Assembly (NCBI GenBank): GCA_017795025.1
Contig: CP051243.1
Span: 2,628,897 to 2,692,896, forward strand
Source: Flavobacteriales bacterium
GTDB lineage: Bacteria > Bacteroidota > Bacteroidia > Flavobacteriales > Schleiferiaceae
DNA: 64,000 nt
Direction: 5' to 3'
Under the pieces are notes generated by a model, which saw only the letters and a program-made list of their open reading frames with translations, did not search any database and was not told the origin of the DNA. This document shows, piece after piece, positions 1 through 64,000 of this stretch (its first letter is position 1; every line of letters begins with the position of its first letter). Made by a program: the position numbers and the translations under genes.

Positions 1-921
1 GTTGCCCGCGCAATAAATTTCTTTAAAAACACCCCAATCGTTGGCGACCGAAATAGCAGCATCTGCTCCCAAGCACGAAAACTGCGGATACGCCGCTAGA
101 GCTGCCTGTGCGTGCCCCGGCAGTTCAATTTCCGGAATCACCTTTATGTGTCGATCTTCTGCGTAAGCCACAATTTCGCGAAGCTCCTTTTTGCTGTAAT
201 ATCCGCCGTAGCGACTGCCGTCCTTTTCTATTCGCCAAGAACCTATTTCATTAAGTTTTGGGAAAGCCTCACTTTCCAGTCGCCAGGCCTGATCTTCGGT
301 AAGGTGTAAATGCAAAACATTCATCCGATAAAGCGCCAGAAGATCAATCTGCTTTTTTACCGCTTCCACACTGAAAAAGTGGCGACATACGTCCAACAAT
401 AAACCGCGATGTTCAAATCGTGGGGCATCAACTATTTCAAACGGTGGAAGGGACCAATGCTGGGTCTTGGATTCTTCAAAAGCGGGCGCTAAAATTTGGC
501 GAAGGCTCTGAATGGCCCGCATTAAGCCCTCTCCGGTAGAAGCCGATAAGCTAAGCTGATGTTCGTTAGACCGAATAGTATAGCCTTCCTTAGCCTCGAT
601 TTGGGAATTATGCCTCAAGTATATTCCGCGCAATGGCCTTTCGGCTGAGGATAAAACTAACTTTGGTTCTTGGTCAATACCCGAGGCCAATAAACATTTT
701 AAATAAACGGCCTCACTACTAAAGCCTTCATCGTAAAAAATGGGTAAGCGCTGTTCCCAGTGGAAGTCTTTGCCTTTTAGGTAGTTAAGAGACTGAACCT
801 GAGGAATGAGCTTAAAGGAAATGTTTTCGCTTTCAGCCGGGTCCTTTAAGAGCGCGGTCTCACTGGCATTATCTGCCGCACTATAAAGGCTTATCGCTAA
901 GAGTAAAAGGTATTTTTTCAT
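1..921 (-). CDS. Beta-N-acetylhexosaminidase, GH20 family (3' part missing)
   Basis: Exported glycosidase expected to remove terminal N-acetylhexosamine from chitin- or peptidoglycan-derived sugars. The frame is open from an ATG at 921 to the window edge, giving 307 residues. Residues 1-17 look like a signal peptide. A GH20 N-terminal (GH20b-like) domain spans about 25-150. The catalytic barrel then starts with HRGLLLDVCRHF (171-182), HLTEDQAWRLE (206-216) and VIPEIELPGHAQAAL (261-275), all classic GH20 blocks. The catalytic Asp-Glu pair lies beyond the window, so activity cannot be judged. It is the last visible gene of the minus-strand cluster, 121 bp after the racemase gene. Confidence 0.9.
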   Translation of the reverse strand, partial: MKKYLLLLAISLYSAADNASETALLKDPAESENISFKLIPQVQSLNYLKGKDFHWEQRLPIFYDEGFSSEAVYLKCLLASGIDQEPKLVLSSAERPLRGIYLRHNSQIEAKEGYTIRSNEHQLSLSASTGEGLMRAIQSLRQILAPAFEESKTQHWSLPPFEIVDAPRFEHRGLLLDVCRHFFSVEAVKKQIDLLALYRMNVLHLHLTEDQAWRLESEAFPKLNEIGSWRIEKDGSRYGGYYSKKELREIVAYAEDRHIKVIPEIELPGHAQAALAAYPQFSCLGADAAISVANDWGVFKEIYCAGN

Positions 922-1042
922 CTACCGAGCTTATGCCCAAAGTTGATGATACTTTTTTAATCATTTAATGCCCCCGGCCTCTTTTCTAGCTTTAGCTAAG
1001 GTACAAGCAAGGAGGGTAAAAGGCGGCTCGGATAGCTTTGGG

Positions 1043-2122
1043 CTAATCGATTACCCGCTTCTCGATATAATCAGAATTAAAGAGCGTTAAGGCCCCCATA
1101 TACTTAAGATGGAAGGGAATAAAGTCGCCCACCTTGTAGCCTCTTTCGTTATCGTGAATGTCGATTACTAACATATCGCTACTGGCGCCCACAAACTCAA
1201 TCGCTTGATCCTTAAAGGGAATTAGGTAGTCACTGGAGATGTCGAGACTGCCTAAGTCGAGGATAGCCCGGTGGGTTGTTTTTCCATATAAGCTCTCGTC
1301 GATCTCAAAAGTTTCCCCTTGGGGGTTCGCTTCCAGCTCTCCAATGGGCAACATTGGTTTTTCGTTAATCTCAATTATCTGTGCGTAGAGGGTAATTACA
1401 TCTTGCTCCATGCCCTCCATCGGTCCATGGTGTACGATATCCGTTCCAAAGTAGAGGGTTTCCCCTACTCTAAAATGATTAATCCCCATGGGCAATTGAT
1501 GGGTTTGCAAAAGGGGAATAACCACCGAGGTTCCGCCCGTTACCCAGGGAATTTTTCGTCCAAACTTGGCTTCCACCAGCTGTTTGTATAACGATAACTG
1601 AATCAGCTTATCGGTACTTGGCATAACGCCGTGCAGGCAATTAAGGTTAGCGCCGATTCCGGTAACGGTGATATTGGGAAGTTTAAATACGGAGCCATAA
1701 AAATCAATGAGCTCCTCCCCCATAATTCCTTCCCGCAAATCCCCCAATTCAATCATGATTATGATTTTATGGACTTTGCCTTGTTTACCAGCTTCTTCAC
1801 TAATCGCTTGAATGGTGTCGAACTCAGAGTTAAAGCTAGCGTCGGCATATTTCACTAAGTCTGGAATGCTTTCGCCCGCCGGGGGTTTAATGTAAACGGT
1901 TTGTACATCTTCGGGAGCGTTTTCCTTAACCACTTTTAGGTTGCTAATCCGCGCATCACATATTTCTTTAATGCCCAGATCAATAACCTCTTGTACCAGA
2001 AGTTCCTGGCCACAGAGAAGTTTGGTCACAATCGACCAGTCAATTTTATGCTGCTCGAATAAGTTTTTTAAGAACCGGTAATTGTGTCGCAATTTTCCGC
2101 GACTAAAAGTTACATAGGCCAT
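1043..2122 (-). CDS. Alanine/ornithine racemase family PLP enzyme
   Basis: PLP-dependent fold-type III enzyme related to clostridial ornithine racemase (Orr) rather than to classical Alr. The 359 residues carry the N-terminal barrel with the probable PLP lysine in VTKLLCG (about K34) and the family block IELGDLREG in mid-barrel. The substrate is not readable from sequence; basic amino acids and alanine are both known for the family. It starts 2 bp after the alr stop, so the two racemases are almost certainly co-transcribed. A second racemase of different subfamily beside alr suggests a second D-amino acid is interconverted by this operon. Confidence 0.8.
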   Translation of the reverse strand: MAYVTFSRGKLRHNYRFLKNLFEQHKIDWSIVTKLLCGQELLVQEVIDLGIKEICDARISNLKVVKENAPEDVQTVYIKPPAGESIPDLVKYADASFNSEFDTIQAISEEAGKQGKVHKIIIMIELGDLREGIMGEELIDFYGSVFKLPNITVTGIGANLNCLHGVMPSTDKLIQLSLYKQLVEAKFGRKIPWVTGGTSVVIPLLQTHQLPMGINHFRVGETLYFGTDIVHHGPMEGMEQDVITLYAQIIEINEKPMLPIGELEANPQGETFEIDESLYGKTTHRAILDLGSLDISSDYLIPFKDQAIEFVGASSDMLVIDIHDNERGYKVGDFIPFHLKYMGALTLFNSDYIEKRVID

Positions 2123-2124
2123 AT

Positions 2125-3276
2125 TTATTCGGTTACGATTCTTGGTATATCCAAGGGTAATCGTGTTAGTAATTCGTAATTCATTTGATCGCTGTACTCG
2201 CTAAAGGAGCTTACGCTGATTTCTTGATCGTCTTGAGTACCTATTAAAATAACCTCATCTCCGGTTTCAATGTTTGCAAGGTGGCTCACGTCCAACATCA
2301 TAACATTCATATTAACCACGCCAATTACCCCTACTCTTAGTCCGCGAATGAGGGCTCGACCAGAGTTGCTTAAGCTGCGACTAAAACCATGGGAGTAGCC
2401 TACTGGTACTGCAGCCACGGTCATATCCTGCGTGGCTAAATAAGAGGTGCCATAGCCTACATACTCTCCTTTTTTTACTTGCTTAACATTCATCACTTGG
2501 CTTTTCCAGCTTATTACCCTTTCCAGTGGGTCGTGGTCGGAGCCGTCCTTGGTTTGGGTATGAATGAAGGTTTCCATATTGGGCCAAAAGCCATACTGTA
2601 AGATGCCCACCCGAACTAAGTCAAAGTGGGTTTTAGGAAAGCGTAAAACCGCAGCACTGCAAGCCGCGTGCACTTGGGTGGCCGGTAGGCCTTCTTTTTT
2701 AAAGTACGCACGGCCTTTTCTAAAACGTTTAATTTGGTCTTTTACCCGAAGATGGTTCGCGATACTTTCGGCACCTGCAAAATGAGTACATAGTCCCTGG
2801 AAGTCTAGGGCATCGGCATTCTGACGTAAATAGGCAATGGTTTTTGTCCAGTTTTCTGGCGCAAAGCCTGTGCGGTTCATTCCGGTTTCGAGCTCAATAT
2901 GCACCCGCGCTTTGCGCTTTAGCTTACGAGCAACCTTAACCGCTTGTTCTAAACGATTATGATCAAAAACAAAGAAGCTTACCCGATTATCAATAACCCA
3001 TTCTAGTTGTTCCTCGCTAATCATACCCATAATTAGTACGTCTACAGAACGGTCTAAGGCTTTTAATACGGCCGCTGCCTCATGGGCGTCAAACACCGAA
3101 AAGTGATCGGCCCCAAGTTCCACAGCCAAAGGGACAAAAGGGTCTATTCCGTGGCCATAGGCATTACCCTTTACCACGTGGGATAAACGGGCTCCCGGCT
3201 GCAAATGCTTTCTGATGTAATCAAAGTTATTCGCTAAAGCACTGCGGCTTAATTCAATTCGGCTCGTGTTATCCAT
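2125..3276 (-). CDS. alr: Alanine racemase, stand-alone, with motif substitutions
   Basis: Interconverts L- and D-alanine (or a related amino acid) with PLP. The 383 residues show the PLP lysine block VVKGNAYGHG (K36; usually VKANAYGHG), TGMNRTGF (131-138), VRVGILQYG (221-229, with the Arg that contacts the pyridine nitrogen) and GYGTSY with the catalytic Tyr (Y275). The usual C-M-D-Q block reads NMNV (322-325), so the conserved Asp is Asn. In many Bacteroidota the housekeeping Alr is fused to MurF. This separate copy, in a catabolic-looking operon, may be an accessory racemase. Its start overlaps the end of the upstream amidohydrolase gene by 8 bp. Confidence 0.85.
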   Translation of the reverse strand: MDNTSRIELSRSALANNFDYIRKHLQPGARLSHVVKGNAYGHGIDPFVPLAVELGADHFSVFDAHEAAAVLKALDRSVDVLIMGMISEEQLEWVIDNRVSFFVFDHNRLEQAVKVARKLKRKARVHIELETGMNRTGFAPENWTKTIAYLRQNADALDFQGLCTHFAGAESIANHLRVKDQIKRFRKGRAYFKKEGLPATQVHAACSAAVLRFPKTHFDLVRVGILQYGFWPNMETFIHTQTKDGSDHDPLERVISWKSQVMNVKQVKKGEYVGYGTSYLATQDMTVAAVPVGYSHGFSRSLSNSGRALIRGLRVGVIGVVNMNVMMLDVSHLANIETGDEVILIGTQDDQEISVSSFSEYSDQMNYELLTRLPLDIPRIVTE

Positions 3277-4393
3277 GTTTATGATCCGCTATCAATTGCA
3301 TAAAAATCAAAGCGCCCTTCTCAATTAGGGCATCTGGGAAATCATATTCAGGATGGTGTAAAACCGGGCAATCTTCCCCCGAGCCCAAACCGAACATTAA
3401 ACCCTTTTTATCTTTTATGAGTAAACCAAAGTCTTCGCCCCAAGAGTAGGGGTAATCTAATTCTTGATAGTTGATTCCCAGCTTTTGGCAAACGGACTTG
3501 AGGTGTTCCTTGCTATCCGCATTATTGATTACCGGCCAAAACTCTTCGAAGCGCTCAAATTTTAAATCAACACCGGCTGCCTTGGCGCCTTTTTCGGCTT
3601 TCGCCTGAAGGGCTTTCACCTGATCATTCAGCAGCTCACCATCCCAGGCGCGGCTGGTAAAATGTAAACCGCCAATTCCGGGACTAATTCCATAGTTTTT
3701 GGCCCCTAAATGGCTATATACCGGGGTGCATAAAAAGTAATTTGCTTGCTTGGGGTTTACCTCTTCCTGGCTAAGGGCCCATTGCACTAATTCGGCAATC
3801 TGCCCTGCGGGGTTCTTTCCTTCCCAAGGATGAGCGGCATGTGTTTCGAGTCCTTGGTATTCGAAGGATAAGCTACAAACGCCAGCATTAAAGTTTTCGG
3901 TTTTGCAAAGCACTGTGCCCAAGGGCGCGCCGGGAATATTATGCAGGGCATAAGCATATTGATAGGAGTACTTCGCGAAATTCTCATCAGCTAAAACCTT
4001 AGCTGCGCCCTGACCATTTTCCTCCGAGGGTTGAAAAAGCAAGTGTACTTTACCCCTCTCGGGAGTGTGTTCTTTTAGGAGCTGGGCACATCGATACAAA
4101 ATCGCGGTATGACCATCATGACCACATTTATGCCCTTGGCCCTCAATAGTGGAGCGATAGCTGAGCTCATTGGGTTCGGCTATTGGTAAGGCATCGATAT
4201 CGGCTCGAATTAAGATCGCGTCCCCATCGGCTTTACCTTCGAAAGTCGCTACCAAGCCGGTTTCCCCTACGGTTTCCAAAGCATCTGGCTTTAGTTCTGC
4301 TATAAGGCGGTGAAGTAATTTGTGGGTTTCAAACTCCTTACCGGACAGCTCGGGGTAGCTGTGCAAGCGATGCCTTAGTTCTTGGGCGTCCAT
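3269..4393 (-). CDS. M20 family amidohydrolase (N-acyl-amino acid deacylase type)
   Basis: Metallo-amidohydrolase of the M20D/IAA-amino acid hydrolase type, expected to release free amino acids from N-acyl or small peptide conjugates. The 374 residues contain RADIDALPI (63-71) and the metal block GHKCGHDGHTA (87-97), then the acidic QPSEENGQGA and ETHAAHPW segments. There is no signal peptide, so it should be cytoplasmic. Its stop overlaps the alr start by 8 bp, and its ATG overlaps the stop of the GNAT gene by 1 bp, which indicates translational coupling. In this context it probably supplies amino acids to the two downstream racemases; the true substrate is unknown. Confidence 0.85.
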   Translation of the reverse strand: MDAQELRHRLHSYPELSGKEFETHKLLHRLIAELKPDALETVGETGLVATFEGKADGDAILIRADIDALPIAEPNELSYRSTIEGQGHKCGHDGHTAILYRCAQLLKEHTPERGKVHLLFQPSEENGQGAAKVLADENFAKYSYQYAYALHNIPGAPLGTVLCKTENFNAGVCSLSFEYQGLETHAAHPWEGKNPAGQIAELVQWALSQEEVNPKQANYFLCTPVYSHLGAKNYGISPGIGGLHFTSRAWDGELLNDQVKALQAKAEKGAKAAGVDLKFERFEEFWPVINNADSKEHLKSVCQKLGINYQELDYPYSWGEDFGLLIKDKKGLMFGLGSGEDCPVLHHPEYDFPDALIEKGALIFMQLIADHKHG

Positions 4394-4830
4394 TATTTTT
4401 GGTAACGCATTTCTAAGTACTTACTGGTAAAGCCAAGCTTTGAGTATAAGTGGCGCGCTGGATTATCGGGCTCCACATGCAAAGCTACCGCCCCATCAGC
4501 ATGCTCCAAAGCCATTTGCATGAGGCTTTTACCAAGACCTTGCCCACGGGTTTGAGCATCTACAGCAATGTATACCAAGATATTCTCGGGAATGTAACCG
4601 CTCATTCCGGTATTATTCACAATGGTGGCGCCCATAATTTCCTGCTCATCATTGTAGGCCATGGCCACAAAGCCACCCTTATCTGGGTTAAAGACATAAT
4701 CGAGGCAAGCCAGAATCTGGTCTTTAGGATCGCCATATTGTTCCAAGTGTTTAAACAGGAAGTTGGCAATGCGCTCTTCGTTAAAGTAATCGTGAGGCCC
4801 CGAAGCGCCTTCAATGAGTAGAAAGTTCAT
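4393..4830 (-). CDS. GNAT family N-acetyltransferase
   Basis: Small acetyl-CoA-dependent acetyltransferase of 145 residues. The acetyl-CoA pyrophosphate loop is visible as TRGQGLGKSLM (about 93-103), preceded by the beta4 strand ILVYIAVD and followed by the usual C-terminal LYSKLGF. The acceptor is unknown. It lies between the symporter and the amidohydrolase, with a 20-bp overlap to the former and a 1-bp overlap to the latter. It could therefore acylate or modify the same small molecules that the amidohydrolase hydrolyses, but that is inference from position only. Confidence 0.85.
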   Translation of the reverse strand: MNFLLIEGASGPHDYFNEERIANFLFKHLEQYGDPKDQILACLDYVFNPDKGGFVAMAYNDEQEIMGATIVNNTGMSGYIPENILVYIAVDAQTRGQGLGKSLMQMALEHADGAVALHVEPDNPARHLYSKLGFTSKYLEMRYQK

Positions 4831-6289
4831 TTGTTTGTGTTTTAGTAATACTTAAATATGTGATAAGGGATGCACTAATCCCAAATAAATTAGGGTCTAA
4901 ACCTAGTGGCATAGCAATCCAGCCTTTCATTTTAGCTATCTCCAGACTTAAGGTTAAACCTCCTCCTATTAAAATAGACCACCATGCCGCTTTCGCAGAT
5001 CGGGTTTTAAAGAATAGGGCCGCCAGTATGGGGATAAATAAACCACTAACCATAAAGCTGTAAGAGAGTAACATCAAATCGAGCACATTGCTCATTTGGG
5101 TGGCCAGTAACAGAGCAAGTCCGCCAATAGCAAAGGTTACCCATTGTGAATAAGACAGCAGTTTTTCCTCTGATACCTTGGTGTAGCGACCAATGATATC
5201 GCTTAAAACATTGCCGGAGGCCGCCATGAGGCAAGAGTCGGCCGTGGACATGATTGCGGAAAAATAGGCCGACATCATTAAACCCATCAGACCCACCGGT
5301 AACACGCTGCGCAATAGTAAGGGTAAGCCCATCTCGGCATCAATACTTCCGAGTTCGGTATAACCGATACTCTCGAACATTCCTTGTTGTAAGGCTACGC
5401 GCGCAAACAAGCCTAATAGTACTCCCATAAAGGCCAAAATTGGCCATTCGAAAATACCGGCTAAAAACCAGGCTTTACGAGCGGTAGCTTCATCTCGGCT
5501 CGCGTAAATACGTTGGTAGAGGGTCATGCCAATAAACCAAATTGGAATTATAGTTAAGGCCCAATTAAAGACCTGCACCCAGGAGAGATTAAAAATGTCG
5601 AAAAAGGAAGGGTCGAGGGTTTCCCGTATACCATCATAACCGCCAACGGCAAAGTAAGCCATGGGGATACCGATAAAAATAAGCCCGGCCATTAATAAAA
5701 TCCACTGCACCGTATCGGTATAGATTACTGCTTTTAAACCGCCAAAAACAGTGTAAACAACCGCCGTGATTCCCATGATCCAAACGGCCGTAAGGAGGTT
5801 CAAATCGGGAAAGGTAGCCGTGGCCAATTTTGCCCCTGCCAGTATTTGAGCTCCGGTAAACCCGATGTAACCAATTGCGCTAACTAAAGCGGCTAAAAAG
5901 GCCACTTTACTATTAAAGAGGTGGTAAAAAATTTCGGGGAAGGTAAATAGCTTGTGCCTGCGCAGCAGGCCGAAAATTTTAGGAATCAAGAAATAGGCTG
6001 AAAGCCACGCTCCTATGAGGCCCGTAAATAACATCCAGCTCCCAGCGATGCCTATGGCGAAACCTAAACCGCCTAAACCGATGCTAAATCCGCCCCCTAC
6101 ATCTGTAGCGACTACACTCAATCCAATGTGTCCGCTACTCATTCCGCGACCGCCTACATAATAATCATCGATATCTTTGTTGCGACGCATAAAGTAAAAA
6201 CCCACGGCGAGCATCGCAACTAAATAAAAAATGAATATGGCTAAGTCTACAGGATTCGGCAAAACCAGCACAAAGGTGCAAAAAATCAT
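4811..6289 (-). CDS. Sodium:solute symporter family (SSS) transporter
   Basis: Inner-membrane Na+-coupled uptake carrier of the SSS family, about 492 residues with 12-13 predicted membrane helices. Family features include the N-terminal helix followed by DIDDYYVGGRGMSS, a VVATDVGGGFSIGLGG stretch in helix 2 and SAYFSAIMSTADSCLMAASG in helix 9. The substrate cannot be read from sequence. I chose the ATG at 6289 because a longer upstream extension would be basic and would run far into the divergent gene; a GTG at 6271 is also possible. It is the promoter-proximal gene of the minus-strand cluster and probably imports its substrate. Confidence 0.85.
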   Translation of the reverse strand: MIFCTFVLVLPNPVDLAIFIFYLVAMLAVGFYFMRRNKDIDDYYVGGRGMSSGHIGLSVVATDVGGGFSIGLGGLGFAIGIAGSWMLFTGLIGAWLSAYFLIPKIFGLLRRHKLFTFPEIFYHLFNSKVAFLAALVSAIGYIGFTGAQILAGAKLATATFPDLNLLTAVWIMGITAVVYTVFGGLKAVIYTDTVQWILLMAGLIFIGIPMAYFAVGGYDGIRETLDPSFFDIFNLSWVQVFNWALTIIPIWFIGMTLYQRIYASRDEATARKAWFLAGIFEWPILAFMGVLLGLFARVALQQGMFESIGYTELGSIDAEMGLPLLLRSVLPVGLMGLMMSAYFSAIMSTADSCLMAASGNVLSDIIGRYTKVSEEKLLSYSQWVTFAIGGLALLLATQMSNVLDLMLLSYSFMVSGLFIPILAALFFKTRSAKAAWWSILIGGGLTLSLEIAKMKGWIAMPLGLDPNLFGISASLITYLSITKTQTNELSTH

Positions 6290-7199
6290 ACGAACCGCCC
6301 TTTCGTTCTTACTCCTACTTTTTGTTTTAAGCGCCTGTAAAAGCAAGGTTCCCGTGCAGCGTACGGCCTATGTAGACGCCTATTTGAGAGACAGTATACC
6401 TTACAGCTTAGCGCTACAGGAAGAGCCCTCAGATCGACTACTCATTTTTTTAGCCCCAGCCTTAGATACCGTTCAATTTGAGGAAACCGGGCTTTATCAA
6501 AAAATATTCGCAGCGGGCTATAACATCCTATGTATCTACCAGCCTCCGGCTTATGGCTCGTTTTATTACAGCAGAAAGGCGATGGAGTTTAAAGGTCAGC
6601 AAATTCAAAATGCGCAAAACCTTATTAGCCATCTGCGCAAGCGAAAGCAAATACCCAAAGCCGAACACACCGTACTCATGGGAATTGATCAAGGGGCCTA
6701 TATGAACCCCTTGTTAATGGCCAATAACCATATTGATACGGCCATTTACATCAATGCCAATCCCTTTAGTATGTACATGTCTTTACAAAGGATTGCGGAT
6801 GGGCGAATGGAGTGGAATGAAAAGCGCCAGGACTTTATGAAGCGAAAATTTGGTATTGACTCTTTTCCCACCTTTAAGCAACGCGTGGCCGAAGTAGAAA
6901 GCACCGGCTCCGAAAATTACAGCTTAGGAAGTTTTAGCAATATGTATTGGATGAGTTATCATGCCAACTATATGCTTGACGAATATCGACAAACTCCCGG
7001 ACACAATTATTGGGTCTTTTTTAAGGATTACCCCTTGTTTAAAAACAGCGATTTGGAATACCTGAAACTGTTAGATAAAACACGCAATGAGGGTAGCGGG
7101 AACTATAATGTGCTTGACAACTATCAGGGTTTTAGCCCCGAAAACTGGGAGGCCCTGGAAGCGGCAATCTTACCATATTTTGTTAAGGAGCAATCTTAG
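6276..7199 (+). CDS. Lipoprotein with alpha/beta-hydrolase-like domain
   Basis: Predicted outer- or inner-membrane lipoprotein of unknown function. The GTG at 6276 gives a clean lipoprotein signal with hydrophobic core and lipobox LSAC. The ATG at 6231 would add a polar, basic 15-residue extension and overlap the divergent symporter further. The body resembles an alpha/beta hydrolase: LLIFLAPALDT strand, then VLMGIDQGA where a nucleophile elbow (G-x-S-x-G) would stand, but with Asp instead of Ser. Either it uses Asp chemistry or it is a non-catalytic relative. It overlaps the convergent rpiB by 17 bp. Confidence 0.65.
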   Translation: MQKIIRTALSFLLLLFVLSACKSKVPVQRTAYVDAYLRDSIPYSLALQEEPSDRLLIFLAPALDTVQFEETGLYQKIFAAGYNILCIYQPPAYGSFYYSRKAMEFKGQQIQNAQNLISHLRKRKQIPKAEHTVLMGIDQGAYMNPLLMANNHIDTAIYINANPFSMYMSLQRIADGRMEWNEKRQDFMKRKFGIDSFPTFKQRVAEVESTGSENYSLGSFSNMYWMSYHANYMLDEYRQTPGHNYWVFFKDYPLFKNSDLEYLKLLDKTRNEGSGNYNVLDNYQGFSPENWEALEAAILPYFVKEQS

Positions 7200-7611
7200 C
7201 TACCCGGCGTTGGTGGCGGCCCCCTTCAAAAGATTCCTTTAAGAAAGTATCTACAATAGCTAAACCTTCCTCTTCACTTATAAATCGTGCCGGCAGCGCT
7301 AAAATGTTGGCGTCATTGTGCTGACGTGCTAATGCGGCTAATTCTGTATTCCAGGCCAGGGCCGATCTAATATCAGCATACTTATTAACGGTCATATTAA
7401 TACCATTGCCACTTCCGCAAATAACAATACCCAAGTCCGCTTTTTTGCTAAGAAGCTCTTTAGCCACAGGATGACCAAAATCAGGATAGTCGACAGAGTC
7501 CTCGGCATCCGTTCCGAAGTTGTGTATTTCGTGACCTTCCCCCTCTAGTTTGTTAATAATCGCTTTTTTTAAAGCTACAGCAGCGTGATCTCCTCCAATG
7601 GCAATTTTCAT
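7183..7611 (-). CDS. rpiB: Ribose-5-phosphate isomerase B
   Basis: Isomerises ribose 5-phosphate and ribulose 5-phosphate in the non-oxidative pentose phosphate pathway; some family members act on allose or galactose phosphates. The 142-residue length is typical of RpiB/LacAB. Visible motifs are GGDHAAVALK (6-15, with the Asp-His pair) and ICGSGNGINM with the catalytic Cys. The C-terminus ends in a basic segment GRHQRRVAKI as in the family. It is a single gene whose 3' end overlaps the convergent lipoprotein gene by 17 bp. Confidence 0.92.
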   Translation of the reverse strand: MKIAIGGDHAAVALKKAIINKLEGEGHEIHNFGTDAEDSVDYPDFGHPVAKELLSKKADLGIVICGSGNGINMTVNKYADIRSALAWNTELAALARQHNDANILALPARFISEEEGLAIVDTFLKESFEGGRHQRRVAKIAP

Positions 7612-8064
7612 AAGTGAGTATTTTTTAATAAGTCTCTAATCGACTGGTTTTCAATTAAACGTTATTAACAAGCCGTAAAAAATCGCGGCAATGAATTGTT
7701 TATTACTTCTTAAAAAAAGCACTTGACTTTTTAGTCGAAATGTTTCTATAGGCAAATATCTGATTTTTGAGGGGCTAGTTATTGTTTTTTACCCCAACAA
7801 TTTTAACCGACCGATTGTAGTTTATTAACCGCGAAGCGGCCAAAAATTTTTTCGCTTTTTCCGGTGTTTAGAGATTTCAACAATTGTGAATAGCAAAAGC
7901 TTTGTGCTAGTAAATGAAGCATTTATACTGTAAGTTAGCTCTGATTTGTTGTGAATAATATTTAATAGATGAAAACTGCAAGCTACATCTCCCTTTTTTA
8001 TACCCCTTGTTCACAGCACATCATTAACATCATAGATTATATATTCTAAAAAGAACTACTATAT
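7612..8064. other. AT-rich intergenic region
   Basis: A 453-bp gap between divergent rpiB and the MORN-like gene. It is AT-rich with several A/T runs. I see no open frame, tRNA or recognised riboswitch. A short perfect hairpin (CCGC-gaa-GCGG, 7829-7839) is followed on the plus strand by an A5T6 stretch and could be a weak terminator-like or structural element. Promoters for both flanking genes must lie here, but I could not find a good TAnnTTTG element for either. Confidence 0.5.
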
Positions 8065-9642
8065 ATGTTATTAAGAACCTTGACTTTAATTCTGCTCTCG
8101 GGAATTCCCCTACTTTCGTTCTCGCAAGCTGCTGCAGATAGTCTGGTTCCAACCCAGTACTTCTACGAAAATGGTCAGGTTAGCAGTGAAGGGGGACTGC
8201 GAGATGGCAAGCCAGATGGGTATTGGAAAAGTTATTACCGCAGTGGCGTCCTTAAGGCCGAAGGTAATCGGAAAAATTTCAAATTAGACGGCCCTTGGAT
8301 ATTTTACAATCGGGAAGGTAAACCCAGTTCGGAGATTAACTATGCAGCTGGTCAAAAGCAGGGTCCCAGCAAAGTTTATGAGGATGGCGTTTTAGTGAAG
8401 ATTGATCTTTTCGAAGCTGATGAGCAGGTGGGGATAAGTACCTTCTTTTATCCTGACAGTACCGTTCAAAAAGAGGTGCCCTACGAAGGAGGTCAAAAGG
8501 AAGGCTTAGGTTTTGAATATTCTAAAGATGGCCGCATCATTACCCTCCTGTATTTTAAGAAGGGTAATCTTATCCGGAAGCAGAACATCAATCGTTTTGA
8601 TCAACAGGAGCAAAAACAAGGCTTATGGATGAGCTTTCATAAGAATGGGCAGAAGTCAAAAGAAGGGCCCTATCTAAATGATCTAAAAAATGGCTACTGG
8701 AAGTTCTACAAACCGGATGGTAACTTAATTCGAGTAGAAAAATGGGTTAATGGCGAACTACAAGAAGGGGCTACCGAAGTGGCTAAAGTGGAAGTTCGAC
8801 GAGAAATAGATCCCAAAACCGGAGCGGTAATTTTTAAGGGAGCCTATCAAAATGGGGAGGCAACTGGTGTACATCGGGAGTATAATACCGAGGGTGAAGT
8901 TATTGCCGCCAGGGTATACGATCAAGGGATTAAACTTTATGAAGGTATAATTGATGATCAAGGTCGCAAACAAGGTCCCTGGAAGGTTTTTTATAGAGAT
9001 GGTAATCTAAAAGCGGAGGGAAGCTATAAGAACGATTTAAAAGTAGGTCAGTGGCGCTACTATTTTCCCAATGGTCAAATTGAACAACAGGGAAACTATT
9101 TAGCAGGAAATCCAGATGGTTTTTGGTCGTGGTTTTATGCTGATGGTCAAACCTTAAGGGAAGAGGAATATGTGAATGGCCTAGAAGATGGAATGTCTAC
9201 CGAATACAATGATACCGGAGCCGTAATTGCAGAAGGATCCTACATCGATGGGATGAAAGAAGGCAACTGGACCTATACAATCAACGATCATAAAGAAACG
9301 GGTCCATACTTCGAAGGAAGGCGTAATGGACTTTGGAAGCACTATTATTTAAGTAATGATCAGCTAAGCTTTGAAGGTGCTTATGAGAACGGCTTGGAAA
9401 CGGGCTTTCATGTTTATTATTGGCCGAATGGTGAAGTAAAGCGAAGAGGTAATTATAGCGGGGGGAATCGCGATGGTCTATGGGAGTTTTTTGATCAGGA
9501 AGGAAAACGCATTGTAACCATTGAGTATGAAGACGGGGAAGAAGTTCGTTACAATGGTGAGAAAATAGATTACGGTAGGCGCTACGAAAAAGCTGTAGCT
9601 GAAGAAAGGGCTCAAAAAAACCTTTCGGAAGGGGAAGATTAG
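8065..9642 (+). CDS. Exported MORN-like/YwqK-type repeat protein
   Basis: Secreted or periplasmic repeat protein of 525 residues; molecular role unknown. Residues 1-20 form a signal peptide ending in LSFSQA. The rest is at least a dozen copies of a ~22-residue beta-hairpin unit with pattern NGxxxxEGxYxxGxxxGxWxxYY, as in MORN variants and the so-called YwqK-family antitoxin repeats. Such repeats usually form an elongated beta scaffold; the antitoxin label of the family does not apply here because there is no toxin gene nearby. A 27-bp gap separates it from the Nudix gene, so the two may be co-transcribed. Confidence 0.8.
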   Translation: MLLRTLTLILLSGIPLLSFSQAAADSLVPTQYFYENGQVSSEGGLRDGKPDGYWKSYYRSGVLKAEGNRKNFKLDGPWIFYNREGKPSSEINYAAGQKQGPSKVYEDGVLVKIDLFEADEQVGISTFFYPDSTVQKEVPYEGGQKEGLGFEYSKDGRIITLLYFKKGNLIRKQNINRFDQQEQKQGLWMSFHKNGQKSKEGPYLNDLKNGYWKFYKPDGNLIRVEKWVNGELQEGATEVAKVEVRREIDPKTGAVIFKGAYQNGEATGVHREYNTEGEVIAARVYDQGIKLYEGIIDDQGRKQGPWKVFYRDGNLKAEGSYKNDLKVGQWRYYFPNGQIEQQGNYLAGNPDGFWSWFYADGQTLREEEYVNGLEDGMSTEYNDTGAVIAEGSYIDGMKEGNWTYTINDHKETGPYFEGRRNGLWKHYYLSNDQLSFEGAYENGLETGFHVYYWPNGEVKRRGNYSGGNRDGLWEFFDQEGKRIVTIEYEDGEEVRYNGEKIDYGRRYEKAVAEERAQKNLSEGED

Positions 9643-9669
9643 CGTTCTTTGAGCTTTAAATTTAGAAGC

Positions 9670-10230
9670 ATGAATTTTCCACGTAAAGCCGGGGATTGGA
9701 CCGAATTAGATCGCGAACGGGTTTATGAAAATCCCTGGATTGAAGTCCTGCACAGCAATATGCTCAACCCCAATGGCGGAAGGGGAATTTATGGGAAGGT
9801 GCACTTCAAAAATCTGGCAATTGGCATCTTAGCCATTACCCAGCAAGACGAAATTTATTTAGTAGGTCAGGAGCGATTTCCATTTGATGGAGCCTATTCT
9901 TGGGAAATTATAGAGGGTGGTGGACCTTTAGAAGATGATCCCTTGCTTAGTGCTAAAAGAGAATTGAAGGAGGAAACGGGCTTAGAAGCCAAGCACTGGG
10001 AATTGATTCAAGAAATGCATTTGAGTAATTCTGTTTCCGATGAAGTATCCCTTTGCTTTATCGCCCGGGATTTAATTCAAAAGGAAGCCGAACCAGAAGA
10101 TTCTGAAAAGCTGAAAATAAAAAAGCTTCCCTTTCAGGAAGCTTTAAATATGGTCTTAAAGGGAGAGATTAAGGATAGTATTTCCGTAGCGGCAATACTT
10201 CGTTATGCCCTAATCCAAAGAGGTGTTTAA
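9670..10230 (+). CDS. Nudix hydrolase, ADP-ribose pyrophosphatase-like
   Basis: Cytoplasmic hydrolase of nucleoside diphosphate derivatives, most like ADP-sugar pyrophosphatases. Of the 186 residues, the Nudix box begins at EGGGPLEDD and continues RELKEETGL. The first acidic position of the GX5EX7REUXEEXGU signature is Asp instead of Glu, a conservative change. An upstream strand VYENPWIEV is typical of ADP-ribose pyrophosphatases. I chose the ATG at 9670 over an in-frame TTG at 9649. Its TAA interlocks with that of the convergent DUF2911 gene on a shared TTAA. Confidence 0.85.
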   Translation: MNFPRKAGDWTELDRERVYENPWIEVLHSNMLNPNGGRGIYGKVHFKNLAIGILAITQQDEIYLVGQERFPFDGAYSWEIIEGGGPLEDDPLLSAKRELKEETGLEAKHWELIQEMHLSNSVSDEVSLCFIARDLIQKEAEPEDSEKLKIKKLPFQEALNMVLKGEIKDSISVAAILRYALIQRGV

Positions 10231-10730
10231 GCCTCAATTTTAAATTCAACTCCTGTTTTATCCCAATACAATTCTACCAATCCCTTTTTAGAAATGGTGA
10301 TCGTAAAGGCCTCGGTAACTTCCGATTTAGTTTCCACGGCTACCTTAAAGCTAATCACATCTTTACTTGCGTCATAATTGTAGGCACCCCATTGGTTCCA
10401 CACTTTGTTTAAAATAATGGTCCACTCTTCTTCTCCAGGGATGGTGAAAAGGGCATATTTCCCAGCCTTAACTATTTGACCGTTAATAGTAACATCTTCA
10501 GAGAATTCAATAACGGTAGCTTCATTAGCTCCGGTTCTCCACACCTTTCCGTAAGGCACTAAATCGCCGAAAATAGCTCGACCCTTTTTGGAAGGCTGAC
10601 CATATTCGATATTGATTTGGGTACCATTTACTTCGGCACTTGCTTTAACTAAGGGACTAGCACGTTTTTCCTGTGCTTGTAAGTTGCTGAAAAAGAATAC
10701 ACTAACTAGGGTTAATACCAGATTTTTCAT
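10227..10730 (-). CDS. DUF2911 domain exported protein
   Basis: Exported protein of 167 residues with a signal peptide (about 1-19, ending NLQAQ). It covers a complete DUF2911 domain: VNGTQINIEYGQPSKKGR, then VPYGKVWRTGANEAT, FSEDVTINGQ and the aromatic stretch LNKVWNQWGAYNYD. DUF2911 is widespread in Bacteroidota and Acidobacteriota; no function is established. It stands alone, divergent from the YceI-like gene and interlocked at its stop codon with the Nudix gene. Confidence 0.9.
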   Translation of the reverse strand: MKNLVLTLVSVFFFSNLQAQEKRASPLVKASAEVNGTQINIEYGQPSKKGRAIFGDLVPYGKVWRTGANEATVIEFSEDVTINGQIVKAGKYALFTIPGEEEWTIILNKVWNQWGAYNYDASKDVISFKVAVETKSEVTEAFTITISKKGLVELYWDKTGVEFKIEA

Positions 10731-10828
10731 ATATTACAATTTAGATTAAGCTAAGCTAACAGAATTTTCGCTGTAGGCTATGTTAATTTTTTTAATATTG
10801 ATGCAGGGCTGGGCTTATAGAAAGGGTA

Positions 10829-11377
10829 ATGATATCGAAACTCGCGAAAGTATTTGGGATTAAGGATAAGGAGAAGTATCGCGCTCAGAAAGTGCGTACG
10901 GATGCTTGTCAATATAATTTCACCGCAGTTAATATGCGCTTCAATAAGGTGAAGGGCTTTTTTAAGGAAGCCAAGATTGAGGCTGATTTTAATATTCATG
11001 AATTGGAGGAAAGCTTTCTTCATGCTCGGTGGCCAGTAGCAGGTATTAGAACCGGAATTCCCGAACGCGATAAGCAATTAATTGAAGCGCCTCACTTTTT
11101 TAATGGTTTGGAATATGAAGAAATCGTATTTAAAAGCCATTCCATTACCAAGGAATCAAAGAATCAACTCGTGTTTACCGGTGATTTGTTTATTAAAGAA
11201 CACCGTAAAACAATCGCCATGTATGTTGGTTATCAGCTAGATAAAACGGGCTACCAGCTATTTGTAGATTATAGCCTCGATCGTTTTGAGTTTGGTATCG
11301 GGGAGAGTGGGAGTTTTGCAATTGGTCGTCAAATCGAATTGGAATTTGACCTCTACCTTGAATTCGAAACTCTCTAG
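10829..11377 (+). CDS. YceI-like lipocalin-fold protein without signal peptide
   Basis: Of 182 residues, the middle and C-terminal parts follow the YceI pattern: IEADFNIHELE, then GIPERDKQLIEAPHFFN (family: GIxxRDxHLKSxDFFD), EIVFKSHSI, FTGDLFIKEHRKTI and FEFGIG..FAIGRQIELEFDL. YceI proteins form a lipocalin-like barrel that binds isoprenoids or other lipids and are normally exported. Here the N-terminus MISKLAKVFGIKDKEKYRA has no signal peptide, so this copy appears cytoplasmic. Overall similarity is moderate; function is unproven. Confidence 0.6.
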   Translation: MISKLAKVFGIKDKEKYRAQKVRTDACQYNFTAVNMRFNKVKGFFKEAKIEADFNIHELEESFLHARWPVAGIRTGIPERDKQLIEAPHFFNGLEYEEIVFKSHSITKESKNQLVFTGDLFIKEHRKTIAMYVGYQLDKTGYQLFVDYSLDRFEFGIGESGSFAIGRQIELEFDLYLEFETL

Positions 11378-11414
11378 AAAACAGCTTATTAATTACTTGC
11401 AAGGGCTAAAGTAG

Positions 11415-11422
11415 TATCTTTG
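11415..11422 (+). promoter_or_regulatory. Promoter -7 element of the TPR histidine kinase gene
   Basis: TATCTTTG exactly matches the Bacteroidota -7 consensus TAnnTTTG. It lies 16 bp before the TTG start at 11439, implying a very short leader. No convincing -33 TTTG at the usual spacing. Confidence 0.5.
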
Positions 11423-11438
11423 CATTTCATATAAGGGA

Positions 11439-13541
11439 TTGAAGTTTAAAAGTATATATACCCCGGGCTTAATATTCTTAGTATTATGCCCATTATTATC
11501 GTGGTCTATTGATGCCAAGAAAGCGCGTAAATGGGACCTCGATAGTCTTTATTACAGAGCCTTTAATGAAATTGGTAATCATATTAGGAAGGGCCAGATT
11601 GAAGGCGAAAAATTCTATCAAGCCGCCTTATTACTGCAAGATAGTAACCAATTAGCTTATGCTCTTGATTTAAAGGGATGGGATTGTCATATTAGGGATA
11701 AGATTGATTCTGCTAAGTATTTCGCCAATCGTTCCATCGAATTATTCAGGATAACCAAGGATTCTAGTGGTTTAAGTACAGCTATTTACAATCTGAGTAA
11801 TTATCACGAATATTTAGGTGAGTATTCTTCTGCCTTACGATTATTGCATCTAGCGAGAGAAATTGATATTAATATTGGCGAAAAGGACTATAATGATGTC
11901 TTTTATTATAATCGTCTAAGCGAAATTTTCTACAGCCAGGATCAATTGGATTTATCCCTTAGGTATCTTCATAAAGCTTGGAACGCTCACGTGGAAAGCA
12001 ACTATTGGCATAATTATTTTACTCCTATTCTACATCAAAATTATGCTTGGCTTTATGTGGATATGGGCATAAATGAACTGGCAGAATACCATGCAAAACG
12101 AACTTACTCCCTAACGAAGCCAGATTCCTTACTAACAATTCGGACCAATGCATTAGATGTATTAAGTATTGTCGCTCAGAATAGAGGGGATAGGGATGCG
12201 GCCTTGAATTATGCGAAAAAATCGTTGGAGCTCTGTAAGCAATACGGTGATCCCTATTACATCATATACTCTCATCTCTTTTTAATGGAGTTGTATGCCG
12301 ATATGGAGGATATGCAAACGGCCCAGGCCTATGCGGATTCTGTGCATCAGTCCATGGAGCCTTATAATATAAATCCAAGCTTTAGGGCAGATATGAATGA
12401 GGAACTCTACAAGCATTACAAAAAAAAGGGGAATGAGGCCTTAGCCTTAAAGCATTTAGAAATTAGTTCTGAGGCGCAAAATTCTATCAACAAGATTGAT
12501 GGTTTGGCAGCGATGAAACAATTCGACGAGGAGATGGCCAATCGCTATCGGGAATTGATGAAGGCAAAATCGCAGTTACAAGAGGAGGAATTAAACCTGC
12601 GGAATACCCTTTTACTCTCAACCCTGCTGGTTTTAGGAGGGGTATGTGTTTTCCTTATTTTCCTCTTCCTTTCGAACAAGAAGATTCGAGTGATTAATGC
12701 CAAATTAAGGGAGAAGAATCTGGAGATTCATAAGCAAAAGCAAGCTCTGCAAGCCCAACAAGAGGAATTGGAGGAGCGAAATTTGGACTTGGAGAAGTTG
12801 AATGCTTCCAAGGACCGTCTATTCTCGATTTTAACGCACGATCTGCGACAGCCTTTTAACCAAATTTTAGGTGTTATTGATGTTGTGGAGCACAATGAGC
12901 TTGAAGCCAAAGACCGCGGTGATTTGATGAAAGCTCTTAAAGAGTCGGTGCAGGATACAGCGGATTTAGTTTCGAATGTGCTTACTTGGAGTAAAGCCCA
13001 ATTTGCGGGGGTAACGGTTAAACCAGAGAATTTACCGCTTGCGAATGCAGTGAAAAAAGCACTGCTGCATTTTAGTATTGCTCTAGATAAAAAGCACATT
13101 AAGGTTGTTTTTGATATACCGGAGGATTTATCGGTTGTTTTTGATAAAGATCATTTTGAAAGTGTGTTGCGAAATATCTTCAGCAATGCCTATAAATTTT
13201 CAGCAAAGAACTCTAAGGTATACCTAAAAGCTTGGGCCGATGAAAAGGCTAAACGCGTGTATTTGGGTATCCGTGATGAGGGAATGGGAATGGACCAACA
13301 TCAAAGGGAACTTCTAATTAGTGGAGAGGAAGCAGTAGACTCCCTAAGTGGAACCTTAAATGAACAAGGTACCGGTATTGGAATGGTTATCGTAAGAGAC
13401 TTTTTAAAGGAGAATAATTCAAGCTTTGATATCGAATCCCAATTAAATGAAGGCACGAACTTCATTTTAAATATGCCTTTAGGAAAGAAGGTAAATTATA
13501 AACCGAGTAGCAATCTAAAGTCGGTACATGATTTTCTTTAG
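11439..13541 (+). CDS. TPR-containing membrane sensor histidine kinase
   Basis: Two-component sensor of 700 residues. Order: signal peptide (about 1-23), periplasmic TPR array (about 50-370), one membrane helix (about 390-412, VCVFLIFLFLS), coiled coil (about 420-460), HisKA with FSILTHDLRQPF carrying the phospho-accepting His, and HATPase_c with NIFSNAYKFS (N box), DEGMGM (G1) and GTGIGM (G2). The ligand is unknown; TPR sensors of this type are common in Flavobacteria. The start is a TTG, chosen because it gives a proper signal peptide right after a promoter. No response regulator is adjacent. Confidence 0.88.
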   Translation: MKFKSIYTPGLIFLVLCPLLSWSIDAKKARKWDLDSLYYRAFNEIGNHIRKGQIEGEKFYQAALLLQDSNQLAYALDLKGWDCHIRDKIDSAKYFANRSIELFRITKDSSGLSTAIYNLSNYHEYLGEYSSALRLLHLAREIDINIGEKDYNDVFYYNRLSEIFYSQDQLDLSLRYLHKAWNAHVESNYWHNYFTPILHQNYAWLYVDMGINELAEYHAKRTYSLTKPDSLLTIRTNALDVLSIVAQNRGDRDAALNYAKKSLELCKQYGDPYYIIYSHLFLMELYADMEDMQTAQAYADSVHQSMEPYNINPSFRADMNEELYKHYKKKGNEALALKHLEISSEAQNSINKIDGLAAMKQFDEEMANRYRELMKAKSQLQEEELNLRNTLLLSTLLVLGGVCVFLIFLFLSNKKIRVINAKLREKNLEIHKQKQALQAQQEELEERNLDLEKLNASKDRLFSILTHDLRQPFNQILGVIDVVEHNELEAKDRGDLMKALKESVQDTADLVSNVLTWSKAQFAGVTVKPENLPLANAVKKALLHFSIALDKKHIKVVFDIPEDLSVVFDKDHFESVLRNIFSNAYKFSAKNSKVYLKAWADEKAKRVYLGIRDEGMGMDQHQRELLISGEEAVDSLSGTLNEQGTGIGMVIVRDFLKENNSSFDIESQLNEGTNFILNMPLGKKVNYKPSSNLKSVHDFL

Positions 13542-13544
13542 AAT

Positions 13545-14288
13545 CTAAGTAATCATCTTTTCCAATACATCCCCTACCCAGTAAGCTAAGGCTGCCGCTG
13601 CGGCCCCTAAGAAGAATGTTTCGAGGATACTGCGAATAATTTTGGTTTGGTTCACCATCGCTTTTAGATAACCGATTAATACAAACACCAAACCGGTTAG
13701 AATAGAAGCATATAGAAACATGTTTTCGCGATCGCTAAATAGCTTTAGGTAGTCGAGCACAAAAACTAGGAGGGGAATAAAACCAAAAAGCTGAAAGCTG
13801 AGAAAGGTAACCGCTCCCATAGCCCAGGGGGACTTTGTTTCTTCACTCATCTCCAATTCTTCCTTCATCATTACATCCACCCAGCGATCACGATCGGCCG
13901 TAATGGTAGCTACAATGTCTTCTAATATTTGACCTTCAAATCCTTTCGCGCGATAAATGTCCCGGATTTCTTCTTTCTCCTTTTCGGGTAGATGATCGAC
14001 TTCCCAATATTCAATTTTCTCGTGTTTCTTGTAATTTTCCTTTTCGCTTTTGGTGGATAGATAGCTTCCTACAGACATCGCAAAACCATCCGCAAATAAA
14101 TTAGCGAAACCCAAAATAATAACCACCGAGCTTTCGAGAGCAGCACCAGCAGCACCGGCTACAACCGCAAAAGTGGTTACGCTACCATCAATCCCGCCGT
14201 AAACGAATTCACCCAAATATTCTTGGAATCGATTAATCAATGGATATTTGCTACCATGAATTTGATCTTCGTGGGCTTTAGGGCTCAT
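13545..14288 (-). CDS. VIT1/CCC1-type iron/manganese transporter
   Basis: Membrane transporter of the VIT1/CCC1 family, which exports or sequesters Fe2+/Mn2+. The 247 residues begin with the family signature FVYGGIDGSVTTFAVVAGA in helix 1, LGFANLFADGFAMSVGSYLS in helix 2, then a long acidic cytoplasmic domain with KEKEEIRDIY and MMKEELEM segments that bind metal in relatives, and three C-terminal helices. I prefer the ATG at 14288. The longer frame starts with a TTG at 14309 that lies inside a consensus promoter element and so cannot be translated from that promoter. Ends 3 bp from the convergent kinase gene. Confidence 0.88.
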   Translation of the reverse strand: MSPKAHEDQIHGSKYPLINRFQEYLGEFVYGGIDGSVTTFAVVAGAAGAALESSVVIILGFANLFADGFAMSVGSYLSTKSEKENYKKHEKIEYWEVDHLPEKEKEEIRDIYRAKGFEGQILEDIVATITADRDRWVDVMMKEELEMSEETKSPWAMGAVTFLSFQLFGFIPLLVFVLDYLKLFSDRENMFLYASILTGLVFVLIGYLKAMVNQTKIIRSILETFFLGAAAAALAYWVGDVLEKMIT

Positions 14289-14306
14289 GCTTGATAAATT
14301 AGAACT

Positions 14307-14314
14307 CAAAGATA
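14307..14314 (-). promoter_or_regulatory. Promoter -7 element of the VIT1-type transporter gene
   Basis: On the minus strand this reads TATCTTTG, a perfect TAnnTTTG. It sits 18 bp upstream of the ATG at 14288 and is what decides that start. Confidence 0.5.
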
Positions 14315-14323
14315 TTCAGGATT

Positions 14324-15061
14324 TTGCGGAATAGGATTAGTTTAAACTGCATAGTAGTTGGGCTCTGCTTATTTAATTTCATTCCTAAGAGTACCTTCGG
14401 CCAGGAGCGCATTGTGGATGGCCTTTACTGGTTGCGGGTCCAAACCAATTTTGAAATTAATGAACTATGGACGGGGAGCTTTGAGTTAGAAGAACGTCGC
14501 TTTTTAGGACCGGATCGAGCGCATCAAAGAGTGTTGCCCGAGTTTAAACTTTTTTATAAGCTCAAGGATCGCTATCAATTAGGAATAGGCTATACTAATT
14601 TTAGTATCCGCGGTCCCCAAACAGCCGAATTAGCTATTGAACAGGTCCTAAGCGAACAGCGCTATGCCTTTATAGCAAAATCTAAATGGAAATGGCTTAA
14701 TTCCAGCATCGTAACTCAGTTTAAAACGGAACTTCGAAATTTTGATCGAGACCCTTTAAACGGGCAATTGAATTATCTCGACTATTTAATTCGTCTGCGC
14801 TTTTTAGGGGCGTATCAGTATCCTATAGCTAAAAATTGGCAGCTAAAAATTGGGGATGAATTGCATTTACATACCCTGGGAAATGTTGATTATCAGCTTT
14901 TTGATCAAAACCGAATTTTTACCGGGCTGAGCTTTTCAAAGGGGGATTGGAGCTATGGGCTCGATTATCTTTACTGGTATCAAAAAAACCGCAAGGGTAG
15001 CGTGTATTACCATCGCCACATCTTGCGGTTCACTTGTATTTACAGTTTCAGCTTTCGCTGA
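14324..15061 (+). CDS. DUF2490 exported protein, probable outer-membrane beta-barrel
   Basis: Exported 245-residue protein with a signal peptide (about 1-26, ending STFGQ). The rest follows DUF2490: DGLYWLRVQTNFEI, ELEERRFLG, LPEFKLFYKL, then alternating amphipathic strands to the final aromatic FSFR, as expected for a small outer-membrane barrel. Function is unknown for the family. The TTG at 14324 is the start that gives a complete signal peptide. It is divergent from the VIT1 gene and ends 10 bp from the convergent dehydrogenase gene. Confidence 0.75.
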   Translation: MRNRISLNCIVVGLCLFNFIPKSTFGQERIVDGLYWLRVQTNFEINELWTGSFELEERRFLGPDRAHQRVLPEFKLFYKLKDRYQLGIGYTNFSIRGPQTAELAIEQVLSEQRYAFIAKSKWKWLNSSIVTQFKTELRNFDRDPLNGQLNYLDYLIRLRFLGAYQYPIAKNWQLKIGDELHLHTLGNVDYQLFDQNRIFTGLSFSKGDWSYGLDYLYWYQKNRKGSVYYHRHILRFTCIYSFSFR

Positions 15062-15071
15062 TGAATTTTAA

Positions 15072-16610
15072 CTAGATATCAAATTCAATTCCTTGTGCTA
15101 GGGGAACTTCCTTAGAATAGTTGATAGTGTTGGTTTGTCTACGCATGTAAGCTTTCCAAGCATCCGAGCCACTTTCACGGCCACCACCGGTTTCTTTTTC
15201 ACCACCAAAGGCCCCGCCAATTTCGGCTCCACTAGTACCAATATTAACATTGGCAATACCACAGTCGCTACCGGCTGCAGAAAGGAATAACTCACTCTCA
15301 CGCATATCAGTAGTCATAATAGCGGAAGAAAGTCCCTGAGGAACGCCATTTTGAAGGGCAATGGCCTCATCAAGGTCCTTGTACTTCATCACATATAAAA
15401 TGGGAGCGAAAGTTTCGTGTTGTACAATAGGGTAGTGATTCTCCACCTCAGCAATGCAAGGTTTTACATAGCAGCCACTGCTGTACTCTTCTCCCGAGAG
15501 TACTTCCCCTTCTACAATCATTTTTCCGCCTTGCTCCACAATCGCTTTTAAAGCGTTTTGATATTGCTCTACCGCTAAGCTGTCAATCAATGGACCAACA
15601 TGATTATGGGTATCCAATGGATTACCAATGCGTATTTGAGCGTAAGCTTTTTGAAGAGACTCAATTACCTGATCGTACTGACTTTCATGAATAATTAATC
15701 TACGGGTGCTGGTACATCTTTGACCTGCGGTACCAACCGCTCCAAAAACTGCTCCCACTAGGGTAGATTCGATATCTGCCTTTTCGGAAATGATAATGGC
15801 ATTATTTCCACCTAATTCCAAAATACTGCGGCCTAAGCGAGCCGCTACGGTTTGCCCTACAATCTTACCCATACGGATAGATCCTGTGGCGGAAATTAGC
15901 GGTAAACGAGTGTCGGTTGTTAACCATTCGCCAACTTCTACACCACCATTTACCAAATTTGAAATTCCTTCGGGTAAGTTGTTTTCCGCTAATACTTCAT
16001 TAAAGATATTTTGGCAGGCGATACCGCATAAAGGCACCTTTTCGGAAGGTTTCCAAACGGTAACATCGCCACATACCCAAGCAATAGCCGCATTCCAGCA
16101 CCAAACAGCAACTGGGAAGTTAAAAGCCGAAATGATACCTACGGTCCCAATGGGATGCCATTGTTCGTACATCCGGTGCATGGGACGTTCCGAATGCATG
16201 GTTAAACCGTATAACTGTCGGGAAAGACCTACCGCAAAATCGCAGATGTCTATCATTTCCTGTACTTCACCCCAGCCTTCTTGGAGTGATTTACCCATTT
16301 CTAAGGAAACGAGTTTACCCAGTAGGTCCTTATTCTCGCGTAACTTTAAGCCGTACTGACGTACAATTTCACCCCGTTTTGGAGCAGGCATAGTGCGCCA
16401 TACTTTAAACGCTTCTTGGCTTTTAGCGATAATTCTTTCGTATTCTTCGCGACTGGTTTCCGTTACACTTCCGAGTTCCTGACCGTCGATGGGGGTATAG
16501 GAGGTAATTTTTGGACCGGATCCAAAATATTCCTGTCCGGTAGAGGAGCCCGGGTTTTCTTTGGCCACACCGAGTCCTTCTAAAATTTCATTGATTTCTG
16601 AGAGGTTCAT
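15072..16610 (-). CDS. Aldehyde dehydrogenase, ALDH7 (alpha-aminoadipic semialdehyde dehydrogenase) type
   Basis: NAD-dependent dehydrogenase most like antiquitin/ALDH7, which oxidises alpha-aminoadipic semialdehyde in lysine degradation; relatives also act on other aldehydes. The 512 residues have the cofactor-fold segment ISAFNFPVAVWCWN, WKPSEKVPL, the general-base block ILELGGNNAIII, and the nucleophile block GTAGQRCTSTRRL with the catalytic Cys. The C-terminal FGGEKETGGGRESGSDAWK is characteristic of ALDH7. No other lysine-catabolism gene is nearby. On its minus-strand upstream side TAATTTCG (16630-16637) resembles the promoter consensus. Confidence 0.88.
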   Translation of the reverse strand: MNLSEINEILEGLGVAKENPGSSTGQEYFGSGPKITSYTPIDGQELGSVTETSREEYERIIAKSQEAFKVWRTMPAPKRGEIVRQYGLKLRENKDLLGKLVSLEMGKSLQEGWGEVQEMIDICDFAVGLSRQLYGLTMHSERPMHRMYEQWHPIGTVGIISAFNFPVAVWCWNAAIAWVCGDVTVWKPSEKVPLCGIACQNIFNEVLAENNLPEGISNLVNGGVEVGEWLTTDTRLPLISATGSIRMGKIVGQTVAARLGRSILELGGNNAIIISEKADIESTLVGAVFGAVGTAGQRCTSTRRLIIHESQYDQVIESLQKAYAQIRIGNPLDTHNHVGPLIDSLAVEQYQNALKAIVEQGGKMIVEGEVLSGEEYSSGCYVKPCIAEVENHYPIVQHETFAPILYVMKYKDLDEAIALQNGVPQGLSSAIMTTDMRESELFLSAAGSDCGIANVNIGTSGAEIGGAFGGEKETGGGRESGSDAWKAYMRRQTNTINYSKEVPLAQGIEFDI

Positions 16611-16733
16611 GATATCTTGTTTAGAGCAACGAAATTAGGTTTTCAAATGCGAAATAAAGGGGATTAGCTTGTTTTTTGAAAACCTTCTACTGAGTCTAAA
16701 CTTGCACTGGAATCGACACGGCTAAGTTTAGTT

Positions 16734-18326
16734 TTACCAATTTATCTCCATGTCCTTAGGATGACGTATTTCGTAGGAAAACGATAAGATTTCTTCGGAT
16801 TTTGATTCGATATCGAGGGACCAGGTCACGGTTCCAGTTTTCGAATTCCATTTGGCACCATCGGGAAGCTCAGATTTAATGGTAATATCCTCGTGTTGAC
16901 TAATCGGAACTTGATCAAAAACTCGGATAGAAACAGGACCTTGTTTACGGTTCGAAACGGTGATTTTAAACTCGTATTCCAAAATCCGATTAGCCCCTAA
17001 AAAAGAGCTACTCTCTTTATTAAATAGGCGTTCGCGTTTGATTTGAATTTGAGGATCCTTACCCAAGGAAGTGAATAAACTATCAGAACTAGCACTAAAG
17101 TCGGAGTACACTCGACCTACAAAAAGTCCTTGATTATAGATGCTAATTTCACCTTTAAGAAGCTGGTGTTGTTCCCAATCTTCCCATTTGGCCATTAAAA
17201 AAGCGGCCGGCTCTAAACTAGGTGTAGACTGATACTCGTATTGAGCTTTGATCTGAAGTTCGCGCACCACAATAGCCTCGGTGGCTCTATGTTTTAAGGA
17301 ATAGCGCTCCTGGGCTTCAAACTCCATTCGGTTAACTTGATTAGCAGAACTTAGGGTGGTGTAGTTCGCTCGATTGGAGGCGTCACTTGTTACTCCTGCG
17401 GCTTGACTAGCCACGGATTTTATTTCGCGAACTTCCATTTCTGTGTATCCTGGCGAATCAGCTCTACGGAACACTTTGTTGATATACCTCGGATAGAGCC
17501 TAGGCATATTGATATTTTCGCTTGGATTTCCCGTAACCAGGGTAAGTTTAACATTGTCCCAGTCCTCGCCAGTACCTTGGTATATTTTGGCCTTGTGTAC
17601 CAGCTTAAGATTTTGGTCTAATGCTTTGAAATAAAGATTGTAAGCGCTGTACCAGGATACATTGCTTTGGGTACTATAGTGAATACTGAACTTGTTGTTT
17701 TGACTGCGAGGGGATTTTAGTTTTATAATCACCTCACCCGAAGCCATGCTGAGCGGCTGCTTTAAATTGGTGAGTTCATTTTGCAGCTCATTTTGTCTGC
17801 TATTCAATTCCTGCAGCTTGTTTCTCACTTGCTGCATAGAAATCTCATTCTTCCTTTTTTGATCGCGGGCAAAGGCACTAATTTGCTGCAGCTCTGCTAA
17901 ACTGAAGCCATTGTTTCCGCCTAGTTGGGTGTTCTTAGAGAGAAACTCAGCTTCCAGTGCAAGCGCTTCCATTTCGGCGGATAGCAGCTCTTTATCGGTT
18001 TTAATTTGGGCTAATTCCGCTTCAACCTTAGCATAAGCGGCTGGTTTTTCACGTAAGTCGAAAGGAGTATTACCAACACCGATACTGATAATTTCTATTT
18101 CCTCAGAGCTCCCAATTTGAATGGAGGAGGGTTCGAGGTTTATAGGTAAACCATAAAAAACCAAAGTTTGAATGCCTGGTTTTAAATCCACGTTAGCAAG
18201 GCGCGAGAAGCTGGCGCCTTGCTCAAAAACGGTAACCGCGTCTAGCTTTGAAGAAACTCGCTTGGAGTTCTGGGCAGCTAAATTGATGGTGCACAAAGAA
18301 AGGAATAGGAGGAGCGCGTTTTTCAT
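16734..18326 (-). CDS. Exported MuiA-like protein (DUF4140/DUF4139)
   Basis: Exported protein of 530 residues related to the mucoidy inhibitor A family. A signal peptide (1-18) is followed by a DUF4140 N-terminal domain (SKLDAVTVFEQGASFSR, about 25-130), a coiled coil (about 95-190) and a DUF4139 C-terminal domain (about 210-530) with the recurrent SWYSAYNLYFKA, GEDWDNVKLTLVTG and WSLDIESKSEE segments. The biochemical role is not known. A TACCTTCG element on the minus strand (18349-18356) may be its promoter. Confidence 0.85.
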   Translation of the reverse strand: MKNALLLFLSLCTINLAAQNSKRVSSKLDAVTVFEQGASFSRLANVDLKPGIQTLVFYGLPINLEPSSIQIGSSEEIEIISIGVGNTPFDLREKPAAYAKVEAELAQIKTDKELLSAEMEALALEAEFLSKNTQLGGNNGFSLAELQQISAFARDQKRKNEISMQQVRNKLQELNSRQNELQNELTNLKQPLSMASGEVIIKLKSPRSQNNKFSIHYSTQSNVSWYSAYNLYFKALDQNLKLVHKAKIYQGTGEDWDNVKLTLVTGNPSENINMPRLYPRYINKVFRRADSPGYTEMEVREIKSVASQAAGVTSDASNRANYTTLSSANQVNRMEFEAQERYSLKHRATEAIVVRELQIKAQYEYQSTPSLEPAAFLMAKWEDWEQHQLLKGEISIYNQGLFVGRVYSDFSASSDSLFTSLGKDPQIQIKRERLFNKESSSFLGANRILEYEFKITVSNRKQGPVSIRVFDQVPISQHEDITIKSELPDGAKWNSKTGTVTWSLDIESKSEEILSFSYEIRHPKDMEINW

Positions 18327-18372
18327 GTTGATGCGTTTTAATCATCAACGAAGGTACACGCAAATTCTTATT

Positions 18373-20280
18373 CTATGAGGGGCTTACGGCGGGGCTTTCT
18401 TTCCGATTTATAACATTCCAAAGCACCAAGATTAGGGCAAGAATGGCTAACTGCCCAATGGTTGTTTCCCAGGTGGGATAAAAGCCTAAGGCCTCAATTC
18501 GGAAGTCGATGGGCATTACACTAATGGAAATACTTCCCGCTTCTTGAATAGCGCTCAAGCCCTTACCGGTGAGGATAACTGCTAAACCAGAAATAATAAT
18601 GGCCGAATACTTAAAGAGTTTTGCAATGGGTAGCTTTTTCGAGTAACGCATGATTAATACGCTAATTATACCCAACATGGCAAAAGCAAACACAATTCCT
18701 CCGCCAAAGGCAGCTTGCTGACTATCACCAATTTCTAAGCTCAATGCAGATAAGAATAAAACCGATTCAAAGGCCTCTCGGAAAACCACAATAAAGGACA
18801 AGAAGGAAAGTCCGATCAAATTTTCAGTACGAGCTAGATTTTGAATCTTGTCTTTAATATAGGCTTGCCATTTACCTGCCTCAGATTTACTATGCATCCA
18901 AAAACCAAGGTAGAGTAAAACACCTACCGCAAACAAGGCAATTAGACCCTCCATTAATTCCCGCTGCGCACCGCTAAAATTAAAGAGGTTACCAGCAGCT
19001 AACCACATTAAAAAGCCAGAGGCAATGGCCGCGAGCCAACCAACGTGAACATAGGTATTCGCCTTGGGCAATTTTAAAGCACGAATTACACTTAGCATGG
19101 TTATTACAACCAAAAAGGCCTCTAAACCTTCCCGTAAAATAATAGAGGAAGAAAGTAGAAAAGCTAACCAGGCAGTAAAGGTTTTGTCGCGTAGTTTCTG
19201 CTTGGCTTGGTAGATCATTTGAACACTGGCTTGGATGGCATCGCTCACTTCCTCAGGACTCTTACCCGATTCAATGGCACTGCGAACCTTGGCTAATTGG
19301 CCTTCTAATTGTGCAGAGAAACTAGCATCATTTGCTCTTAATTGAATTTCCACTGGCTCAACTCCCTCAAGATAGGCGGTTAAAGCAAGGGTGCGCGCTT
19401 TGGCAATATCTCCTTTTTGGTAAGCACGATCAGAGGCCTTTAATAGGTCAATGGCTTGCTTGAGGTAATCTCCCTGACTTTTCTCGGCAATTTCTTTAGG
19501 ATATAAACGTAAGGCTGAAATAAGTTCCTGAGCAGCAGGACCGGGTTGTAAGCTCTCTAAGAATTCCTGATTGCTCTTGGATGCGAGTTTTTCCAAGTTA
19601 ACCTGAAAGTCGATTTCTTGCTTATCTAAATTAACCTCCGTGGCTGTATGGGGCAGGCTAAGGACATAAAAAGCAAGATCCCATACTTCATCATCACTTA
19701 ATTCATCAAAAGCCCGCATTGCGGTATTATCCACCCCTAGTCGAATGGTATTGTAGGCTTGGAAAGGGGAAAGCCCATTGGCTTTATCGGGTGCGTGGAA
19801 ATTGGTAGGTGCAGGTTCTAAACCTTCGGCTAAAAGGCCTTTGCCATTACCATTTTCGCCGTGACAGCTTTTACAGTTCAAAGCGTAAAGCTGTCGTCCA
19901 TTATCTAAATCGGGCCATCGTTTTGGAGCAATTTCCAATTCATAGCTCGATATAATTTTTTGTTTGATACTATTGGAAACGGAGGCTATTTTTTCTTGGG
20001 AAGCCTTGGATAGGATGAGTTCGTTGAGTACATCTATATCCGCACGAACAGCAGCAGGTGCACTTATTCCTAGGGTATGGATGGTGGAAGCGAACTCCTG
20101 CATTTCGGAGTATTCGTCATTATTGATGACCTTTCCTTGGTTTACCGCCATCGAATAATCAACCGCGATGTAATCCAAAAGGTGAACCATCATTCGAGCA
20201 TTCTCATCATTAGCTTTCAGCAGATTGAAGCTGCCAAAAAGCATCCCTAAAACCAAACTAAATCGTAAAACTCGAGCCAT
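18373..20280 (-). CDS. Cytochrome c-FTR1 iron permease fusion
   Basis: Predicted iron uptake permease of 635 residues. After a signal peptide (1-23) comes a helical periplasmic region, then a c-type haem site CKSCH (C136, C139, H140) with a likely axial Met in NTAMRAFDE. A second helical segment leads into the FTR1/EfeU permease with about seven helices. Two iron-binding REXXE motifs are present: REGLE (about 380) and REAFE (about 503). The haem domain presumably handles electrons for Fe2+/Fe3+ conversion at the permease. The layout is known in Bacteroidota and Proteobacteria. It stands alone with its own promoter. Confidence 0.88.
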   Translation of the reverse strand: MARVLRFSLVLGMLFGSFNLLKANDENARMMVHLLDYIAVDYSMAVNQGKVINNDEYSEMQEFASTIHTLGISAPAAVRADIDVLNELILSKASQEKIASVSNSIKQKIISSYELEIAPKRWPDLDNGRQLYALNCKSCHGENGNGKGLLAEGLEPAPTNFHAPDKANGLSPFQAYNTIRLGVDNTAMRAFDELSDDEVWDLAFYVLSLPHTATEVNLDKQEIDFQVNLEKLASKSNQEFLESLQPGPAAQELISALRLYPKEIAEKSQGDYLKQAIDLLKASDRAYQKGDIAKARTLALTAYLEGVEPVEIQLRANDASFSAQLEGQLAKVRSAIESGKSPEEVSDAIQASVQMIYQAKQKLRDKTFTAWLAFLLSSSIILREGLEAFLVVITMLSVIRALKLPKANTYVHVGWLAAIASGFLMWLAAGNLFNFSGAQRELMEGLIALFAVGVLLYLGFWMHSKSEAGKWQAYIKDKIQNLARTENLIGLSFLSFIVVFREAFESVLFLSALSLEIGDSQQAAFGGGIVFAFAMLGIISVLIMRYSKKLPIAKLFKYSAIIISGLAVILTGKGLSAIQEAGSISISVMPIDFRIEALGFYPTWETTIGQLAILALILVLWNVINRKESPAVSPS

Positions 20281-20312
20281 CTAACTTATTTAGACCAATT
20301 AAAAATAGAGGA

Positions 20313-20320
20313 CAAAGTTA
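20313..20320 (-). promoter_or_regulatory. Promoter -7 element of the cytochrome c-FTR1 gene
   Basis: TAACTTTG on the minus strand fits TAnnTTTG and lies 33 bp upstream of the ATG at 20280. Confidence 0.45.
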
Positions 20321-20352
20321 TAGAGCTATTCTGTAATAGAAACTAACATTTA

Positions 20353-20949
20353 TCACTTTTTACTTACGCTCAATCGGTTTCGGATATAGAAGCGATAGGG
20401 AAGTAGGGCATCAGCCCTAGCGTAATCAACGCCAATCCTAGGACAGGCCTCAATTTGAGACGGAGGAAGCACGGGTTTGTCCAGAATCTTTAGCTCGTTT
20501 TGAAATATAGATTTACCGTAAAAATCACGATTAATTTCGAGTTCTTTAGTTAGCAAGCCAGGACCACTTAATAGCCGGTGGACTGGTTTTTTCGCTCTTG
20601 ATTGCGGATGGATATGCTCTAGCCCTTCCAGTATTTCTGCGGCCCGAATTAGGATGGCCTCCGGTTTACCATTTTGATGGCAAGTTATATTGCATAGTTC
20701 ATGGATTCCGTAAATGAGATAAACATACCATTTACCTCCAGGCCGAAACATGATCTCCGTTCGTGCTGTACGTTTACCGTTTGCGGCGTGGCAGGCAAGG
20801 TCGTTTTCAGCCAAATAGGCTTCTACTTCCGTGATTTCGGCTTTAATAATCTTATGACCGATTTGGCGGACCAATACCTTCCCCAATAATTGAGGGGCTA
20901 AGTCTAAAGCCGAACGGTCTTGAAAGAATGTTTCGTTTAAATAGATCAT
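20353..20949 (-). CDS. mpg: DNA-3-methyladenine glycosylase (AAG/MPG family)
   Basis: Base-excision repair glycosylase that removes 3-methyladenine, hypoxanthine and related lesions. The 198 residues match the AAG family: LAPQLLGKVLVR, the catalytic-Glu block ITEVEAYLAENDLACHA (about 39-55), RTEIMFRPGGKWYVYLIYG and LLSGPGLLTKELEI. Its ATG follows directly on the U tract of the terminator behind tRNA-Cys, leaving no room for a separate promoter. Expression probably depends on read-through from the tRNA or on a promoter inside the tRNA region. Confidence 0.92.
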   Translation of the reverse strand: MIYLNETFFQDRSALDLAPQLLGKVLVRQIGHKIIKAEITEVEAYLAENDLACHAANGKRTARTEIMFRPGGKWYVYLIYGIHELCNITCHQNGKPEAILIRAAEILEGLEHIHPQSRAKKPVHRLLSGPGLLTKELEINRDFYGKSIFQNELKILDKPVLPPSQIEACPRIGVDYARADALLPYRFYIRNRLSVSKK

Positions 20950-20978
20950 AAAAAAATCCCGGCGTTAAACCGGGATTA
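20950..20978 (-). terminator. Rho-independent terminator behind tRNA-Cys
   Basis: Perfect 8-bp stem AATCCCGG / CCGGGATT (20970-20977 and 20955-20962) with a 7-nt loop, followed on the minus strand by a T run. The next base begins the ATG of mpg. Confidence 0.8.
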
Positions 20979-20983
20979 TTTTG

Positions 20984-21054
20984 AGGTTCCGAGCGGATTC
21001 GAACCGCTGTACATGGTTTTGCAGACCATTGCCTAGCCACTCGGCCACGGAACC
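20984..21054 (-). tRNA. tRNA-Cys (GCA anticodon)
   Basis: The reverse complement folds as a cloverleaf of about 71 nt. The acceptor stem is GGTTCCG / CGGAACC, the anticodon loop is CTGCAAA with GCA, and the T arm is GCGG-TTCGAAT-CCGC. The discriminator is U73, an identity element of tRNA-Cys. CCA is not encoded. Confidence 0.95.
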
Positions 21055-21066
21055 AAACGAGGACGG

Positions 21067-21074
21067 CAAATATA
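21067..21074 (-). promoter_or_regulatory. Promoter -7 element of tRNA-Cys
   Basis: TATATTTG on the minus strand, 13 bp before the tRNA 5' end. The surrounding 16-mer is identical to the one upstream of the lipoprotein pair at 33581-33596. Confidence 0.55.
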
Positions 21075-21078
21075 ATAA

Positions 21079-21453
21079 TTAATGATCGAGATAATGCTTG
21101 CGTTTCCGCTTTAATTCGATGCTCACATGCTCTACATCTCCATTAATTGGAGGGCTAAGTTTGGCTACCTTAATCTTCGCTTTTTGAACGATGGGCATTG
21201 CTTTAAAGATGTCTTCCAAAATTTTGTTCGCCACAGTCTCAATTAGTTTATGACGAACGGCCATGTGTTCCTTCACAATGCGGTTAATGGTCACATAGTC
21301 CATGGTTTGAGAGAGATCATCGGAGTGGAAAGCTTGTGTGATGCTACCCCAAACCGCGACGTTCACCTCATACTCAGTGCCAATTTTGCCCTCCTCTTCT
21401 AAACAGCCGTGGTAAGCATAAAGGCGAATACCATTAACACTAATCTTATCCAT
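21079..21453 (-). CDS. folB: Dihydroneopterin aldolase
   Basis: Folate biosynthesis enzyme that cleaves 7,8-dihydroneopterin to 6-hydroxymethyl-dihydropterin and glycolaldehyde. The 124 residues fit FolB: ISVNGIRLYAYHGCLEEEG with the conserved Glu, IGTEYEVNV, then TMDYVTINRIVKE and the C-terminal KIKVAKLSPPINGDVEHVS with the catalytic Lys. The ATG abuts the gltX stop, so the two genes form one transcript. Confidence 0.93.
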   Translation of the reverse strand: MDKISVNGIRLYAYHGCLEEEGKIGTEYEVNVAVWGSITQAFHSDDLSQTMDYVTINRIVKEHMAVRHKLIETVANKILEDIFKAMPIVQKAKIKVAKLSPPINGDVEHVSIELKRKRKHYLDH

Positions 21454-22983
21454 CTAAGGAAGTTTTTCCAAAGCAAGTTTGAGTCGACTTAAGGTTTCTT
21501 CCTTGCCTAATATTGCGCAAATTTCAAACATGGAGGGCCCCATACCTTTACCAGTTACTGCTAAGCGAAAACCGGGTCCTACTTTGCCAAAACCTAATCC
21601 ATTTTCTTCGAGGTAAGCTTTAAAGGAGCCTTCTACATCTTCAGGGGTAAAGCTGCTTAACATTTCAAAAATTTGATGAAGCTGAGACACATGATTACGA
21701 GCATCTTGGTTCCACTTTTTCCGCAAGGTTTTTTCATCGTATTCAGTAGGAGCTTGAAAGAAGAATTCAGAATCTTCCCAAAGATCTTTAATGAAATAGG
21801 CCCTTTCTTTCATTAAGGCAGCAATAGCGGCAGCTTTAGCCTGATCAATGTCGTGACCTGCTTTTTGGGCTTCTGCGCTTAAAAGCCTGCCCAGCTCTTC
21901 ATCTGATTTTAAACGTAGGTATTGTTGGTTAAACCAACGCGTTTTATCGTGGTCGTAGCGAGCACCTGCTTTGTTTACTTTCTTAAGGCTGAAGGCTTCG
22001 GTTAACTCTTCTAAACTAAAAAGCTCTTGCGCCGTTCCGGGATTCCAGCCTAAAAAAGCCAGCATGTTAATAAAGGCCTCAGGGAAGTATCCATTTTCGC
22101 GGTAACCGGAAAATACTTCACCACTTTCCTTATTGTGCCACTCCAGTGGAAATACTGGAAAGCCTAAACGATCCCCATCCCGTTTACTTAATTTTCCATT
22201 TCCATCTGGTTTAAGTAGTAGGGGTAAATGTGCAAATTGAGGCATGCTATCTTCCCAACCTAAATAACGGTAAAGCAAAATATGTAAGGGAGCCGAAGGG
22301 AGCCACTCTTCACCGCGAATCACGTGGCTAATTTGCATGAGATGATCGTCAACAATATTAGCAAGGTGATAGGTAGGCATACCATCGGACTTAAAAAGCA
22401 CCTTGTCATCCATATTATTAGTGTTCACACTAACCCAACCGCGCACAATATCTTCGAACTTAACTTCTTCATTACGATTTAGCTTGATGCGAATCACATA
22501 AGGTTCTCCAGAGTCAATTCGTTTTTGCACCTCACTTTGCGATAGGCTCAAAGAGTTTTTCATGCTATTCCGGGTAACATGATTGTATTGCCAGTTTGGA
22601 GAGCCAGCATCTTTAGCTAACTGACGTACACGCTCCAAGTCTTCGGCGGTGTCAAAAGCGTAGTAAGCATGGCCATTATCAACCAGTTGTTGGGCATATT
22701 GACGGTACATGGCTTTACGTTCACTTTGGCGATAGGGTCCAAAGTCACCTCCTACCCCTTGACCTTCATCAGGACTAATTCCACACCATTTTAAAGAATC
22801 GATAATATATTCTTCAGCACCGGGAACAAATCGAGTTTGGTCGGTATCTTCAATACGTAAAATAAAATCGCCACCTTGCTGTTTCGCAAAAAGGTAGTTG
22901 TAAAGAGCAGTTCTTACACCGCCCATATGAAGGGGTCCGGTGGGGCTAGGTGCAAACCTTACGCGTACTTTAGCATTATTCAT
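21454..22983 (-). CDS. gltX: Glutamyl-tRNA synthetase
   Basis: Charges tRNA-Glu with glutamate in the cytoplasm. The 509-residue class I synthetase has the HIGH-type motif in APSPTGPLHMGGVRTALYNY (about 10-29), a central VIRGEEWLPSAPLH block and the KMSKS-type motif KLSKRDG (about 265). The C-terminal anticodon-binding domain is complete. It is first in a gltX-folB operon with its own consensus promoter. Confidence 0.96.
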   Translation of the reverse strand: MNNAKVRVRFAPSPTGPLHMGGVRTALYNYLFAKQQGGDFILRIEDTDQTRFVPGAEEYIIDSLKWCGISPDEGQGVGGDFGPYRQSERKAMYRQYAQQLVDNGHAYYAFDTAEDLERVRQLAKDAGSPNWQYNHVTRNSMKNSLSLSQSEVQKRIDSGEPYVIRIKLNRNEEVKFEDIVRGWVSVNTNNMDDKVLFKSDGMPTYHLANIVDDHLMQISHVIRGEEWLPSAPLHILLYRYLGWEDSMPQFAHLPLLLKPDGNGKLSKRDGDRLGFPVFPLEWHNKESGEVFSGYRENGYFPEAFINMLAFLGWNPGTAQELFSLEELTEAFSLKKVNKAGARYDHDKTRWFNQQYLRLKSDEELGRLLSAEAQKAGHDIDQAKAAAIAALMKERAYFIKDLWEDSEFFFQAPTEYDEKTLRKKWNQDARNHVSQLHQIFEMLSSFTPEDVEGSFKAYLEENGLGFGKVGPGFRLAVTGKGMGPSMFEICAILGKEETLSRLKLALEKLP

Positions 22984-23005
22984 CTTAGGCCTTTTTTAGG
23001 GGCGG

Positions 23006-23013
23006 CAAAGATA
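23006..23013 (-). promoter_or_regulatory. Promoter -7 element of gltX
   Basis: TATCTTTG on the minus strand, 23 bp before the gltX ATG. It is only 18 bp from the oppositely directed promoter of the DUF4175 gene. Confidence 0.55.
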
Positions 23014-23031
23014 GTGTTTCTGTCTGCTCTT

Positions 23032-23039
23032 TACCTTTG
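23032..23039 (+). promoter_or_regulatory. Promoter -7 element of the DUF4175 gene
   Basis: TACCTTTG fits TAnnTTTG and lies 16 bp before the ATG at 23055. It excludes an in-frame TTG at 23037, which falls inside the element. Confidence 0.55.
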
Positions 23040-23054
23040 AAGCAATTTGGAATT

Positions 23055-26000
23055 ATGTCGGGACTTGATTCATTAAAAAGCAAACTGAACCGTTACATTC
23101 GGGCTTTCTACGCCAGACGGGTAATACGGGGTTTGGTGTTTTGGTCGGGACTAAGTTTGAGCACCCTGTTGATATGGATGGTTTTGGAGCATATCGGTCG
23201 CTTTCCTAGCGGAATCCGGGCCTTGATGTTTTGGGCCTATTTAGGACTCTTCACGGCTTGGTTACTGATATACGTCTTCTTTCCGCTCTTAAAAATGATG
23301 CGTTGGTTAAGAGGGATAGATTATCGCACTGCAGCACAAAATATAGGCTTGGTTCTAGAAGGAATGGATCACAAGATTCAAGATGCTCTAAGTCTTCAGG
23401 TTGTTGAACAGGATAAGGCATTAAGTTTAGCGGCTCTCGAGCAAAAGCTTGACAAGCTTGAAAATGTTGATTTTAACGCTGTTCTGGATTGGGGGGATTT
23501 AAAGCGAAGTTTGCCTTATTTAATAGTTCCGGTGGTGGTTCTTCTGCTCTTAATGCAATGGAGTGGAGGAAGGGAGGTATTGGATAGCTCCAGAAGGTTG
23601 GTTTATTATAATCAGGATTTTATCCCGCCAGCACCATTTAATTTTATCCTACCCGATAACCAAAAAGTTTTATCAGGTGCCAACCTGGAATTAGAAGTAG
23701 AATTAAGGGGAGAGCAAATACCATCTACAATTAGTGCAATTATTGCCGGCAATGAGGTGCTTCCAGTAAAGATAGGTGCTGGCCGGTGGATCGTAAAATT
23801 GGAAAATCTTCGAGTGGATGCCCAAGTAAAATTTGAAGCATTAGGCTACAACAGTGAGGCGGTATCCATAAAGGTGGTGCAGAAACCGGTAATCGCTGGG
23901 GTTAATCTGCGCATTGTTCCTCCTGCCTATACTGGTCTTCCAAAAGAGGATATTCCTCTAAGCGGTTTACATCGGGTACCAGTCGGAAGTACGGTGGAGC
24001 TTGAACTTAAGGGGGCTTCGAATTTAAATGAAGCATTTCTAGTTAGAGAAGATACCAGTTTACCGTTTAAAGGTGAATCTCTTGGTTTAAGGGTAATGGA
24101 ATCAGAAAGTTTCGGATTGCTTTTAAATAACCAAGAGGTAAGCCTTGATGTATTTCAGGGAAGTCGTTTTCAGGTGAAGGAGGATTTAGCGCCGGAGGTA
24201 GAAATTATATCTATGGATTCCATTGATTTTATGTCATGGAGGCTGACCCTTAATTACGGCGATGATTATGGTATTCGGAGTCTGGAAAGAGTTTTGGTAT
24301 TGGACGGAAAGGAAAGGGTAGTAAAGCTGCCAACCAATAAAGCGGGGACCTTCCGGGACCAGTTGGCTTTAGATAGCTTAAGCGAGGATTATTCAAGCAT
24401 TAACCTTTATTACAGAGTTTGGGATAATAATGCTGTATTTGGTTCTAATTCTGCGACAACCAAAAGATTTAACCTGGCTTTGAAATCTCGTGAAGAGGTT
24501 TTGAAGGAACAGGCAGAGGAGCTTCGTAATTATTCCAGTTCTACCAGTGAGCGCAAGCAAAGTTTAGAGGAACTAAACAAAGAACTGGAATCATTACAAG
24601 AGGATTTAGTGGATCGAAAGAACCTTGATTGGAAGGCTAAACAGGATATAAAAGACAAGTTGAAGGCCTTAGAGAATCAAAGGAAAACCGCTATCGAACA
24701 AAGGGAGAAACTAGAAAAGACCTTGGAAAATCTTAAGGAAGAGTCTTTACAAAAGGAGGAAGTGCAAGAGCGCCTCAAAGAACTGAATAAGGAAGAGGAA
24801 CGCTTAAAGGATTTGGAGGACGAGATTAGAGAGCTGATGGATAAGCTCGATATGAAGGAATTGAAGGAGAAGTTAAAAGAGCTTCAGCAGGAGAATAAGG
24901 AACAATTAAGGCGAGACGAAAGACTGGATGAATTATTAGAGGATTTACTGTTTCAAAGGGATTTATTACGGGAAGCAGAGCGGTTGAAGGATTTAAGTGA
25001 GCAATTAAAGAAACAGGCCGAAAAGGATGACTTAGATGCTGAAGAAACACAACAAGCAAAGCAGGATTTAGAGGAATCATTAGAACAATTGGAGCAACTG
25101 GCTGAACAAAATAGTCAGTTGAGCGAAAAGCTAAATTCAGAGGAGTTTAAAAAAGCGAGTGAAGAGGCTAAGGAGGCTTTAGAACAGGCTTCGGAACAAA
25201 AACAAAATCAAAAGGCTTCTGAGGCTAACGATTCGGAACAAAAGGCTTCCGAACAAACGCAGGAGATGAGCGAAAGCTTAAGTTCTTTAATGATGCAGAT
25301 GCAGAGTCAGGCTTTACAAATGAATATGGAAAGCTTACGGAGGCTTCTGGAAAGTGTTAAGCAATACAGTTTGGATGTAGAGAAGAACGGCCTTGAGGTG
25401 AGTGAACTAGGTAAGGATGATCCTCGTTACCGGTTTTTGTTAAGGGAACAAAGTCGTTTATTGGCAGGAGCCGAGGTAATCAGGGATAGCCTGGTGGTTT
25501 TAGCCAATAAGGCACCTCAGATTAAGGATGAGGTTTTCAAAGAGTTAAGCAAGATGATGTCTACCCTTCAAAGTGCACGGGAGCATTTGCAAGAACAAGA
25601 GAAGCCGCAATCCGCGGTTCAACATCAGTATAGTATGATGGCGGCTAATACACTTGCTTTAATGTTGGATAATAGCCTTCAGAATATGATGAGCATGATG
25701 GCGATGCAGAAGGAGGGCAACCAGAACTGTGAAAAACCCGGAGGGGCTAAACCAAAACCAGGACAAATGTCGAAGCAGCTTTCGCAGATGGGTGAAAAGG
25801 TGGAGAAGTTAGAAAAGGGCAATCAAGAAGGAAAAGGTAAAGACGGAAAGGGTAGCAAGGAGATAGCCGAAATTATGAGTGAGCAGGAGGCCTTGCGTCG
25901 AATGATTCAAGAATCGGAAGCAGAGGAGTTGGGTGCCGGTGGTAACGGAGATAAAGAGCAGAAAGAACTGTTGGAGGAACTAGATAAGATGGAGGACTTG

Positions 26001-26246
26001 CTACTGGATCGTGAATTATCTAGGTATAAGGAGCGTTTGAAGCGTATAGAAACTAGGCTCTTAGAAAATGAAAGAGCCAATGAGGAACGGAAGCAAAAGG
26101 AGCAACGTGAGGCTGAAACCAGAAAGGGCTCTAAAGCTCTTAACGGGGACGCGAAAGACAAAATTGAGAGAGCACCAAGTATTGAGAAATTGACTCGAGA
26201 CCGCTTACAATTAGTTCCTTTCTACAATAGACTTTCTGGTGGATAG
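23055..26246 (+). CDS. DUF4175 membrane-anchored coiled-coil protein
   Basis: Large membrane protein of about 1063 residues, function unknown. Two N-terminal helices (about 25-45 and 55-80) and a third near 160-180 are followed by an extracytoplasmic beta-rich region (about 190-480). A very long acidic/basic coiled coil follows (about 485-740), then Met/Gln-rich and Glu/Lys-rich low-complexity segments to the end. This is the usual DUF4175 layout in Bacteroidota, where the gene is typically near ybeY and mnmG as here. The start at 23055 follows from the promoter position. Its end overlaps ybeY by 8 bp. Confidence 0.85.
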   Translation: MSGLDSLKSKLNRYIRAFYARRVIRGLVFWSGLSLSTLLIWMVLEHIGRFPSGIRALMFWAYLGLFTAWLLIYVFFPLLKMMRWLRGIDYRTAAQNIGLVLEGMDHKIQDALSLQVVEQDKALSLAALEQKLDKLENVDFNAVLDWGDLKRSLPYLIVPVVVLLLLMQWSGGREVLDSSRRLVYYNQDFIPPAPFNFILPDNQKVLSGANLELEVELRGEQIPSTISAIIAGNEVLPVKIGAGRWIVKLENLRVDAQVKFEALGYNSEAVSIKVVQKPVIAGVNLRIVPPAYTGLPKEDIPLSGLHRVPVGSTVELELKGASNLNEAFLVREDTSLPFKGESLGLRVMESESFGLLLNNQEVSLDVFQGSRFQVKEDLAPEVEIISMDSIDFMSWRLTLNYGDDYGIRSLERVLVLDGKERVVKLPTNKAGTFRDQLALDSLSEDYSSINLYYRVWDNNAVFGSNSATTKRFNLALKSREEVLKEQAEELRNYSSSTSERKQSLEELNKELESLQEDLVDRKNLDWKAKQDIKDKLKALENQRKTAIEQREKLEKTLENLKEESLQKEEVQERLKELNKEEERLKDLEDEIRELMDKLDMKELKEKLKELQQENKEQLRRDERLDELLEDLLFQRDLLREAERLKDLSEQLKKQAEKDDLDAEETQQAKQDLEESLEQLEQLAEQNSQLSEKLNSEEFKKASEEAKEALEQASEQKQNQKASEANDSEQKASEQTQEMSESLSSLMMQMQSQALQMNMESLRRLLESVKQYSLDVEKNGLEVSELGKDDPRYRFLLREQSRLLAGAEVIRDSLVVLANKAPQIKDEVFKELSKMMSTLQSAREHLQEQEKPQSAVQHQYSMMAANTLALMLDNSLQNMMSMMAMQKEGNQNCEKPGGAKPKPGQMSKQLSQMGEKVEKLEKGNQEGKGKDGKGSKEIAEIMSEQEALRRMIQESEAEELGAGGNGDKEQKELLEELDKMEDLLLDRELSRYKERLKRIETRLLENERANEERKQKEQREAETRKGSKALNGDAKDKIERAPSIEKLTRDRLQLVPFYNRLSGG

Positions 26247-26661
26247 AATTAGATTTTTAGGGGAAGTACCAGAGCTGTTACAAGCGGATCCAAAGCATTG
26301 GCAGGATTGGCTTTCGATGCTCTCGCAGGAAAGAGGCTATCAAGTATCACGGGCGGAGTATAACTTTCTTAATCAGCAGGAGATTCATGAATTAAATAGG
26401 GAGCTACTAGACCATGATTACCCAACAGATATCATCACCTTGGATAGTAGCAGGGCTAGAAGGCTGAGAGTTGAGATTTTTATTGGAGTTCCGGTGGTAA
26501 AGGAAAATTCCTTGGATTTAGGTATTGACTTCAGCTTGGAATTAGCGCGTGTGATGGTACATGGTTTATTGCATTGCATGGGCTGGGATGATACGAACGA
26601 AGACTTAAAGGCTCAGATGCGGGCTGAAGAGGATAAATGCTTAATTTCGCGGCCCAAATAG
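26239..26661 (+). CDS. ybeY: Endoribonuclease YbeY
   Basis: Zinc-dependent RNase acting in 16S rRNA 3' maturation and ribosome quality control. The 140 residues have YNFLNQQEIHELNRELLDHDYPTDIITLD in pieces typical of the family, and the metal motif VHGLLHCMGWDD (about 111-122; consensus HGxLHLxGYDH, with the last His replaced by Asp as in many Bacteroidota). Starts with GTG inside the last codons of the DUF4175 gene, indicating coupling. Confidence 0.9.
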   Translation: MDRIRFLGEVPELLQADPKHWQDWLSMLSQERGYQVSRAEYNFLNQQEIHELNRELLDHDYPTDIITLDSSRARRLRVEIFIGVPVVKENSLDLGIDFSLELARVMVHGLLHCMGWDDTNEDLKAQMRAEEDKCLISRPK

Positions 26662-26682
26662 CTGAATTACAGATTATTTAAA

Positions 26683-26698
26683 AGTTTCACGTGAAACG
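26683..26698. promoter_or_regulatory. parS site 1 (ParB-binding centromere sequence)
   Basis: Contains the 14-bp palindrome GTTTCACGTGAAAC at 26684-26697, identical to the core of the bacterial parS consensus TGTTTCACGTGAAACA. It lies in the ybeY-mnmG gap, ending 3 bp before the mnmG ATG. Confidence 0.9.
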
Positions 26699-26700
26699 TT

Positions 26701-28572
26701 ATGATTAATAAGGAGTACGATGTCATTGTTGTAGGAGGCGGTCACGCCGGGGCAGAAGCGGCAGCTGCCGCTGCGAATATGGGAGCATCAACATTATTGG
26801 TCACGATGAATCTGCAAACCATTGGGCAAATGTCCTGCAATCCTGCAATGGGAGGTATTGCTAAGGGACAGATTGTCCGTGAAATCGATGCTTTAGGTGG
26901 TTTGTCCGGGATTATTAGTGATATGACAGCCATTCAGTTTCGAATGCTGAATAGAAGTAAGGGTCCAGCAATGTGGTCTCCACGGGTTCAAAGTGATCGT
27001 TGGCGATTCGCTGAGGAGTGGCGTTTAGCCCTGGAGGCTATTCCAAGCCTCGACTTCTTTCAGGATATGGTTGTTGATCTCATTGTAAAGGAGGGTAAGG
27101 TAAAAGGCGTTCGCACAGGAATGGGCGTTGACATCTTTTCTAAGAAAGTAATTTTGACGAATGGGACCTTCCTTAACGGCTTAATTCATATCGGCGATAA
27201 GCAGTATGGTGGGGGCCGTGCAGGGGAAAGGGCGGCAACTGGAATCACAGAAAGACTGGTAGAACTAGGGTTCGAATCAGGTCGAATGAAAACGGGGACT
27301 CCCCCTCGTGTAGATGGACGCTCCCTAGACTATAGTGTGATGGAGGAGCAGAAAGGCGATGAGAACCCTGAAAAATTCAGCTTTAGTAGCAAAACGAAGG
27401 CGCTTACAAATCAGCGCAGTTGCCATATAACGTATACAAATACGGACGTTCATGATACGTTACGGGAAGGCTTTGATCGCAGTCCCATGTTTAATGGCGC
27501 TATACAATCAACAGGGCCAAGATACTGTCCGAGTATTGAAGATAAGATCGATAGGTTTGCGGATAAGGATCGTCACCAGATTTTTGTCGAGCCAGAGGGT
27601 TGGAAAACGGTAGAAATCTATGTGAACGGTTTTAGCACTAGTTTACCCCAAGAAATTCAGGAGAAGGCGCTGCGACAGGTTAGGGGCTTTGAGAATGTGC
27701 GAATTTTCCGACCAGGCTACGCTATAGAATATGATTATTTTCCCCCAACTCAGTTGAGGCACAGCCTAGAAACTAAATTAGTTAAAGGCTTATATTTTGC
27801 TGGTCAGATTAACGGAACAACTGGCTATGAAGAGGCGGCTAGTCAAGGTTTAATGGCAGGCATTAACGCAGTTCTTAGCCTCAGGAATGCGGAGCCGTTC
27901 GTCTTGGGAAGGGAAGAGGCTTACATTGGGGTCTTAATAGACGATTTGATTACCAAGGGCACTGAGGAGCCTTATAGGATGTTCACCTCTCGTGCAGAGT
28001 ATCGTATTCTGCTTAGGCAGGATAATGCCGATGAGCGTTTGTCTGAAAAAGGCTACGCTTTAGGTTTATTACCCGACTGGCGTTTACGTGAGTTTCACGT
28101 GAAACAATCAAAAACGAAGGCTTTAAAAGATTGGGTTAAAAACTACTCCATAACCATGGATGAGGCTAATCCCATTTTGGAAGCAAAGAATCTAAGCCCC
28201 ATAAAGCAAACTTTAAAGATTGAACGCTTAATTGCGCGTCCACAGCTGTCATTTGATGATTTCAAGGATTTAGAGAGTTTTAAAACCCTGAAGGCTGAAG
28301 AGGAATTAGAGCAGGATAATGTGGTTGCGGTGGAAATAGAATCAAAATACTCAGGGTATTTAGATAAGGAAAAAGAGGCTGCAGCTAAGATTGATCGTTT
28401 GGAGGATCTAAAGATTCCTGATTCATTTGATTACAGTAGGCTTAAATCCTTGAGTTATGAGGCTAGGGAGAAGTTGCAATCGGCCAAGCCGGCTACAATC
28501 AAGGAAGCAAAGAAAATTAGCGGGGTCAGCCCCGCAGATATTAGTGTATTATTGGTCTTTATGGGCCGTTAG
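26701..28572 (+). CDS. mnmG: tRNA uridine 5-carboxymethylaminomethyl modification enzyme MnmG (GidA)
   Basis: FAD protein that, with MnmE, installs the cmnm5 group on U34 of certain tRNAs. The 623 residues start with the FAD-binding VIVVGGGHAGAEAAAAAA (about 8-25), followed by the GidA signatures GPRYCPSIEDKI and the GQINGTTGYEEAASQGLMAG block, and the C-terminal helical domain ending in SGVSPADISVLLVF. Bases 28091-28106 form a perfect parS site and encode FHVK plus flanking residues. The gene is bracketed by two further parS sites. mnmG next to the origin is common in bacteria. Confidence 0.97.
   Translation: MINKEYDVIVVGGGHAGAEAAAAAANMGASTLLVTMNLQTIGQMSCNPAMGGIAKGQIVREIDALGGLSGIISDMTAIQFRMLNRSKGPAMWSPRVQSDRWRFAEEWRLALEAIPSLDFFQDMVVDLIVKEGKVKGVRTGMGVDIFSKKVILTNGTFLNGLIHIGDKQYGGGRAGERAATGITERLVELGFESGRMKTGTPPRVDGRSLDYSVMEEQKGDENPEKFSFSSKTKALTNQRSCHITYTNTDVHDTLREGFDRSPMFNGAIQSTGPRYCPSIEDKIDRFADKDRHQIFVEPEGWKTVEIYVNGFSTSLPQEIQEKALRQVRGFENVRIFRPGYAIEYDYFPPTQLRHSLETKLVKGLYFAGQINGTTGYEEAASQGLMAGINAVLSLRNAEPFVLGREEAYIGVLIDDLITKGTEEPYRMFTSRAEYRILLRQDNADERLSEKGYALGLLPDWRLREFHVKQSKTKALKDWVKNYSITMDEANPILEAKNLSPIKQTLKIERLIARPQLSFDDFKDLESFKTLKAEEELEQDNVVAVEIESKYSGYLDKEKEAAAKIDRLEDLKIPDSFDYSRLKSLSYEAREKLQSAKPATIKEAKKISGVSPADISVLLVFMGR
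28091..28106. promoter_or_regulatory. parS site 2, inside mnmG
   Basis: AGTTTCACGTGAAACA: perfect palindromic core at 28092-28105, matching 15 of 16 positions of the parS consensus. Lies within the mnmG coding sequence. Confidence 0.88.
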
Positions 28573-28586
28573 TTTCACGTGAAACA
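28571..28586. promoter_or_regulatory. parS site 3, between mnmG and the methyltransferase gene
   Basis: AGTTTCACGTGAAACA: perfect core at 28572-28585. The first two bases are the end of the mnmG stop codon and the last is the A of the next ATG, so the site fills the whole intergenic gap. Confidence 0.9.
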
Positions 28587-29467
28587 TGAATAAACATATT
28601 AGTTGTCCCTCTTGTGGAGGAAGCGATTTTAAATCGGTTAGAAAGCCATACTATTATCGCGGGAAGCGGGAGGAGTTTAATATCGATGCCTGTGGTGATT
28701 GTGGTTTTTGGTTAACCAATCCCTTTCCCGAAGGCCAAGATTTGGCGGCCTATTACGAGACAGAGGATTACGTGAGCCATACTGATGGCAAAGGATCGGC
28801 ATTAGACTGGGTTTATAATATTATTAGGGCGAGGGCTATTAAATCTAAGTTTAGATTGATAAATAGCTTTGTTAATGGTCAACCAAGCTTAGTTGACTAT
28901 GGTGCAGGAACCGGGGCGTTTTTGTCGTTTTGCCAAACTCAAGGTTGGAAGGGTATGGGCTTTGAGCCATCTGCTGTGGCTAGGGAAAATGCAGCCACAA
29001 AAGGCTTAACCTTACTTGACCCCAGTAAGCGGGACGAATTGGAAGTGGATTCTGTTGATGTATTTACGCTTTGGCACGTTTTAGAACATATTCCAGACCT
29101 TAACGATACGCTGAGGTACTTTAATTCTAGACTAAAGTCGGAGGGTTTATTAGTAATAGCTGTACCAAACCATGAGTCGTACGATGCACAAAAGTATAAG
29201 GACGATTGGGCTGCTTATGATGTTCCTTTGCACTTATGGCATTTTGCCAAAAGTGACATTTCCAATTTGGGCTCGAAACACGGTTTTAAGGTAGAGGAAA
29301 TAGTGAACATGCCTTTTGATAGCTTCTACGTTTCTTTATTAAGTGAGAATAACCGCCACGGATCCATGCGTCCGATATCCGCCTTCTTAACCGGTCTTAA
29401 ATCTAACCTACGAGGGGCTAAGTCTAAAAATATGAGCAGCTTAATTTATATCCTCCGAAAGGCTTAA
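28586..29467 (+). CDS. Class I SAM-dependent methyltransferase with N-terminal zinc ribbon
   Basis: Methyltransferase of 293 residues. The N-terminus has a CPSCGG...CGDCG Zn-ribbon (about residues 5-41) followed by LTNPFPEGQDLAAYYE. The Rossmann core shows motif I LVDYGAGTGAFL (about 97-108), motif II GFEPS, and VDVFTLWHVLEHIPD (about 156-170), typical of the Methyltransf_23/Cys-ribbon subgroup. The substrate is unknown; relatives act on sugars or lipids. It directly follows parS site 3 and is probably in one transcript with mnmG. It ends in a TTAA shared with holB. Confidence 0.85.
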   Translation: MNKHISCPSCGGSDFKSVRKPYYYRGKREEFNIDACGDCGFWLTNPFPEGQDLAAYYETEDYVSHTDGKGSALDWVYNIIRARAIKSKFRLINSFVNGQPSLVDYGAGTGAFLSFCQTQGWKGMGFEPSAVARENAATKGLTLLDPSKRDELEVDSVDVFTLWHVLEHIPDLNDTLRYFNSRLKSEGLLVIAVPNHESYDAQKYKDDWAAYDVPLHLWHFAKSDISNLGSKHGFKVEEIVNMPFDSFYVSLLSENNRHGSMRPISAFLTGLKSNLRGAKSKNMSSLIYILRKA

Positions 29468-30600
29468 GCTTCTTTTACCCTTAAGAGGTTACTAAACTTA
29501 AAACTGGCATCGCTAAGGATGATTTTAGCGTTGCCATTGCGGCTTAGGTCGTGTATTGCCTGCTCTAGCACATCGTAGGCGGTTTTACTATTTAGGGTAT
29601 GTAAAACCGAGGCAAAACCATCGAGCTTAAAGGATAGATTCTGATAAATAGGGTGCTGCAAGGAGCCATTCATTCTAGGCTTAGAAAAGGCTAGCTCTAA
29701 GGTTTGGAGGAAAAAGCGGAGCGCTTCTTTTTGACTTTCTTTATCTAGTGCCGCAAACTCATCAACAAAGGCAAAAATTTCCTTAACCTTGGCGCTATAG
29801 CAACCGCGCATCCAGTTCTGAAAAAGACGACCAAAACTTAAATAACGATCGCTGTCTTGGGCAATCTTAAGTGCTAGATCTAGTTGACCTTGTGCTACTG
29901 ATGATGCTGTGCGAGCGGCTTCCTCAGTAATGCCGATGCTTTGGAGATGCTCTCTAAGCTCCACTTCACTCGGTCTGGAGATGTAGAGCTTTTGGCAGCG
30001 GCTGGTGATAGTTTGAAGCAGGCGTTCTGTATTTTCAGATATTAAGAGGATTATACTATTATCGCTGGGCTCCTCTAAGGTTTTAAGCAATTTATTAGCG
30101 GCCGAGGGGTGTAAATATTCGGGCAGGTATAGGATAATGAATTTGGGACCTCCGCTGTAGGATTTTAAATTAAGCTTCTGTATCAAGCGTGTAGCTTCAT
30201 CCACATTAATTTGGGCTTGTTTATTCGCTACATCCAATTGATTTAACCAATCGTTTAAGCCAAAGACCAAACGCTTATCAATGAACTCTAACCAGTCTTT
30301 CTGAAAATATTCACAGTTAAGTTCCCTTGGAGCCCCGGCTACACGCGCAAATGGAAATGAAAAATGCAAGTCCGGATAGGAAAGCTTTTGAAACTGTTTG
30401 CAGTGATTACATACTCCACAGCTATCCTCATCACCAGGGTTTTTGCAAGCCAAGTATTGTGCATAAGCTAAGGCTAAAGAGAAAGAAGCCGTACCACTTA
30501 AGCCGTAAAAGAGTTGCGCATGACTATTATGTGCTCTGCGGACAGAGTCTAATAGCTTCTTCTTTTCTTCTTGGAGGCCTGGGACATCTTTAAATAACAT
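29464..30600 (-). CDS. holB: DNA polymerase III subunit delta' (HolB-type)
   Basis: Clamp-loader subunit needed to load the sliding clamp. The 378 residues begin MLFKDVPGLQEEKKKLL and show the AAA-fold with a zinc module (C-x8-C-x2-C-x2-C around CKNPGDEDSCGVCNHCK), a P-loop position reading GLSGTASFS without the catalytic Lys (as expected for delta'), and LLKTLEEPSDNSIILLIS plus TSRCQK, the sensor regions. I chose the ATG at 30600 because the longer frame runs into the divergent pgk gene. Confidence 0.9.
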   Translation of the reverse strand: MLFKDVPGLQEEKKKLLDSVRRAHNSHAQLFYGLSGTASFSLALAYAQYLACKNPGDEDSCGVCNHCKQFQKLSYPDLHFSFPFARVAGAPRELNCEYFQKDWLEFIDKRLVFGLNDWLNQLDVANKQAQINVDEATRLIQKLNLKSYSGGPKFIILYLPEYLHPSAANKLLKTLEEPSDNSIILLISENTERLLQTITSRCQKLYISRPSEVELREHLQSIGITEEAARTASSVAQGQLDLALKIAQDSDRYLSFGRLFQNWMRGCYSAKVKEIFAFVDEFAALDKESQKEALRFFLQTLELAFSKPRMNGSLQHPIYQNLSFKLDGFASVLHTLNSKTAYDVLEQAIHDLSRNGNAKIILSDASFKFSNLLRVKEA

Positions 30601-30604
30601 TGGG

Positions 30605-30638
30605 TTTGCTGTTTCTTTAGTAAAGCGCTGTATTTTCG
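30605..30638 (+). promoter_or_regulatory. Probable pgk promoter
   Basis: TTTG at 30605-30608, a 22-bp spacer and TATTTTCG at 30631-30638, a TTCG variant of TAnnTTTG. The same octamer stands upstream of purN. The pgk ATG is at 30656. Confidence 0.45.
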
Positions 30639-30655
30639 CTGTAAAATTACGAGAA

Positions 30656-31846
30656 ATGCCAAGCTTAAATGAATTGAATTTTAATGGTGCACGAGTTTTA
30701 GTGCGGGTTGACTTCAACGTTCCTTTAAACAAGGATCAGAGAATTACGGATGATAGCCGAATGCAAGCCCATATACCGACTCTAAAAACTATTGTGGAAA
30801 ATGGGGGGAGACCAGTAGTAATGTCTCACCTTGGTCGACCAAAAGACGGACCCGACCCGAATCTGAGTTTAGGTATTCTAAAGGCCCACTTGGAGGATAT
30901 AACTGGGATGGCGGTGCAATTTATTGATGATTGTGTTGGCGAAGCAGTTGTGAAAGCGAGTAAGGAGCTTCCAGAAGGAACCATCTTACTACTAGAGAAC
31001 CTACGCTTTCATAAAGAAGAAACAAAAGGAGACATCGACTTTGCACACCAACTTGCGCAAAACGGAGATTACTATATAAATGATGCTTTCGGTACCGCGC
31101 ACCGTGCTCATGCCTCGACCGCAGTTATCGCCAGATATTTTGATAATAAGAAAGCATTTGGTCATGTGCTTCAAGCGGAAATTGATAATGTAAACAAGGT
31201 GCTTAAAGGAGGTCAGAAACCAGTGACGGCAATTGTAGGTGGTGCGAAGGTCTCTTCCAAAATTTCTGTGTTGGAAAACCTCCTTCCAAATATAGATCAT
31301 TTAATTATTGGCGGAGGTATGGCTTTTACATTCTTAAAAGCACAAGGTGGAAAAACCGGAAACAGCCTAATTGAGGATGATTTTTTGGATACAGCACGTA
31401 AAATTATGGAAAGCGCTGAAAAACAAGGGGTTAAGATACATTTACCCATCGATTCCGTGATTGCCGATGATTTTAGCAACGATGCAAAACGCGAAATAAA
31501 GCCCTCTAAGGACATTCCTGATGGATGGATGGGTCTTGATGCCGGTCCTGGGACGATAAGCGCTCTGGCGCCAATTATAGAGGCCAGTAAAACGCTACTT
31601 TGGAACGGCCCCCTCGGAGTCTTCGAATTTGAGAACTTTTCGGAGGGCACTGTGGCTGCTGCCAAGTTAATTGTAAAGGCGACCGAAGCTGGCGCTTTTA
31701 GTTTAGTTGGTGGAGGAGACTCCGTTGCGGCGATTAAGAAATTTGGATTGGCGGATCAAGTGAGCTACGTGAGCACCGGTGGAGGAGCGATGTTGGAATT
31801 TTTGGAAGGTAAAACCCTTCCAGGGGTCGCTGCCATTCAAGGCTAA
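30656..31846 (+). CDS. pgk: Phosphoglycerate kinase
   Basis: Glycolytic kinase converting 1,3-bisphosphoglycerate and ADP to 3-phosphoglycerate and ATP. The 396-residue, two-domain enzyme has the signature ARVLVRVDFNVPL (about 12-24), MSHLGRP, NDAFGTAHRAHAS (140-152), IVGGAKVSSKI and the C-terminal SLVGGGDSVAAI and STGGGAMLEFLEG blocks. All are intact. It is divergent from holB and abuts the convergent cvpA-like gene with no spacer. Confidence 0.97.
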   Translation: MPSLNELNFNGARVLVRVDFNVPLNKDQRITDDSRMQAHIPTLKTIVENGGRPVVMSHLGRPKDGPDPNLSLGILKAHLEDITGMAVQFIDDCVGEAVVKASKELPEGTILLLENLRFHKEETKGDIDFAHQLAQNGDYYINDAFGTAHRAHASTAVIARYFDNKKAFGHVLQAEIDNVNKVLKGGQKPVTAIVGGAKVSSKISVLENLLPNIDHLIIGGGMAFTFLKAQGGKTGNSLIEDDFLDTARKIMESAEKQGVKIHLPIDSVIADDFSNDAKREIKPSKDIPDGWMGLDAGPGTISALAPIIEASKTLLWNGPLGVFEFENFSEGTVAAAKLIVKATEAGAFSLVGGGDSVAAIKKFGLADQVSYVSTGGGAMLEFLEGKTLPGVAAIQG

Positions 31847-32374
31847 TTATCCCGCGTCTTTAATTAAATACTGTTGATCTACTAAGTCGTCAAAGCCAAT
31901 TGCTTTGGCGGCTTTTTCACTGTAACCCAAAAAGCGTTGATACACCTTACTTTGCTTTAAAGTACTCTTCTGAAAAATCGTGCGATTCTTTTGAACCTTG
32001 TTTAAAGAAAAGACAATCAAGGTTAAAATAACAGACCATTTTAGGGCGCCAAGAATAGCCCCAAGAACCCGGTTTATACCGTTAAGGGCAATTAACTTTA
32101 AAGTACGGGTTAAGAGACTGGCCAGAGAATTAACCAAAAGGATGGTACCAAAAAAGACCACCACGTAACTAATAATCTTTAGTTCAAAGTCAACGGACTC
32201 GAAGTAAATGGTGAAGTACTTAAACACATTATCAGCGAGGAGGTAGGCGGCTATAATTCCTATGAATATTCCTAAAATAGCGGCAAGTTCGCGGATAAAG
32301 CCCTTCATAAAGCCTTTGATTATCCCAAAGACTAGCGGTGCTAAAAGCACCATATCTAGCGCGTTAAAATCCAA
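31847..32374 (-). CDS. CvpA family membrane protein
   Basis: Inner-membrane protein of 175 residues with four predicted helices, fitting the CvpA family (colicin V production; also linked to envelope stress resistance). The N-terminus DFNALDMVLLAPLVFGIIKGFMKGF matches, in short blocks, the family start, so I keep the TTG at 32374 rather than the downstream ATG at 32353. The C-terminal tail is basic and soluble. Its stop abuts that of pgk. Confidence 0.82.
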   Translation of the reverse strand: MDFNALDMVLLAPLVFGIIKGFMKGFIRELAAILGIFIGIIAAYLLADNVFKYFTIYFESVDFELKIISYVVVFFGTILLVNSLASLLTRTLKLIALNGINRVLGAILGALKWSVILTLIVFSLNKVQKNRTIFQKSTLKQSKVYQRFLGYSEKAAKAIGFDDLVDQQYLIKDAG

Positions 32375-32421
32375 ATTAACTAAGGTGTTCTTTACTCAGC
32401 AAGATAAATACAATTACGGAA

Positions 32422-32775
32422 ATGCTTGAACAAGACAATAGAAATAAATGGACCCAGGTTTTAAGCTTTGTGAAAGAGCGGTTTAGTGATGGGGAAGAAC
32501 CTGATTTGGATGTGGTTCTTTTCCTCATTGGGGTCCGAGAATTAGGGCAGCCTCCAAAGCGCAAGAGTTTTAAAAAAGACGAGAAGATGGCCTTAATGCA
32601 TATCGCGATTTGTAGATTGCTTGTGCCTTATGGTTACTACAAGCTTGTAGGTCAAGATGAGGATGGCTGGCCCCACTATGAACTGCAGAAAAAACTACCG
32701 TTCTTAAAACCAGGTGAGCAAAGTATTCTGATGAAAGAAGCGGTGATTCGCTATTTTGAAGAGGAAGTCTGGTAG
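32422..32775 (+). CDS. Conserved hypothetical protein
   Basis: A 117-residue soluble protein without signal peptide or membrane segment. I do not recognise a named domain. It is mixed alpha with a basic stretch GQPPKRKSFKKDEKMALMH and an aromatic C-terminal part (DGWPHYEL, AVIRYFEEEVW). The even length and lack of low complexity argue for a real gene, and there is no competing frame. It sits divergent from the CvpA gene and 11 bp from the convergent lipoprotein gene. Confidence 0.75.
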   Translation: MLEQDNRNKWTQVLSFVKERFSDGEEPDLDVVLFLIGVRELGQPPKRKSFKKDEKMALMHIAICRLLVPYGYYKLVGQDEDGWPHYELQKKLPFLKPGEQSILMKEAVIRYFEEEVW

Positions 32776-32786
32776 AGGAGGGTCAA

Positions 32787-33173
32787 TTAGTCGAAACTGC
32801 AACCAATTAAAAGCGTATCGTAAGGCTCGATGTAAACGTTTTTGGTGATGTGCTGATTCGGAATTAAGCGGATTTCGGTACAGCCTATCCAAGTATAATC
32901 AGGTCTTTCTCCCCGGCTGGCTCTAACACTTAGCGTGGCCGCTTGATCATATTCAAAGGATACTCGTCCTTCCTCATCAGTGTAGCCTTCAATAAATACA
33001 GTATTTCCAGCGATCGGTGCCGCAACCTCCACAAAGGTATTTTGCGCTACGGTCGAATCTGCTAAAGTTTTTACCACGATGGTAAAGGGGTATTCTGGGT
33101 TTAACTCTTCGTTTTCACAAGACCAAAGAGCAACTATACTCAGTATGCTAAATCCAAGAATGAGCTTTCTCAT
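32787..33173 (-). CDS. Putative lipoprotein, Ig-like/carboxypeptidase-regulatory-like fold (copy B)
   Basis: Predicted lipoprotein of 128 residues with signal and lipobox ALWSC. The mature part has VVKTLADSTVAQNTFVEVAAPI, read in blocks, then GYTDEEGRVSFEYDQAATLSVRA, the pattern of a small beta sandwich of the carboxypeptidase-regulatory or Big type. The upstream neighbour has the same layout and aligned blocks, so the pair looks like a tandem duplication. Two C-terminal Cys could form a disulphide. Function is unknown. Starts 2 bp after its paralogue's stop. Confidence 0.78.
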   Translation of the reverse strand: MRKLILGFSILSIVALWSCENEELNPEYPFTIVVKTLADSTVAQNTFVEVAAPIAGNTVFIEGYTDEEGRVSFEYDQAATLSVRASRGERPDYTWIGCTEIRLIPNQHITKNVYIEPYDTLLIGCSFD

Positions 33174-33175
33174 AA

Positions 33176-33547
33176 TTATTGATCGTCTCTACATCCACTA
33201 TCAGGGTCACCTGAAATAGTCATGTCTAAATAAAGGGTTTTTACACCACGTTCCAATTCTGCAAAAGAACAGCTTTTATAAGGCCTTTTAGTAGCAACGA
33301 TTTCAACAACCGCTTTGTTTTTTAGGCTGATAGATACCTTTCCACTTTCGTCGGTATATAAAAAATAGTCGACCGAGGAATTATCCACCGGAGCATAGAT
33401 GTGAACTAGGGCGTTTTGGGCGGCAATGGTGCCGTCCTCAACGGTTACATAAAGGTCCAAAGCGAAGTCTCGGTCATCCTTAGAGCAAGATACCAGAACC
33501 GTGAATGCTAGGCCCAGAACAAGTAATGATCGGTAAAACTTGGACAT
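33176..33547 (-). CDS. Putative lipoprotein, Ig-like/carboxypeptidase-regulatory-like fold (copy A)
   Basis: Predicted lipoprotein of 123 residues, lipobox VLVSC. The mature part aligns with the downstream copy: TVEDGTIAAQNALVHIYAPV against TLADSTVAQNTFVEVAAPI, and YTDESGKVSISLKNKAVVEIVA against YTDEEGRVSFEYDQAATLSVRA. Identity is low, so the duplication is old. Two C-terminal Cys are again present (SCSF, GCRDD). A consensus promoter lies 33 bp upstream, and both copies are likely one transcript. Confidence 0.78.
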   Translation of the reverse strand: MSKFYRSLLVLGLAFTVLVSCSKDDRDFALDLYVTVEDGTIAAQNALVHIYAPVDNSSVDYFLYTDESGKVSISLKNKAVVEIVATKRPYKSCSFAELERGVKTLYLDMTISGDPDSGCRDDQ

Positions 33548-33566
33548 GACTGTGCTAAATAATTAT

Positions 33567-33574
33567 CATCTTTG
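33567..33574 (+). promoter_or_regulatory. Possible pheS promoter -7 element
   Basis: CATCTTTG differs from TAnnTTTG at the first base only. It lies 52 bp before the pheS ATG and overlaps the divergent lipoprotein promoter region. Confidence 0.35.
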
Positions 33575-33580
33575 CGGTTC

Positions 33581-33588
33581 CAAATATA
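33581..33588 (-). promoter_or_regulatory. Promoter -7 element of the tandem lipoprotein genes
   Basis: TATATTTG on the minus strand. It is embedded in the 16-mer CAAATATAATAATTAA (plus-strand reading) that also occurs in the tRNA-Cys promoter at 21067-21082. Confidence 0.5.
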
Positions 33589-33626
33589 ATAATTAACGCA
33601 GGCGAACCGCTGATTAGCATTAGAGA

Positions 33627-34646
33627 ATGAAAGAACGCATCGAATCCGTCTTAAAACAAGTGGAGGATTTTGGGTCAAAAACCGCTTCGGAAATAGAGTC
33701 CTTTCGAATAGAAATGCTTGGAAAGAAAGGGCAAATCACCGCTTTGTTTAACGAATTTAGATCCTTGCCTGGAGAGCAAAAGCGGGATTTTGGAAAACCC
33801 TTAAATGAGTTAAAGAAAAAGGCTTCGGAGAAGGTTTTAGCTTTAAAGGAAGCCGCCGAACAAAACCTCGACCATAGTAGCGGCCTCGATTTAAGTCGTC
33901 CTGCGAATTTTAAATCCCTAGGTTCTCGTCATCCGGTAAACCTGGTGAAAAACGAAATTGTATCCATTTTTCGACGTATCGGTTTTAATGTATCAGCAGG
34001 TCCTGAAGTGGAGGATGACTGGCATAACTTCACCGCCTTGAATTTTCCTGAGGAGCACCCTGCACGCGATATGCAAGACACCTTTTTTGTGGCTAGAGAC
34101 CCAGATTGGGCTCTAAGGACGCATACCTCCAGTGTTCAGGTACGGGTAATGGAAAACAACGAGCCTCCTATTCGCACTATTTCACCTGGCAGGGTTTTCC
34201 GAAATGAAGCAATATCAGCGAGATCCCACTGTTTCTTCCACCAGGTTGAAGGCCTTTATATTGATAAGAAGGTAAGCTTTGCGGACTTAAAGCAAACCTT
34301 GTTATTCTTTGCACAGGAGTTTTTTGGTCCGGATACCAAAATACGATTACGCCCATCTTATTTTCCGTTTACCGAGCCCAGCGCTGAAATGGATGTATAC
34401 TGGGGTCTTGAAAATGAACGGGATTATCGAATGACCAAAGGAACCGGCTGGCTTGAGGTTTTGGGCTGTGGCATGGTAGACCCTAACGTGCTAAAGAATA
34501 ATGGAATAGATCCTGAGGTTTATTCAGGATATGCCTTCGGTATAGGCGTGGAGCGAATTGCCCTGCACCGTTATCAAATTCCAGATATTCGAATGTTATT
34601 CGAAAACGATTTACGCTTCTTAGAGCAATTTAAAGCAGCTTATTAA
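33627..34646 (+). CDS. pheS: Phenylalanyl-tRNA synthetase alpha subunit
   Basis: Catalytic subunit of the (alpha beta)2 class II synthetase. The 339 residues have an N-terminal coiled coil (about 1-85), the motif 2 region RTISPGRVFRNEAI, FHQVEGLYID, and the motif 3 region GYAFGIGVERIALHRY. The family's PSYFPFTEPSAEM block is present. The partner pheT is not in the window, so the subunits are encoded apart. Its end overlaps the convergent pterin dehydratase gene by 17 bp. Confidence 0.96.
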   Translation: MKERIESVLKQVEDFGSKTASEIESFRIEMLGKKGQITALFNEFRSLPGEQKRDFGKPLNELKKKASEKVLALKEAAEQNLDHSSGLDLSRPANFKSLGSRHPVNLVKNEIVSIFRRIGFNVSAGPEVEDDWHNFTALNFPEEHPARDMQDTFFVARDPDWALRTHTSSVQVRVMENNEPPIRTISPGRVFRNEAISARSHCFFHQVEGLYIDKKVSFADLKQTLLFFAQEFFGPDTKIRLRPSYFPFTEPSAEMDVYWGLENERDYRMTKGTGWLEVLGCGMVDPNVLKNNGIDPEVYSGYAFGIGVERIALHRYQIPDIRMLFENDLRFLEQFKAAY

Positions 34647-34881
34647 TCGCCTCTGCGAGTCCTAAATCTTTTTTTGTGATGGTGTTTCCTGCATCATGGG
34701 TGCTGAGCCTTAATTTAAGGCGGTTATAGCGCAGTTCGATGTCGGGGTGATGATGATGTTCCTCGGCAAGCAAAGCCACCTCTTGGAGGAACTCAAAAGC
34801 AGAACGGAAGTCTCCAAAAAGAAACTCCCGTTCTATAGTGTTATGGTTTTCTATCCAGCCCTTAGGACTCAATACTCTCAA
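34630..34881 (-). CDS. Pterin-4a-carbinolamine dehydratase
   Basis: Dehydrates 4a-hydroxytetrahydropterin, recycling the cofactor of aromatic amino acid hydroxylases. The 83 residues keep the family core: FEFLQEVALLAEEHHHHPDI, read as AEEHHHHPD with the catalytic His pair, YNRLKLRLSTHD and the terminal AGNTITKKDLGLA. The TTG at 34881 lies inside the last codons of pyk, giving a 20-bp overlap; a second in-frame TTG at 34872 is also possible. It is the last gene of the acpP-to-pyk operon and also overlaps the end of pheS. Confidence 0.85.
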   Translation of the reverse strand: MRVLSPKGWIENHNTIEREFLFGDFRSAFEFLQEVALLAEEHHHHPDIELRYNRLKLRLSTHDAGNTITKKDLGLAEAINKLL

Positions 34882-36289
34882 TTTTGAGCATATTGGTCAT
34901 ACCCTGCGCATGGATCGGCATACTCGCAATTTTTACTACCAAGTCACCCTCACTTACCAACTTAGAGTCTACCACCATTTGTTTGATATCCTCAAAAGTC
35001 TCATCGGTACTTACCATCTTATTGTAGTAAAAACCACGCACTCCCCACAAGAGACTCATGGTGTTCAGAATATTGCGGTTTGAAGTAAACATTAAGATAG
35101 AAGTCTTGGGACGGTGAGCGGAAATTTTAAAAGCGGTATAGCCACTAAAGGTCATGGTTAAAATAGCCGCAGCCCCAACCTGATCGGCAATCTTACTGGC
35201 ATTGTAGCAGATGGAATCGGTGATAAAGCGCTTATTGCGATATCTAGGGGGGTTTTCTTCTCGAACACCTACTTGTCCGCTTTCCTCAACATGAGCAATA
35301 ATTTTACTCATGGCCTTAATAACCTCTACCGGGTTTTTACCCACGGAGGTTTCCCCACTAAGCATTACCGCGTCGGCCCCATCAAGAACGGAATTAGCCA
35401 CATCATTAACCTCTGCCCGGGTTGGAGTCAGGTTCTCAATCATGGTTTCCATCATCTGCGTGGCAATTACCACCGGTTTTGCCATTAAGTGACACTTATT
35501 GACAATCATTTTTTGGATTAAGGGAACCCCTTGCATGGGCACTTCCACCCCTAAATCACCTCTTGCTACCATAATACCGTCGGAAGCTTCAATGATTTCG
35601 TCAATCTCAACAACCGCCTCAGGCTTTTCAATTTTCGAAATAATGTGACAGGGAGCGTCGTTTTTTTGAAGGATATCACGCAGCTGATAAACGTCGTTAG
35701 GATTACGTACAAAGGAGAGGGCCACCCATTCGGCGCGGCATTCCATGGCCACTTCCAAATCGGATAGGTCCTTTTCCGTTAAACAGGGCAAAGAAATTCG
35801 CGTATTAGGCAGGTTTACCCCCTTTCGAGATTTCAAAGGGCCACCCTGAATCACCTTCGCCTCAACCTCATCTGTTCCGTTGGTTTTAACGGCCTCTAGA
35901 ATGATTTTACCATCATCTATTAAAATGCGATCACCCATTTTAACATCCGCAGCAAAGCGCTGGTAGGTCATAAAAACCTGTTTGGCACTACCCTCTACAT
36001 CTTTATTCGTGAAGCTTAGGATATCTCCCTTTTTTAGAACCGCTCCTTCTTCTACTGTTCCAACGCGAAGCTTTGGCCCTTGTAGGTCTGCCAGTACGGC
36101 AATATTGGTGTCTAGCTCCTCATTAAGTTTTCGAACCTTAGCGACAATTTCACGCGCAGCATCATGCGAGCTGTGGGAAAAGTTAATTCGAAAAACATTC
36201 ACACCTGCGTGAACCATGCTTTTCATTACATCGTAATCGTCGGAAGCAGGTCCTAAAGTGGCTACGATTTTTGCTTTGTTATAGGCCAT
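34862..36289 (-). CDS. pyk: Pyruvate kinase
   Basis: Last step of glycolysis: phosphoenolpyruvate plus ADP to pyruvate plus ATP. The 475 residues start with KIVATLGPASDDYDVM and FRINFSHSSHD. The active-site block IISKIEKPEAVVEIDEIIE holds the signature Lys, followed by MVARGDLGVEV and MLSGETSVGKNPVE. The C-terminal effector domain is present. It overlaps the preceding IPExxxVDY gene by 11 bp. Confidence 0.97.
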   Translation of the reverse strand: MAYNKAKIVATLGPASDDYDVMKSMVHAGVNVFRINFSHSSHDAAREIVAKVRKLNEELDTNIAVLADLQGPKLRVGTVEEGAVLKKGDILSFTNKDVEGSAKQVFMTYQRFAADVKMGDRILIDDGKIILEAVKTNGTDEVEAKVIQGGPLKSRKGVNLPNTRISLPCLTEKDLSDLEVAMECRAEWVALSFVRNPNDVYQLRDILQKNDAPCHIISKIEKPEAVVEIDEIIEASDGIMVARGDLGVEVPMQGVPLIQKMIVNKCHLMAKPVVIATQMMETMIENLTPTRAEVNDVANSVLDGADAVMLSGETSVGKNPVEVIKAMSKIIAHVEESGQVGVREENPPRYRNKRFITDSICYNASKIADQVGAAAILTMTFSGYTAFKISAHRPKTSILMFTSNRNILNTMSLLWGVRGFYYNKMVSTDETFEDIKQMVVDSKLVSEGDLVVKIASMPIHAQGMTNMLKIESIES

Positions 36290-36776
36290 TAGTGTATTTT
36301 ATTAGTTTATTTATCTTATTCAAGTACTTAGTATCTAGGGCGTTTGCTAGATTAATTCTACTGCAAGAACGGAGTTTTTCCTCAAGACTAAGTGTAAAAT
36401 TTACATTTTCTTTATTTCCCTCAAACCAAAGAAAAAAATTGTAACCTTCCTTAAAGCTAAGCCAGTTTTTTTCACTCTCCGGAGCGATCTCAAACAGGGT
36501 TTGTTTAGGGCCCGCTTCTTCACTGCGATAGGAGCGGTTTTCCAAGAGCTTAACCTCAAGGTTCTCACGGGAGTCCTTAAAACCGAAGAGGCGATAAAAG
36601 AAGCGGATGTCTTTGTAGTCTTGATAAAGATCTTCCCGCAGACGCTCAAATCGCAATTCGGGAATTTCGAGGTTGAGATGATAGCAAAGCTCCAGTGCGC
36701 CGCTATTGCTTCTTAAACCAAAGCCGGCCTCAATATTAGGAGATAAATCTTCAAGGTCGAGTTTGAACTTCGCCAT
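36279..36776 (-). CDS. IPExxxVDY family protein
   Basis: A 165-residue protein of the small Bacteroidota family that sits between rnc and pyk. The family's name motif is degenerate here (IAPESEKNW in place of IPExxxVDY). The ATG at 36776 (MAKFKLDLEDL) matches the usual family start; the longer frame would lie wholly inside rnc. It overlaps rnc by 26 bp and pyk by 11 bp. No biochemical function is known. Its position suggests co-expression with RNase III and pyruvate kinase. Confidence 0.75.
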   Translation of the reverse strand: MAKFKLDLEDLSPNIEAGFGLRSNSGALELCYHLNLEIPELRFERLREDLYQDYKDIRFFYRLFGFKDSRENLEVKLLENRSYRSEEAGPKQTLFEIAPESEKNWLSFKEGYNFFLWFEGNKENVNFTLSLEEKLRSCSRINLANALDTKYLNKINKLIKYTNGL

Positions 36777-37500
36777 GCCCCAAATGTAAGCCTTCAAATG
36801 CTGCTTTAGCGGCAACCTCCTCTGCTTTCTTTTTGGTTGGACCACTTCCTTCTCCAAGAGCCTGTTTGCCAATAAGGCAAGCAACATGATAGAGCGGATC
36901 GTGGCTTTTTCCTTCCGTGCGAATTAATTCAAACTGAACACTTTGCTTTTCTTTCTGACCCCATTCTAAAACCGCACTTTTATAGGAAGTGTAACGCTCG
37001 GCAAGCTTATCGAAATCAATTTTCCGTAATATTTTCTTTTCTAAAAAGCGCTGGCAGGCCTGGTAATCATAATCGAGATAAAGGGCTCCAATTAGGGCTT
37101 CAAAGGCGTCGCCATTAAGCGATTTTGCTCGGGTTCCCCTACTGGCATTATAGTTTAAGAGACGCTTAAGCTCGAAGGATTCCCCGAGTTCATTGAGGTG
37201 TTTACGACTCACCAGTTTACTGCGAAGGCTCGTGAGTTCACCCTCTTCTTTATGAGGATAGATCCTGTACAGATAATCGGTAATCACCGCTCCTAAAATA
37301 GCATCGCCAAGAAACTCCAGGCGCTCATTACTTTCTTTAAGGCCATGTGCGTTCTCAACCGCAGTAGAGCTGTGGGTAAAGGCCAATTTATAGAGCTGGA
37401 CTTTTTTAGGAGGGTATCCGGTTATTTGTTGAATCTGAAACAAAAAATTCCCGCTCTTTTCAGGGCGGGAATTCCATTTTTTAAAGAAAGAAAACATCAA
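36751..37500 (-). CDS. rnc: Ribonuclease III
   Basis: Double-strand-specific endoribonuclease for rRNA and mRNA processing. The 249 residues have an N-terminal extension, the RNase III signature NERLEFLGDAIL (about 79-90), the downstream acidic pair in GDAFEALIGALYLD, and a C-terminal dsRNA-binding domain ending KKKAEEVAAKAAFEGL. Order acpP-fabF-rnc is widespread in bacteria. It is separated from fabF by 14 bp. Confidence 0.95.
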   Translation of the reverse strand: MMFSFFKKWNSRPEKSGNFLFQIQQITGYPPKKVQLYKLAFTHSSTAVENAHGLKESNERLEFLGDAILGAVITDYLYRIYPHKEEGELTSLRSKLVSRKHLNELGESFELKRLLNYNASRGTRAKSLNGDAFEALIGALYLDYDYQACQRFLEKKILRKIDFDKLAERYTSYKSAVLEWGQKEKQSVQFELIRTEGKSHDPLYHVACLIGKQALGEGSGPTKKKAEEVAAKAAFEGLHLGHGEVQTRP

Positions 37501-37514
37501 GCGACAGACGTTTA

Positions 37515-38765
37515 TTAACTCAACTTGCGAAATAAAACGGAGGCATTATGTCCGCCGAATCCGAAAGTATTACTAATAGCCGCGCGCACTTCACGCTTTT
37601 GGGCTTGATGGAATGTTAAATTCAAATTAGGATCAATGTTGGGATCATCCGTAAAGTGGTTGATGGTCGGAGGAATAATATTATTCTGAATGGCTAAAAT
37701 TGAGGCAATAGCTTCAACCGCTCCGGCAGCACCTAAGAGGTGGCCAGTCATTGATTTTGTTGAGCTAATATTCAATTTATAGGCATCTTCTCCGAAAACC
37801 TCTTTAATGGCTTTTAGTTCCGCTACATCACCTAATGGGGTAGAAGTTCCGTGAACATTGATATAATCAATTTCCGAAGGCTTCATACCGGCCTCATCCA
37901 GAACCTGCTTCATTACTCCCATGGCCCCAAGTCCTTCGGGGTGAGGAGCCGTGATATGGTGTGCATCAGCACTGATACCACTACCGCAGATTTCGGCATA
38001 TATTTTTGCGCCTCTGGCTTTGGCGTGTTCATATTCTTCCAAAACAACGCATCCGGCACCTTCACCTAGTACAAAACCATCGCGGTCTTTGTCAAAAGGT
38101 CGGCTGGCCGTTTCGGGAGAATCATTGCGAGTACTTAGTGCGTGCATGGCATTAAAGCCACCCATGCCTGCCTCATTCACAGCTGCTTCACTACCTCCCG
38201 CTAAACAAACATCTATCTTGCCTAAGCGGATATAGTTGAATGCATCAATAAGCGAGTTGGTGGAAGAAGCACAGGCTGAAACAGTGGAATAGTTAGGACC
38301 GCGGAAACCGTATTTAATACTAATGTGACCGGGTGCTAAATCGGCAATCATTTTTGGAATAAAGAAAGGATTGAAACGAGGTGTTCCATCTCCCTTCGCA
38401 AAATTCATGCACTCCTCCAAAAAAGTATCTAAACCCCCAATTCCTGAACCCCAAAGAACCCCAACGCGGTCAGGATTTAATCCTAAACTTTCAATTCCGC
38501 TGTCTGCTACCGCTTGGTCTGCCGTTACTAAGGCATACTGAGTAAACCGGTCCATTCGGCGGGCTTCCTTGCGGTCAATAAAGTCATTGACATTAAAGTC
38601 CTTAAGCTCGCAAGCAAACTGGGTCTTAAACTTTTCGGGGTCAAAACGGGTGATTCGGGCCGCACCGCTCTTCCCTGCTAGCAAACTTTGCCAGTAGGTT
38701 TCGATGTCGTTACCGATAGGAGTTAAAGCTCCTAATCCTGTTACTACAACCCTCTTCAGTTCCAT
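37515..38765 (-). CDS. fabF: 3-oxoacyl-[ACP] synthase II
   Basis: Elongating condensing enzyme of type II fatty acid synthesis. The 416 residues have the catalytic Cys in STVSACASSTNSL (about 163), the two His in NVHGTSTPLGD (about 305) and STKSMTGHLLGAAG (about 341), and the C-terminal NTFGFGGHNASVLF. The full C-H-H triad is intact. It follows acpP by 10 bp, forming the classic acpP-fabF pair. Confidence 0.97.
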   Translation of the reverse strand: MELKRVVVTGLGALTPIGNDIETYWQSLLAGKSGAARITRFDPEKFKTQFACELKDFNVNDFIDRKEARRMDRFTQYALVTADQAVADSGIESLGLNPDRVGVLWGSGIGGLDTFLEECMNFAKGDGTPRFNPFFIPKMIADLAPGHISIKYGFRGPNYSTVSACASSTNSLIDAFNYIRLGKIDVCLAGGSEAAVNEAGMGGFNAMHALSTRNDSPETASRPFDKDRDGFVLGEGAGCVVLEEYEHAKARGAKIYAEICGSGISADAHHITAPHPEGLGAMGVMKQVLDEAGMKPSEIDYINVHGTSTPLGDVAELKAIKEVFGEDAYKLNISSTKSMTGHLLGAAGAVEAIASILAIQNNIIPPTINHFTDDPNIDPNLNLTFHQAQKREVRAAISNTFGFGGHNASVLFRKLS

Positions 38766-38775
38766 GGAGATGAAC

Positions 38776-39012
38776 TTATTTTTTGGCCTCTTCGATGTAG
38801 GCTACAGCTTGGCCAACAGTGGTAATGTTTTCTGCTTGGTCATCAGGAATTTGAATGTCAAATTCTTTTTCAAATTCCATAATTAGCTCTACGGTATCTA
38901 GAGAGTCTGCCCCTAGATCATTAGTAAAGCTAGCTTCGTTGGTTACTTCGTTTTCGTCTACTCCTAGCTTATCTACGATGATAGCCTTTACTTTAGAAGC
39001 GATTTCTGACAT
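38776..39012 (-). CDS. acpP: Acyl carrier protein
   Basis: Carrier of acyl chains on a phosphopantetheine arm. The 78 residues from the ATG at 39012 ([17 protein letters not shown]) have the attachment Ser in [11 protein letters not shown] and an acidic helix [17 protein letters not shown]. An in-frame extension upstream has no homology to ACPs, so it was dropped. It is first gene of the acpP-fabF-rnc-IPExxxVDY-pyk-dehydratase operon. No exact promoter consensus was found; TTTCTTTG stands upstream on the minus strand. Confidence 0.97.
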
Positions 39013-39073
39013 GATAATTTGTTTAAAATTATAAGCTGCAAAGAAAGGAAATAAATCAAAATGCACACGCTTA

Positions 39074-39106
39074 TTTGACTTTCGTTTATTTGCTTTTGTA
39101 TTTTCG
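39074..39106 (+). promoter_or_regulatory. Probable purN promoter
   Basis: TTTG at 39074-39077, a 21-bp spacer and TATTTTCG at 39099-39106, the same -7 octamer as before pgk. The ATG is at 39124. Confidence 0.5.
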
Positions 39107-39123
39107 TCCTGTAGACTTTTGCC

Positions 39124-39690
39124 ATGAAAAAAATAGTAATCCTGGCCTCCGGATCAGGAACTAACGCCGAAAACATCGTGCGTTATTTCGAGGAAAGCGA
39201 TTTGGCACGTGTGGTTGCCATCGTTACCAACAACCCGAAAGCAGGGGTTTTAGATAGAGCTCGAAAGCTAGGAGTACAAGCCACAGTCCTTAGTAATAAT
39301 GAAATAGAGGATGGTACTCTTCAAGCAAAATTAGAGGCCCTTCGCTGCGATTTAGTGGTTCTTGCTGGTTTTTTACGCAAGGTGCCCGAGGCTTTAATCA
39401 AAGCTTTTGATCAACGAATAATTAATATTCACCCAGCTCTCTTACCCGATTATGGGGGTCCAGGTATGTACGGCAAGCACGTTCATCAAGCGGTGGTTGA
39501 GAATGAAGATGAGGTTTCGGGTATAACTATTCACTACGTAAACGAGGATTATGACGAAGGAGAAATAATTTTCCAAGAGGAGGTTGAAGTGGATTTCGAA
39601 GACACTTGGGAAGATGTTGAATACAAGGTTCGCGAGTTGGAGCTCCGTCATTACCCCTCGGTAATTGAATACCTGCTTCCCAATTTATAG
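39124..39690 (+). CDS. purN: Phosphoribosylglycinamide formyltransferase
   Basis: Third step of purine synthesis: transfers a formyl group from 10-formyl-THF to GAR. The 188 residues show [13 protein letters not shown] (phosphate loop), the catalytic Asn-His in [18 protein letters not shown], and the Asp in [15 protein letters not shown]. The length is usual. The stop TAG abuts the ATG of rnhA, so the two are translated from one mRNA. Confidence 0.95.
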
Positions 39691-40149
39691 ATGCATATTT
39701 TCCTATACACCGACGGCGCGGCCAAGGGAAATCCAGGTCCGGGTGGCTACGGTATTGTATTAGAAGCAGGGCCACATCGCAAGGAAATGTCGCAGGGATT
39801 TCGAAGAACCACCAATAATCGGATGGAGCTTTTGGCGGTTATTGAAGGCCTTAGGGCTCTTAAGCACTATGGCTCACAGGTGACCGTTGTATCAGATTCC
39901 AAGTATGTTGTGGATGCCATCAATAAAGGATGGCTGCGCTCTTGGATTAAAAAAGATTTTAAGGGTAAAAAGAATGTTGACTTATGGCAACGGTTAATCC
40001 CTCTTTTACAAAAACACCAAGTGCAGTTTCAATGGGTGAAAGGTCATAATGAACATCCCCAAAACGAAAGGTGCGATCGATTAGCTGTGGCGGCAAGCGA
40101 AAGTCCAGAATTGCGAATCGACCAAGCTTACGAGGCTTCCGAGTCTTAA
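39691..40149 (+). CDS. rnhA: Ribonuclease HI
   Basis: Degrades the RNA strand of RNA-DNA hybrids (Okazaki primers, R-loops). The 152 residues keep the metal-binding DEDD set: Asp in [15 protein letters not shown], Glu in [14 protein letters not shown], Asp in [12 protein letters not shown] and Asp in [11 protein letters not shown], with the substrate-binding [12 protein letters not shown]. Starts directly after purN and ends in TTAA interlocked with the convergent peptidase gene. Confidence 0.95.
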
Positions 40150-41012
40150 AACAGGATATATTCCTGCGGGTCTACCGCATAGCCATTATACCACAGTTCA
40201 AAGTGGAGGTGCGGCCCTGAGCTTAACTCTCCCGAATTGCCAATTATCGCTAAAGGCTCACCAGAACTTACTTCTTCGCCCTGCGATTTTAAAAGAGCGG
40301 AATTGTGCTTGTACACCGAAATAAATTTTTCGGCATGCTGAATAATAATTACGTAGCCCGTTTCAGCCGTCCACTCAGCGAAAATCACTTTCCCATCTTG
40401 AGCACACTTAATCACTTCATTTTCCTTGGCCACGATATCAATTCCCAAATGGTCCTCTTCCGCGTTAAATGAATTTGTAACCAAACCCTTTATTGGGGTA
40501 AAGAAATTAAGACCTTCCAAACTTTGCTCCGTCGTGTTTTCAACGGGAACGTTAAAGCGCTCTTCCTCTTCCACAAGCTTTCTTAATGCAGAGTCCTCAT
40601 CACTCCTGCTAAGGTCTATCTGTGCTTGCTCAAGACTATCAATTACCAGGCTATCACTTACGTCCAATGGTGGCTTACCACTTATAATACCTTGCAGGTT
40701 TTGAAGGTAGCGGGTATTAAAGTGCAGTTGACTTTCGATACTATCCGTTACTTGAGCTAGTCTAATCGCATCCCGCTTCAACTTGGTGCTGGAGTATCCA
40801 GGAATATATTCCCTTAAAGGGGTAAAGGCAATTAAAAGTGTAGTGCCAGCAATTAAAAATATTCCGGTTAATCCCGAAACCACAAAGACATTGAGCCTAC
40901 TAAGTTTAAAACTCAGTTTTTCCTCAAAGGTGTCATCATTAAGAATTACCAGCCGATACTTATTACGGAGCTTGGTAAATAGCTTTTTGTTTTCCTTTTT
41001 TTCTGATGCCAT
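40146..41012 (-). CDS. M23 (LytM) family membrane-anchored peptidase
   Basis: Envelope protein of 288 residues with a short cytoplasmic N-terminus, one membrane helix (about 42-63), a coiled-coil stalk (about 80-150) and a C-terminal LytM domain (about 165-288). Metal-binding blocks are HLGIDIVA and HLHFELW, with [14 protein letters not shown] between, so it may be an active peptidoglycan endopeptidase. Such proteins are involved in septum or cell-shape control. I chose the ATG at 41012 over a TTG nine bases upstream. Confidence 0.88.
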
Positions 41013-41123
41013 GGATTGCAAATATCACAAAATCCCCAGGCATTAGATTGACGCCTGCGAAGATTAATCTTTTGGTAAAGGATTAAAACTGTTAGGATTT
41101 CGCGCTTAGTATTGAGATTACAA

Positions 41124-41131
41124 TATTTTTG
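41124..41131 (+). promoter_or_regulatory. Promoter -7 element of porW/sprE
   Basis: TATTTTTG fits TAnnTTTG, 45 bp before the TTG start at 41177. An in-frame TTG at 41129 lies inside the element, so translation must start downstream. Confidence 0.5.
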
Positions 41132-41176
41132 CGCTTTGTTTGTTATTTCACCCCAAACCGACATTACGCGCGCAAC

Positions 41177-43783
41177 TTGAAATTACTACGCTCATCATTA
41201 TTTATTCTCTTGGCAATAGCAGTCTTGGGAGCTTGTTCGCGCACTAAAGACACCTTTACAGCTCGTACTTACCATCGCATGATTAGTAAGTACAATATCC
41301 TTTTTAATGGAGAGCAAGCCCTCTTAAAGGCCCAAAACACCTTAGTTACCCAACATAAAGATGACTTCGACGATTTCCTCAGCATTTTCCGAGAAGGAAA
41401 CGAAGAGACGGCCACCGCAGTAAAGCCGGATCTAGATAAAGTGCTTGAAAAAGGCAGCAAAACCATCCAAAACCACTCTATGCTAATCGAAGGTGAGCAA
41501 AAGAACACCTATATCGATGACGCTTATTTATTGATGGGAAAGGCGCACTACCTGAATCGGAATTATGAGGCGGCCCTGGAAACCTTCAACTTTGTGATTC
41601 AAAAGTTCCGCGCCCCCGAAATTCGTGCAGAGGCGGAACTCTGGGCAGCAAAAACGGAAACGGCTATGGAGAACTTTATTCCGGCCAAAAGTCGTTTTGA
41701 TCGTCTTTACAGTAACACGAGCTTATCCCAACATTTAAACGCCCAAGTTTTTGCCGCCTTTGCCCATCTAGAGTTTGTACAGGGCAATTATGAGAGCGCC
41801 TATCAGCTTCTTATTCAGGCGGCAGAAAAAACGGATGATCGCGAATTAGAAGTCCGCTGGCTGTATATATGTGGGCAACTGCAAGCGCGACTAGGTAGGG
41901 ATTACGAGGCCAGCCAGCTTTTTCAAAGAGTGATAAAAAAAGGACCCCCTTATGAGCTCCTGTTCAACGCCCAGCTTAACGAAGCCCGAAATTATGATGT
42001 GGAGCTCATGGACCCGAGCCAGGCCTACGACCGTTTGGAAGATATGCTTCGCGACGAAAAGAACTACGATAATCGCGATCAGATTTACTACGTGATGGCC
42101 GAAGTGGCGCAAAAACTCTTGGAGGAGGATGAGCGCGACCATTTTTTAAATCGATCCATCCGGGTGAGCACCCAAAACACCAAACAAAAAGCACTGAGCT
42201 ATTTATGGTTGGCCGAAATTCGTTTTGATGAAAAGGCCTACGAAAAGTCACAGGCCTACTACGATAGCTGTCATCAGTTTTTACCTAAGGACCACCCTAA
42301 ATACGAACAAGTATCGGTTTTAAAAAAGAGTTTAGGACGCCTCGTCGAGAATCTGCAAACGATTGCCTTACAAGATAGCTTGCAGGCCTTGGCCCAAATG
42401 TCGGAAAAGCAGCAACTGGCGGTTATCGATGGTATTATAGAGGACATTCGAGAGGCCGATGAAGCGGCACTCATTGAGCAACAAAGAGAAATGGACCAAT
42501 TGGCCTTTAATGCCGGAAACAATAATGGTCAATCCGGAATAGGAGGACTGGCGGGTGTGGGCTCGGCCAATCAGCAGTTCTACTTTTACAATCCTACGAT
42601 GCGCTCTTCGGGGGTTTCAAGCTTCGTAGCACGTTGGGGCAATCGAAAACTGGAAGATAACTGGCGCAGGAAGGACAAGTCTATTGTTCAAGCGGATCCG
42701 GACGAGTCGGGTGGAGGCCAAAACTCGGAAGCCACAGCTGATGGGGAACAGGAGCTGGACCCGCGCTTTGATCCGCAAACCTATTTAGCGCAAATTCCGT
42801 CCGATTCTGCAGCCATGGACTCAAGCCATCGCTTGATTCAATACGCTCTGGTGGATAATGCGCTATTGTATAAGGAGGAGATAAAGGACTTAATGGCTGC
42901 CGCCAATAGTGTGCTCGATTTATTAAAGCGTTATCCTAATTATCCCGACCGGGCCCGAGCCTGGTATATTTTGTACCGGGTTTATGTGGCCATGGAGGAT
43001 GAGCCGAATGCCAGCAAGTACAAAAATTTAATCTTGAGCACCTATCCAAAATCCGAATATGCCTACCTCATTTTAAATGAAGGTAGAGAAACCGAGGAGG
43101 TTGACGAGTCCGAAGCAAAAAGAGCATATGCAGCAGCCTATCAAGATTATGAGTCTAAGCGTTATCGGCAGGCACTAAATGCTGCAGCTGATGGTTTTAC
43201 GGCTTATGAAGATAGCCGCTTTGGGGCTCGTTTTCTATTATTAGAGGCGTATTGCGTAGCGGCCCTCAGAGACTTCGATAAGCTAAAGCCCCTATTGGAG
43301 CAGGTAATGAAGCGCTTCCCTCAAACTCCAGAATCGGCGGAAGCCAGTAAAATATTACAGGCGATGGGTAACACCATTGCGAATACCGAAGCGCAGAAAA
43401 ACAATAAACAAGCGTCAAAATATCGAACCGACTTTTCGGCGATGCATCGTTTTGTGCTCATATTTCCCAACAAACGAGTGAATGCCAATCAGGTGAATAT
43501 TGCCTTGTCCGACTTTAACCGGAGCTTTTTTTCCAACCAAAAGCTTTTGGTAAAGAGTATCCTTATGGGCACCGATCAACAGGTAGTAATGGTAAGCGGT
43601 TTAGCCAATAAGGCTCGCGCCGAAGAATATTTACGCACTTTAGTTAATGAGAAGCCCTTGGAAAAATTACTCTTAACTATAGATTATAAACAATTCGTAA
43701 TTTCGAACGCTAATTTTACAGACTTCTATAAGTCTCAAGATATTGCAGGCTATATGGCCTTTTTTAGAGAACACTATAAATAA
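41177..43783 (+). CDS. porW: Type IX secretion/gliding lipoprotein PorW (SprE-like), TPR protein
   Basis: TPR lipoprotein needed for type IX secretion in Bacteroidota; PorW/SprE links the PorKN ring to the PorLM motor or the translocon. From the TTG at 41177 it has a lipoprotein signal with lipobox LGACS and 868 residues. The N-terminal family block TYHRMISKYNILFNGEQAL is followed by tandem TPRs through about residue 780. A C-terminal domain of unknown fold ends in DFYKSQDIAGYMAFFREHYK, given in part. A bactofilin gene follows after 8 bp. A protein with a T9SS sorting tail is encoded 10 kb away. Confidence 0.82.
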   Translation: MKLLRSSLFILLAIAVLGACSRTKDTFTARTYHRMISKYNILFNGEQALLKAQNTLVTQHKDDFDDFLSIFREGNEETATAVKPDLDKVLEKGSKTIQNHSMLIEGEQKNTYIDDAYLLMGKAHYLNRNYEAALETFNFVIQKFRAPEIRAEAELWAAKTETAMENFIPAKSRFDRLYSNTSLSQHLNAQVFAAFAHLEFVQGNYESAYQLLIQAAEKTDDRELEVRWLYICGQLQARLGRDYEASQLFQRVIKKGPPYELLFNAQLNEARNYDVELMDPSQAYDRLEDMLRDEKNYDNRDQIYYVMAEVAQKLLEEDERDHFLNRSIRVSTQNTKQKALSYLWLAEIRFDEKAYEKSQAYYDSCHQFLPKDHPKYEQVSVLKKSLGRLVENLQTIALQDSLQALAQMSEKQQLAVIDGIIEDIREADEAALIEQQREMDQLAFNAGNNNGQSGIGGLAGVGSANQQFYFYNPTMRSSGVSSFVARWGNRKLEDNWRRKDKSIVQADPDESGGGQNSEATADGEQELDPRFDPQTYLAQIPSDSAAMDSSHRLIQYALVDNALLYKEEIKDLMAAANSVLDLLKRYPNYPDRARAWYILYRVYVAMEDEPNASKYKNLILSTYPKSEYAYLILNEGRETEEVDESEAKRAYAAAYQDYESKRYRQALNAAADGFTAYEDSRFGARFLLLEAYCVAALRDFDKLKPLLEQVMKRFPQTPESAEASKILQAMGNTIANTEAQKNNKQASKYRTDFSAMHRFVLIFPNKRVNANQVNIALSDFNRSFFSNQKLLVKSILMGTDQQVVMVSGLANKARAEEYLRTLVNEKPLEKLLLTIDYKQFVISNANFTDFYKSQDIAGYMAFFREHYK

Positions 43784-43791
43784 TTCGCAGC

Positions 43792-44205
43792 ATGATTAAG
43801 AAAACCAAGGAAGTTAATGTAGGACCGAGCAGCAGCAATCGGATTTTACAAGGGACCTCCATCGAGGGGAATGTGCACTCCGAGGGCGATTTTCGTGTAG
43901 ATGGCGAAATAGTGGGTAATATTAGTATCTCTGGCAAATTGGTAATCGGCGAAAAAGGCCGTGTTAAAGGAGAGGTAAAATGTGGCTCCGCCCGTGTTTC
44001 TGGTAAGTTAGAGGGTACCATGGTGGTTGAGGACCTTTTAAACCTCGAAGCTTCTGCCCGTGTAGAAGGGGATATCTTTACTGTAAAATTAGCCATTGAA
44101 CCCGGTGCAGAGTTTAGCGGCTCTTGTAAGATGGGTGCCGTGGTTCGGGATATTCATAAAAATGAAGGATCCAAAGAAGACAGACGATCTGAAAAGATCT
44201 CTTAA
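43792..44205 (+). CDS. Bactofilin family cytoskeletal protein
   Basis: Polymer-forming cytoskeletal protein of 137 residues. The central region is a right-handed beta helix built of short repeats: LQGTSIEGNVHSEGDFRVDG, IVGNISISGKLVIGEKG, VKGEVKCGSARVSG and so on, flanked by disordered tails. Bactofilins form filaments at the membrane and recruit envelope enzymes. It lies between porW and the ATP synthase genes; its 3' end overlaps atpZ/I by 44 bp. Confidence 0.9.
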   Translation: MIKKTKEVNVGPSSSNRILQGTSIEGNVHSEGDFRVDGEIVGNISISGKLVIGEKGRVKGEVKCGSARVSGKLEGTMVVEDLLNLEASARVEGDIFTVKLAIEPGAEFSGSCKMGAVVRDIHKNEGSKEDRRSEKIS

Positions 44206-44398
44206 AACCTACTCTAAATATTCGGCTCTAGGCCTCCAAATGGGCGCTCTTATATTTATAGGGGCCTATGGCGGCAAATGGCTCGATTCCTACTTCGAGT
44301 TTCAAAAACCCTGGCTCACCATGATAGGGACCCTCTCGGGAATGGGCAGCGGACTGTACATCTTACTTAATGGATTAAAAACCGACGATAATGATTGA
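44162..44398 (+). CDS. AtpZ/AtpI-type ATP synthase accessory protein
   Basis: Small membrane protein of 78 residues with two helices (GLQMGALIFIGAYGGKWL and the GTLSGMGSGLYILL segment) and an intervening acidic-aromatic loop, as in AtpZ/AtpI proteins that assist F0 c-ring assembly or Mg2+ uptake. I chose the ATG at 44162 (MKDPKKTDDLK); the longer frame lies inside the bactofilin gene in another frame. First gene of the atp operon, overlapping the next gene by 8 bp. Confidence 0.82.
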   Translation: MKDPKKTDDLKRSLKTYSKYSALGLQMGALIFIGAYGGKWLDSYFEFQKPWLTMIGTLSGMGSGLYILLNGLKTDDND

Positions 44399-44777
44399 TC
44401 GCGTTTTGCGCGCCCCACAGTTGTATTTAATGGCGCTCCTGGTTCTGGTTTTTGCGATTCATGCAGCCTATTTGAACCTCCATAATATCCCGCTTTCCGA
44501 TAATCTGACCTGGCAGGCCTATATTTTTAACGCCTTAGCAGCAGTTCTTATCTTGACTTTTATGCTTCGTTTGGCCCAAAAAAGTAAGGACTATTTGGGC
44601 TTTGTTTTTATGGGAGGAAGTCTTTTAAAGTTCTTGGTCTTCTTTGTTTTCTTTTACCCAGTGTATAAGGCCGACGATAAAATTCAAGCCCTCGAATTCA
44701 GCTCCTTTTTTATCCCTTATCTTATCTGTTTGTCATTCAAATCATTTGTGCTCTTAAAGAGCCTAAATCGGCCCTAA
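44391..44777 (+). CDS. Four-helix membrane protein in the atp operon (DUF6168-like)
   Basis: Hydrophobic protein of 128 residues with four predicted helices (about 10-28, 40-62, 70-90 and 105-122) and little else. It resembles the DUF6168-type proteins found before atpB in Flavobacteria, where AtpI would stand in other bacteria. Role unknown, plausibly ATP synthase assembly. The first codons overlap the end of atpZ/I by 8 bp, so expression is coupled. Confidence 0.65.
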   Translation: MIDRVLRAPQLYLMALLVLVFAIHAAYLNLHNIPLSDNLTWQAYIFNALAAVLILTFMLRLAQKSKDYLGFVFMGGSLLKFLVFFVFFYPVYKADDKIQALEFSSFFIPYLICLSFKSFVLLKSLNRP

Positions 44778-44821
44778 AAAAAGAAGCTTTTAAAATTAGG
44801 CGCTAGCAAAGCAAATATGTT

Positions 44822-44829
44822 TACTTTTG
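44822..44829 (+). promoter_or_regulatory. Possible promoter -7 element before atpB
   Basis: TACTTTTG fits TAnnTTTG, 34 bp before the atpB ATG, in the 86-bp gap after the DUF6168-like gene. Suggests a second, internal start for the main atp transcript. Confidence 0.45.
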
Positions 44830-44863
44830 CGCTGATTTTTAAACGACCTCTGAACGCCGAGTT

Positions 44864-45955
44864 ATGCAGATTAAAAGATTCGGATTCTTTGCCTTCCTCC
44901 TGGCATTTTCCATTTCCAGGCTGGCTTTTGCAAGTGATGATCATGAAGCCCATGGTGACCATGATGAACCTGCGGATAAAGGAATCAAAGAACAGATCGA
45001 AGAAGTTAAGGACCACCACCTTAAGGACAGCCACAGTTTTCACCTATGGGGAGATCATGCAAACGGCACTTCTGTAGAGTTCCCTTTACCGGTTATTCTT
45101 TGGGACGGCGAATTGCATTTTTTCAGGTCGTCCGAGTTTCATCACAACGAGAATCAAGTGGTGGAAAGCAAGGGGTCTTATTTCCGTCTGTATCACAGTA
45201 AAATCTATAAAACTGACGCCGAGGGTACTATTCATTACGATGAAGAGCACCACGCCACTAATGAGCGTCCGTTAGATTTCTCCATAACCAAAACCGTATT
45301 TAGCACCATCTTGGTGGGTCTTTTAATGTTGTGGTTGTTCGGATCAGTGGCTAAGCGCTACAAGAAAGACTTGGTGCCTCGAGGCATTGCCAAGTTTATG
45401 GAGCCCTTAGTGATTTTGGTACGTGATGATATCGCCCGTCCCAATATTGGAGAAAAGGACTACAAGCGCTTTATGCCTTATTTGTTAACGGTATTCTTCT
45501 TTATTTGGATCGCTAACCTCATCGGTCAAACCCCGTTGGGAATTAATATCACAGGTAATATTGCTGTTACCTTAGGATTAGCCTTAATCACCTTCTTCAT
45601 TACTCAGTTTTCGGGTAAAAAGGATTATTGGGCTCATATTTTTTGGATGCCAGGAGTACCGTATTTAATGCGGGTGGTGCTTATGCCTATTGAGCTTTTA
45701 GGCTTATTTGTAAAGCCCTTCTCGCTTATGATTCGTTTGTATGCAAACATCTTAGCGGGTCACGTGGTAATCATGAGTATCATCGGATTGATATTCGTGT
45801 TCGGCGCTTGGGGTGCTAAAGGTGCTTTCTTTGGATTAACCTTCTTCTTATCTATTATCGAATTGTTGGTGGCCTTTTTACAGGCTTATATTTTCACTAT
45901 GTTATCGGCCCTGTACTTCGGTTCAGCGGTAGAAGAACATGATGAACACCATTAA
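44864..45955 (+). CDS. atpB: ATP synthase F0 subunit a
   Basis: Proton-channel subunit of F0. The 363 residues include an N-terminal signal peptide (about 1-23) and a periplasmic, His/Asp-rich extension (24-135: ASDDHEAHGDHDEPA and several more His pairs) typical of Bacteroidota. Five to six helices follow. The essential Arg lies in SLMIRLYANILAGHVV (about R296). It is longer than E. coli subunit a because of the extension. Confidence 0.95.
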   Translation: MQIKRFGFFAFLLAFSISRLAFASDDHEAHGDHDEPADKGIKEQIEEVKDHHLKDSHSFHLWGDHANGTSVEFPLPVILWDGELHFFRSSEFHHNENQVVESKGSYFRLYHSKIYKTDAEGTIHYDEEHHATNERPLDFSITKTVFSTILVGLLMLWLFGSVAKRYKKDLVPRGIAKFMEPLVILVRDDIARPNIGEKDYKRFMPYLLTVFFFIWIANLIGQTPLGINITGNIAVTLGLALITFFITQFSGKKDYWAHIFWMPGVPYLMRVVLMPIELLGLFVKPFSLMIRLYANILAGHVVIMSIIGLIFVFGAWGAKGAFFGLTFFLSIIELLVAFLQAYIFTMLSALYFGSAVEEHDEHH

Positions 45956-45986
45956 GAGTTTTATTAATGCTTAAATCACACAAACC

Positions 45987-46178
45987 ATGGAAATTCCAGC
46001 TATTGTAGGTGCAGGTTTGATCGTAATCGGTGCCGGTATGGGTATCGGTCGTATTGGTGGTTCCGCTATGGAAGCCATCGCTCGTCAACCTGAAGCTTCC
46101 GGTAAGATCCAAACTGCGATGATTATCGCTGCGGCACTTATCGAGGGTATTGGTTTCGCTGCTCTATTTGCAGTTTAA
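45987..46178 (+). CDS. atpE: ATP synthase F0 subunit c
   Basis: Proteolipid of the rotating c-ring; 63 residues, two helices joined by the polar loop EAIARQPEASGKIQ. The ion-carrying Glu is in AALIEGIGF. The residues that make Na+-type c subunits (Glu-Ser/Thr with Gln in helix 1) are absent, so the ring probably conducts protons. Follows atpB by 31 bp. Confidence 0.96.
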   Translation: MEIPAIVGAGLIVIGAGMGIGRIGGSAMEAIARQPEASGKIQTAMIIAAALIEGIGFAALFAV

Positions 46179-46262
46179 GAAATTAAGAAGACCAAAGGTG
46201 CGCAGCGGTTGGCTGTCGCCTTTGGTTCCCTTTTACAAGAACAAACCGAAAAAGATTATAAA

Positions 46263-46760
46263 GTGGCATTATTCGAAGATTTTTCAGTTGGCCTATTTTT
46301 TTGGCAACTCATTTTATTCCTTGTTTTACTATTTGTCTTACGCAAATTTGCTTGGAAGCCAATCCTTGGTGCAGTAGAAGAGCGTGAAAAGAGCATAGAA
46401 GACTCTCTAGCATCTGCCGAAAAGGCGCGCGCCGAAATGGAGCGTTTGCAGTCCGACAATGAGCGCATCTTAGCAGAAGCTCGCGCGGAGCGTGATGTTA
46501 TCTTAAAAGAAGCTCGCGAAATCAAGGAAAAGATGATTGGTGATGCGAAGACCGAAGCCGGTACCCAAGCAGAAAAAATCATCGCCAACGCGAAAGAGCA
46601 AATTCACAACGAAAAGATGGCTGCAGTTACCGAGCTTAAAAACCAAGTAGCTGAAATGTCCATCGAAATTGCAGAGATGGTATTACGTCGTGAACTAGAC
46701 GACAAAGCCAAGCAAGGTGAATTGGTAAAAGACCAGCTCGATAACTTTAAATTGAACTAA
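46263..46760 (+). CDS. atpF: ATP synthase F0 subunit b
   Basis: Peripheral stalk subunit of 165 residues: one N-terminal helix (FWQLILFLVLLFVLRKF), then the long coiled coil dominated by Ala, Glu, Lys and Arg. I chose the GTG at 46263 (MALFEDFSVGLFFWQ), which puts the helix right at the N-terminus as usual; an in-frame TTG at 46209 would add an odd 18-residue extension. Confidence 0.93.
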   Translation: MALFEDFSVGLFFWQLILFLVLLFVLRKFAWKPILGAVEEREKSIEDSLASAEKARAEMERLQSDNERILAEARAERDVILKEAREIKEKMIGDAKTEAGTQAEKIIANAKEQIHNEKMAAVTELKNQVAEMSIEIAEMVLRRELDDKAKQGELVKDQLDNFKLN

Positions 46761-46762
46761 CG

Positions 46763-47320
46763 ATGGTGGTAACCAAGTTAGGCAGAGTATACGCTAAGGC
46801 ATTAATCGACCTTGCTCTAGAGCAGGGTCAAGTTGAAGTTGTGCGCGAAGATATGCGCCTAATTTCAGCGGTTATTTCCGATTCTCGGGAATTAGCCAAT
46901 GTAATGCATAGCCCTATTGTGAAGGCCGATAAAAAGCAAGCCATCTTAAGCGAGATCTTCAAAGGGAAGATTAATGAGATGACCGAGCGCTTTTTGAAAA
47001 TTGTTCTGGACCACGGAAGGGAAGGATCAATTTCACTTATCGCCGAAGCCTTCGAAAACATGTACTTACAACACAAAGGCATTGAAAAAGTTAAGGTGAC
47101 TACCGCCTATGCCTTAAGTGATGCCGAAGTAAAAGCTGTGAGTGAAAAAGCAGCGGCTTACACCGGCAAACAGGTAGAATTACACCAGCACCTAGATGAG
47201 TCAATCATCGGCGGGATGGTATTACGCGTTGGCGATAAACGCTACAATGGTAGCCTGGCGCATCAATTAAAAACATTGCGTCGTCAGTTTAAAGACAATC
47301 ATTACATCAAAGATTTTTAA
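46763..47320 (+). CDS. atpH: ATP synthase F1 subunit delta
   Basis: Connects F1 to the peripheral stalk. The 185 residues have the N-terminal helical domain VYAKALIDLALEQGQ and the C-terminal LDESIIGGMVLRVGDKRYNG signature in blocks. Starts 2 bp after atpF. Confidence 0.94.
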   Translation: MVVTKLGRVYAKALIDLALEQGQVEVVREDMRLISAVISDSRELANVMHSPIVKADKKQAILSEIFKGKINEMTERFLKIVLDHGREGSISLIAEAFENMYLQHKGIEKVKVTTAYALSDAEVKAVSEKAAAYTGKQVELHQHLDESIIGGMVLRVGDKRYNGSLAHQLKTLRRQFKDNHYIKDF

Positions 47321-47341
47321 GGATCATTAAGCTCAAGCAAC

Positions 47342-48916
47342 ATGGCTGAAGTAAAATCCGCTGAAGTATCAGCAATTTTGAGAAACCAACTGTCTGGTTT
47401 CAAAAGCGAAGCAGACCTCGAAGAAGTAGGAACTATTCTCCAAGTAGGTGACGGTATTGCCCGTGCTTACGGATTGAGCAATGCTCAAGCCGGTGAATTG
47501 GTAGAGTTTGATTCCGGTTTACGCGGAATCGTTCTTAACCTAGAAGAGGACAACGTGGGTATCGTATTGCTTGGTGCCGACGACAATATTAAAGAAGGTT
47601 CAACCGTAAAGCGTACCGGTCAAATTGCCTCCCTTAAAGTAGGTGAAGGTATGTTAGGTCGTGTAGTGGATACTTTAGGTAACCCTATCGACGGTAAAGG
47701 CCCTATCGAAGGGGAAACTTTCGAAATGCCTTTAGAGCGTAAAGCTCCGGGTGTTATTTACCGTCAGCCTGTAAACGAGCCATTGCAAACTGGAATTAAG
47801 GCGATCGACGCCATGATTCCTGTAGGTCGTGGTCAGCGTGAGCTTATCATTGGTGACCGTCAAACCGGTAAGTCTACGGTAGCCCTTGATACCATCATTA
47901 ACCAACGTGAATTTTACGAAGCGGGAGAGCCGGTATTCTGTATTTATGTGGCTATCGGTCAAAAAGGTTCTACCGTTGCGGGTATTGCTAAAACCCTTGA
48001 AGAGAAAGGAGCTTTAGATTATACCGTTATCGTAGCAGCAAACGCATCCGACCCTGCTCCAATGCAGTTTTATGCTCCATTTGCTGGTGCCGCTATCGGT
48101 GAGTACTTCCGCGACACAGGTCGTCCTGCCTTAATCGTATATGATGACCTTTCTAAGCAAGCGGTAGCTTACCGTGAGGTGTCACTTCTATTGCGTCGTC
48201 CTCCGGGTCGTGAGGCTTATCCAGGTGACGTATTCTACCTTCACTCTCGCTTATTAGAGCGTGCCGCTAAGGTTATTGCGGATGATGAAGTAGCGAAGAA
48301 TATGAACGACCTTCCTGCCTCTTTAAAAGATAAAGTGAAAGGTGGTGGTTCATTAACAGCATTACCGATTATTGAAACCCAGGCGGGTGACGTATCGGCC
48401 TATATTCCAACCAACGTAATTTCGATTACCGACGGTCAGATCTTCTTGGAATCAGACTTATTTAACTCGGGAGTGCGTCCTGCAATTAATGTAGGTATCT
48501 CGGTATCTCGAGTAGGAGGTAATGCTCAGATCAAGTCGATGAAGAAGATTTCAGGTACCCTAAAGCTTGACCAAGCACAGTACCGCGAATTGGAAGCATT
48601 TGCCAAATTTGGTTCTGACCTCGACGCAGCGACTATGGCGGTAATTAACAAGGGTAAGCGTAACGTTGAAATCTTAAAGCAAGGTGTTAACAGCCCGCTA
48701 CCAGTTGAAAAGCAAGCTGCCGTAATTTATGTGGGTACTAAGGCGCTATTGAATAATGTACCGGTTGAAAAGGTACGTGAGTTCGAGGTAGAGTTCTTAG
48801 ACTACATGGACAATAAACATCGCGATGTTCTTGATCAGTTAAAAGCAGGTAAGCTTACTGATGAGATTACAGGAACAATTGAGAAAGTTGCCAAAGAATT
48901 GGCAGCGAAATATTAA
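47342..48916 (+). CDS. atpA: ATP synthase F1 subunit alpha
   Basis: Non-catalytic nucleotide-binding subunit of F1. The 524 residues show the P-loop GDRQTGKS (about 172-179), [32 protein letters not shown] in short blocks, and the C-terminal helical domain. It is followed by a stable hairpin and atpG. Confidence 0.97.
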
Positions 48917-48930
48917 TAAGTTTTTGTTTT

Positions 48931-48962
48931 TAAACCGATTTGCTTTTTAGCAGATCGGTTTA
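48931..48962 (+). other. Long hairpin in the atpA-atpG gap
   Basis: TAAACCGAT (48931-48939) pairs with ATCGGTTTA (48954-48962), and inside it TGCT pairs with AGCA around a TTTT loop, with one T-G position between. No T run follows, so this is more likely an mRNA-stabilising or processing stem than a terminator. Confidence 0.65.
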
Positions 48963-48982
48963 AATCCACTAAGCCCTAAAGT

Positions 48983-49846
48983 ATGGCCAACTTAAAAGAA
49001 CTTCGGAGTCGGATCACATCGGTAGGAAGTACCATGCAGATTACTTCTGCCATGAAAATGGTATCGGCCGCCAAGTTGAAACGCGCCCAAGACGCCATTA
49101 CCCAATTGCGCCCTTATGCTCAAAAACTAGAAGAAATTCTAGTGAACGTAAGTGCAACTTTAGATTCTTCTGAAGGGGTTTATAGTCGTCAGAGCGAAGA
49201 AGTAAAAAAGGTATTATTAGTAGCGGTTTCCTCCAACCGTGGTTTATGTGGTGCTTTTAACGCTAACGTGGTAAAACGCGTAATGGCTTACCAAGCCGAA
49301 ACCAAGGCTACAGTAGATACTTTTTTCATGGGAAAAAAGGCCGGAGAAATCCTGGTAAAAAGAGGTTCTTCTGCTCCTATCGGAGAACGCAATGCCATTT
49401 TTGATGACCTGAGCTACGAAAACGCAAGTGAGGTTGCAGAAATGTTGATGCAAAAGTTCATCGATGGCGAATACGACCGCATTGAGTTGGTGTATAACCA
49501 GTTTGTAAACGCGGCGACTCAAAGAGTTCAAGTGGAACAATTCCTTCCTATTCGTGAGGTTAGAAGCGAAGGGAATAATAGTGGTGAGTATATCTACGAA
49601 CCCGGCAAGGAAGAAATCTTAGAAGACCTTATTCCGAAGTCTTTAAAAACCCAAGTCTTTAAAGCTTTATTAGATAGTAATGCCGCAGAGCACGGCGCTC
49701 GTATGACCGCAATGCACAAGGCAACAGATAATGCCCAGGAGCTTAAGCGAAACTTAAGTCTTGAGTATAACAAAGCACGTCAGGCAGCGATTACTAACGA
49801 GATTCTTGAAATCGTTGGTGGTGCCAATGCTTTGGCCGACGGATAA
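48983..49846 (+). CDS. atpG: ATP synthase F1 subunit gamma
   Basis: Central rotor shaft of F1. The 287 residues begin with the conserved ELRSRITSVGSTMQITSAMK in blocks, have SSNRGLCGAFN (about 80-90) and end with the helical NLSLEYNKARQAAITNEILEI. It is the last gene of the atp operon. atpD and atpC (beta, epsilon) are not in the window, in line with the split atp layout known in Bacteroidota. Confidence 0.96.
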   Translation: MANLKELRSRITSVGSTMQITSAMKMVSAAKLKRAQDAITQLRPYAQKLEEILVNVSATLDSSEGVYSRQSEEVKKVLLVAVSSNRGLCGAFNANVVKRVMAYQAETKATVDTFFMGKKAGEILVKRGSSAPIGERNAIFDDLSYENASEVAEMLMQKFIDGEYDRIELVYNQFVNAATQRVQVEQFLPIREVRSEGNNSGEYIYEPGKEEILEDLIPKSLKTQVFKALLDSNAAEHGARMTAMHKATDNAQELKRNLSLEYNKARQAAITNEILEIVGGANALADG

Positions 49847-49866
49847 TTTTCTTGTTATTTTTTTAA

Positions 49867-49896
49867 AGACCCCGGCTTTTGAGTCGGGGTTTTTTA
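49867..49896 (+). terminator. Rho-independent terminator of the atp operon
   Basis: ACCCCG (49869-49874) pairs with CGGGGT (49885-49890), followed by a run of six T. Located 23 bp after the atpG stop. Confidence 0.85.
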
Positions 49897-49982
49897 TGCC
49901 CTAAGGATTGAGTTGCAGGGGTGGGCGGAGCTTAAGCTTTAAAGCAAATAAATTACGGCCCGCATTTTGCTAACTTCCCCAC

Positions 49983-51458
49983 GTGATTAAAAAGAGCTGG
50001 ATACCCCTTACCTTACGCGGTCGCATCTTTTTTTCGATGCTTCTGATTCTCGCGATTTCCTTCCTTTTAACGGGAACCATTTCCTTTTATCACTTCAAAC
50101 AGGAAAATGAGCAATACCACGAAGAGCGACTAAAACGAAAGGAGTCGGCCGTTCTTGAGTCGATTAAATACTTCCTGAGAGATCAAGATATTACCGACAA
50201 TACCGATAGCATCGTAAGCTTGTTTGATACTAAAGTCTGCGACCTGGCCCAGATTAATGGTCTAGAAATCAATATTTACGGCCTCAATGGAAACCTCCTC
50301 ATTGCTAGCGCGCCCTATCTGCATGAACAAGGCATCATCCCTACCAAGATTGCTCCGGAACTCATGGAGCGCCTCTACCAAACCTCCGATCAGGTATTAA
50401 GACGCTATAAAACCGATACGGCCGACTTTCTCTCTACCTACGATTTTATCCGAAATTATCAGAGTAAGCCCGTCGCCATTATTAACCTGCCTTATTTCGA
50501 CGCTGAGGACCTTAGCAGAGAGGATTTAAGAGACTTTCTCTGGCGTCTTACGGAAATATACTTCTTACTCTTTTTAGGGGCAGGACTTATCGCCTATTTC
50601 CTTTCGAACTACATAACGGGGTCTCTGCAGTTAATTGGTGACCACATAAAGGCTACCCGCTTAAAGGGAGGTAATTATCAACTAGCCTGGAAGTATAAAG
50701 ATGAAATTGGTGATCTGGTAGCCGAGTACAACCGGATGCTTCAAGAGCTCGAACGTTCGGCGGCAAAACTGGCGCAAACCGAAAGAGAAAGCGCTTGGCG
50801 CGAGATGGCTAAGCAGGTGGCACATGAGATTAAAAACCCCTTAACGCCAATGCGCTTAAATGTGCAGTATCTCGAGAAAAGTATCCAAACCGATCAGCCC
50901 GAAAAGCTCAAGGAGTTTTCCGAAAGTATGATTCACCAAATAGATACCTTGAGCAATATAGCGGCGGCCTTCTCAAGATTTGCCAGCATGCCCGAGCTCA
51001 GGCCAAAGCTCTTTCCGGTAAGTGAACTGGTGAAAAGAGTGGCCACTCTTTATCCCGAACACAATGTGGAGTTTAAGGCCCTGGATCAGGAATTGCAAAT
51101 TTATGCCGACCCCGATCAATTGATAAGGGTGATGAACAACCTCATTAACAACGCCTTACAGGCAATACCTGAAGGGCGAAAGGAAAAAGTGGTGGTGAGT
51201 TTAAGTCGCGAAAACCAAGAGGCACTCATTGAGGTTTGCGACAACGGAAGCGGCATTCCCGAGAATCAACAAGATAAGATTTTTGAACCTCGCTTTACAA
51301 CGAAGTCTAGCGGTATGGGACTGGGGCTCGCCTTGGTAAAACGAATTGTAGATGGTTTTAAAGGGCGGATAGAATTTAGTACAAAGCTTAACCAAGGCAC
51401 TTGTTTTAAGGTATACCTCCCTCTTTCCGAAGAAGGCACGGAAACGAGAGTTTCGTAA
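49983..51458 (+). CDS. NtrY-like membrane sensor histidine kinase
   Basis: Sensor kinase of 491 residues: a first membrane helix (about 11-33), extracytoplasmic sensor region (34-190), second helix (about 193-212), HAMP (about 213-262), HisKA with QVAHEIKNPLTPMRLNVQYL (phospho-accepting His), and HATPase_c with NNLINNALQAI, DNGSGIP and GMGLGLALVK. The NtrY-type H-box usually pairs with an NtrX-like regulator, but none is in the window. Starts with GTG. Signal unknown. Confidence 0.9.
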   Translation: MIKKSWIPLTLRGRIFFSMLLILAISFLLTGTISFYHFKQENEQYHEERLKRKESAVLESIKYFLRDQDITDNTDSIVSLFDTKVCDLAQINGLEINIYGLNGNLLIASAPYLHEQGIIPTKIAPELMERLYQTSDQVLRRYKTDTADFLSTYDFIRNYQSKPVAIINLPYFDAEDLSREDLRDFLWRLTEIYFLLFLGAGLIAYFLSNYITGSLQLIGDHIKATRLKGGNYQLAWKYKDEIGDLVAEYNRMLQELERSAAKLAQTERESAWREMAKQVAHEIKNPLTPMRLNVQYLEKSIQTDQPEKLKEFSESMIHQIDTLSNIAAAFSRFASMPELRPKLFPVSELVKRVATLYPEHNVEFKALDQELQIYADPDQLIRVMNNLINNALQAIPEGRKEKVVVSLSRENQEALIEVCDNGSGIPENQQDKIFEPRFTTKSSGMGLGLALVKRIVDGFKGRIEFSTKLNQGTCFKVYLPLSEEGTETRVS

Positions 51459-51497
51459 ATCCCTAGAAATCGTTTCTTTTGCATTCCACCCAATTAA

Positions 51498-52277
51498 ATG
51501 CAAATGGAATTCAATAACCTACTTCTCGAGATAAGCGATAAAATTGCTCTTCTAACCATAAATCGCCCCAAGCAACTAAACGCTCTCAATAAAGAGACCA
51601 TATCTGAATTACATCAGGCTTTGGAAGGGCTAAAAAACAATGATGAAGTACGCGCAATTATCATCACCGGAAGTGGAGAGAAGTCCTTTGTAGCCGGTGC
51701 CGACATAAAGGAGTTTGCCAATTTTTCGGTAACTGAAGGAACCGAACTAGCTGCACAAGGACAAAGCTCTTTGTTTGATTATATAGAACACTACTGTAAG
51801 CCGGTAATAGCTGCCGTTAACGGCTTTGCCCTAGGTGGCGGATTGGAATTAGCCATGAGCGCTCATATACGCATTGCTTCGGATAATGCTAAACTGGGTT
51901 TACCCGAAGTTACGCTAGGCCTAATTCCCGGCTACGGAGGCACGCAACGATTAGCGCAATTAGTGGGTAAAGGCCGAGCGCTCGAAATAATTCTTAGTGC
52001 TCAGATGGTTTCGGCCGAGAGAGCCCATGAAATGGGATTGGTTAACCACCTGGTAAGCCAAGCCGAACTGCTAGAAACCGCGCGCGGTTTAGCCGCTAAG
52101 ATTGTGCGCAACTCTCCAAAGGCCATGCACAGTGCTATTAAATGTGTTAATGCCGGATTGACCGATGGCATGAATGGTTATAAAGTGGAGATTGAGGAAT
52201 TCGGAAAGTGTTTTGGCACCCAAGATTTCGTAGAAGGAACCACTGCATTTTTGGAAAAACGCAAACCCCAATTTTGA
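51498..52277 (+). CDS. Enoyl-CoA hydratase/isomerase (crotonase) family
   Basis: CoA-dependent hydratase of 259 residues, probably for beta-oxidation or butanoate-type metabolism. Oxyanion-hole blocks are SFVAGADIKEFA and FALGGGLELAMSAHI. Both catalytic Glu are present (GGGLELAM and LGLPEVTLGLIPGYGG). Its stop TGA overlaps the TTG start of the esterase-like gene. Confidence 0.92.
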   Translation: MQMEFNNLLLEISDKIALLTINRPKQLNALNKETISELHQALEGLKNNDEVRAIIITGSGEKSFVAGADIKEFANFSVTEGTELAAQGQSSLFDYIEHYCKPVIAAVNGFALGGGLELAMSAHIRIASDNAKLGLPEVTLGLIPGYGGTQRLAQLVGKGRALEIILSAQMVSAERAHEMGLVNHLVSQAELLETARGLAAKIVRNSPKAMHSAIKCVNAGLTDGMNGYKVEIEEFGKCFGTQDFVEGTTAFLEKRKPQF

Positions 52278-52936
52278 GTTTAAGAAGAGATTTTAAAATA
52301 GAGCGAACGGCTCGTTACTATCTAAGTAGCGAGCCGTCTTCGTTACAGCGCTACCTCTGTTTTGTATTGCACGGCTATGGTCAACATCCGGAGTATTTCC
52401 TAAAAAAATTTGAAGCGCTAAATCGCACCGACATATTATTTATAGCTCCCGAAGGCTTGCACCGATTCTACCTTCAAGGCTCATCAGGCCGAGTGGGATC
52501 GTGCTGGATGACCAAGGAGGACCGCTTAAACGATATTGCGGATTACACTAAAATGCTGGATCAAATTGCGGAGGAAGTTTTAGAATCTTCAGGCTTTAAG
52601 CCCGAAAAGACCGTGATACTAGGTTTTTCGCAGGGGGTTGCCACCGCTTGCCGTTGGGCCAATAGCACAAAGCAGAAATATGACGCCTTGGTAAATTGGG
52701 CAGGGGCTTTTCCGCCAGACTTAGACTTTGAAACAGCTCATCAGAACTTGAAGCCTAAAGCGCTTTACTTGGCATGTGGGGATACCGATAAATATATTTC
52801 GGAAGAAAGACTACAGGAGCACCTAAGGTTTTTAAAAGCCCAAAGCTTAGAGCCCAATTTAATTCGCTTTAAAGGAGGTCACGATATTTACCCAGCGCCC
52901 CTAGAGGACTTGTTTCGTGGGCTCTTCCCCGCTTAA
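52274..52936 (+). CDS. Alpha/beta hydrolase, phospholipase/carboxylesterase-like
   Basis: Cytoplasmic esterase-like enzyme of 220 residues. The oxyanion region is VLHGYGQHPEYF, the nucleophile elbow GFSQGVAT, the acid CGDTDKYI and the His GGHDIYPAP, so the triad is complete. The TTG at 52274 overlaps the upstream stop (TTGA), a coupling arrangement; the longer frame would lie inside the crotonase gene. Substrate unknown. Ends in a TTAA shared with the S4 gene. Confidence 0.82.
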   Translation: MSLRRDFKIERTARYYLSSEPSSLQRYLCFVLHGYGQHPEYFLKKFEALNRTDILFIAPEGLHRFYLQGSSGRVGSCWMTKEDRLNDIADYTKMLDQIAEEVLESSGFKPEKTVILGFSQGVATACRWANSTKQKYDALVNWAGAFPPDLDFETAHQNLKPKALYLACGDTDKYISEERLQEHLRFLKAQSLEPNLIRFKGGHDIYPAPLEDLFRGLFPA

Positions 52937-53304
52937 TCATCACCATCAATAAAGTCTTCCAAATCTCGGCGCTCTTTTTTTGTGGGGCGGCCCGTTCCTC
53001 TTGGTCTACTCAATTTATGCATCATCTGAATGAAGCTTTGTTTTTCGAGCTCTTCCTCGGAGGTTATATCGCGAATGAGGTCGGGAACGAGCTTAGCTCC
53101 CACCCTCGATTTGGGAATAGCTAATACCTCCAGGCTGTAAGTAACGCTGTCTTTTCGGTAACTAAGCTTATCCCCCACCTTAACCTCACGTGAGGCTTTT
53201 ACGAGCTCATCATTTATCATAACTCGGTTCTTTTTTAAGGCATCACTCGCAAGGCTGCGCGTCTTGTATTTCCGAACGCACCAAAGAAACTTATCTATTC
53301 GCAT
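52933..53304 (-). CDS. S4-domain RNA-binding protein (Hsp15/HslR-like)
   Basis: Small RNA-binding protein of 123 residues. The S4 domain RIDKFLWCVRKYKTRSLASDA (residues 2-22, given in part) and NRVMINDELVKAS is followed by a basic/acidic C-terminal tail, as in Hsp15/HslR, which binds stalled 50S-peptidyl-tRNA complexes. Single gene, promoter side next to the duplicated hairpin repeats. Confidence 0.88.
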   Translation of the reverse strand: MRIDKFLWCVRKYKTRSLASDALKKNRVMINDELVKASREVKVGDKLSYRKDSVTYSLEVLAIPKSRVGAKLVPDLIRDITSEEELEKQSFIQMMHKLSRPRGTGRPTKKERRDLEDFIDGDD

Positions 53305-53313
53305 GGGTCAAAA

Positions 53314-53364
53314 GTAAAGAATCCCGACAGTGGGTGCCGGGATCCTTTGGATATAGTGGGGGTA
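53314..53364. repeat. 51-bp hairpin repeat, copy 1
   Basis: Direct repeat matching copy 2 (53388-53438) except at two positions. Each copy contains the inverted repeat ATCCCG...CGGGAT. Lies between the S4 gene start and the T9SS-protein gene end. Confidence 0.9.
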
Positions 53365-53387
53365 ATTAAAGTACGTAGTTAGAGGGG

Positions 53388-53438
53388 GTAAAGAATCCCG
53401 ACAGTGGGCGCCGGGATCCTTTGGATATAGAGGGGGTA
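53388..53438. repeat. 51-bp hairpin repeat, copy 2
   Basis: Second copy, ending 7 bp before the stop of the secreted-protein gene. Read on the minus strand it folds as a stem followed by TTCTTTA, so it may be one of two tandem weak terminators for that gene. Confidence 0.9.
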
Positions 53439-53444
53439 TATTTA

Positions 53445-56400
53445 CTATTTACGGTACACCACTTTTTGGGTGTAGCTCTGAGTTTCGGTTACTACTTTCA
53501 TTAGGTAGATTCCTTCTAACAACTCAGTTTGAGGCTGGTAAACCATAGTGCTGGTTCCACTTAACTGGTATCCCATAGCCTGGAAGTCAACCATTTTACC
53601 ACTTAGGTCATAAAGCTCTACGCGTACATCACTTCCTTTGCTAAGGTTTAAGTCGATGTGAGCGGCACCGCTAAATGGATTCGGATACACATTTACATTG
53701 CTAGCTTCTTGGCTATCGTATTCGATGTTTCCAATACTTGCGCCGTTTTTATTGAACTCTAGGTTGGCAATGTCGAAGGTTACAGGAACAAAGTTGTTAT
53801 AGTTACCTACGATAGAGAAAGTTACGTTCACCACCTTACTGAGGTCGAGTGGAGTGTTTCCAGCAGAAACCAAGTCGGCGAAGTTTACAGTATAGGTACC
53901 CATTGCTGCATTTTGAACCGGTACAGTTACACGGTACTGCTCACTCCAGTTAGTGATGTCGGCAGTTACTAGGGTTACAATCATTTCATTCATTCCGCTT
54001 AAGCTAGCTTCAAAGCTTAACTGGTTGAATTCGCTTAGGTCGGTAGCTTTATGACCAGGACGAAGCATGCGGTATACACTCACATAGTTCTTCACATTTC
54101 CAGCGAATTGAATATCGCGCTCTACATGCTTAACATCGCTGTTAAAGGTATAGCCGGTTTCGGTTGAGGTAGTAAAGCTGGTGTTGTTAGCACCTACTAC
54201 ACGCTCGTAGTCTACACCCCAAGCACCGTCGGCGAGGTAAAGAATATCGCGACCACCACCAACATCATTAAGGATTTCAAATCCAGCATCAAATAAGTAC
54301 CCGGTATTCCAAACGATGGTTTCTTCGGTTTTAGAAGGGTCTAAGCTAACTTGAGTACCAAACTGTGTACGAGTAGCTTGCTCATTAATGGTGCGGTTTG
54401 CCATAATATTAAGCTCTCCGGCGCCCATGGTATTAACCATGGTTAAGTTGATTTTTCCATCCTCGTAATAGCCAGTTTTAACATAGGTAGTTGGAATAGC
54501 CACGTTGCTGCTGGTAAGACTGCTTACCGAACCTTCAAGCTCCATTAAGCTAATGATGTCTTCTACCAATTCGCGTGTTAAGCTTTCAGATACGGACCAA
54601 ACCTGGAAGTTATATACCTTATCAGAAGGCTGAATGTTATATTCTCTTTGGTTCCAGCGTGCATCAATCTCGAATGAACCGTTTGCTTTTTTGTAAGCCA
54701 CAAAAGTGATGGCCATATCTACTAAACCGTCGCCCTGATCAAGGTGAGACATAATAAAGGTGTGCCCTTTAATATTTACTAGACGAATGTCCTCAAGAGT
54801 AGCACCATTTAAACGGTCACAAATCACTTTGGTGTGGTTGTAAACCTCATTGCTGGTTTCAATCGCCAGGATACTTCCCAAACGATTTTGAGCATTGTTC
54901 AAATAGTCTACAGAGAATACGTTAAGGGCGTTGGTAATTCCAATTAAATCGGTTGGGCTAGCGATAACGGCAGGAGCATTGTGAGGTCCTACTGCAGGAA
55001 GGTAATCGCTCAAAGCAGCAGTTTTACCCATCATATCATTGCGGTAATCGCTTAGCATTGGCGCTTCATCGATACGATCGTAGAAGGTGTGCTTACCGGT
55101 GATAATACGCTCATAGTTACGAGCAGCGATTAAACGAGCCATAGAACCTTCGCTTTCGATACCACCGTTATTGGAACCGGAAGAACCAGTGGCGCAGTTT
55201 TCGGTAGCGCTGTTGTTGCTGCTTACCGGATCGGGCTGGTTTTGACTTACCACATAAGCGGTGTTGCTACCATTGCCATTAACCTGTACGGTAATTTCTA
55301 AGGTCTGGGTATTTCCAAAAGTAACTTCTGGGATGGTCCACAAACCAGTAGCAGCATTGTAAGAACCACTGCTTGGGCTATTGTGACTAATATAAGTAAA
55401 GTTCGCATCGATTAAGTACTGAATTTGAACTGCCGTGGCAGGAACATCAGTAGTAAGGTTGTCGATGTTAATGGTGAAGGTAACCTGATCACCCACATTA
55501 GGGGTGTTGTTGGTAACCGACTGAGTTACTCGAAGGTCGGCAGGACAACGTACGCTGTTAATGTCGGCAGTAATGGTAGTTCCTTGTAAGTACCAGCTTA
55601 AAGAGCTGATAGAAGGGAAGCTTACATTAAATACATTGCACTGAGTACCGGGAAGGAAAGTAGTATTCTGACCACGGTTTTGAGCGCCAGGAGTAAAGTA
55701 GTTGTTAGCACCTACGGGAACGTTCACGTTTGCGCCATTTTGGTTACGGTAACCAAAGCGAGCCACGATGTTTCCGTTAACGTCAATATAAACACAGTTC
55801 AACTCGGGAGTTACATTTACAGTTCCAGAACCGCCTGTGGCAGTAAAGGCTCCGCAAAATTCAGAAGTACCGTTATTAGGAAGGTAAGCCGTAGCAGTTA
55901 GTTTCTCACCGGCAACCACTCCTGCTGGAAGAGCTACAGTAAATTCAAAACGATTTGCGTTGGTCTCTGTTCCTTGGGCAATGCCATTTACCAAACCTGG
56001 ACCATAAGATCCGGTGGTGGCATCCATATCATCGCCACTTCCTTCAATTTTAGAGAAAAGGAAGGTTTTACCTTGAGGCATAAAAGCACCACTGTATTCG
56101 TCGGCCAAGAAGAACTCTACTAAAGAGCCGGCAGGAGCAAATCCTTTTACAGTAAGGTTAGAACCGTTAATAATTACCGCGTCAATTACGGGGAAGTTTT
56201 GAAGGTTGTTTCCGCCACCGTCAACATCATTATTGTCGTTTAAGGTTACAAAGTTGCTTGTTCCTTTACGGTGATTGTCGGTAGAGGCCAATAGGTCAAT
56301 TCCAATTTGGTTAGAAGTTGTTTGAGGACCTACATGTGGTAAAACATTACCATTATTATAAATACTGTTTTCGGTAATCCAATGCTTTTTGGCAGCGCTG

Positions 56401-57401
56401 GTTACCATAATACCGGCACCTACGTTATCATATACTAGGTTTTTACGGATGGTGTCTCCATATGAACCGTAGATACGCATACCATTGGTTTCATTACAAA
56501 GGATACCGTTTCCGAAAGAAGTGTTGTTTTCAATTAGGTGTGAACCGGTAGCATTGTAGGTGTCTAAACCATTTGCACCATTGTCGCGGAATACGTTTTC
56601 GCGAACCACACAAGCTTCGGTAAAATCGGCAACGTCTAAACCATCACAAATAGGGTTAACTAAACCATTGTGGGCAAAATCGTTTTGGTATACTTCCCAG
56701 TTGGTACATCCGGTGCGTAGAAAACCTCCCATGGTGTTGCCATAAGCAAGGTAAGAGTGGTGAAGTTTACCGTCACCAACTTGTAAAGCTTGGAAGTTAG
56801 GAGCGCCGTTTACATCACTGTTAGGGGCAGCGTCGGTATGTGCTTGAGATCCTAATACTAAATTAAAGCCATTAAAGTCGCGAGCACCACCTCTTACTAA
56901 AAGGTTAGCCTCGTTGTAGGTGAACCAGCTGTTACCAAAGCTGTGGATACAAATATCGTTGATTGTGAAGTCGCGCTCAGTTGCGTGGATACCCCATTTA
57001 AGGTTACCTACACCGTCTACGATTTCAATTTCAGGACCGTCTACTTGAGCCAAGCTAATTCCATCGGTACCAACTGTTCCGCCAATACCAAACTGAGTTG
57101 TATTGGTGTTTCCAGTAGCGGCAGTTTGTGTGCTTCCGTCGATGGTTAAAACACGGTTACCAATAGCCGGCAACTCGGTGGAGCTTACGGTAATGGTAAA
57201 CACACCGGTAGTGGCATTGTAGCCCGCATCGGTGGTGGGAATATTAAACTCGATGCGATCAATGCTCCAGTTGGCATTTGCATCGGTGATAGCCTGACGA
57301 AGAGAACCAGGACCAGAGTCGGCCGTATTGGTTACTGTTAACACCTGACCTTGAACAGTCAGTGCGAACATCATCATTAGTGTTAAACCCCAGATTTTCA
57401 T
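53445..57401 (-). CDS. Secreted right-handed beta-helix/DUF11 protein with T9SS sorting domain
   Basis: Large cell-surface or secreted protein, 1318 residues. A signal peptide (1-19) is followed by GPGSLRQAITDAN, a CSLREA-like N-terminal block, and a right-handed beta-helix of PbH1 repeats (about 160-390, NNTSFGNGILC and similar). Next come a beta domain, and a DUF11 domain (about 635-760, DLRVTQSVTNNTPNVGDQVT) that often bridges surface proteins. A region of unknown fold (about 770-1090) and a CBM-like segment precede the C-terminal T9SS type A sorting domain (about 1235-1318: VYPNPFSG, LYDLSGKMV, GIYLMKV). Ligand unknown, possibly a polysaccharide. Confidence 0.88.
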   Translation of the reverse strand: MKIWGLTLMMMFALTVQGQVLTVTNTADSGPGSLRQAITDANANWSIDRIEFNIPTTDAGYNATTGVFTITVSSTELPAIGNRVLTIDGSTQTAATGNTNTTQFGIGGTVGTDGISLAQVDGPEIEIVDGVGNLKWGIHATERDFTINDICIHSFGNSWFTYNEANLLVRGGARDFNGFNLVLGSQAHTDAAPNSDVNGAPNFQALQVGDGKLHHSYLAYGNTMGGFLRTGCTNWEVYQNDFAHNGLVNPICDGLDVADFTEACVVRENVFRDNGANGLDTYNATGSHLIENNTSFGNGILCNETNGMRIYGSYGDTIRKNLVYDNVGAGIMVTSAAKKHWITENSIYNNGNVLPHVGPQTTSNQIGIDLLASTDNHRKGTSNFVTLNDNNDVDGGGNNLQNFPVIDAVIINGSNLTVKGFAPAGSLVEFFLADEYSGAFMPQGKTFLFSKIEGSGDDMDATTGSYGPGLVNGIAQGTETNANRFEFTVALPAGVVAGEKLTATAYLPNNGTSEFCGAFTATGGSGTVNVTPELNCVYIDVNGNIVARFGYRNQNGANVNVPVGANNYFTPGAQNRGQNTTFLPGTQCNVFNVSFPSISSLSWYLQGTTITADINSVRCPADLRVTQSVTNNTPNVGDQVTFTINIDNLTTDVPATAVQIQYLIDANFTYISHNSPSSGSYNAATGLWTIPEVTFGNTQTLEITVQVNGNGSNTAYVVSQNQPDPVSSNNSATENCATGSSGSNNGGIESEGSMARLIAARNYERIITGKHTFYDRIDEAPMLSDYRNDMMGKTAALSDYLPAVGPHNAPAVIASPTDLIGITNALNVFSVDYLNNAQNRLGSILAIETSNEVYNHTKVICDRLNGATLEDIRLVNIKGHTFIMSHLDQGDGLVDMAITFVAYKKANGSFEIDARWNQREYNIQPSDKVYNFQVWSVSESLTRELVEDIISLMELEGSVSSLTSSNVAIPTTYVKTGYYEDGKINLTMVNTMGAGELNIMANRTINEQATRTQFGTQVSLDPSKTEETIVWNTGYLFDAGFEILNDVGGGRDILYLADGAWGVDYERVVGANNTSFTTSTETGYTFNSDVKHVERDIQFAGNVKNYVSVYRMLRPGHKATDLSEFNQLSFEASLSGMNEMIVTLVTADITNWSEQYRVTVPVQNAAMGTYTVNFADLVSAGNTPLDLSKVVNVTFSIVGNYNNFVPVTFDIANLEFNKNGASIGNIEYDSQEASNVNVYPNPFSGAAHIDLNLSKGSDVRVELYDLSGKMVDFQAMGYQLSGTSTMVYQPQTELLEGIYLMKVVTETQSYTQKVVYRK

Positions 57402-57424
57402 AGCTGATAACTTTAATTACTCAG

Positions 57425-57432
57425 CAAACCTA
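57425..57432 (-). promoter_or_regulatory. Promoter -7 element of the T9SS-secreted protein gene
   Basis: TAGGTTTG on the minus strand fits TAnnTTTG, 24 bp before the ATG at 57401. Confidence 0.45.
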
Positions 57433-57576
57433 GCGTCCTTATTAACAGGTGTTAGTAATTATTAGATGAAGTGCAAAATCTGTCGATTAGTGGTAAAACT
57501 GGCCTCTAAAAAAATACCTAGATGTCTTCGCAGAGCCTTTGTTTACAAGGGATTTGAGGCGAATATAATTCATTCC

Positions 57577-57607
57577 TTGTTTGTTAAGCATTTTAGAGCC
57601 ATTTTTG
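57577..57607 (+). promoter_or_regulatory. Possible promoter of the LytTR regulator
   Basis: TTG at 57577-57579, 20-bp spacer, CATTTTTG at 57600-57607 (one mismatch to TAnnTTTG). The ATG is at 57624. Confidence 0.35.
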
Positions 57608-57623
57608 TTAGGAATTTCTCCCC

Positions 57624-58310
57624 ATGATGAAATGTATCGTTGTTGATGACGATCCCGTACAACGGGAAGCCATAAAATCCTGCATTGCAAAAGTGAAGGA
57701 CCTCGACCTTGTTGGGGTATATCCGAACGCCATAGAAGCGCGCATCGCCTTGCAAAAGCGTGAGGTCGATTTAATTTTCTTAGATGTAGAAATGCCGGAA
57801 ATGAGCGGCATTGAGTTCTTGGCCAGTTTTAAAGAAGTTCCTCAGGTTATTATGGTAACCGCTAAGAAGCATTATGCCTTCGAAGCTTTTGAATACGATG
57901 TAACCGATTACATTTCGAAACCTATTGATATGGACCGCTTTTCTTCTGCGGTTCAGCGCGCTCGATATTACGAGGAAAACCTCAAAAAGCAAGATGTCGA
58001 AAACACTTTATTTATAAAGTCGGATGGTGTTTTGGTAAAGCTTAGCGCTGATGATATTTCCTTTGTTGAGGCTTTAGGAGATTATATTAAGGTGGTTACC
58101 GAGGATAAACGCTACATCGTGCATAGCACCATGAAGGCATTTGTTGCTAAACTTCCGGATAATTTCTTGCGCGTACACAAATCTCACATCATTAATTTGG
58201 ACCGCATCCAAAAACTAGAAGAAAATACCGTTTTCCTCGCAGGCCAAGAAATACCGGTAAGTCGAAACAATAAGAAAATCCTTATTGACCGTATTTCGGA
58301 AGGGAAATAA
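57624..58310 (+). CDS. LytTR-type response regulator
   Basis: Two-component regulator of 228 residues. The receiver domain (about 1-120) has the acidic pair in IVVDDDPVQ and the phospho-Asp in LIFLDVEMPEMSG, with conserved Thr/Lys further on. The LytTR DNA-binding domain (about 130-228) shows LFIKSDGVLVKLSADDISFV and the HKSHIINLDRI block. No LytS-type kinase is adjacent. It sits between two large surface-protein genes and may control one or both. Confidence 0.9.
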   Translation: MMKCIVVDDDPVQREAIKSCIAKVKDLDLVGVYPNAIEARIALQKREVDLIFLDVEMPEMSGIEFLASFKEVPQVIMVTAKKHYAFEAFEYDVTDYISKPIDMDRFSSAVQRARYYEENLKKQDVENTLFIKSDGVLVKLSADDISFVEALGDYIKVVTEDKRYIVHSTMKAFVAKLPDNFLRVHKSHIINLDRIQKLEENTVFLAGQEIPVSRNNKKILIDRISEGK

Positions 58311-58577
58311 CCCTCTTTTCTAACACTTTTTAGTCCAACTCCTCATTTTCAGTCTTGTGCGTTGTTGATATTTTTTTAACTTCACCAACCTTCAACCAAC
58401 CAAACAACAACTGTATGAGGAAAAGCTATTCTCCTCCCAAAAATTTATTCTTTTTCATTTTTCCTGATACCGAGGCTATTGCCCGCGGTGCGCCATAGCT
58501 ATGATGTTTAGCTAACCCACTCCCTACATCCCACTCTGCCTTTTTCCCAATTCTAACCACTCTCAACTAATTGCAAA
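58311..58577. other. Intergenic region before the giant secreted-protein gene
   Basis: 267 bp. AT-rich first half, then a C-rich stretch before the ATG. Besides the small frame at 58415 I see no gene, and no exact TAnnTTTG element. Confidence 0.4.
58415..58498 (+). other. Small possible ORF in the leader of the large secreted-protein gene
   Basis: A 27-codon frame from ATG 58415 to TAG 58496-58498 starts MRKSYSPPKN and has an Ile/Phe-rich middle. It lies 80 bp before the large gene, whose product also starts MRK. It could be a remnant of a start region or mere chance. Confidence 0.2.
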
Positions 58578-61500
58578 ATGAGAAAGGCATTATCTTACCT
58601 TTTCGGGCTCATGGTTTTAACCATGTGGCAACCAAAACTTCACGCCCAGTGTAATCCGGGGGAGAACGAATATGTAATAGAGGTTACCACCTTAGGGGCC
58701 ACCTCTTATCCATCAGAACTTCGTTGGGCAATCCTTGATGGGACGAACACTCAGATCGACACATCAAATAATCCAAGTTATTCTACCAACACGGTATACA
58801 CCAGTACCATTTGTTTAACAGATGGGGCCTCGTATACCTTTAGGGCTTATGATACCTATGGAGATGGCTGGAACGGCTGTACCTATAGGATTTACCGTTC
58901 TTGTGATAATAGTGTAGTTGCTGATAACGGTGGCGCTACTCCTGACAATGGCTCTGGCGGTTCGAATGATTTGGAGGTCTCGGAGGCCTTTAACGCTTTG
59001 TCGACCGCATGTCCGAGCTGTACCTTTCCCTCTGGTTTAGGAGCTTCAAATATCATGGCTACTTCTGCCGACCTAAACTGGACCGCAGGAGGTTCCGAAA
59101 CCCAATGGGATATCGAATACGGGGCGCAAGGGTTTACCCAAGGCGCTGGAACGACCGTTTCTGGAATTACCAGCAATCCATATACTTTAACAGGTTTGAG
59201 CTCCTCTACAGATTACGACTTTTACGTTCGTGCAGACTGTGGGGCGAATGGAACGAGCCCATGGGCGGGCCCTTTTTCTTTTAAAACAGCTTTTCAATGT
59301 CCAACGGGTGCAGTTTGTGGCACTTACACCTCTGGTGATATCGATACCGATAGAAGCTTCACTAGCTTAGGGGGTTCTTCCACCTGTGCCGGTAGCATGG
59401 TGTTAAACATTCCGGTAGGCGATTGGATCGACTCGGTTGATGTTTATTATGATATGTCGACCGCCTCAAATGGATGGATGTCGGAGCAACGATCTTGGTT
59501 AAACTGCCCAACAACCGGAAATGGTGAAGCAGCAATATACAGTGGTACAGGGAATGGCGGAACGATGTCTTATAACCGCAACAGCTTAAATATAGCTAAC
59601 ACTGCTATTGGCGCCGTTACTTTTGAACTGCACGCCGGTCGTACCTTTGGAGGAAGTGGTTGTAATGCCACTTATAATTTAGTGGATAATGGTACCTGGA
59701 TAGTGGTGGCTTACCATAGCCTTGCCCCTGCATGTACCCCCCCAAATTCATTAACAGCAAGCAATATTACTTCAAGTACTGCCGATTTAGGCTGGACCTC
59801 AACCGGTACGGAAACCCAATGGGATATTGAATACGGAGCTCAAGGCTTTACCCAAGGAGCAGGAACCACAGTTACTGGGGTAACTAGCAATCCTTACAAT
59901 TTAACAGGCCTATCGGCAAACACCGCTTATGATTTTTATGTAAGAGCAGATTGTGGTGGATCTACAAGCAACTGGACCGGTCCATATTCTTTTTCCACCC
60001 CATGTGTTACTCCAAATCCGGCGACCTTACCTTTCGTAGAGGATTTTGAGTCGATTAATGGAAGTAGCCAAACCGATGTGGCAATCACCTGTAATACCTC
60101 GGTTAATATTCAATACACTAATGATAACCAAGGACTAGGCCGAGCCAGATGGGGAACCAATGCCATTACCGCCATTTCAGGTTCAGGGGCAGTTACCTTA
60201 GACATGAACCCCAGTGGAACCTTTGTAACCAACTATTTAGAGTTTACGGTTAACCTAAGTTCCTACACAGCTAATACAGATCTGGAACTTTTATTCGATT
60301 ATCAAGACCATGGTGACGAAGATCAGGCTCAGGATAGCGTTTGGATTAGGGGCTCCTCCTCCGATTCATGGGTAGGGATTTATGATCTTAATCCCACGGC
60401 CCTTACTAATGGTACTACGGCAAATGTGGGACCAATTGACATTGATGCAGCACTTACTGCTGCGGGTCAAACAGTAAGTAGCACTTTCCAAATACGTTTC
60501 GGCCAAAACGATAACTTCCCTGCTACATCAACTACGGGTAGCGATGGATTTACCTTTGATAATATTACAGTTCGGCAAACGCCAAGCTGCTTGAAGCCGG
60601 ATAACCAATCGGCCTCTGGCCCAACAGCCTCCTCCTCAAACTTGTCTTGGACCGAAAACGGAACTGCCACGACGTGGATTATTGAATACGGTTTATCGGG
60701 TTTTTCTCAAGGAAGCGGTACCACAGTGGTTGTCAATAGCAATCCTTATACTCTAACTGGTCTTAGTGCTGATACAGAGTATGATTATTATGTAAGAGCC
60801 TTTTGTACTGTAGGTGATAGCTCTTTCTGGGAGGGACCTTATACTTTCCGTACAGCCTGTAACCCCTTTACAGCGCCCTATTCTCAAAACTTTGATGGGG
60901 AAACAGCACCGGCAGTGAACTCTTGCTGGACGGTGATAAACACAGTTAACTTGGCCCGTCTTCAAACCGATGCTACGCCTTTGGGTACTTCGGCAAACTC
61001 AGCGCCAAACGCGGTAGAGTTTTACAACTATACAGGAACAAACCCTAGCGATCAAATCTTGGTAAGCCCGATGTTCTCGGATTTTGATAATACCAAGCGG
61101 ATTAAGTTCTACCTCTACGATTACAGCAATACCTCGGATATGATTATTGGTACGATGAGTGACCCCAGTAATGCGGCCACCTTTACGCCTTTCGACACCA
61201 TTACCGAGGCTGATATGGATGATGATACCTGGGAGGAGTTTATTGTCAGCTTTGCTTCTTATACCGGAACGGATAAGTACGTGGCTTTTGCTCACGGTAT
61301 GAATACCACCTTCGACTATATCCATTTAGATGACTTTGTTTACGAAGACATTCCTTCCTGTCCAGATCCAACCTTATTGATGGGTTCTAACATTACGAGC
61401 TCTTCAGTAGACTTGGATTGGACCGAAAATGCCGGAGCAACAGCTTGGCAAGTTTCCTATGGTGCCAGCGGAACCACCGCAACTGCCGGAACAAAAGTTT

Positions 61501-64000
61501 TAGCCGGAACTAAACCATATACCCTATCCGGTTTAATGGATAACAGTACTTATGATATCTACCTACGGTCTATTTGTGCCCCGGGAGACACCAGCCCATG
61601 GACGGGACCTGTGAGTATCACAACACTGTGTAATGCCTTTGTCGCCCCTTGGAGCGAGAACTTCGATAATGGAGGGTCAATACCAAGCTGTTGGAATCAA
61701 GGCTCAGGAAATTCCGAAAACTGGAACTTTGGAACGAGTGCGCAGTATGGCCCAACTAGTGACAATACCAGTGGAAGCGGATATTTCGCTTGGATTGATG
61801 ATAGTTCCCCTCACAACACCAGCACGATTTTAGAGTCACCGTCGATTGACCTTACAGCTCTAACCGTGCCTATGTTGCGCTTTTACCTCTGGTCTGAGAA
61901 CCATGGAAACACCACCACCTTCTTACTTCATGTTGATGTGGATAATGGTTCGGGATGGGTTTTGGACAGCACTTTAGATATTGAAAATACGAGCTGGGAA
62001 TTGCAGAGCTTGGACTTTTCTGCTTATGCTGCTCAAACCATTCGCATTCGTTTCCGTGGCGAAGAAGTAGGGACAGGCTACCAAAAGGATATTGCCATTG
62101 ATGATGTTTCAATAATTGAAGCCCCAAACTGTCCGGAGCCATTCTCCTTAATGGCAAATAATATTACAGCCACTACTGCCGATTTATCTTGGACCGCAGG
62201 CGGAACAGAAACCGCTTGGGATATTGAAATTGGCCTCAAAGGATTTACGCCAACCGGAACGCCAACCACCGCAGGGGTTACCAATCCTTATAACGCAACT
62301 GGCCTATCCGGCGCTACTGCTTATGAATATTACGTTCGTGCTGCTTGTGGTGGTACGGATGGCAATAGTACCTGGGCGGGGCCTTTTGAGTTTACTACCG
62401 CCTTACCTAGTCCAAGAACCATTAATTGTACAAGCGGGTTTGCCTCGGCCGTTCTTTCACAAGAATGGGACGCTCAAAGCGGTTGGACAGCCACTCCAAG
62501 TTTTGGAAGCGGAAGTACCGCTAGAAGATGGAACATTAACTCGGGAGGGACAACCAGTGGATCAACCGGTCCTAACGGGGCCCATTCCGGAAGTAACTAT
62601 GTTTACTTTGAAACGAGCTCTGGTTCAGGTACAGTTGGAACCTTGGTAAGTCCCGCTATCGACCTTACTGGTTCGGTGAACTTTGCTGAGCTTTCATTTT
62701 GGCTACATGCCTACGGAGCCACAACAGGGACCCTTGAAGTAGGGGTGGCAACTTCTTCAACCGGACCCTTTACCAACTTATTAAGCTCAAATGGACAAAT
62801 ACAGACCTCTAATGCCGAGGCTTGGACAAATGTGGGTGTAAACCTAGACGCTTATGTGGGTCAAACCATCTACCTAGAGTTTAAGTATACCATGGGCTCT
62901 AGCTTTACGGGTGACTTGGCCTTAGACTTAATTGAGGTGAATACTTGTGTAAGTTGTCCGGCGCCTTCGGCCTTTACAACCGATACGGTTCAAATTACGG
63001 AAGCAACCCTTTCTTGGACCGAAAATGGAACTTCGACTACATGGTTAGTAGAACATGGACCCTCAGGGTTTACTCCAGGAAGCGGTACCGAAGTGAGCAC
63101 AGGTTCTAACCCTTACACCATCACAGGCTTAACCGAGAATACCGCTTATGATGTTTATTTAAGATCCTTTTGTGCGGTAGGCGATACCAGCACGCGAGTA
63201 GGGCCTTTAAGCTTTACCACGCTCTGTGCCTTAATTAATACGTTCCCATACACCCAAAACTTTGATGGGCTCACCCCCAACAATGGTTCGGTGGTTTGTG
63301 CAACTACTGATAATCTTGGTGATTGTTGGTCGAATGAAGGAAATTCTGATGATAAGGATTGGATTCCACGCAGCGTAGGAACAGGCTCATCCAATACGGG
63401 TCCATCGAGTGATAACACGGGTGGCGGCAACTACCTCTTTATTGAAACGAGTGGTTGTTACAATCAGAATGCCGATCTATATAGTCCGGTATTCGACTTC
63501 ACCACCAATACCGCTCCGCGAATCCGCTACTATTATCATATGTACGGTGCGGCAATGGGCTCACTCGAATTAGCCTATTCTACCGATAGCGGCGCTACAT
63601 GGTCGGCTCCCATTGCTAGTGTTTCTGGAGATCAAGGAAACAACTGGAATCAAGATGGAGCTTTAATTCTAAGCTTAGCGGGTGAAAACGCGGTTATCTT
63701 CCGCTTTAGGGCGACTTCGGGCACGAGCCTTACTAGCGACTTAGCAATCGATGACATCATCGTAGATCAGGCTCCTCAAGATGAGGTGGGCGTAACCAAT
63801 ATTGCCATTGCTGGCGATGGTTGTGGAACCAATCAAGTGGTAACCGCTACCATTGGTAATTTCGGAGCCGCAACGCAAACCAGTATTCCAGTTTCCTATG
63901 AAGTAAATGGCAATACCATTTCGGCTACATGGACGGGTAGTTTAGCGCCAGGAGCAAGCACCACCTACGCATTTACTCCAACCATTGACGCTAGTGCCGC
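58578..64000 (+). CDS. Giant secreted FN3/MAM-like repeat protein (3' end missing)
   Basis: Partial surface or secreted protein; the frame stays open from ATG 58578 through the window end, more than 1800 codons. A signal peptide (1-24, ending LHAQ) precedes a domain with TYGDGWNGC. Six fibronectin III-like modules start near 59037, 59741, 60593, 61367, 62127 and 62964, with patterns such as ATSADLNWTAGGSETQWDIEYG. They alternate with jelly-roll/MAM-like modules (GYFAWIDDSS, DLAIDDIIVDQ). A CARDB-like domain begins near 63786 (DEVGVTNIAIAG). Such proteins usually end in a T9SS sorting domain, not visible here. Adhesion or polymer binding is likely. Confidence 0.85.
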   Translation, partial: MRKALSYLFGLMVLTMWQPKLHAQCNPGENEYVIEVTTLGATSYPSELRWAILDGTNTQIDTSNNPSYSTNTVYTSTICLTDGASYTFRAYDTYGDGWNGCTYRIYRSCDNSVVADNGGATPDNGSGGSNDLEVSEAFNALSTACPSCTFPSGLGASNIMATSADLNWTAGGSETQWDIEYGAQGFTQGAGTTVSGITSNPYTLTGLSSSTDYDFYVRADCGANGTSPWAGPFSFKTAFQCPTGAVCGTYTSGDIDTDRSFTSLGGSSTCAGSMVLNIPVGDWIDSVDVYYDMSTASNGWMSEQRSWLNCPTTGNGEAAIYSGTGNGGTMSYNRNSLNIANTAIGAVTFELHAGRTFGGSGCNATYNLVDNGTWIVVAYHSLAPACTPPNSLTASNITSSTADLGWTSTGTETQWDIEYGAQGFTQGAGTTVTGVTSNPYNLTGLSANTAYDFYVRADCGGSTSNWTGPYSFSTPCVTPNPATLPFVEDFESINGSSQTDVAITCNTSVNIQYTNDNQGLGRARWGTNAITAISGSGAVTLDMNPSGTFVTNYLEFTVNLSSYTANTDLELLFDYQDHGDEDQAQDSVWIRGSSSDSWVGIYDLNPTALTNGTTANVGPIDIDAALTAAGQTVSSTFQIRFGQNDNFPATSTTGSDGFTFDNITVRQTPSCLKPDNQSASGPTASSSNLSWTENGTATTWIIEYGLSGFSQGSGTTVVVNSNPYTLTGLSADTEYDYYVRAFCTVGDSSFWEGPYTFRTACNPFTAPYSQNFDGETAPAVNSCWTVINTVNLARLQTDATPLGTSANSAPNAVEFYNYTGTNPSDQILVSPMFSDFDNTKRIKFYLYDYSNTSDMIIGTMSDPSNAATFTPFDTITEADMDDDTWEEFIVSFASYTGTDKYVAFAHGMNTTFDYIHLDDFVYEDIPSCPDPTLLMGSNITSSSVDLDWTENAGATAWQVSYGASGTTATAGTKVLAGTKPYTLSGLMDNSTYDIYLRSICAPGDTSPWTGPVSITTLCNAFVAPWSENFDNGGSIPSCWNQGSGNSENWNFGTSAQYGPTSDNTSGSGYFAWIDDSSPHNTSTILESPSIDLTALTVPMLRFYLWSENHGNTTTFLLHVDVDNGSGWVLDSTLDIENTSWELQSLDFSAYAAQTIRIRFRGEEVGTGYQKDIAIDDVSIIEAPNCPEPFSLMANNITATTADLSWTAGGTETAWDIEIGLKGFTPTGTPTTAGVTNPYNATGLSGATAYEYYVRAACGGTDGNSTWAGPFEFTTALPSPRTINCTSGFASAVLSQEWDAQSGWTATPSFGSGSTARRWNINSGGTTSGSTGPNGAHSGSNYVYFETSSGSGTVGTLVSPAIDLTGSVNFAELSFWLHAYGATTGTLEVGVATSSTGPFTNLLSSNGQIQTSNAEAWTNVGVNLDAYVGQTIYLEFKYTMGSSFTGDLALDLIEVNTCVSCPAPSAFTTDTVQITEATLSWTENGTSTTWLVEHGPSGFTPGSGTEVSTGSNPYTITGLTENTAYDVYLRSFCAVGDTSTRVGPLSFTTLCALINTFPYTQNFDGLTPNNGSVVCATTDNLGDCWSNEGNSDDKDWIPRSVGTGSSNTGPSSDNTGGGNYLFIETSGCYNQNADLYSPVFDFTTNTAPRIRYYYHMYGAAMGSLELAYSTDSGATWSAPIASVSGDQGNNWNQDGALILSLAGENAVIFRFRATSGTSLTSDLAIDDIIVDQAPQDEVGVTNIAIAGDGCGTNQVVTATIGNFGAATQTSIPVSYEVNGNTISATWTGSLAPGASTTYAFTPTIDASA

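What the first reader, a model, noticed from the sequence alone, without database searches (positions are those of the whole stretch)
1..6289. Putative acyl-amino acid / D-amino acid / amino-sugar utilisation operon
Symporter, GNAT acetyltransferase, M20 amidohydrolase, Alr, Orr-type racemase and GH20 hexosaminidase are in one direction, mostly overlapping. Together they could import and deacylate conjugates, interconvert D/L amino acids and trim amino sugars, for example from peptidoglycan. I do not know a described system with this exact set.
Basis: inference. Interest (0 to 1): 0.5.

Follow-up and report, generated by a model that had tools for sequence, protein, structure and literature searches.

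The report
Conserved amino-acid racemase–acetyltransferase uptake operon
Five of the six genes form a widely conserved Bacteroidota operon that probably takes up an amino acid (perhaps of the lysine/ornithine kind) and changes its handedness and acyl groups, while the sixth, a sugar-cutting enzyme, belongs to a separate glycan cluster that only sits next door.

Summary
Symporter–GNAT–M20–Alr–Orr-like genes are packed head to tail on the minus strand. In 87 other genomes with a match to the Orr-like racemase (17 families, 44 genera), the same-strand run holds GNAT in 81, symporter in 61, M20 in 45, Alr in 41, an M23 metallopeptidase in 25, and GH20 in 3, all in the window's genus. GH20 follows a 121-bp gap and heads a GH20–CutC–GH2 cluster facing GH92–ROK.

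The Orr-like racemase lies outside the group holding true ornithine racemases. The Alr is a distinct paralogue beside a housekeeping MurF–Alr. In one family, ornithine and lysine aminotransferases lie divergently beside the operon in 13 and 9 of 21 loci.

Best reading: Na+-coupled import, deacylation and D/L interconversion of an amino acid, perhaps dibasic. Substrate and GNAT role are unproven, and an exporter follows the operon in two families, which leaves a biosynthetic reading open. The peptidoglycan/amino-sugar reading is not supported. Ten searches of one open-access library listed no description of this set (lists partly capped).

The parts
4811..6262 (-).
   Evidence: Pfam SSF E 1.5e-47; TIGR00813 163.4 bits, below its cutoff of 184; start from homologue N-termini; in the Orr-like run in 61 of 87 loci
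4393..4830 (-). GNAT-family N-acetyltransferase, 145 aa; most constant partner of the Orr-like racemase
   Evidence: Pfam; 81 of 87 loci, 16 of 17 families, 42 of 44 genera; AlphaFold model pLDDT 87.0 with a generic GNAT fold
3269..4393 (-). M20-family amidohydrolase (M20D type by my reading); metal/catalytic residues present
   Evidence: PF01546; TIGR01891 179.7 bits over its cutoff 153.75; best solved matches B. subtilis YxeP and a plant IAA-amino acid hydrolase; H88, C90, H92, E124, E125, H151, H346 at 97% or more in 52 rows, window included
2125..3276 (-). Alr-type PLP racemase, operon-specific paralogue of alanine racemase
   Evidence: TIGR00492 286 bits over cutoff 168; K36, R135, R222, Y275, Y294 in 50 of 50 operon rows; H296 in 48 of 50 against D in 30 of 30 housekeeping rows; separate group 100/100
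1043..2122 (-). Orr-like PLP racemase (PF01168 only), last gene of the operon
   Evidence: NF040742 311.9 bits, cutoff 480 not reached; Alr-type fold; group of 45 rows 100/100
922..1042 (.). 121-bp gap after the operon; no terminator-like or promoter-like match inside it
   Evidence: Sequence; consensus scan of 1-6500 found site numbers near those of shuffles
1..921 (-). 5' part of a GH20 hexosaminidase; NOT part of the operon, heads the GH20-CutC-GH2 cluster left of the window
   Evidence: PF00728; full gene and neighbours in L002; next to Orr-like only in the window's genus

Best explanation
It is a conserved amino-acid uptake and D/L-interconversion operon, perhaps for dibasic amino acids (ornithine/lysine class). 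Steps: (1) the SSS symporter imports the amino acid or its N-acyl form with Na+ (inferred from family). (2) The M20 enzyme hydrolyses the acyl or peptide bond and frees the amino acid (inferred; active-site residues are present). (3) The Orr-like racemase and the Alr paralogue interconvert D and L forms with PLP (inferred from fold and conserved lysine; substrate unproven). (4) The L form goes to ordinary catabolism, for example ornithine/lysine aminotransferase, which sits beside the operon in one family; in the window's genome the ornithine enzyme is elsewhere and no lysine enzyme was found. (5) The GNAT acetylates the amino acid, either to trap one enantiomer or to protect the side-chain amine (weakest step). 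GNAT + Orr-like, usually with SSS, is the core; M20 + Alr is an add-on pair that mostly comes and goes together.
For: Head-to-tail packing. In 87 loci from 17 families and 44 genera the Orr-like run holds GNAT in 81, SSS 61, M20 45, Alr 41, M23 25. M20 and Alr: both in 40, neither in 41, one alone in 6 of 87. The operon Alr is one side of a branch (25 operon rows against 30 housekeeping rows, 100/100), with catalytic residues intact but GYxD changed to GYxH. 39 of 41 operon genomes have a further Alr outside the operon (my count from the list), so it need not serve wall synthesis there. Ornithine aminotransferase lies divergently upstream in 13 of 21 loci of family f38 and lysine 6-aminotransferase beyond it in 9 of 21; five of these proteins were checked by NCBIfam and all pass the cutoffs of TIGR01885 or TIGR03251. 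The partner M23 matches the middle of PRK06148, an APH-M23-aminotransferase-III fusion.
Against: No substrate was tested. The aminotransferase neighbours occur in one family only (0 of the 66 other G-genome loci) and may be inherited neighbours. In the window's genome the ornithine aminotransferase is unlinked and near universal in the order (52 of 59 over cutoff), and no lysine aminotransferase passes its cutoff. GNAT-Orr-like without SSS, M20 or Alr stands in 16 of 87 loci, so the route above is not the whole story there. In all four loci of f57 and f70 an efflux adaptor and pump of the RND type follow Alr on the same strand after 67-178 bp, which points outwards rather than inwards. In G026 and G034 no Alr outside the operon is listed, so the operon copy may still make D-alanine. 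The GNAT fold search gives no substrate.
Confidence: 0.48

Rival explanations
1. Acetylation-driven deracemisation: the racemase equilibrates D and L, the GNAT acetylates one enantiomer, and M20 deacetylates it, so that net D-to-L conversion is pulled by acetyl-CoA. This would work like the DgcN-DgcA pathway for D-glutamate, built from unrelated enzymes.
For: GNAT is the most constant partner (81 of 87). Outside the GNAT-linked group, 4 of 9 inspected Orr-like loci have a DUF1611 gene just upstream, overlapping (L131, L133, L138, L128; Pfam-checked for L128 and L131). DUF1611 holds the N-acetyltransferase DgcN (NF041892; L128 copy 164.9 bits, cutoff 480). So the racemase family pairs with two unrelated, putative N-acetyltransferase families.
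Against: PLP racemases need a free alpha-amine (established chemistry), so the order of steps must differ from DgcN-DgcA. M20 is absent from 42 of 87 runs. Acetylating and deacetylating the same amino acid would be futile unless the racemase equilibrium has to be pulled.
Confidence: 0.2
2. Biosynthetic direction: the racemase makes a D-amino acid from L and the GNAT caps it as an N-acetyl-D-amino acid (solute, envelope or signal compound) that may be exported; the symporter recaptures it and M20-Alr recycles it.
For: GNAT-Orr-like without importer or hydrolase in 16 of 87 loci (f1, f3, f6, f21, f47, f50, f65). An RND adaptor and pump follow the operon on the same strand in 4 of 4 loci of f57 and f70, 67-178 bp after Alr, and an RND set lies downstream of the Orr-like gene in L055.
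Against: The RND link is seen in 5 same-strand loci of 98 stretches (a sixth, L091, is on the other strand). In f38 the recurrent neighbours are degradative aminotransferases. The most frequent further partner is an importer-type symporter (61 of 87).
Confidence: 0.17
3. One reading: a peptidoglycan / amino-sugar utilisation operon including GH20.
For: GH20 follows in the same direction in the window and in 4 further genus members; an M23-family protein travels with the operon in 25 of 87.
Against: GH20 is absent from 81 of 81 stretches outside the genus; it heads a GH20-CutC-GH2 cluster with convergent GH92 and ROK genes; the M23 protein matches a fusion-protein domain (149.5 bits) far better than murein hydrolases (at most 34.7).
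Confidence: 0.08
4. Second alanine racemase plus an unrelated scavenging operon: the Alr merely adds D/L-alanine capacity and the other genes act on unrelated small molecules.
For: In G026 and G034 no other Alr is listed; the Alr passes the alanine racemase cutoff.
Against: 39 of 41 operon genomes have another Alr; Alr and M20 are mostly present or absent together; the operon Alr carries a group-specific D-to-H change in GYxD.
Confidence: 0.06

Closest known systems
Ornithine racemase Orr of clostridial ornithine degradation (NF040742)
   Same: Same Ala_racemase_N family, aligned over its whole length (311.9 bits); Alr-type fold
   Different: Below the 480-bit cutoff; 37.6% identical to the Acetoanaerobium copy that lies beside a GlmL-type gene; on the other side of a 100/100 branch; linked to GNAT instead
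Alanine racemase Alr and broad-spectrum/lysine racemases (TIGR00492; 4dza, BsrV)
   Same: Operon Alr keeps the PLP lysine, arginines and tyrosines; over the Alr cutoff; a lysine racemase (4dza) and a broad specificity racemase (7agz, named BsrV) are among its solved matches
   Different: Own group with a long stem (1.93), GYxH instead of GYxD; the window genome keeps a separate MurF-Alr fusion
DgcN-DgcA D-glutamate pathway
   Same: Racemase plus N-acetyltransferase logic; some Orr-like relatives pair with DUF1611/DgcN-like genes. PMC12363236 calls dgcN the key gene of an irreversible racemisation pathway for acidic D-amino acids and their amides (passages seen)
   Different: No DUF1611 or enolase-type protein among the five. 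The step order of DgcN-DgcA is recalled; a paper I tried was not held
PRK06148-type APH-M23-class III aminotransferase fusion
   Same: M23 partner matches its positions 398-570 (149.5 bits); a Paracoccus copy shows the three domains
   Different: Here M23 is a stand-alone protein, and no kinase was seen in the operon

Membership tests
Ornithine racemase Orr (NF040742) | Score over the curated cutoff (480 bits) | tested here: not met
   311.9 bits; copies in GlmL context L134 549.6 and L127 505.7
Ornithine racemase Orr (NF040742) | Groups with Orr of the ornithine-degradation (GlmL) context | tested here: not met
   45 rows (44 with GNAT in the run; L055 without) separated 100/100 from 9 rows that hold the GlmL-linked, DUF1611-linked and three other copies; root by midpoint only
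Ornithine racemase Orr (NF040742) | Racemises ornithine | not testable with these tools
   Needs enzyme assay
Alanine racemase (TIGR00492) | Both Alr domains and score over cutoff | tested here: met
   286 bits against 168; PF01168 and PF00842
Alanine racemase (TIGR00492) | PLP lysine, catalytic tyrosine and active-site arginines conserved | tested here: met
   K36, R135, R222, Y275 in 50 of 50 operon rows; roles assigned from recalled Bacillus Alr numbering
Alanine racemase (TIGR00492) | GYxD motif as in housekeeping copies | tested here: not met
   D in 30 of 30 housekeeping, H in 48 of 50 operon rows
Alanine racemase (TIGR00492) | Racemises alanine | not testable with these tools
   Needs enzyme assay
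M20 amidohydrolase (TIGR01891) | Score over cutoff and metal/catalytic residues | tested here: met
   179.7 bits against 153.75; residues at 97% or more in 52 rows
GNAT acetyltransferase (PF00583) | Family score and fold | tested here: met
   46.7 bits against 20.7; GNAT fold, best Z 16.6, rmsd 1.9, 125 residues
Sodium:solute symporter (PF00474) | Score over gathering cutoff | tested here: met
   162.8 bits against 22.8; no NCBIfam model reached its cutoff
Peptidoglycan / amino-sugar utilisation operon | GH20 is a conserved member | tested here: not met
   Near Orr-like in 4 of 87 stretches, all in the window's genus
DgcN-DgcA pathway | DUF1611 acetyltransferase and enolase-type racemase present | tested here: not met
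   None of the five operon proteins matches DUF1611 or an enolase family in Pfam at E 0.001

The most novel reading that the evidence does not exclude
The GNAT-Orr-like pair (with M20 and Alr) is a second, independently built acetylation-coupled deracemisation system, for dibasic amino acids, spread over the window's phylum. The M23 protein beside it, like the middle domain of the APH-M23-aminotransferase fusion, is a cytosolic metallo-hydrolase of a lysine/ornithine/hydroxylysine-type conjugate rather than a wall hydrolase.
Probability: 0.17. Interest if true: 0.62.

Novelty: new variant of a known kind. Interest (0 to 1): 0.4.

Why it matters
If right, it gives a testable route by which many Bacteroidota handle D-amino acids. 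It singles out a racemase group that the databases place nearest ornithine racemase but that falls outside it, an alanine racemase paralogue that is probably not only for alanine, and a constant acetyltransferase partner with no assigned substrate. It also corrects an easy mis-grouping with a neighbouring glycan cluster.

Tried and rejected
GH20 as an operon member: rejected by the 121-bp gap, its own downstream cluster and genus-only occurrence. Orr proper: rejected by score and tree. Large proteins downstream of the operon in f36/f38 as APH–M23–aminotransferase fusions: rejected for the two checked (L065, L070), which are TonB-dependent receptors; a cluster of such large proteins lies in 14 of 98 stretches, and I did not test whether they belong. 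Extra downstream DNA fetched for this (L169–L174) was not analysed. Structure search with the GNAT gave no substrate clue; with the Orr-like model it gave Alr-fold relatives. A Bacteroidota-type promoter pattern (recalled) matched once in bases 1–9000, at 4509 on the minus strand inside the GNAT gene; sigma-70-like (9 found, 10.3 expected) and terminator-like sites (10 found, 8.4 expected) were near chance. Ornithine aminotransferase presence in whole genomes is uninformative because it is near universal.

Papers. PMC12838360 (outline; section 24 part 1): its RacX resembles an Asp/Glu racemase, not this family; the same text lists an ornithine racemase by KEGG in that Flavobacteriales strain, without further work in the part I read. 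PMC7857480 (passages): Alr-fold ornithine decarboxylases. PMC8154272 (passages): only references. PMC10845958 (passage): names the DgcN–DgcA pathway. PMC12363236: passages. Ten paper searches listed no description of this gene set; I saw titles and abstract openings, and the list was cut (20 of 21, 20 of 54, 10 of 42). Searches found nothing.

Rows and counts. The 100 loci include 13 named ones (L025–L037), of which L025, L026 and probably L032 duplicate L043, L049 and L100; one search dropped L025 and L026 (98 left); the 87 drop all 13 named loci and the window. Some absent genes are contig ends (L044, L104, L111). Gene maps come from mechanical ORFs and BLAST at E 1e-6 against window and own-genome proteins, so diverged neighbours can be missed. 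Alr tree: 25 of 50 operon rows. Orr tree: 47 of 96 rows plus 7 outside rows. The match list was capped, at weak scores. H37–H39 (Salmonella enterica plasmid records listed) were not fetched.
Full report
What is there. On the minus strand from about 6262 down to 1043 lie five genes, head to tail: an SSS symporter, a 145-aa GNAT, an M20 amidohydrolase, an Alr-type racemase and an Orr-like racemase. Neighbours overlap by 20, 1 and 8 bp, and the last two are 2 bp apart. A 121-bp gap follows, then GH20, which runs off the window. The genome is one 3.44-Mb contig, so I could read on: GH20 is 753 aa, CutC and GH2 follow tightly, and GH92, a ROK kinase and an M23 gene face them. That is a glycan-degradation set of its own; an N-glycan/mannoside role is my recall, not tested.

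Is the grouping real? I searched for the Orr-like protein in 59 genomes (the window's own and relatives; matches in 22) and in 392 genomes of the phylum (69 at E 1e-40 or better, own included), and fetched the surroundings of the matches. For 87 loci in 87 genomes (17 families, 44 genera, window excluded), the same-strand run with gaps under 300 bp holds GNAT in 81, SSS in 61, M20 in 45, Alr in 41, M23 in 25 and GH20 in 3. GH20 anywhere in the fetched stretch: 4 of 87, all in the window's genus. Of the six loci without GNAT, three are at contig ends (L044, L104, L111), one (L127) is an Orr beside a GlmL-type gene, one (L128) is paired with DUF1611, and one (L055) has no known partner. Two genus members lack the glycan block; there the Orr-like gene is followed by the convergent M23 gene (L046, 4-bp overlap; L047, 540 bp). 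So the glycan block was probably inserted between Orr-like and M23 in part of the genus (inference).

Modules. GNAT + Orr-like is the core, mostly with SSS. M20 and Alr behave as a pair: both in 40, neither in 41, one alone in 6 of 87. The commonest order is SSS–GNAT–Orr-like–M23–M20–Alr in f38 (11 of 21) and in f57 and f70 (2 of 2 each); GNAT–Orr-like–SSS, with or without M20–Alr, in f31 (8 of 11, plus one with M23 in front); SSS–GNAT–M20–Alr–Orr-like in the window's family f1 (9 of 19) and 4 of 12 in f3, where GNAT–Orr-like alone is commoner (7 of 12). Content kept under reshuffling argues for a shared function.

The Orr-like racemase. It aligns over its whole length to the ornithine racemase model but scores 312 of a required 480 bits. 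A tree of 54 rows puts 45 rows (44 with GNAT, plus L055) on one side of a 100/100 branch. On the other side are nine: the GlmL-linked Orr of Acetoanaerobium and of L127, four DUF1611-linked copies, and three others (Ilyobacter, Vescimonas, Roseateles). The AlphaFold model (pLDDT 83.6) has the Alr fold; alanine, serine and lysine racemases and D-threonine aldolase are among the best matches.

The Alr paralogue. The window genome has four Ala_racemase_N proteins: a MurF–Alr fusion, the operon Alr, the operon Orr-like protein and a 223-aa-frame protein that I take for YggS. Of 41 operon genomes examined, 15 have the full fusion over cutoff, and 39 have some Alr outside the operon; G026 and G034 show none (my count from its list). 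Operon Alr proteins form one side of a branch (25 rows against 30 housekeeping, 100/100, stem length 1.93). The catalytic set is kept, but GYxD is GYxH in 48 of 50 operon rows against D in 30 of 30 housekeeping ones. A change of substrate is the natural guess.

Clues to the substrate. In family f38, 13 of 21 loci have ornithine aminotransferase on the opposite strand upstream of the operon, and 9 of 21 have lysine 6-aminotransferase (some cut by the stretch end) beyond it. Three of the first and two of the second were checked by NCBIfam, and all pass. None of the other 66 G-genome loci shows either. Among the named loci, Pontibacter (L028) has an ArgD-like gene 7.7 kb away, with a semialdehyde dehydrogenase and argininosuccinate synthase beside it. 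In the window's genome the ornithine aminotransferase lies at 1,185,301, far away, and no lysine aminotransferase passes its cutoff. The M23 partner matches the middle of PRK06148 best (149.5 bits; next best model 39.7), and a Paracoccus member shows the kinase–M23–aminotransferase-III order. I recall, but could not read here, that relatives of that kinase and aminotransferase act on hydroxylysine and phosphoethanolamine (the paper is not held). The M23 protein keeps HxxxD and HxH. That it is cytosolic rests on my seeing no signal peptide. Together these point to lysine/ornithine-type amino acids, but loosely.

A clue the other way. In all four loci of f57 and f70, an RND-type adaptor and pump follow Alr on the same strand after 67–178 bp, and an RND pump lies downstream of the Orr-like gene in L055 (six of the proteins Pfam-checked). 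An exporter fits a product that leaves the cell, so a biosynthetic or efflux role cannot be set aside.

How it probably works. Import by the symporter, release by M20, handedness change by the two racemases, then ordinary L-amino acid catabolism; GNAT acetylates an intermediate. Shown: gene content, conservation, groups in trees, active-site residues. Inferred: every reaction. The pairing of Orr-like relatives with DUF1611 (DgcN-like) genes in 4 of 9 outside loci inspected (L127, L128, L131–L135, L137, L138) suggests that racemase plus N-acetyltransferase is a recurring logic. This is the base of the most novel reading.

Literature. One open-access library was searched ten times. Nothing listed describes this operon. 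Subscription papers are mostly not held and some lists were cut, so absence from print is not shown.

Noticed in passing
L002 5107-14818 (genome 2,620,106-2,629,817, left of the window): A glycan cluster: GH20, CutC and GH2 on the minus strand facing a stand-alone M23 gene, a ROK kinase and GH92 on the plus strand. CutC inside a glycoside hydrolase cluster is curious.
   Followed up: partly
window 6231-7199 (+), divergent to the symporter: Lipoprotein-like protein without a Pfam match, found beside RpiB in 11 related loci; start perhaps GTG at 6276 rather than ATG at 6231, leaving 13 bp between the divergent starts.
   Followed up: partly
L066, L069, L073, L085 (f57, f70), just after the operon; L055 downstream of the Orr-like gene: RND-type membrane-fusion protein and AcrB-type pump follow on the same strand; part of the same transcript or not is unknown.
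   Followed up: partly
L128 6311-9129: Orr-like gene between a DUF1611 (DgcN-like) gene and an M15 D-Ala-D-Ala dipeptidase-type gene: another racemase-acetyltransferase pairing, with a DD-peptidase.
   Followed up: no
L131 3787-6071, L133 3838-6089, L138 3772-6089: DUF1611 overlapping an Orr-like racemase on plasmids of Vibrio, Phaeobacter and Ruegeria.
   Followed up: partly
L109, L110 (family f6): A universal-stress-protein-like gene just upstream of GNAT-Orr-like and an AraC-type regulator just downstream (both Pfam-checked in L109).
   Followed up: no
G026 and G034: Only the operon-type Alr is listed in these two genomes, so it may have to make D-alanine there.
   Followed up: no
window 8065-9642 (+): 525-aa protein with MORN_2 repeats, kept near the operon in 12 related loci.
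   Followed up: no
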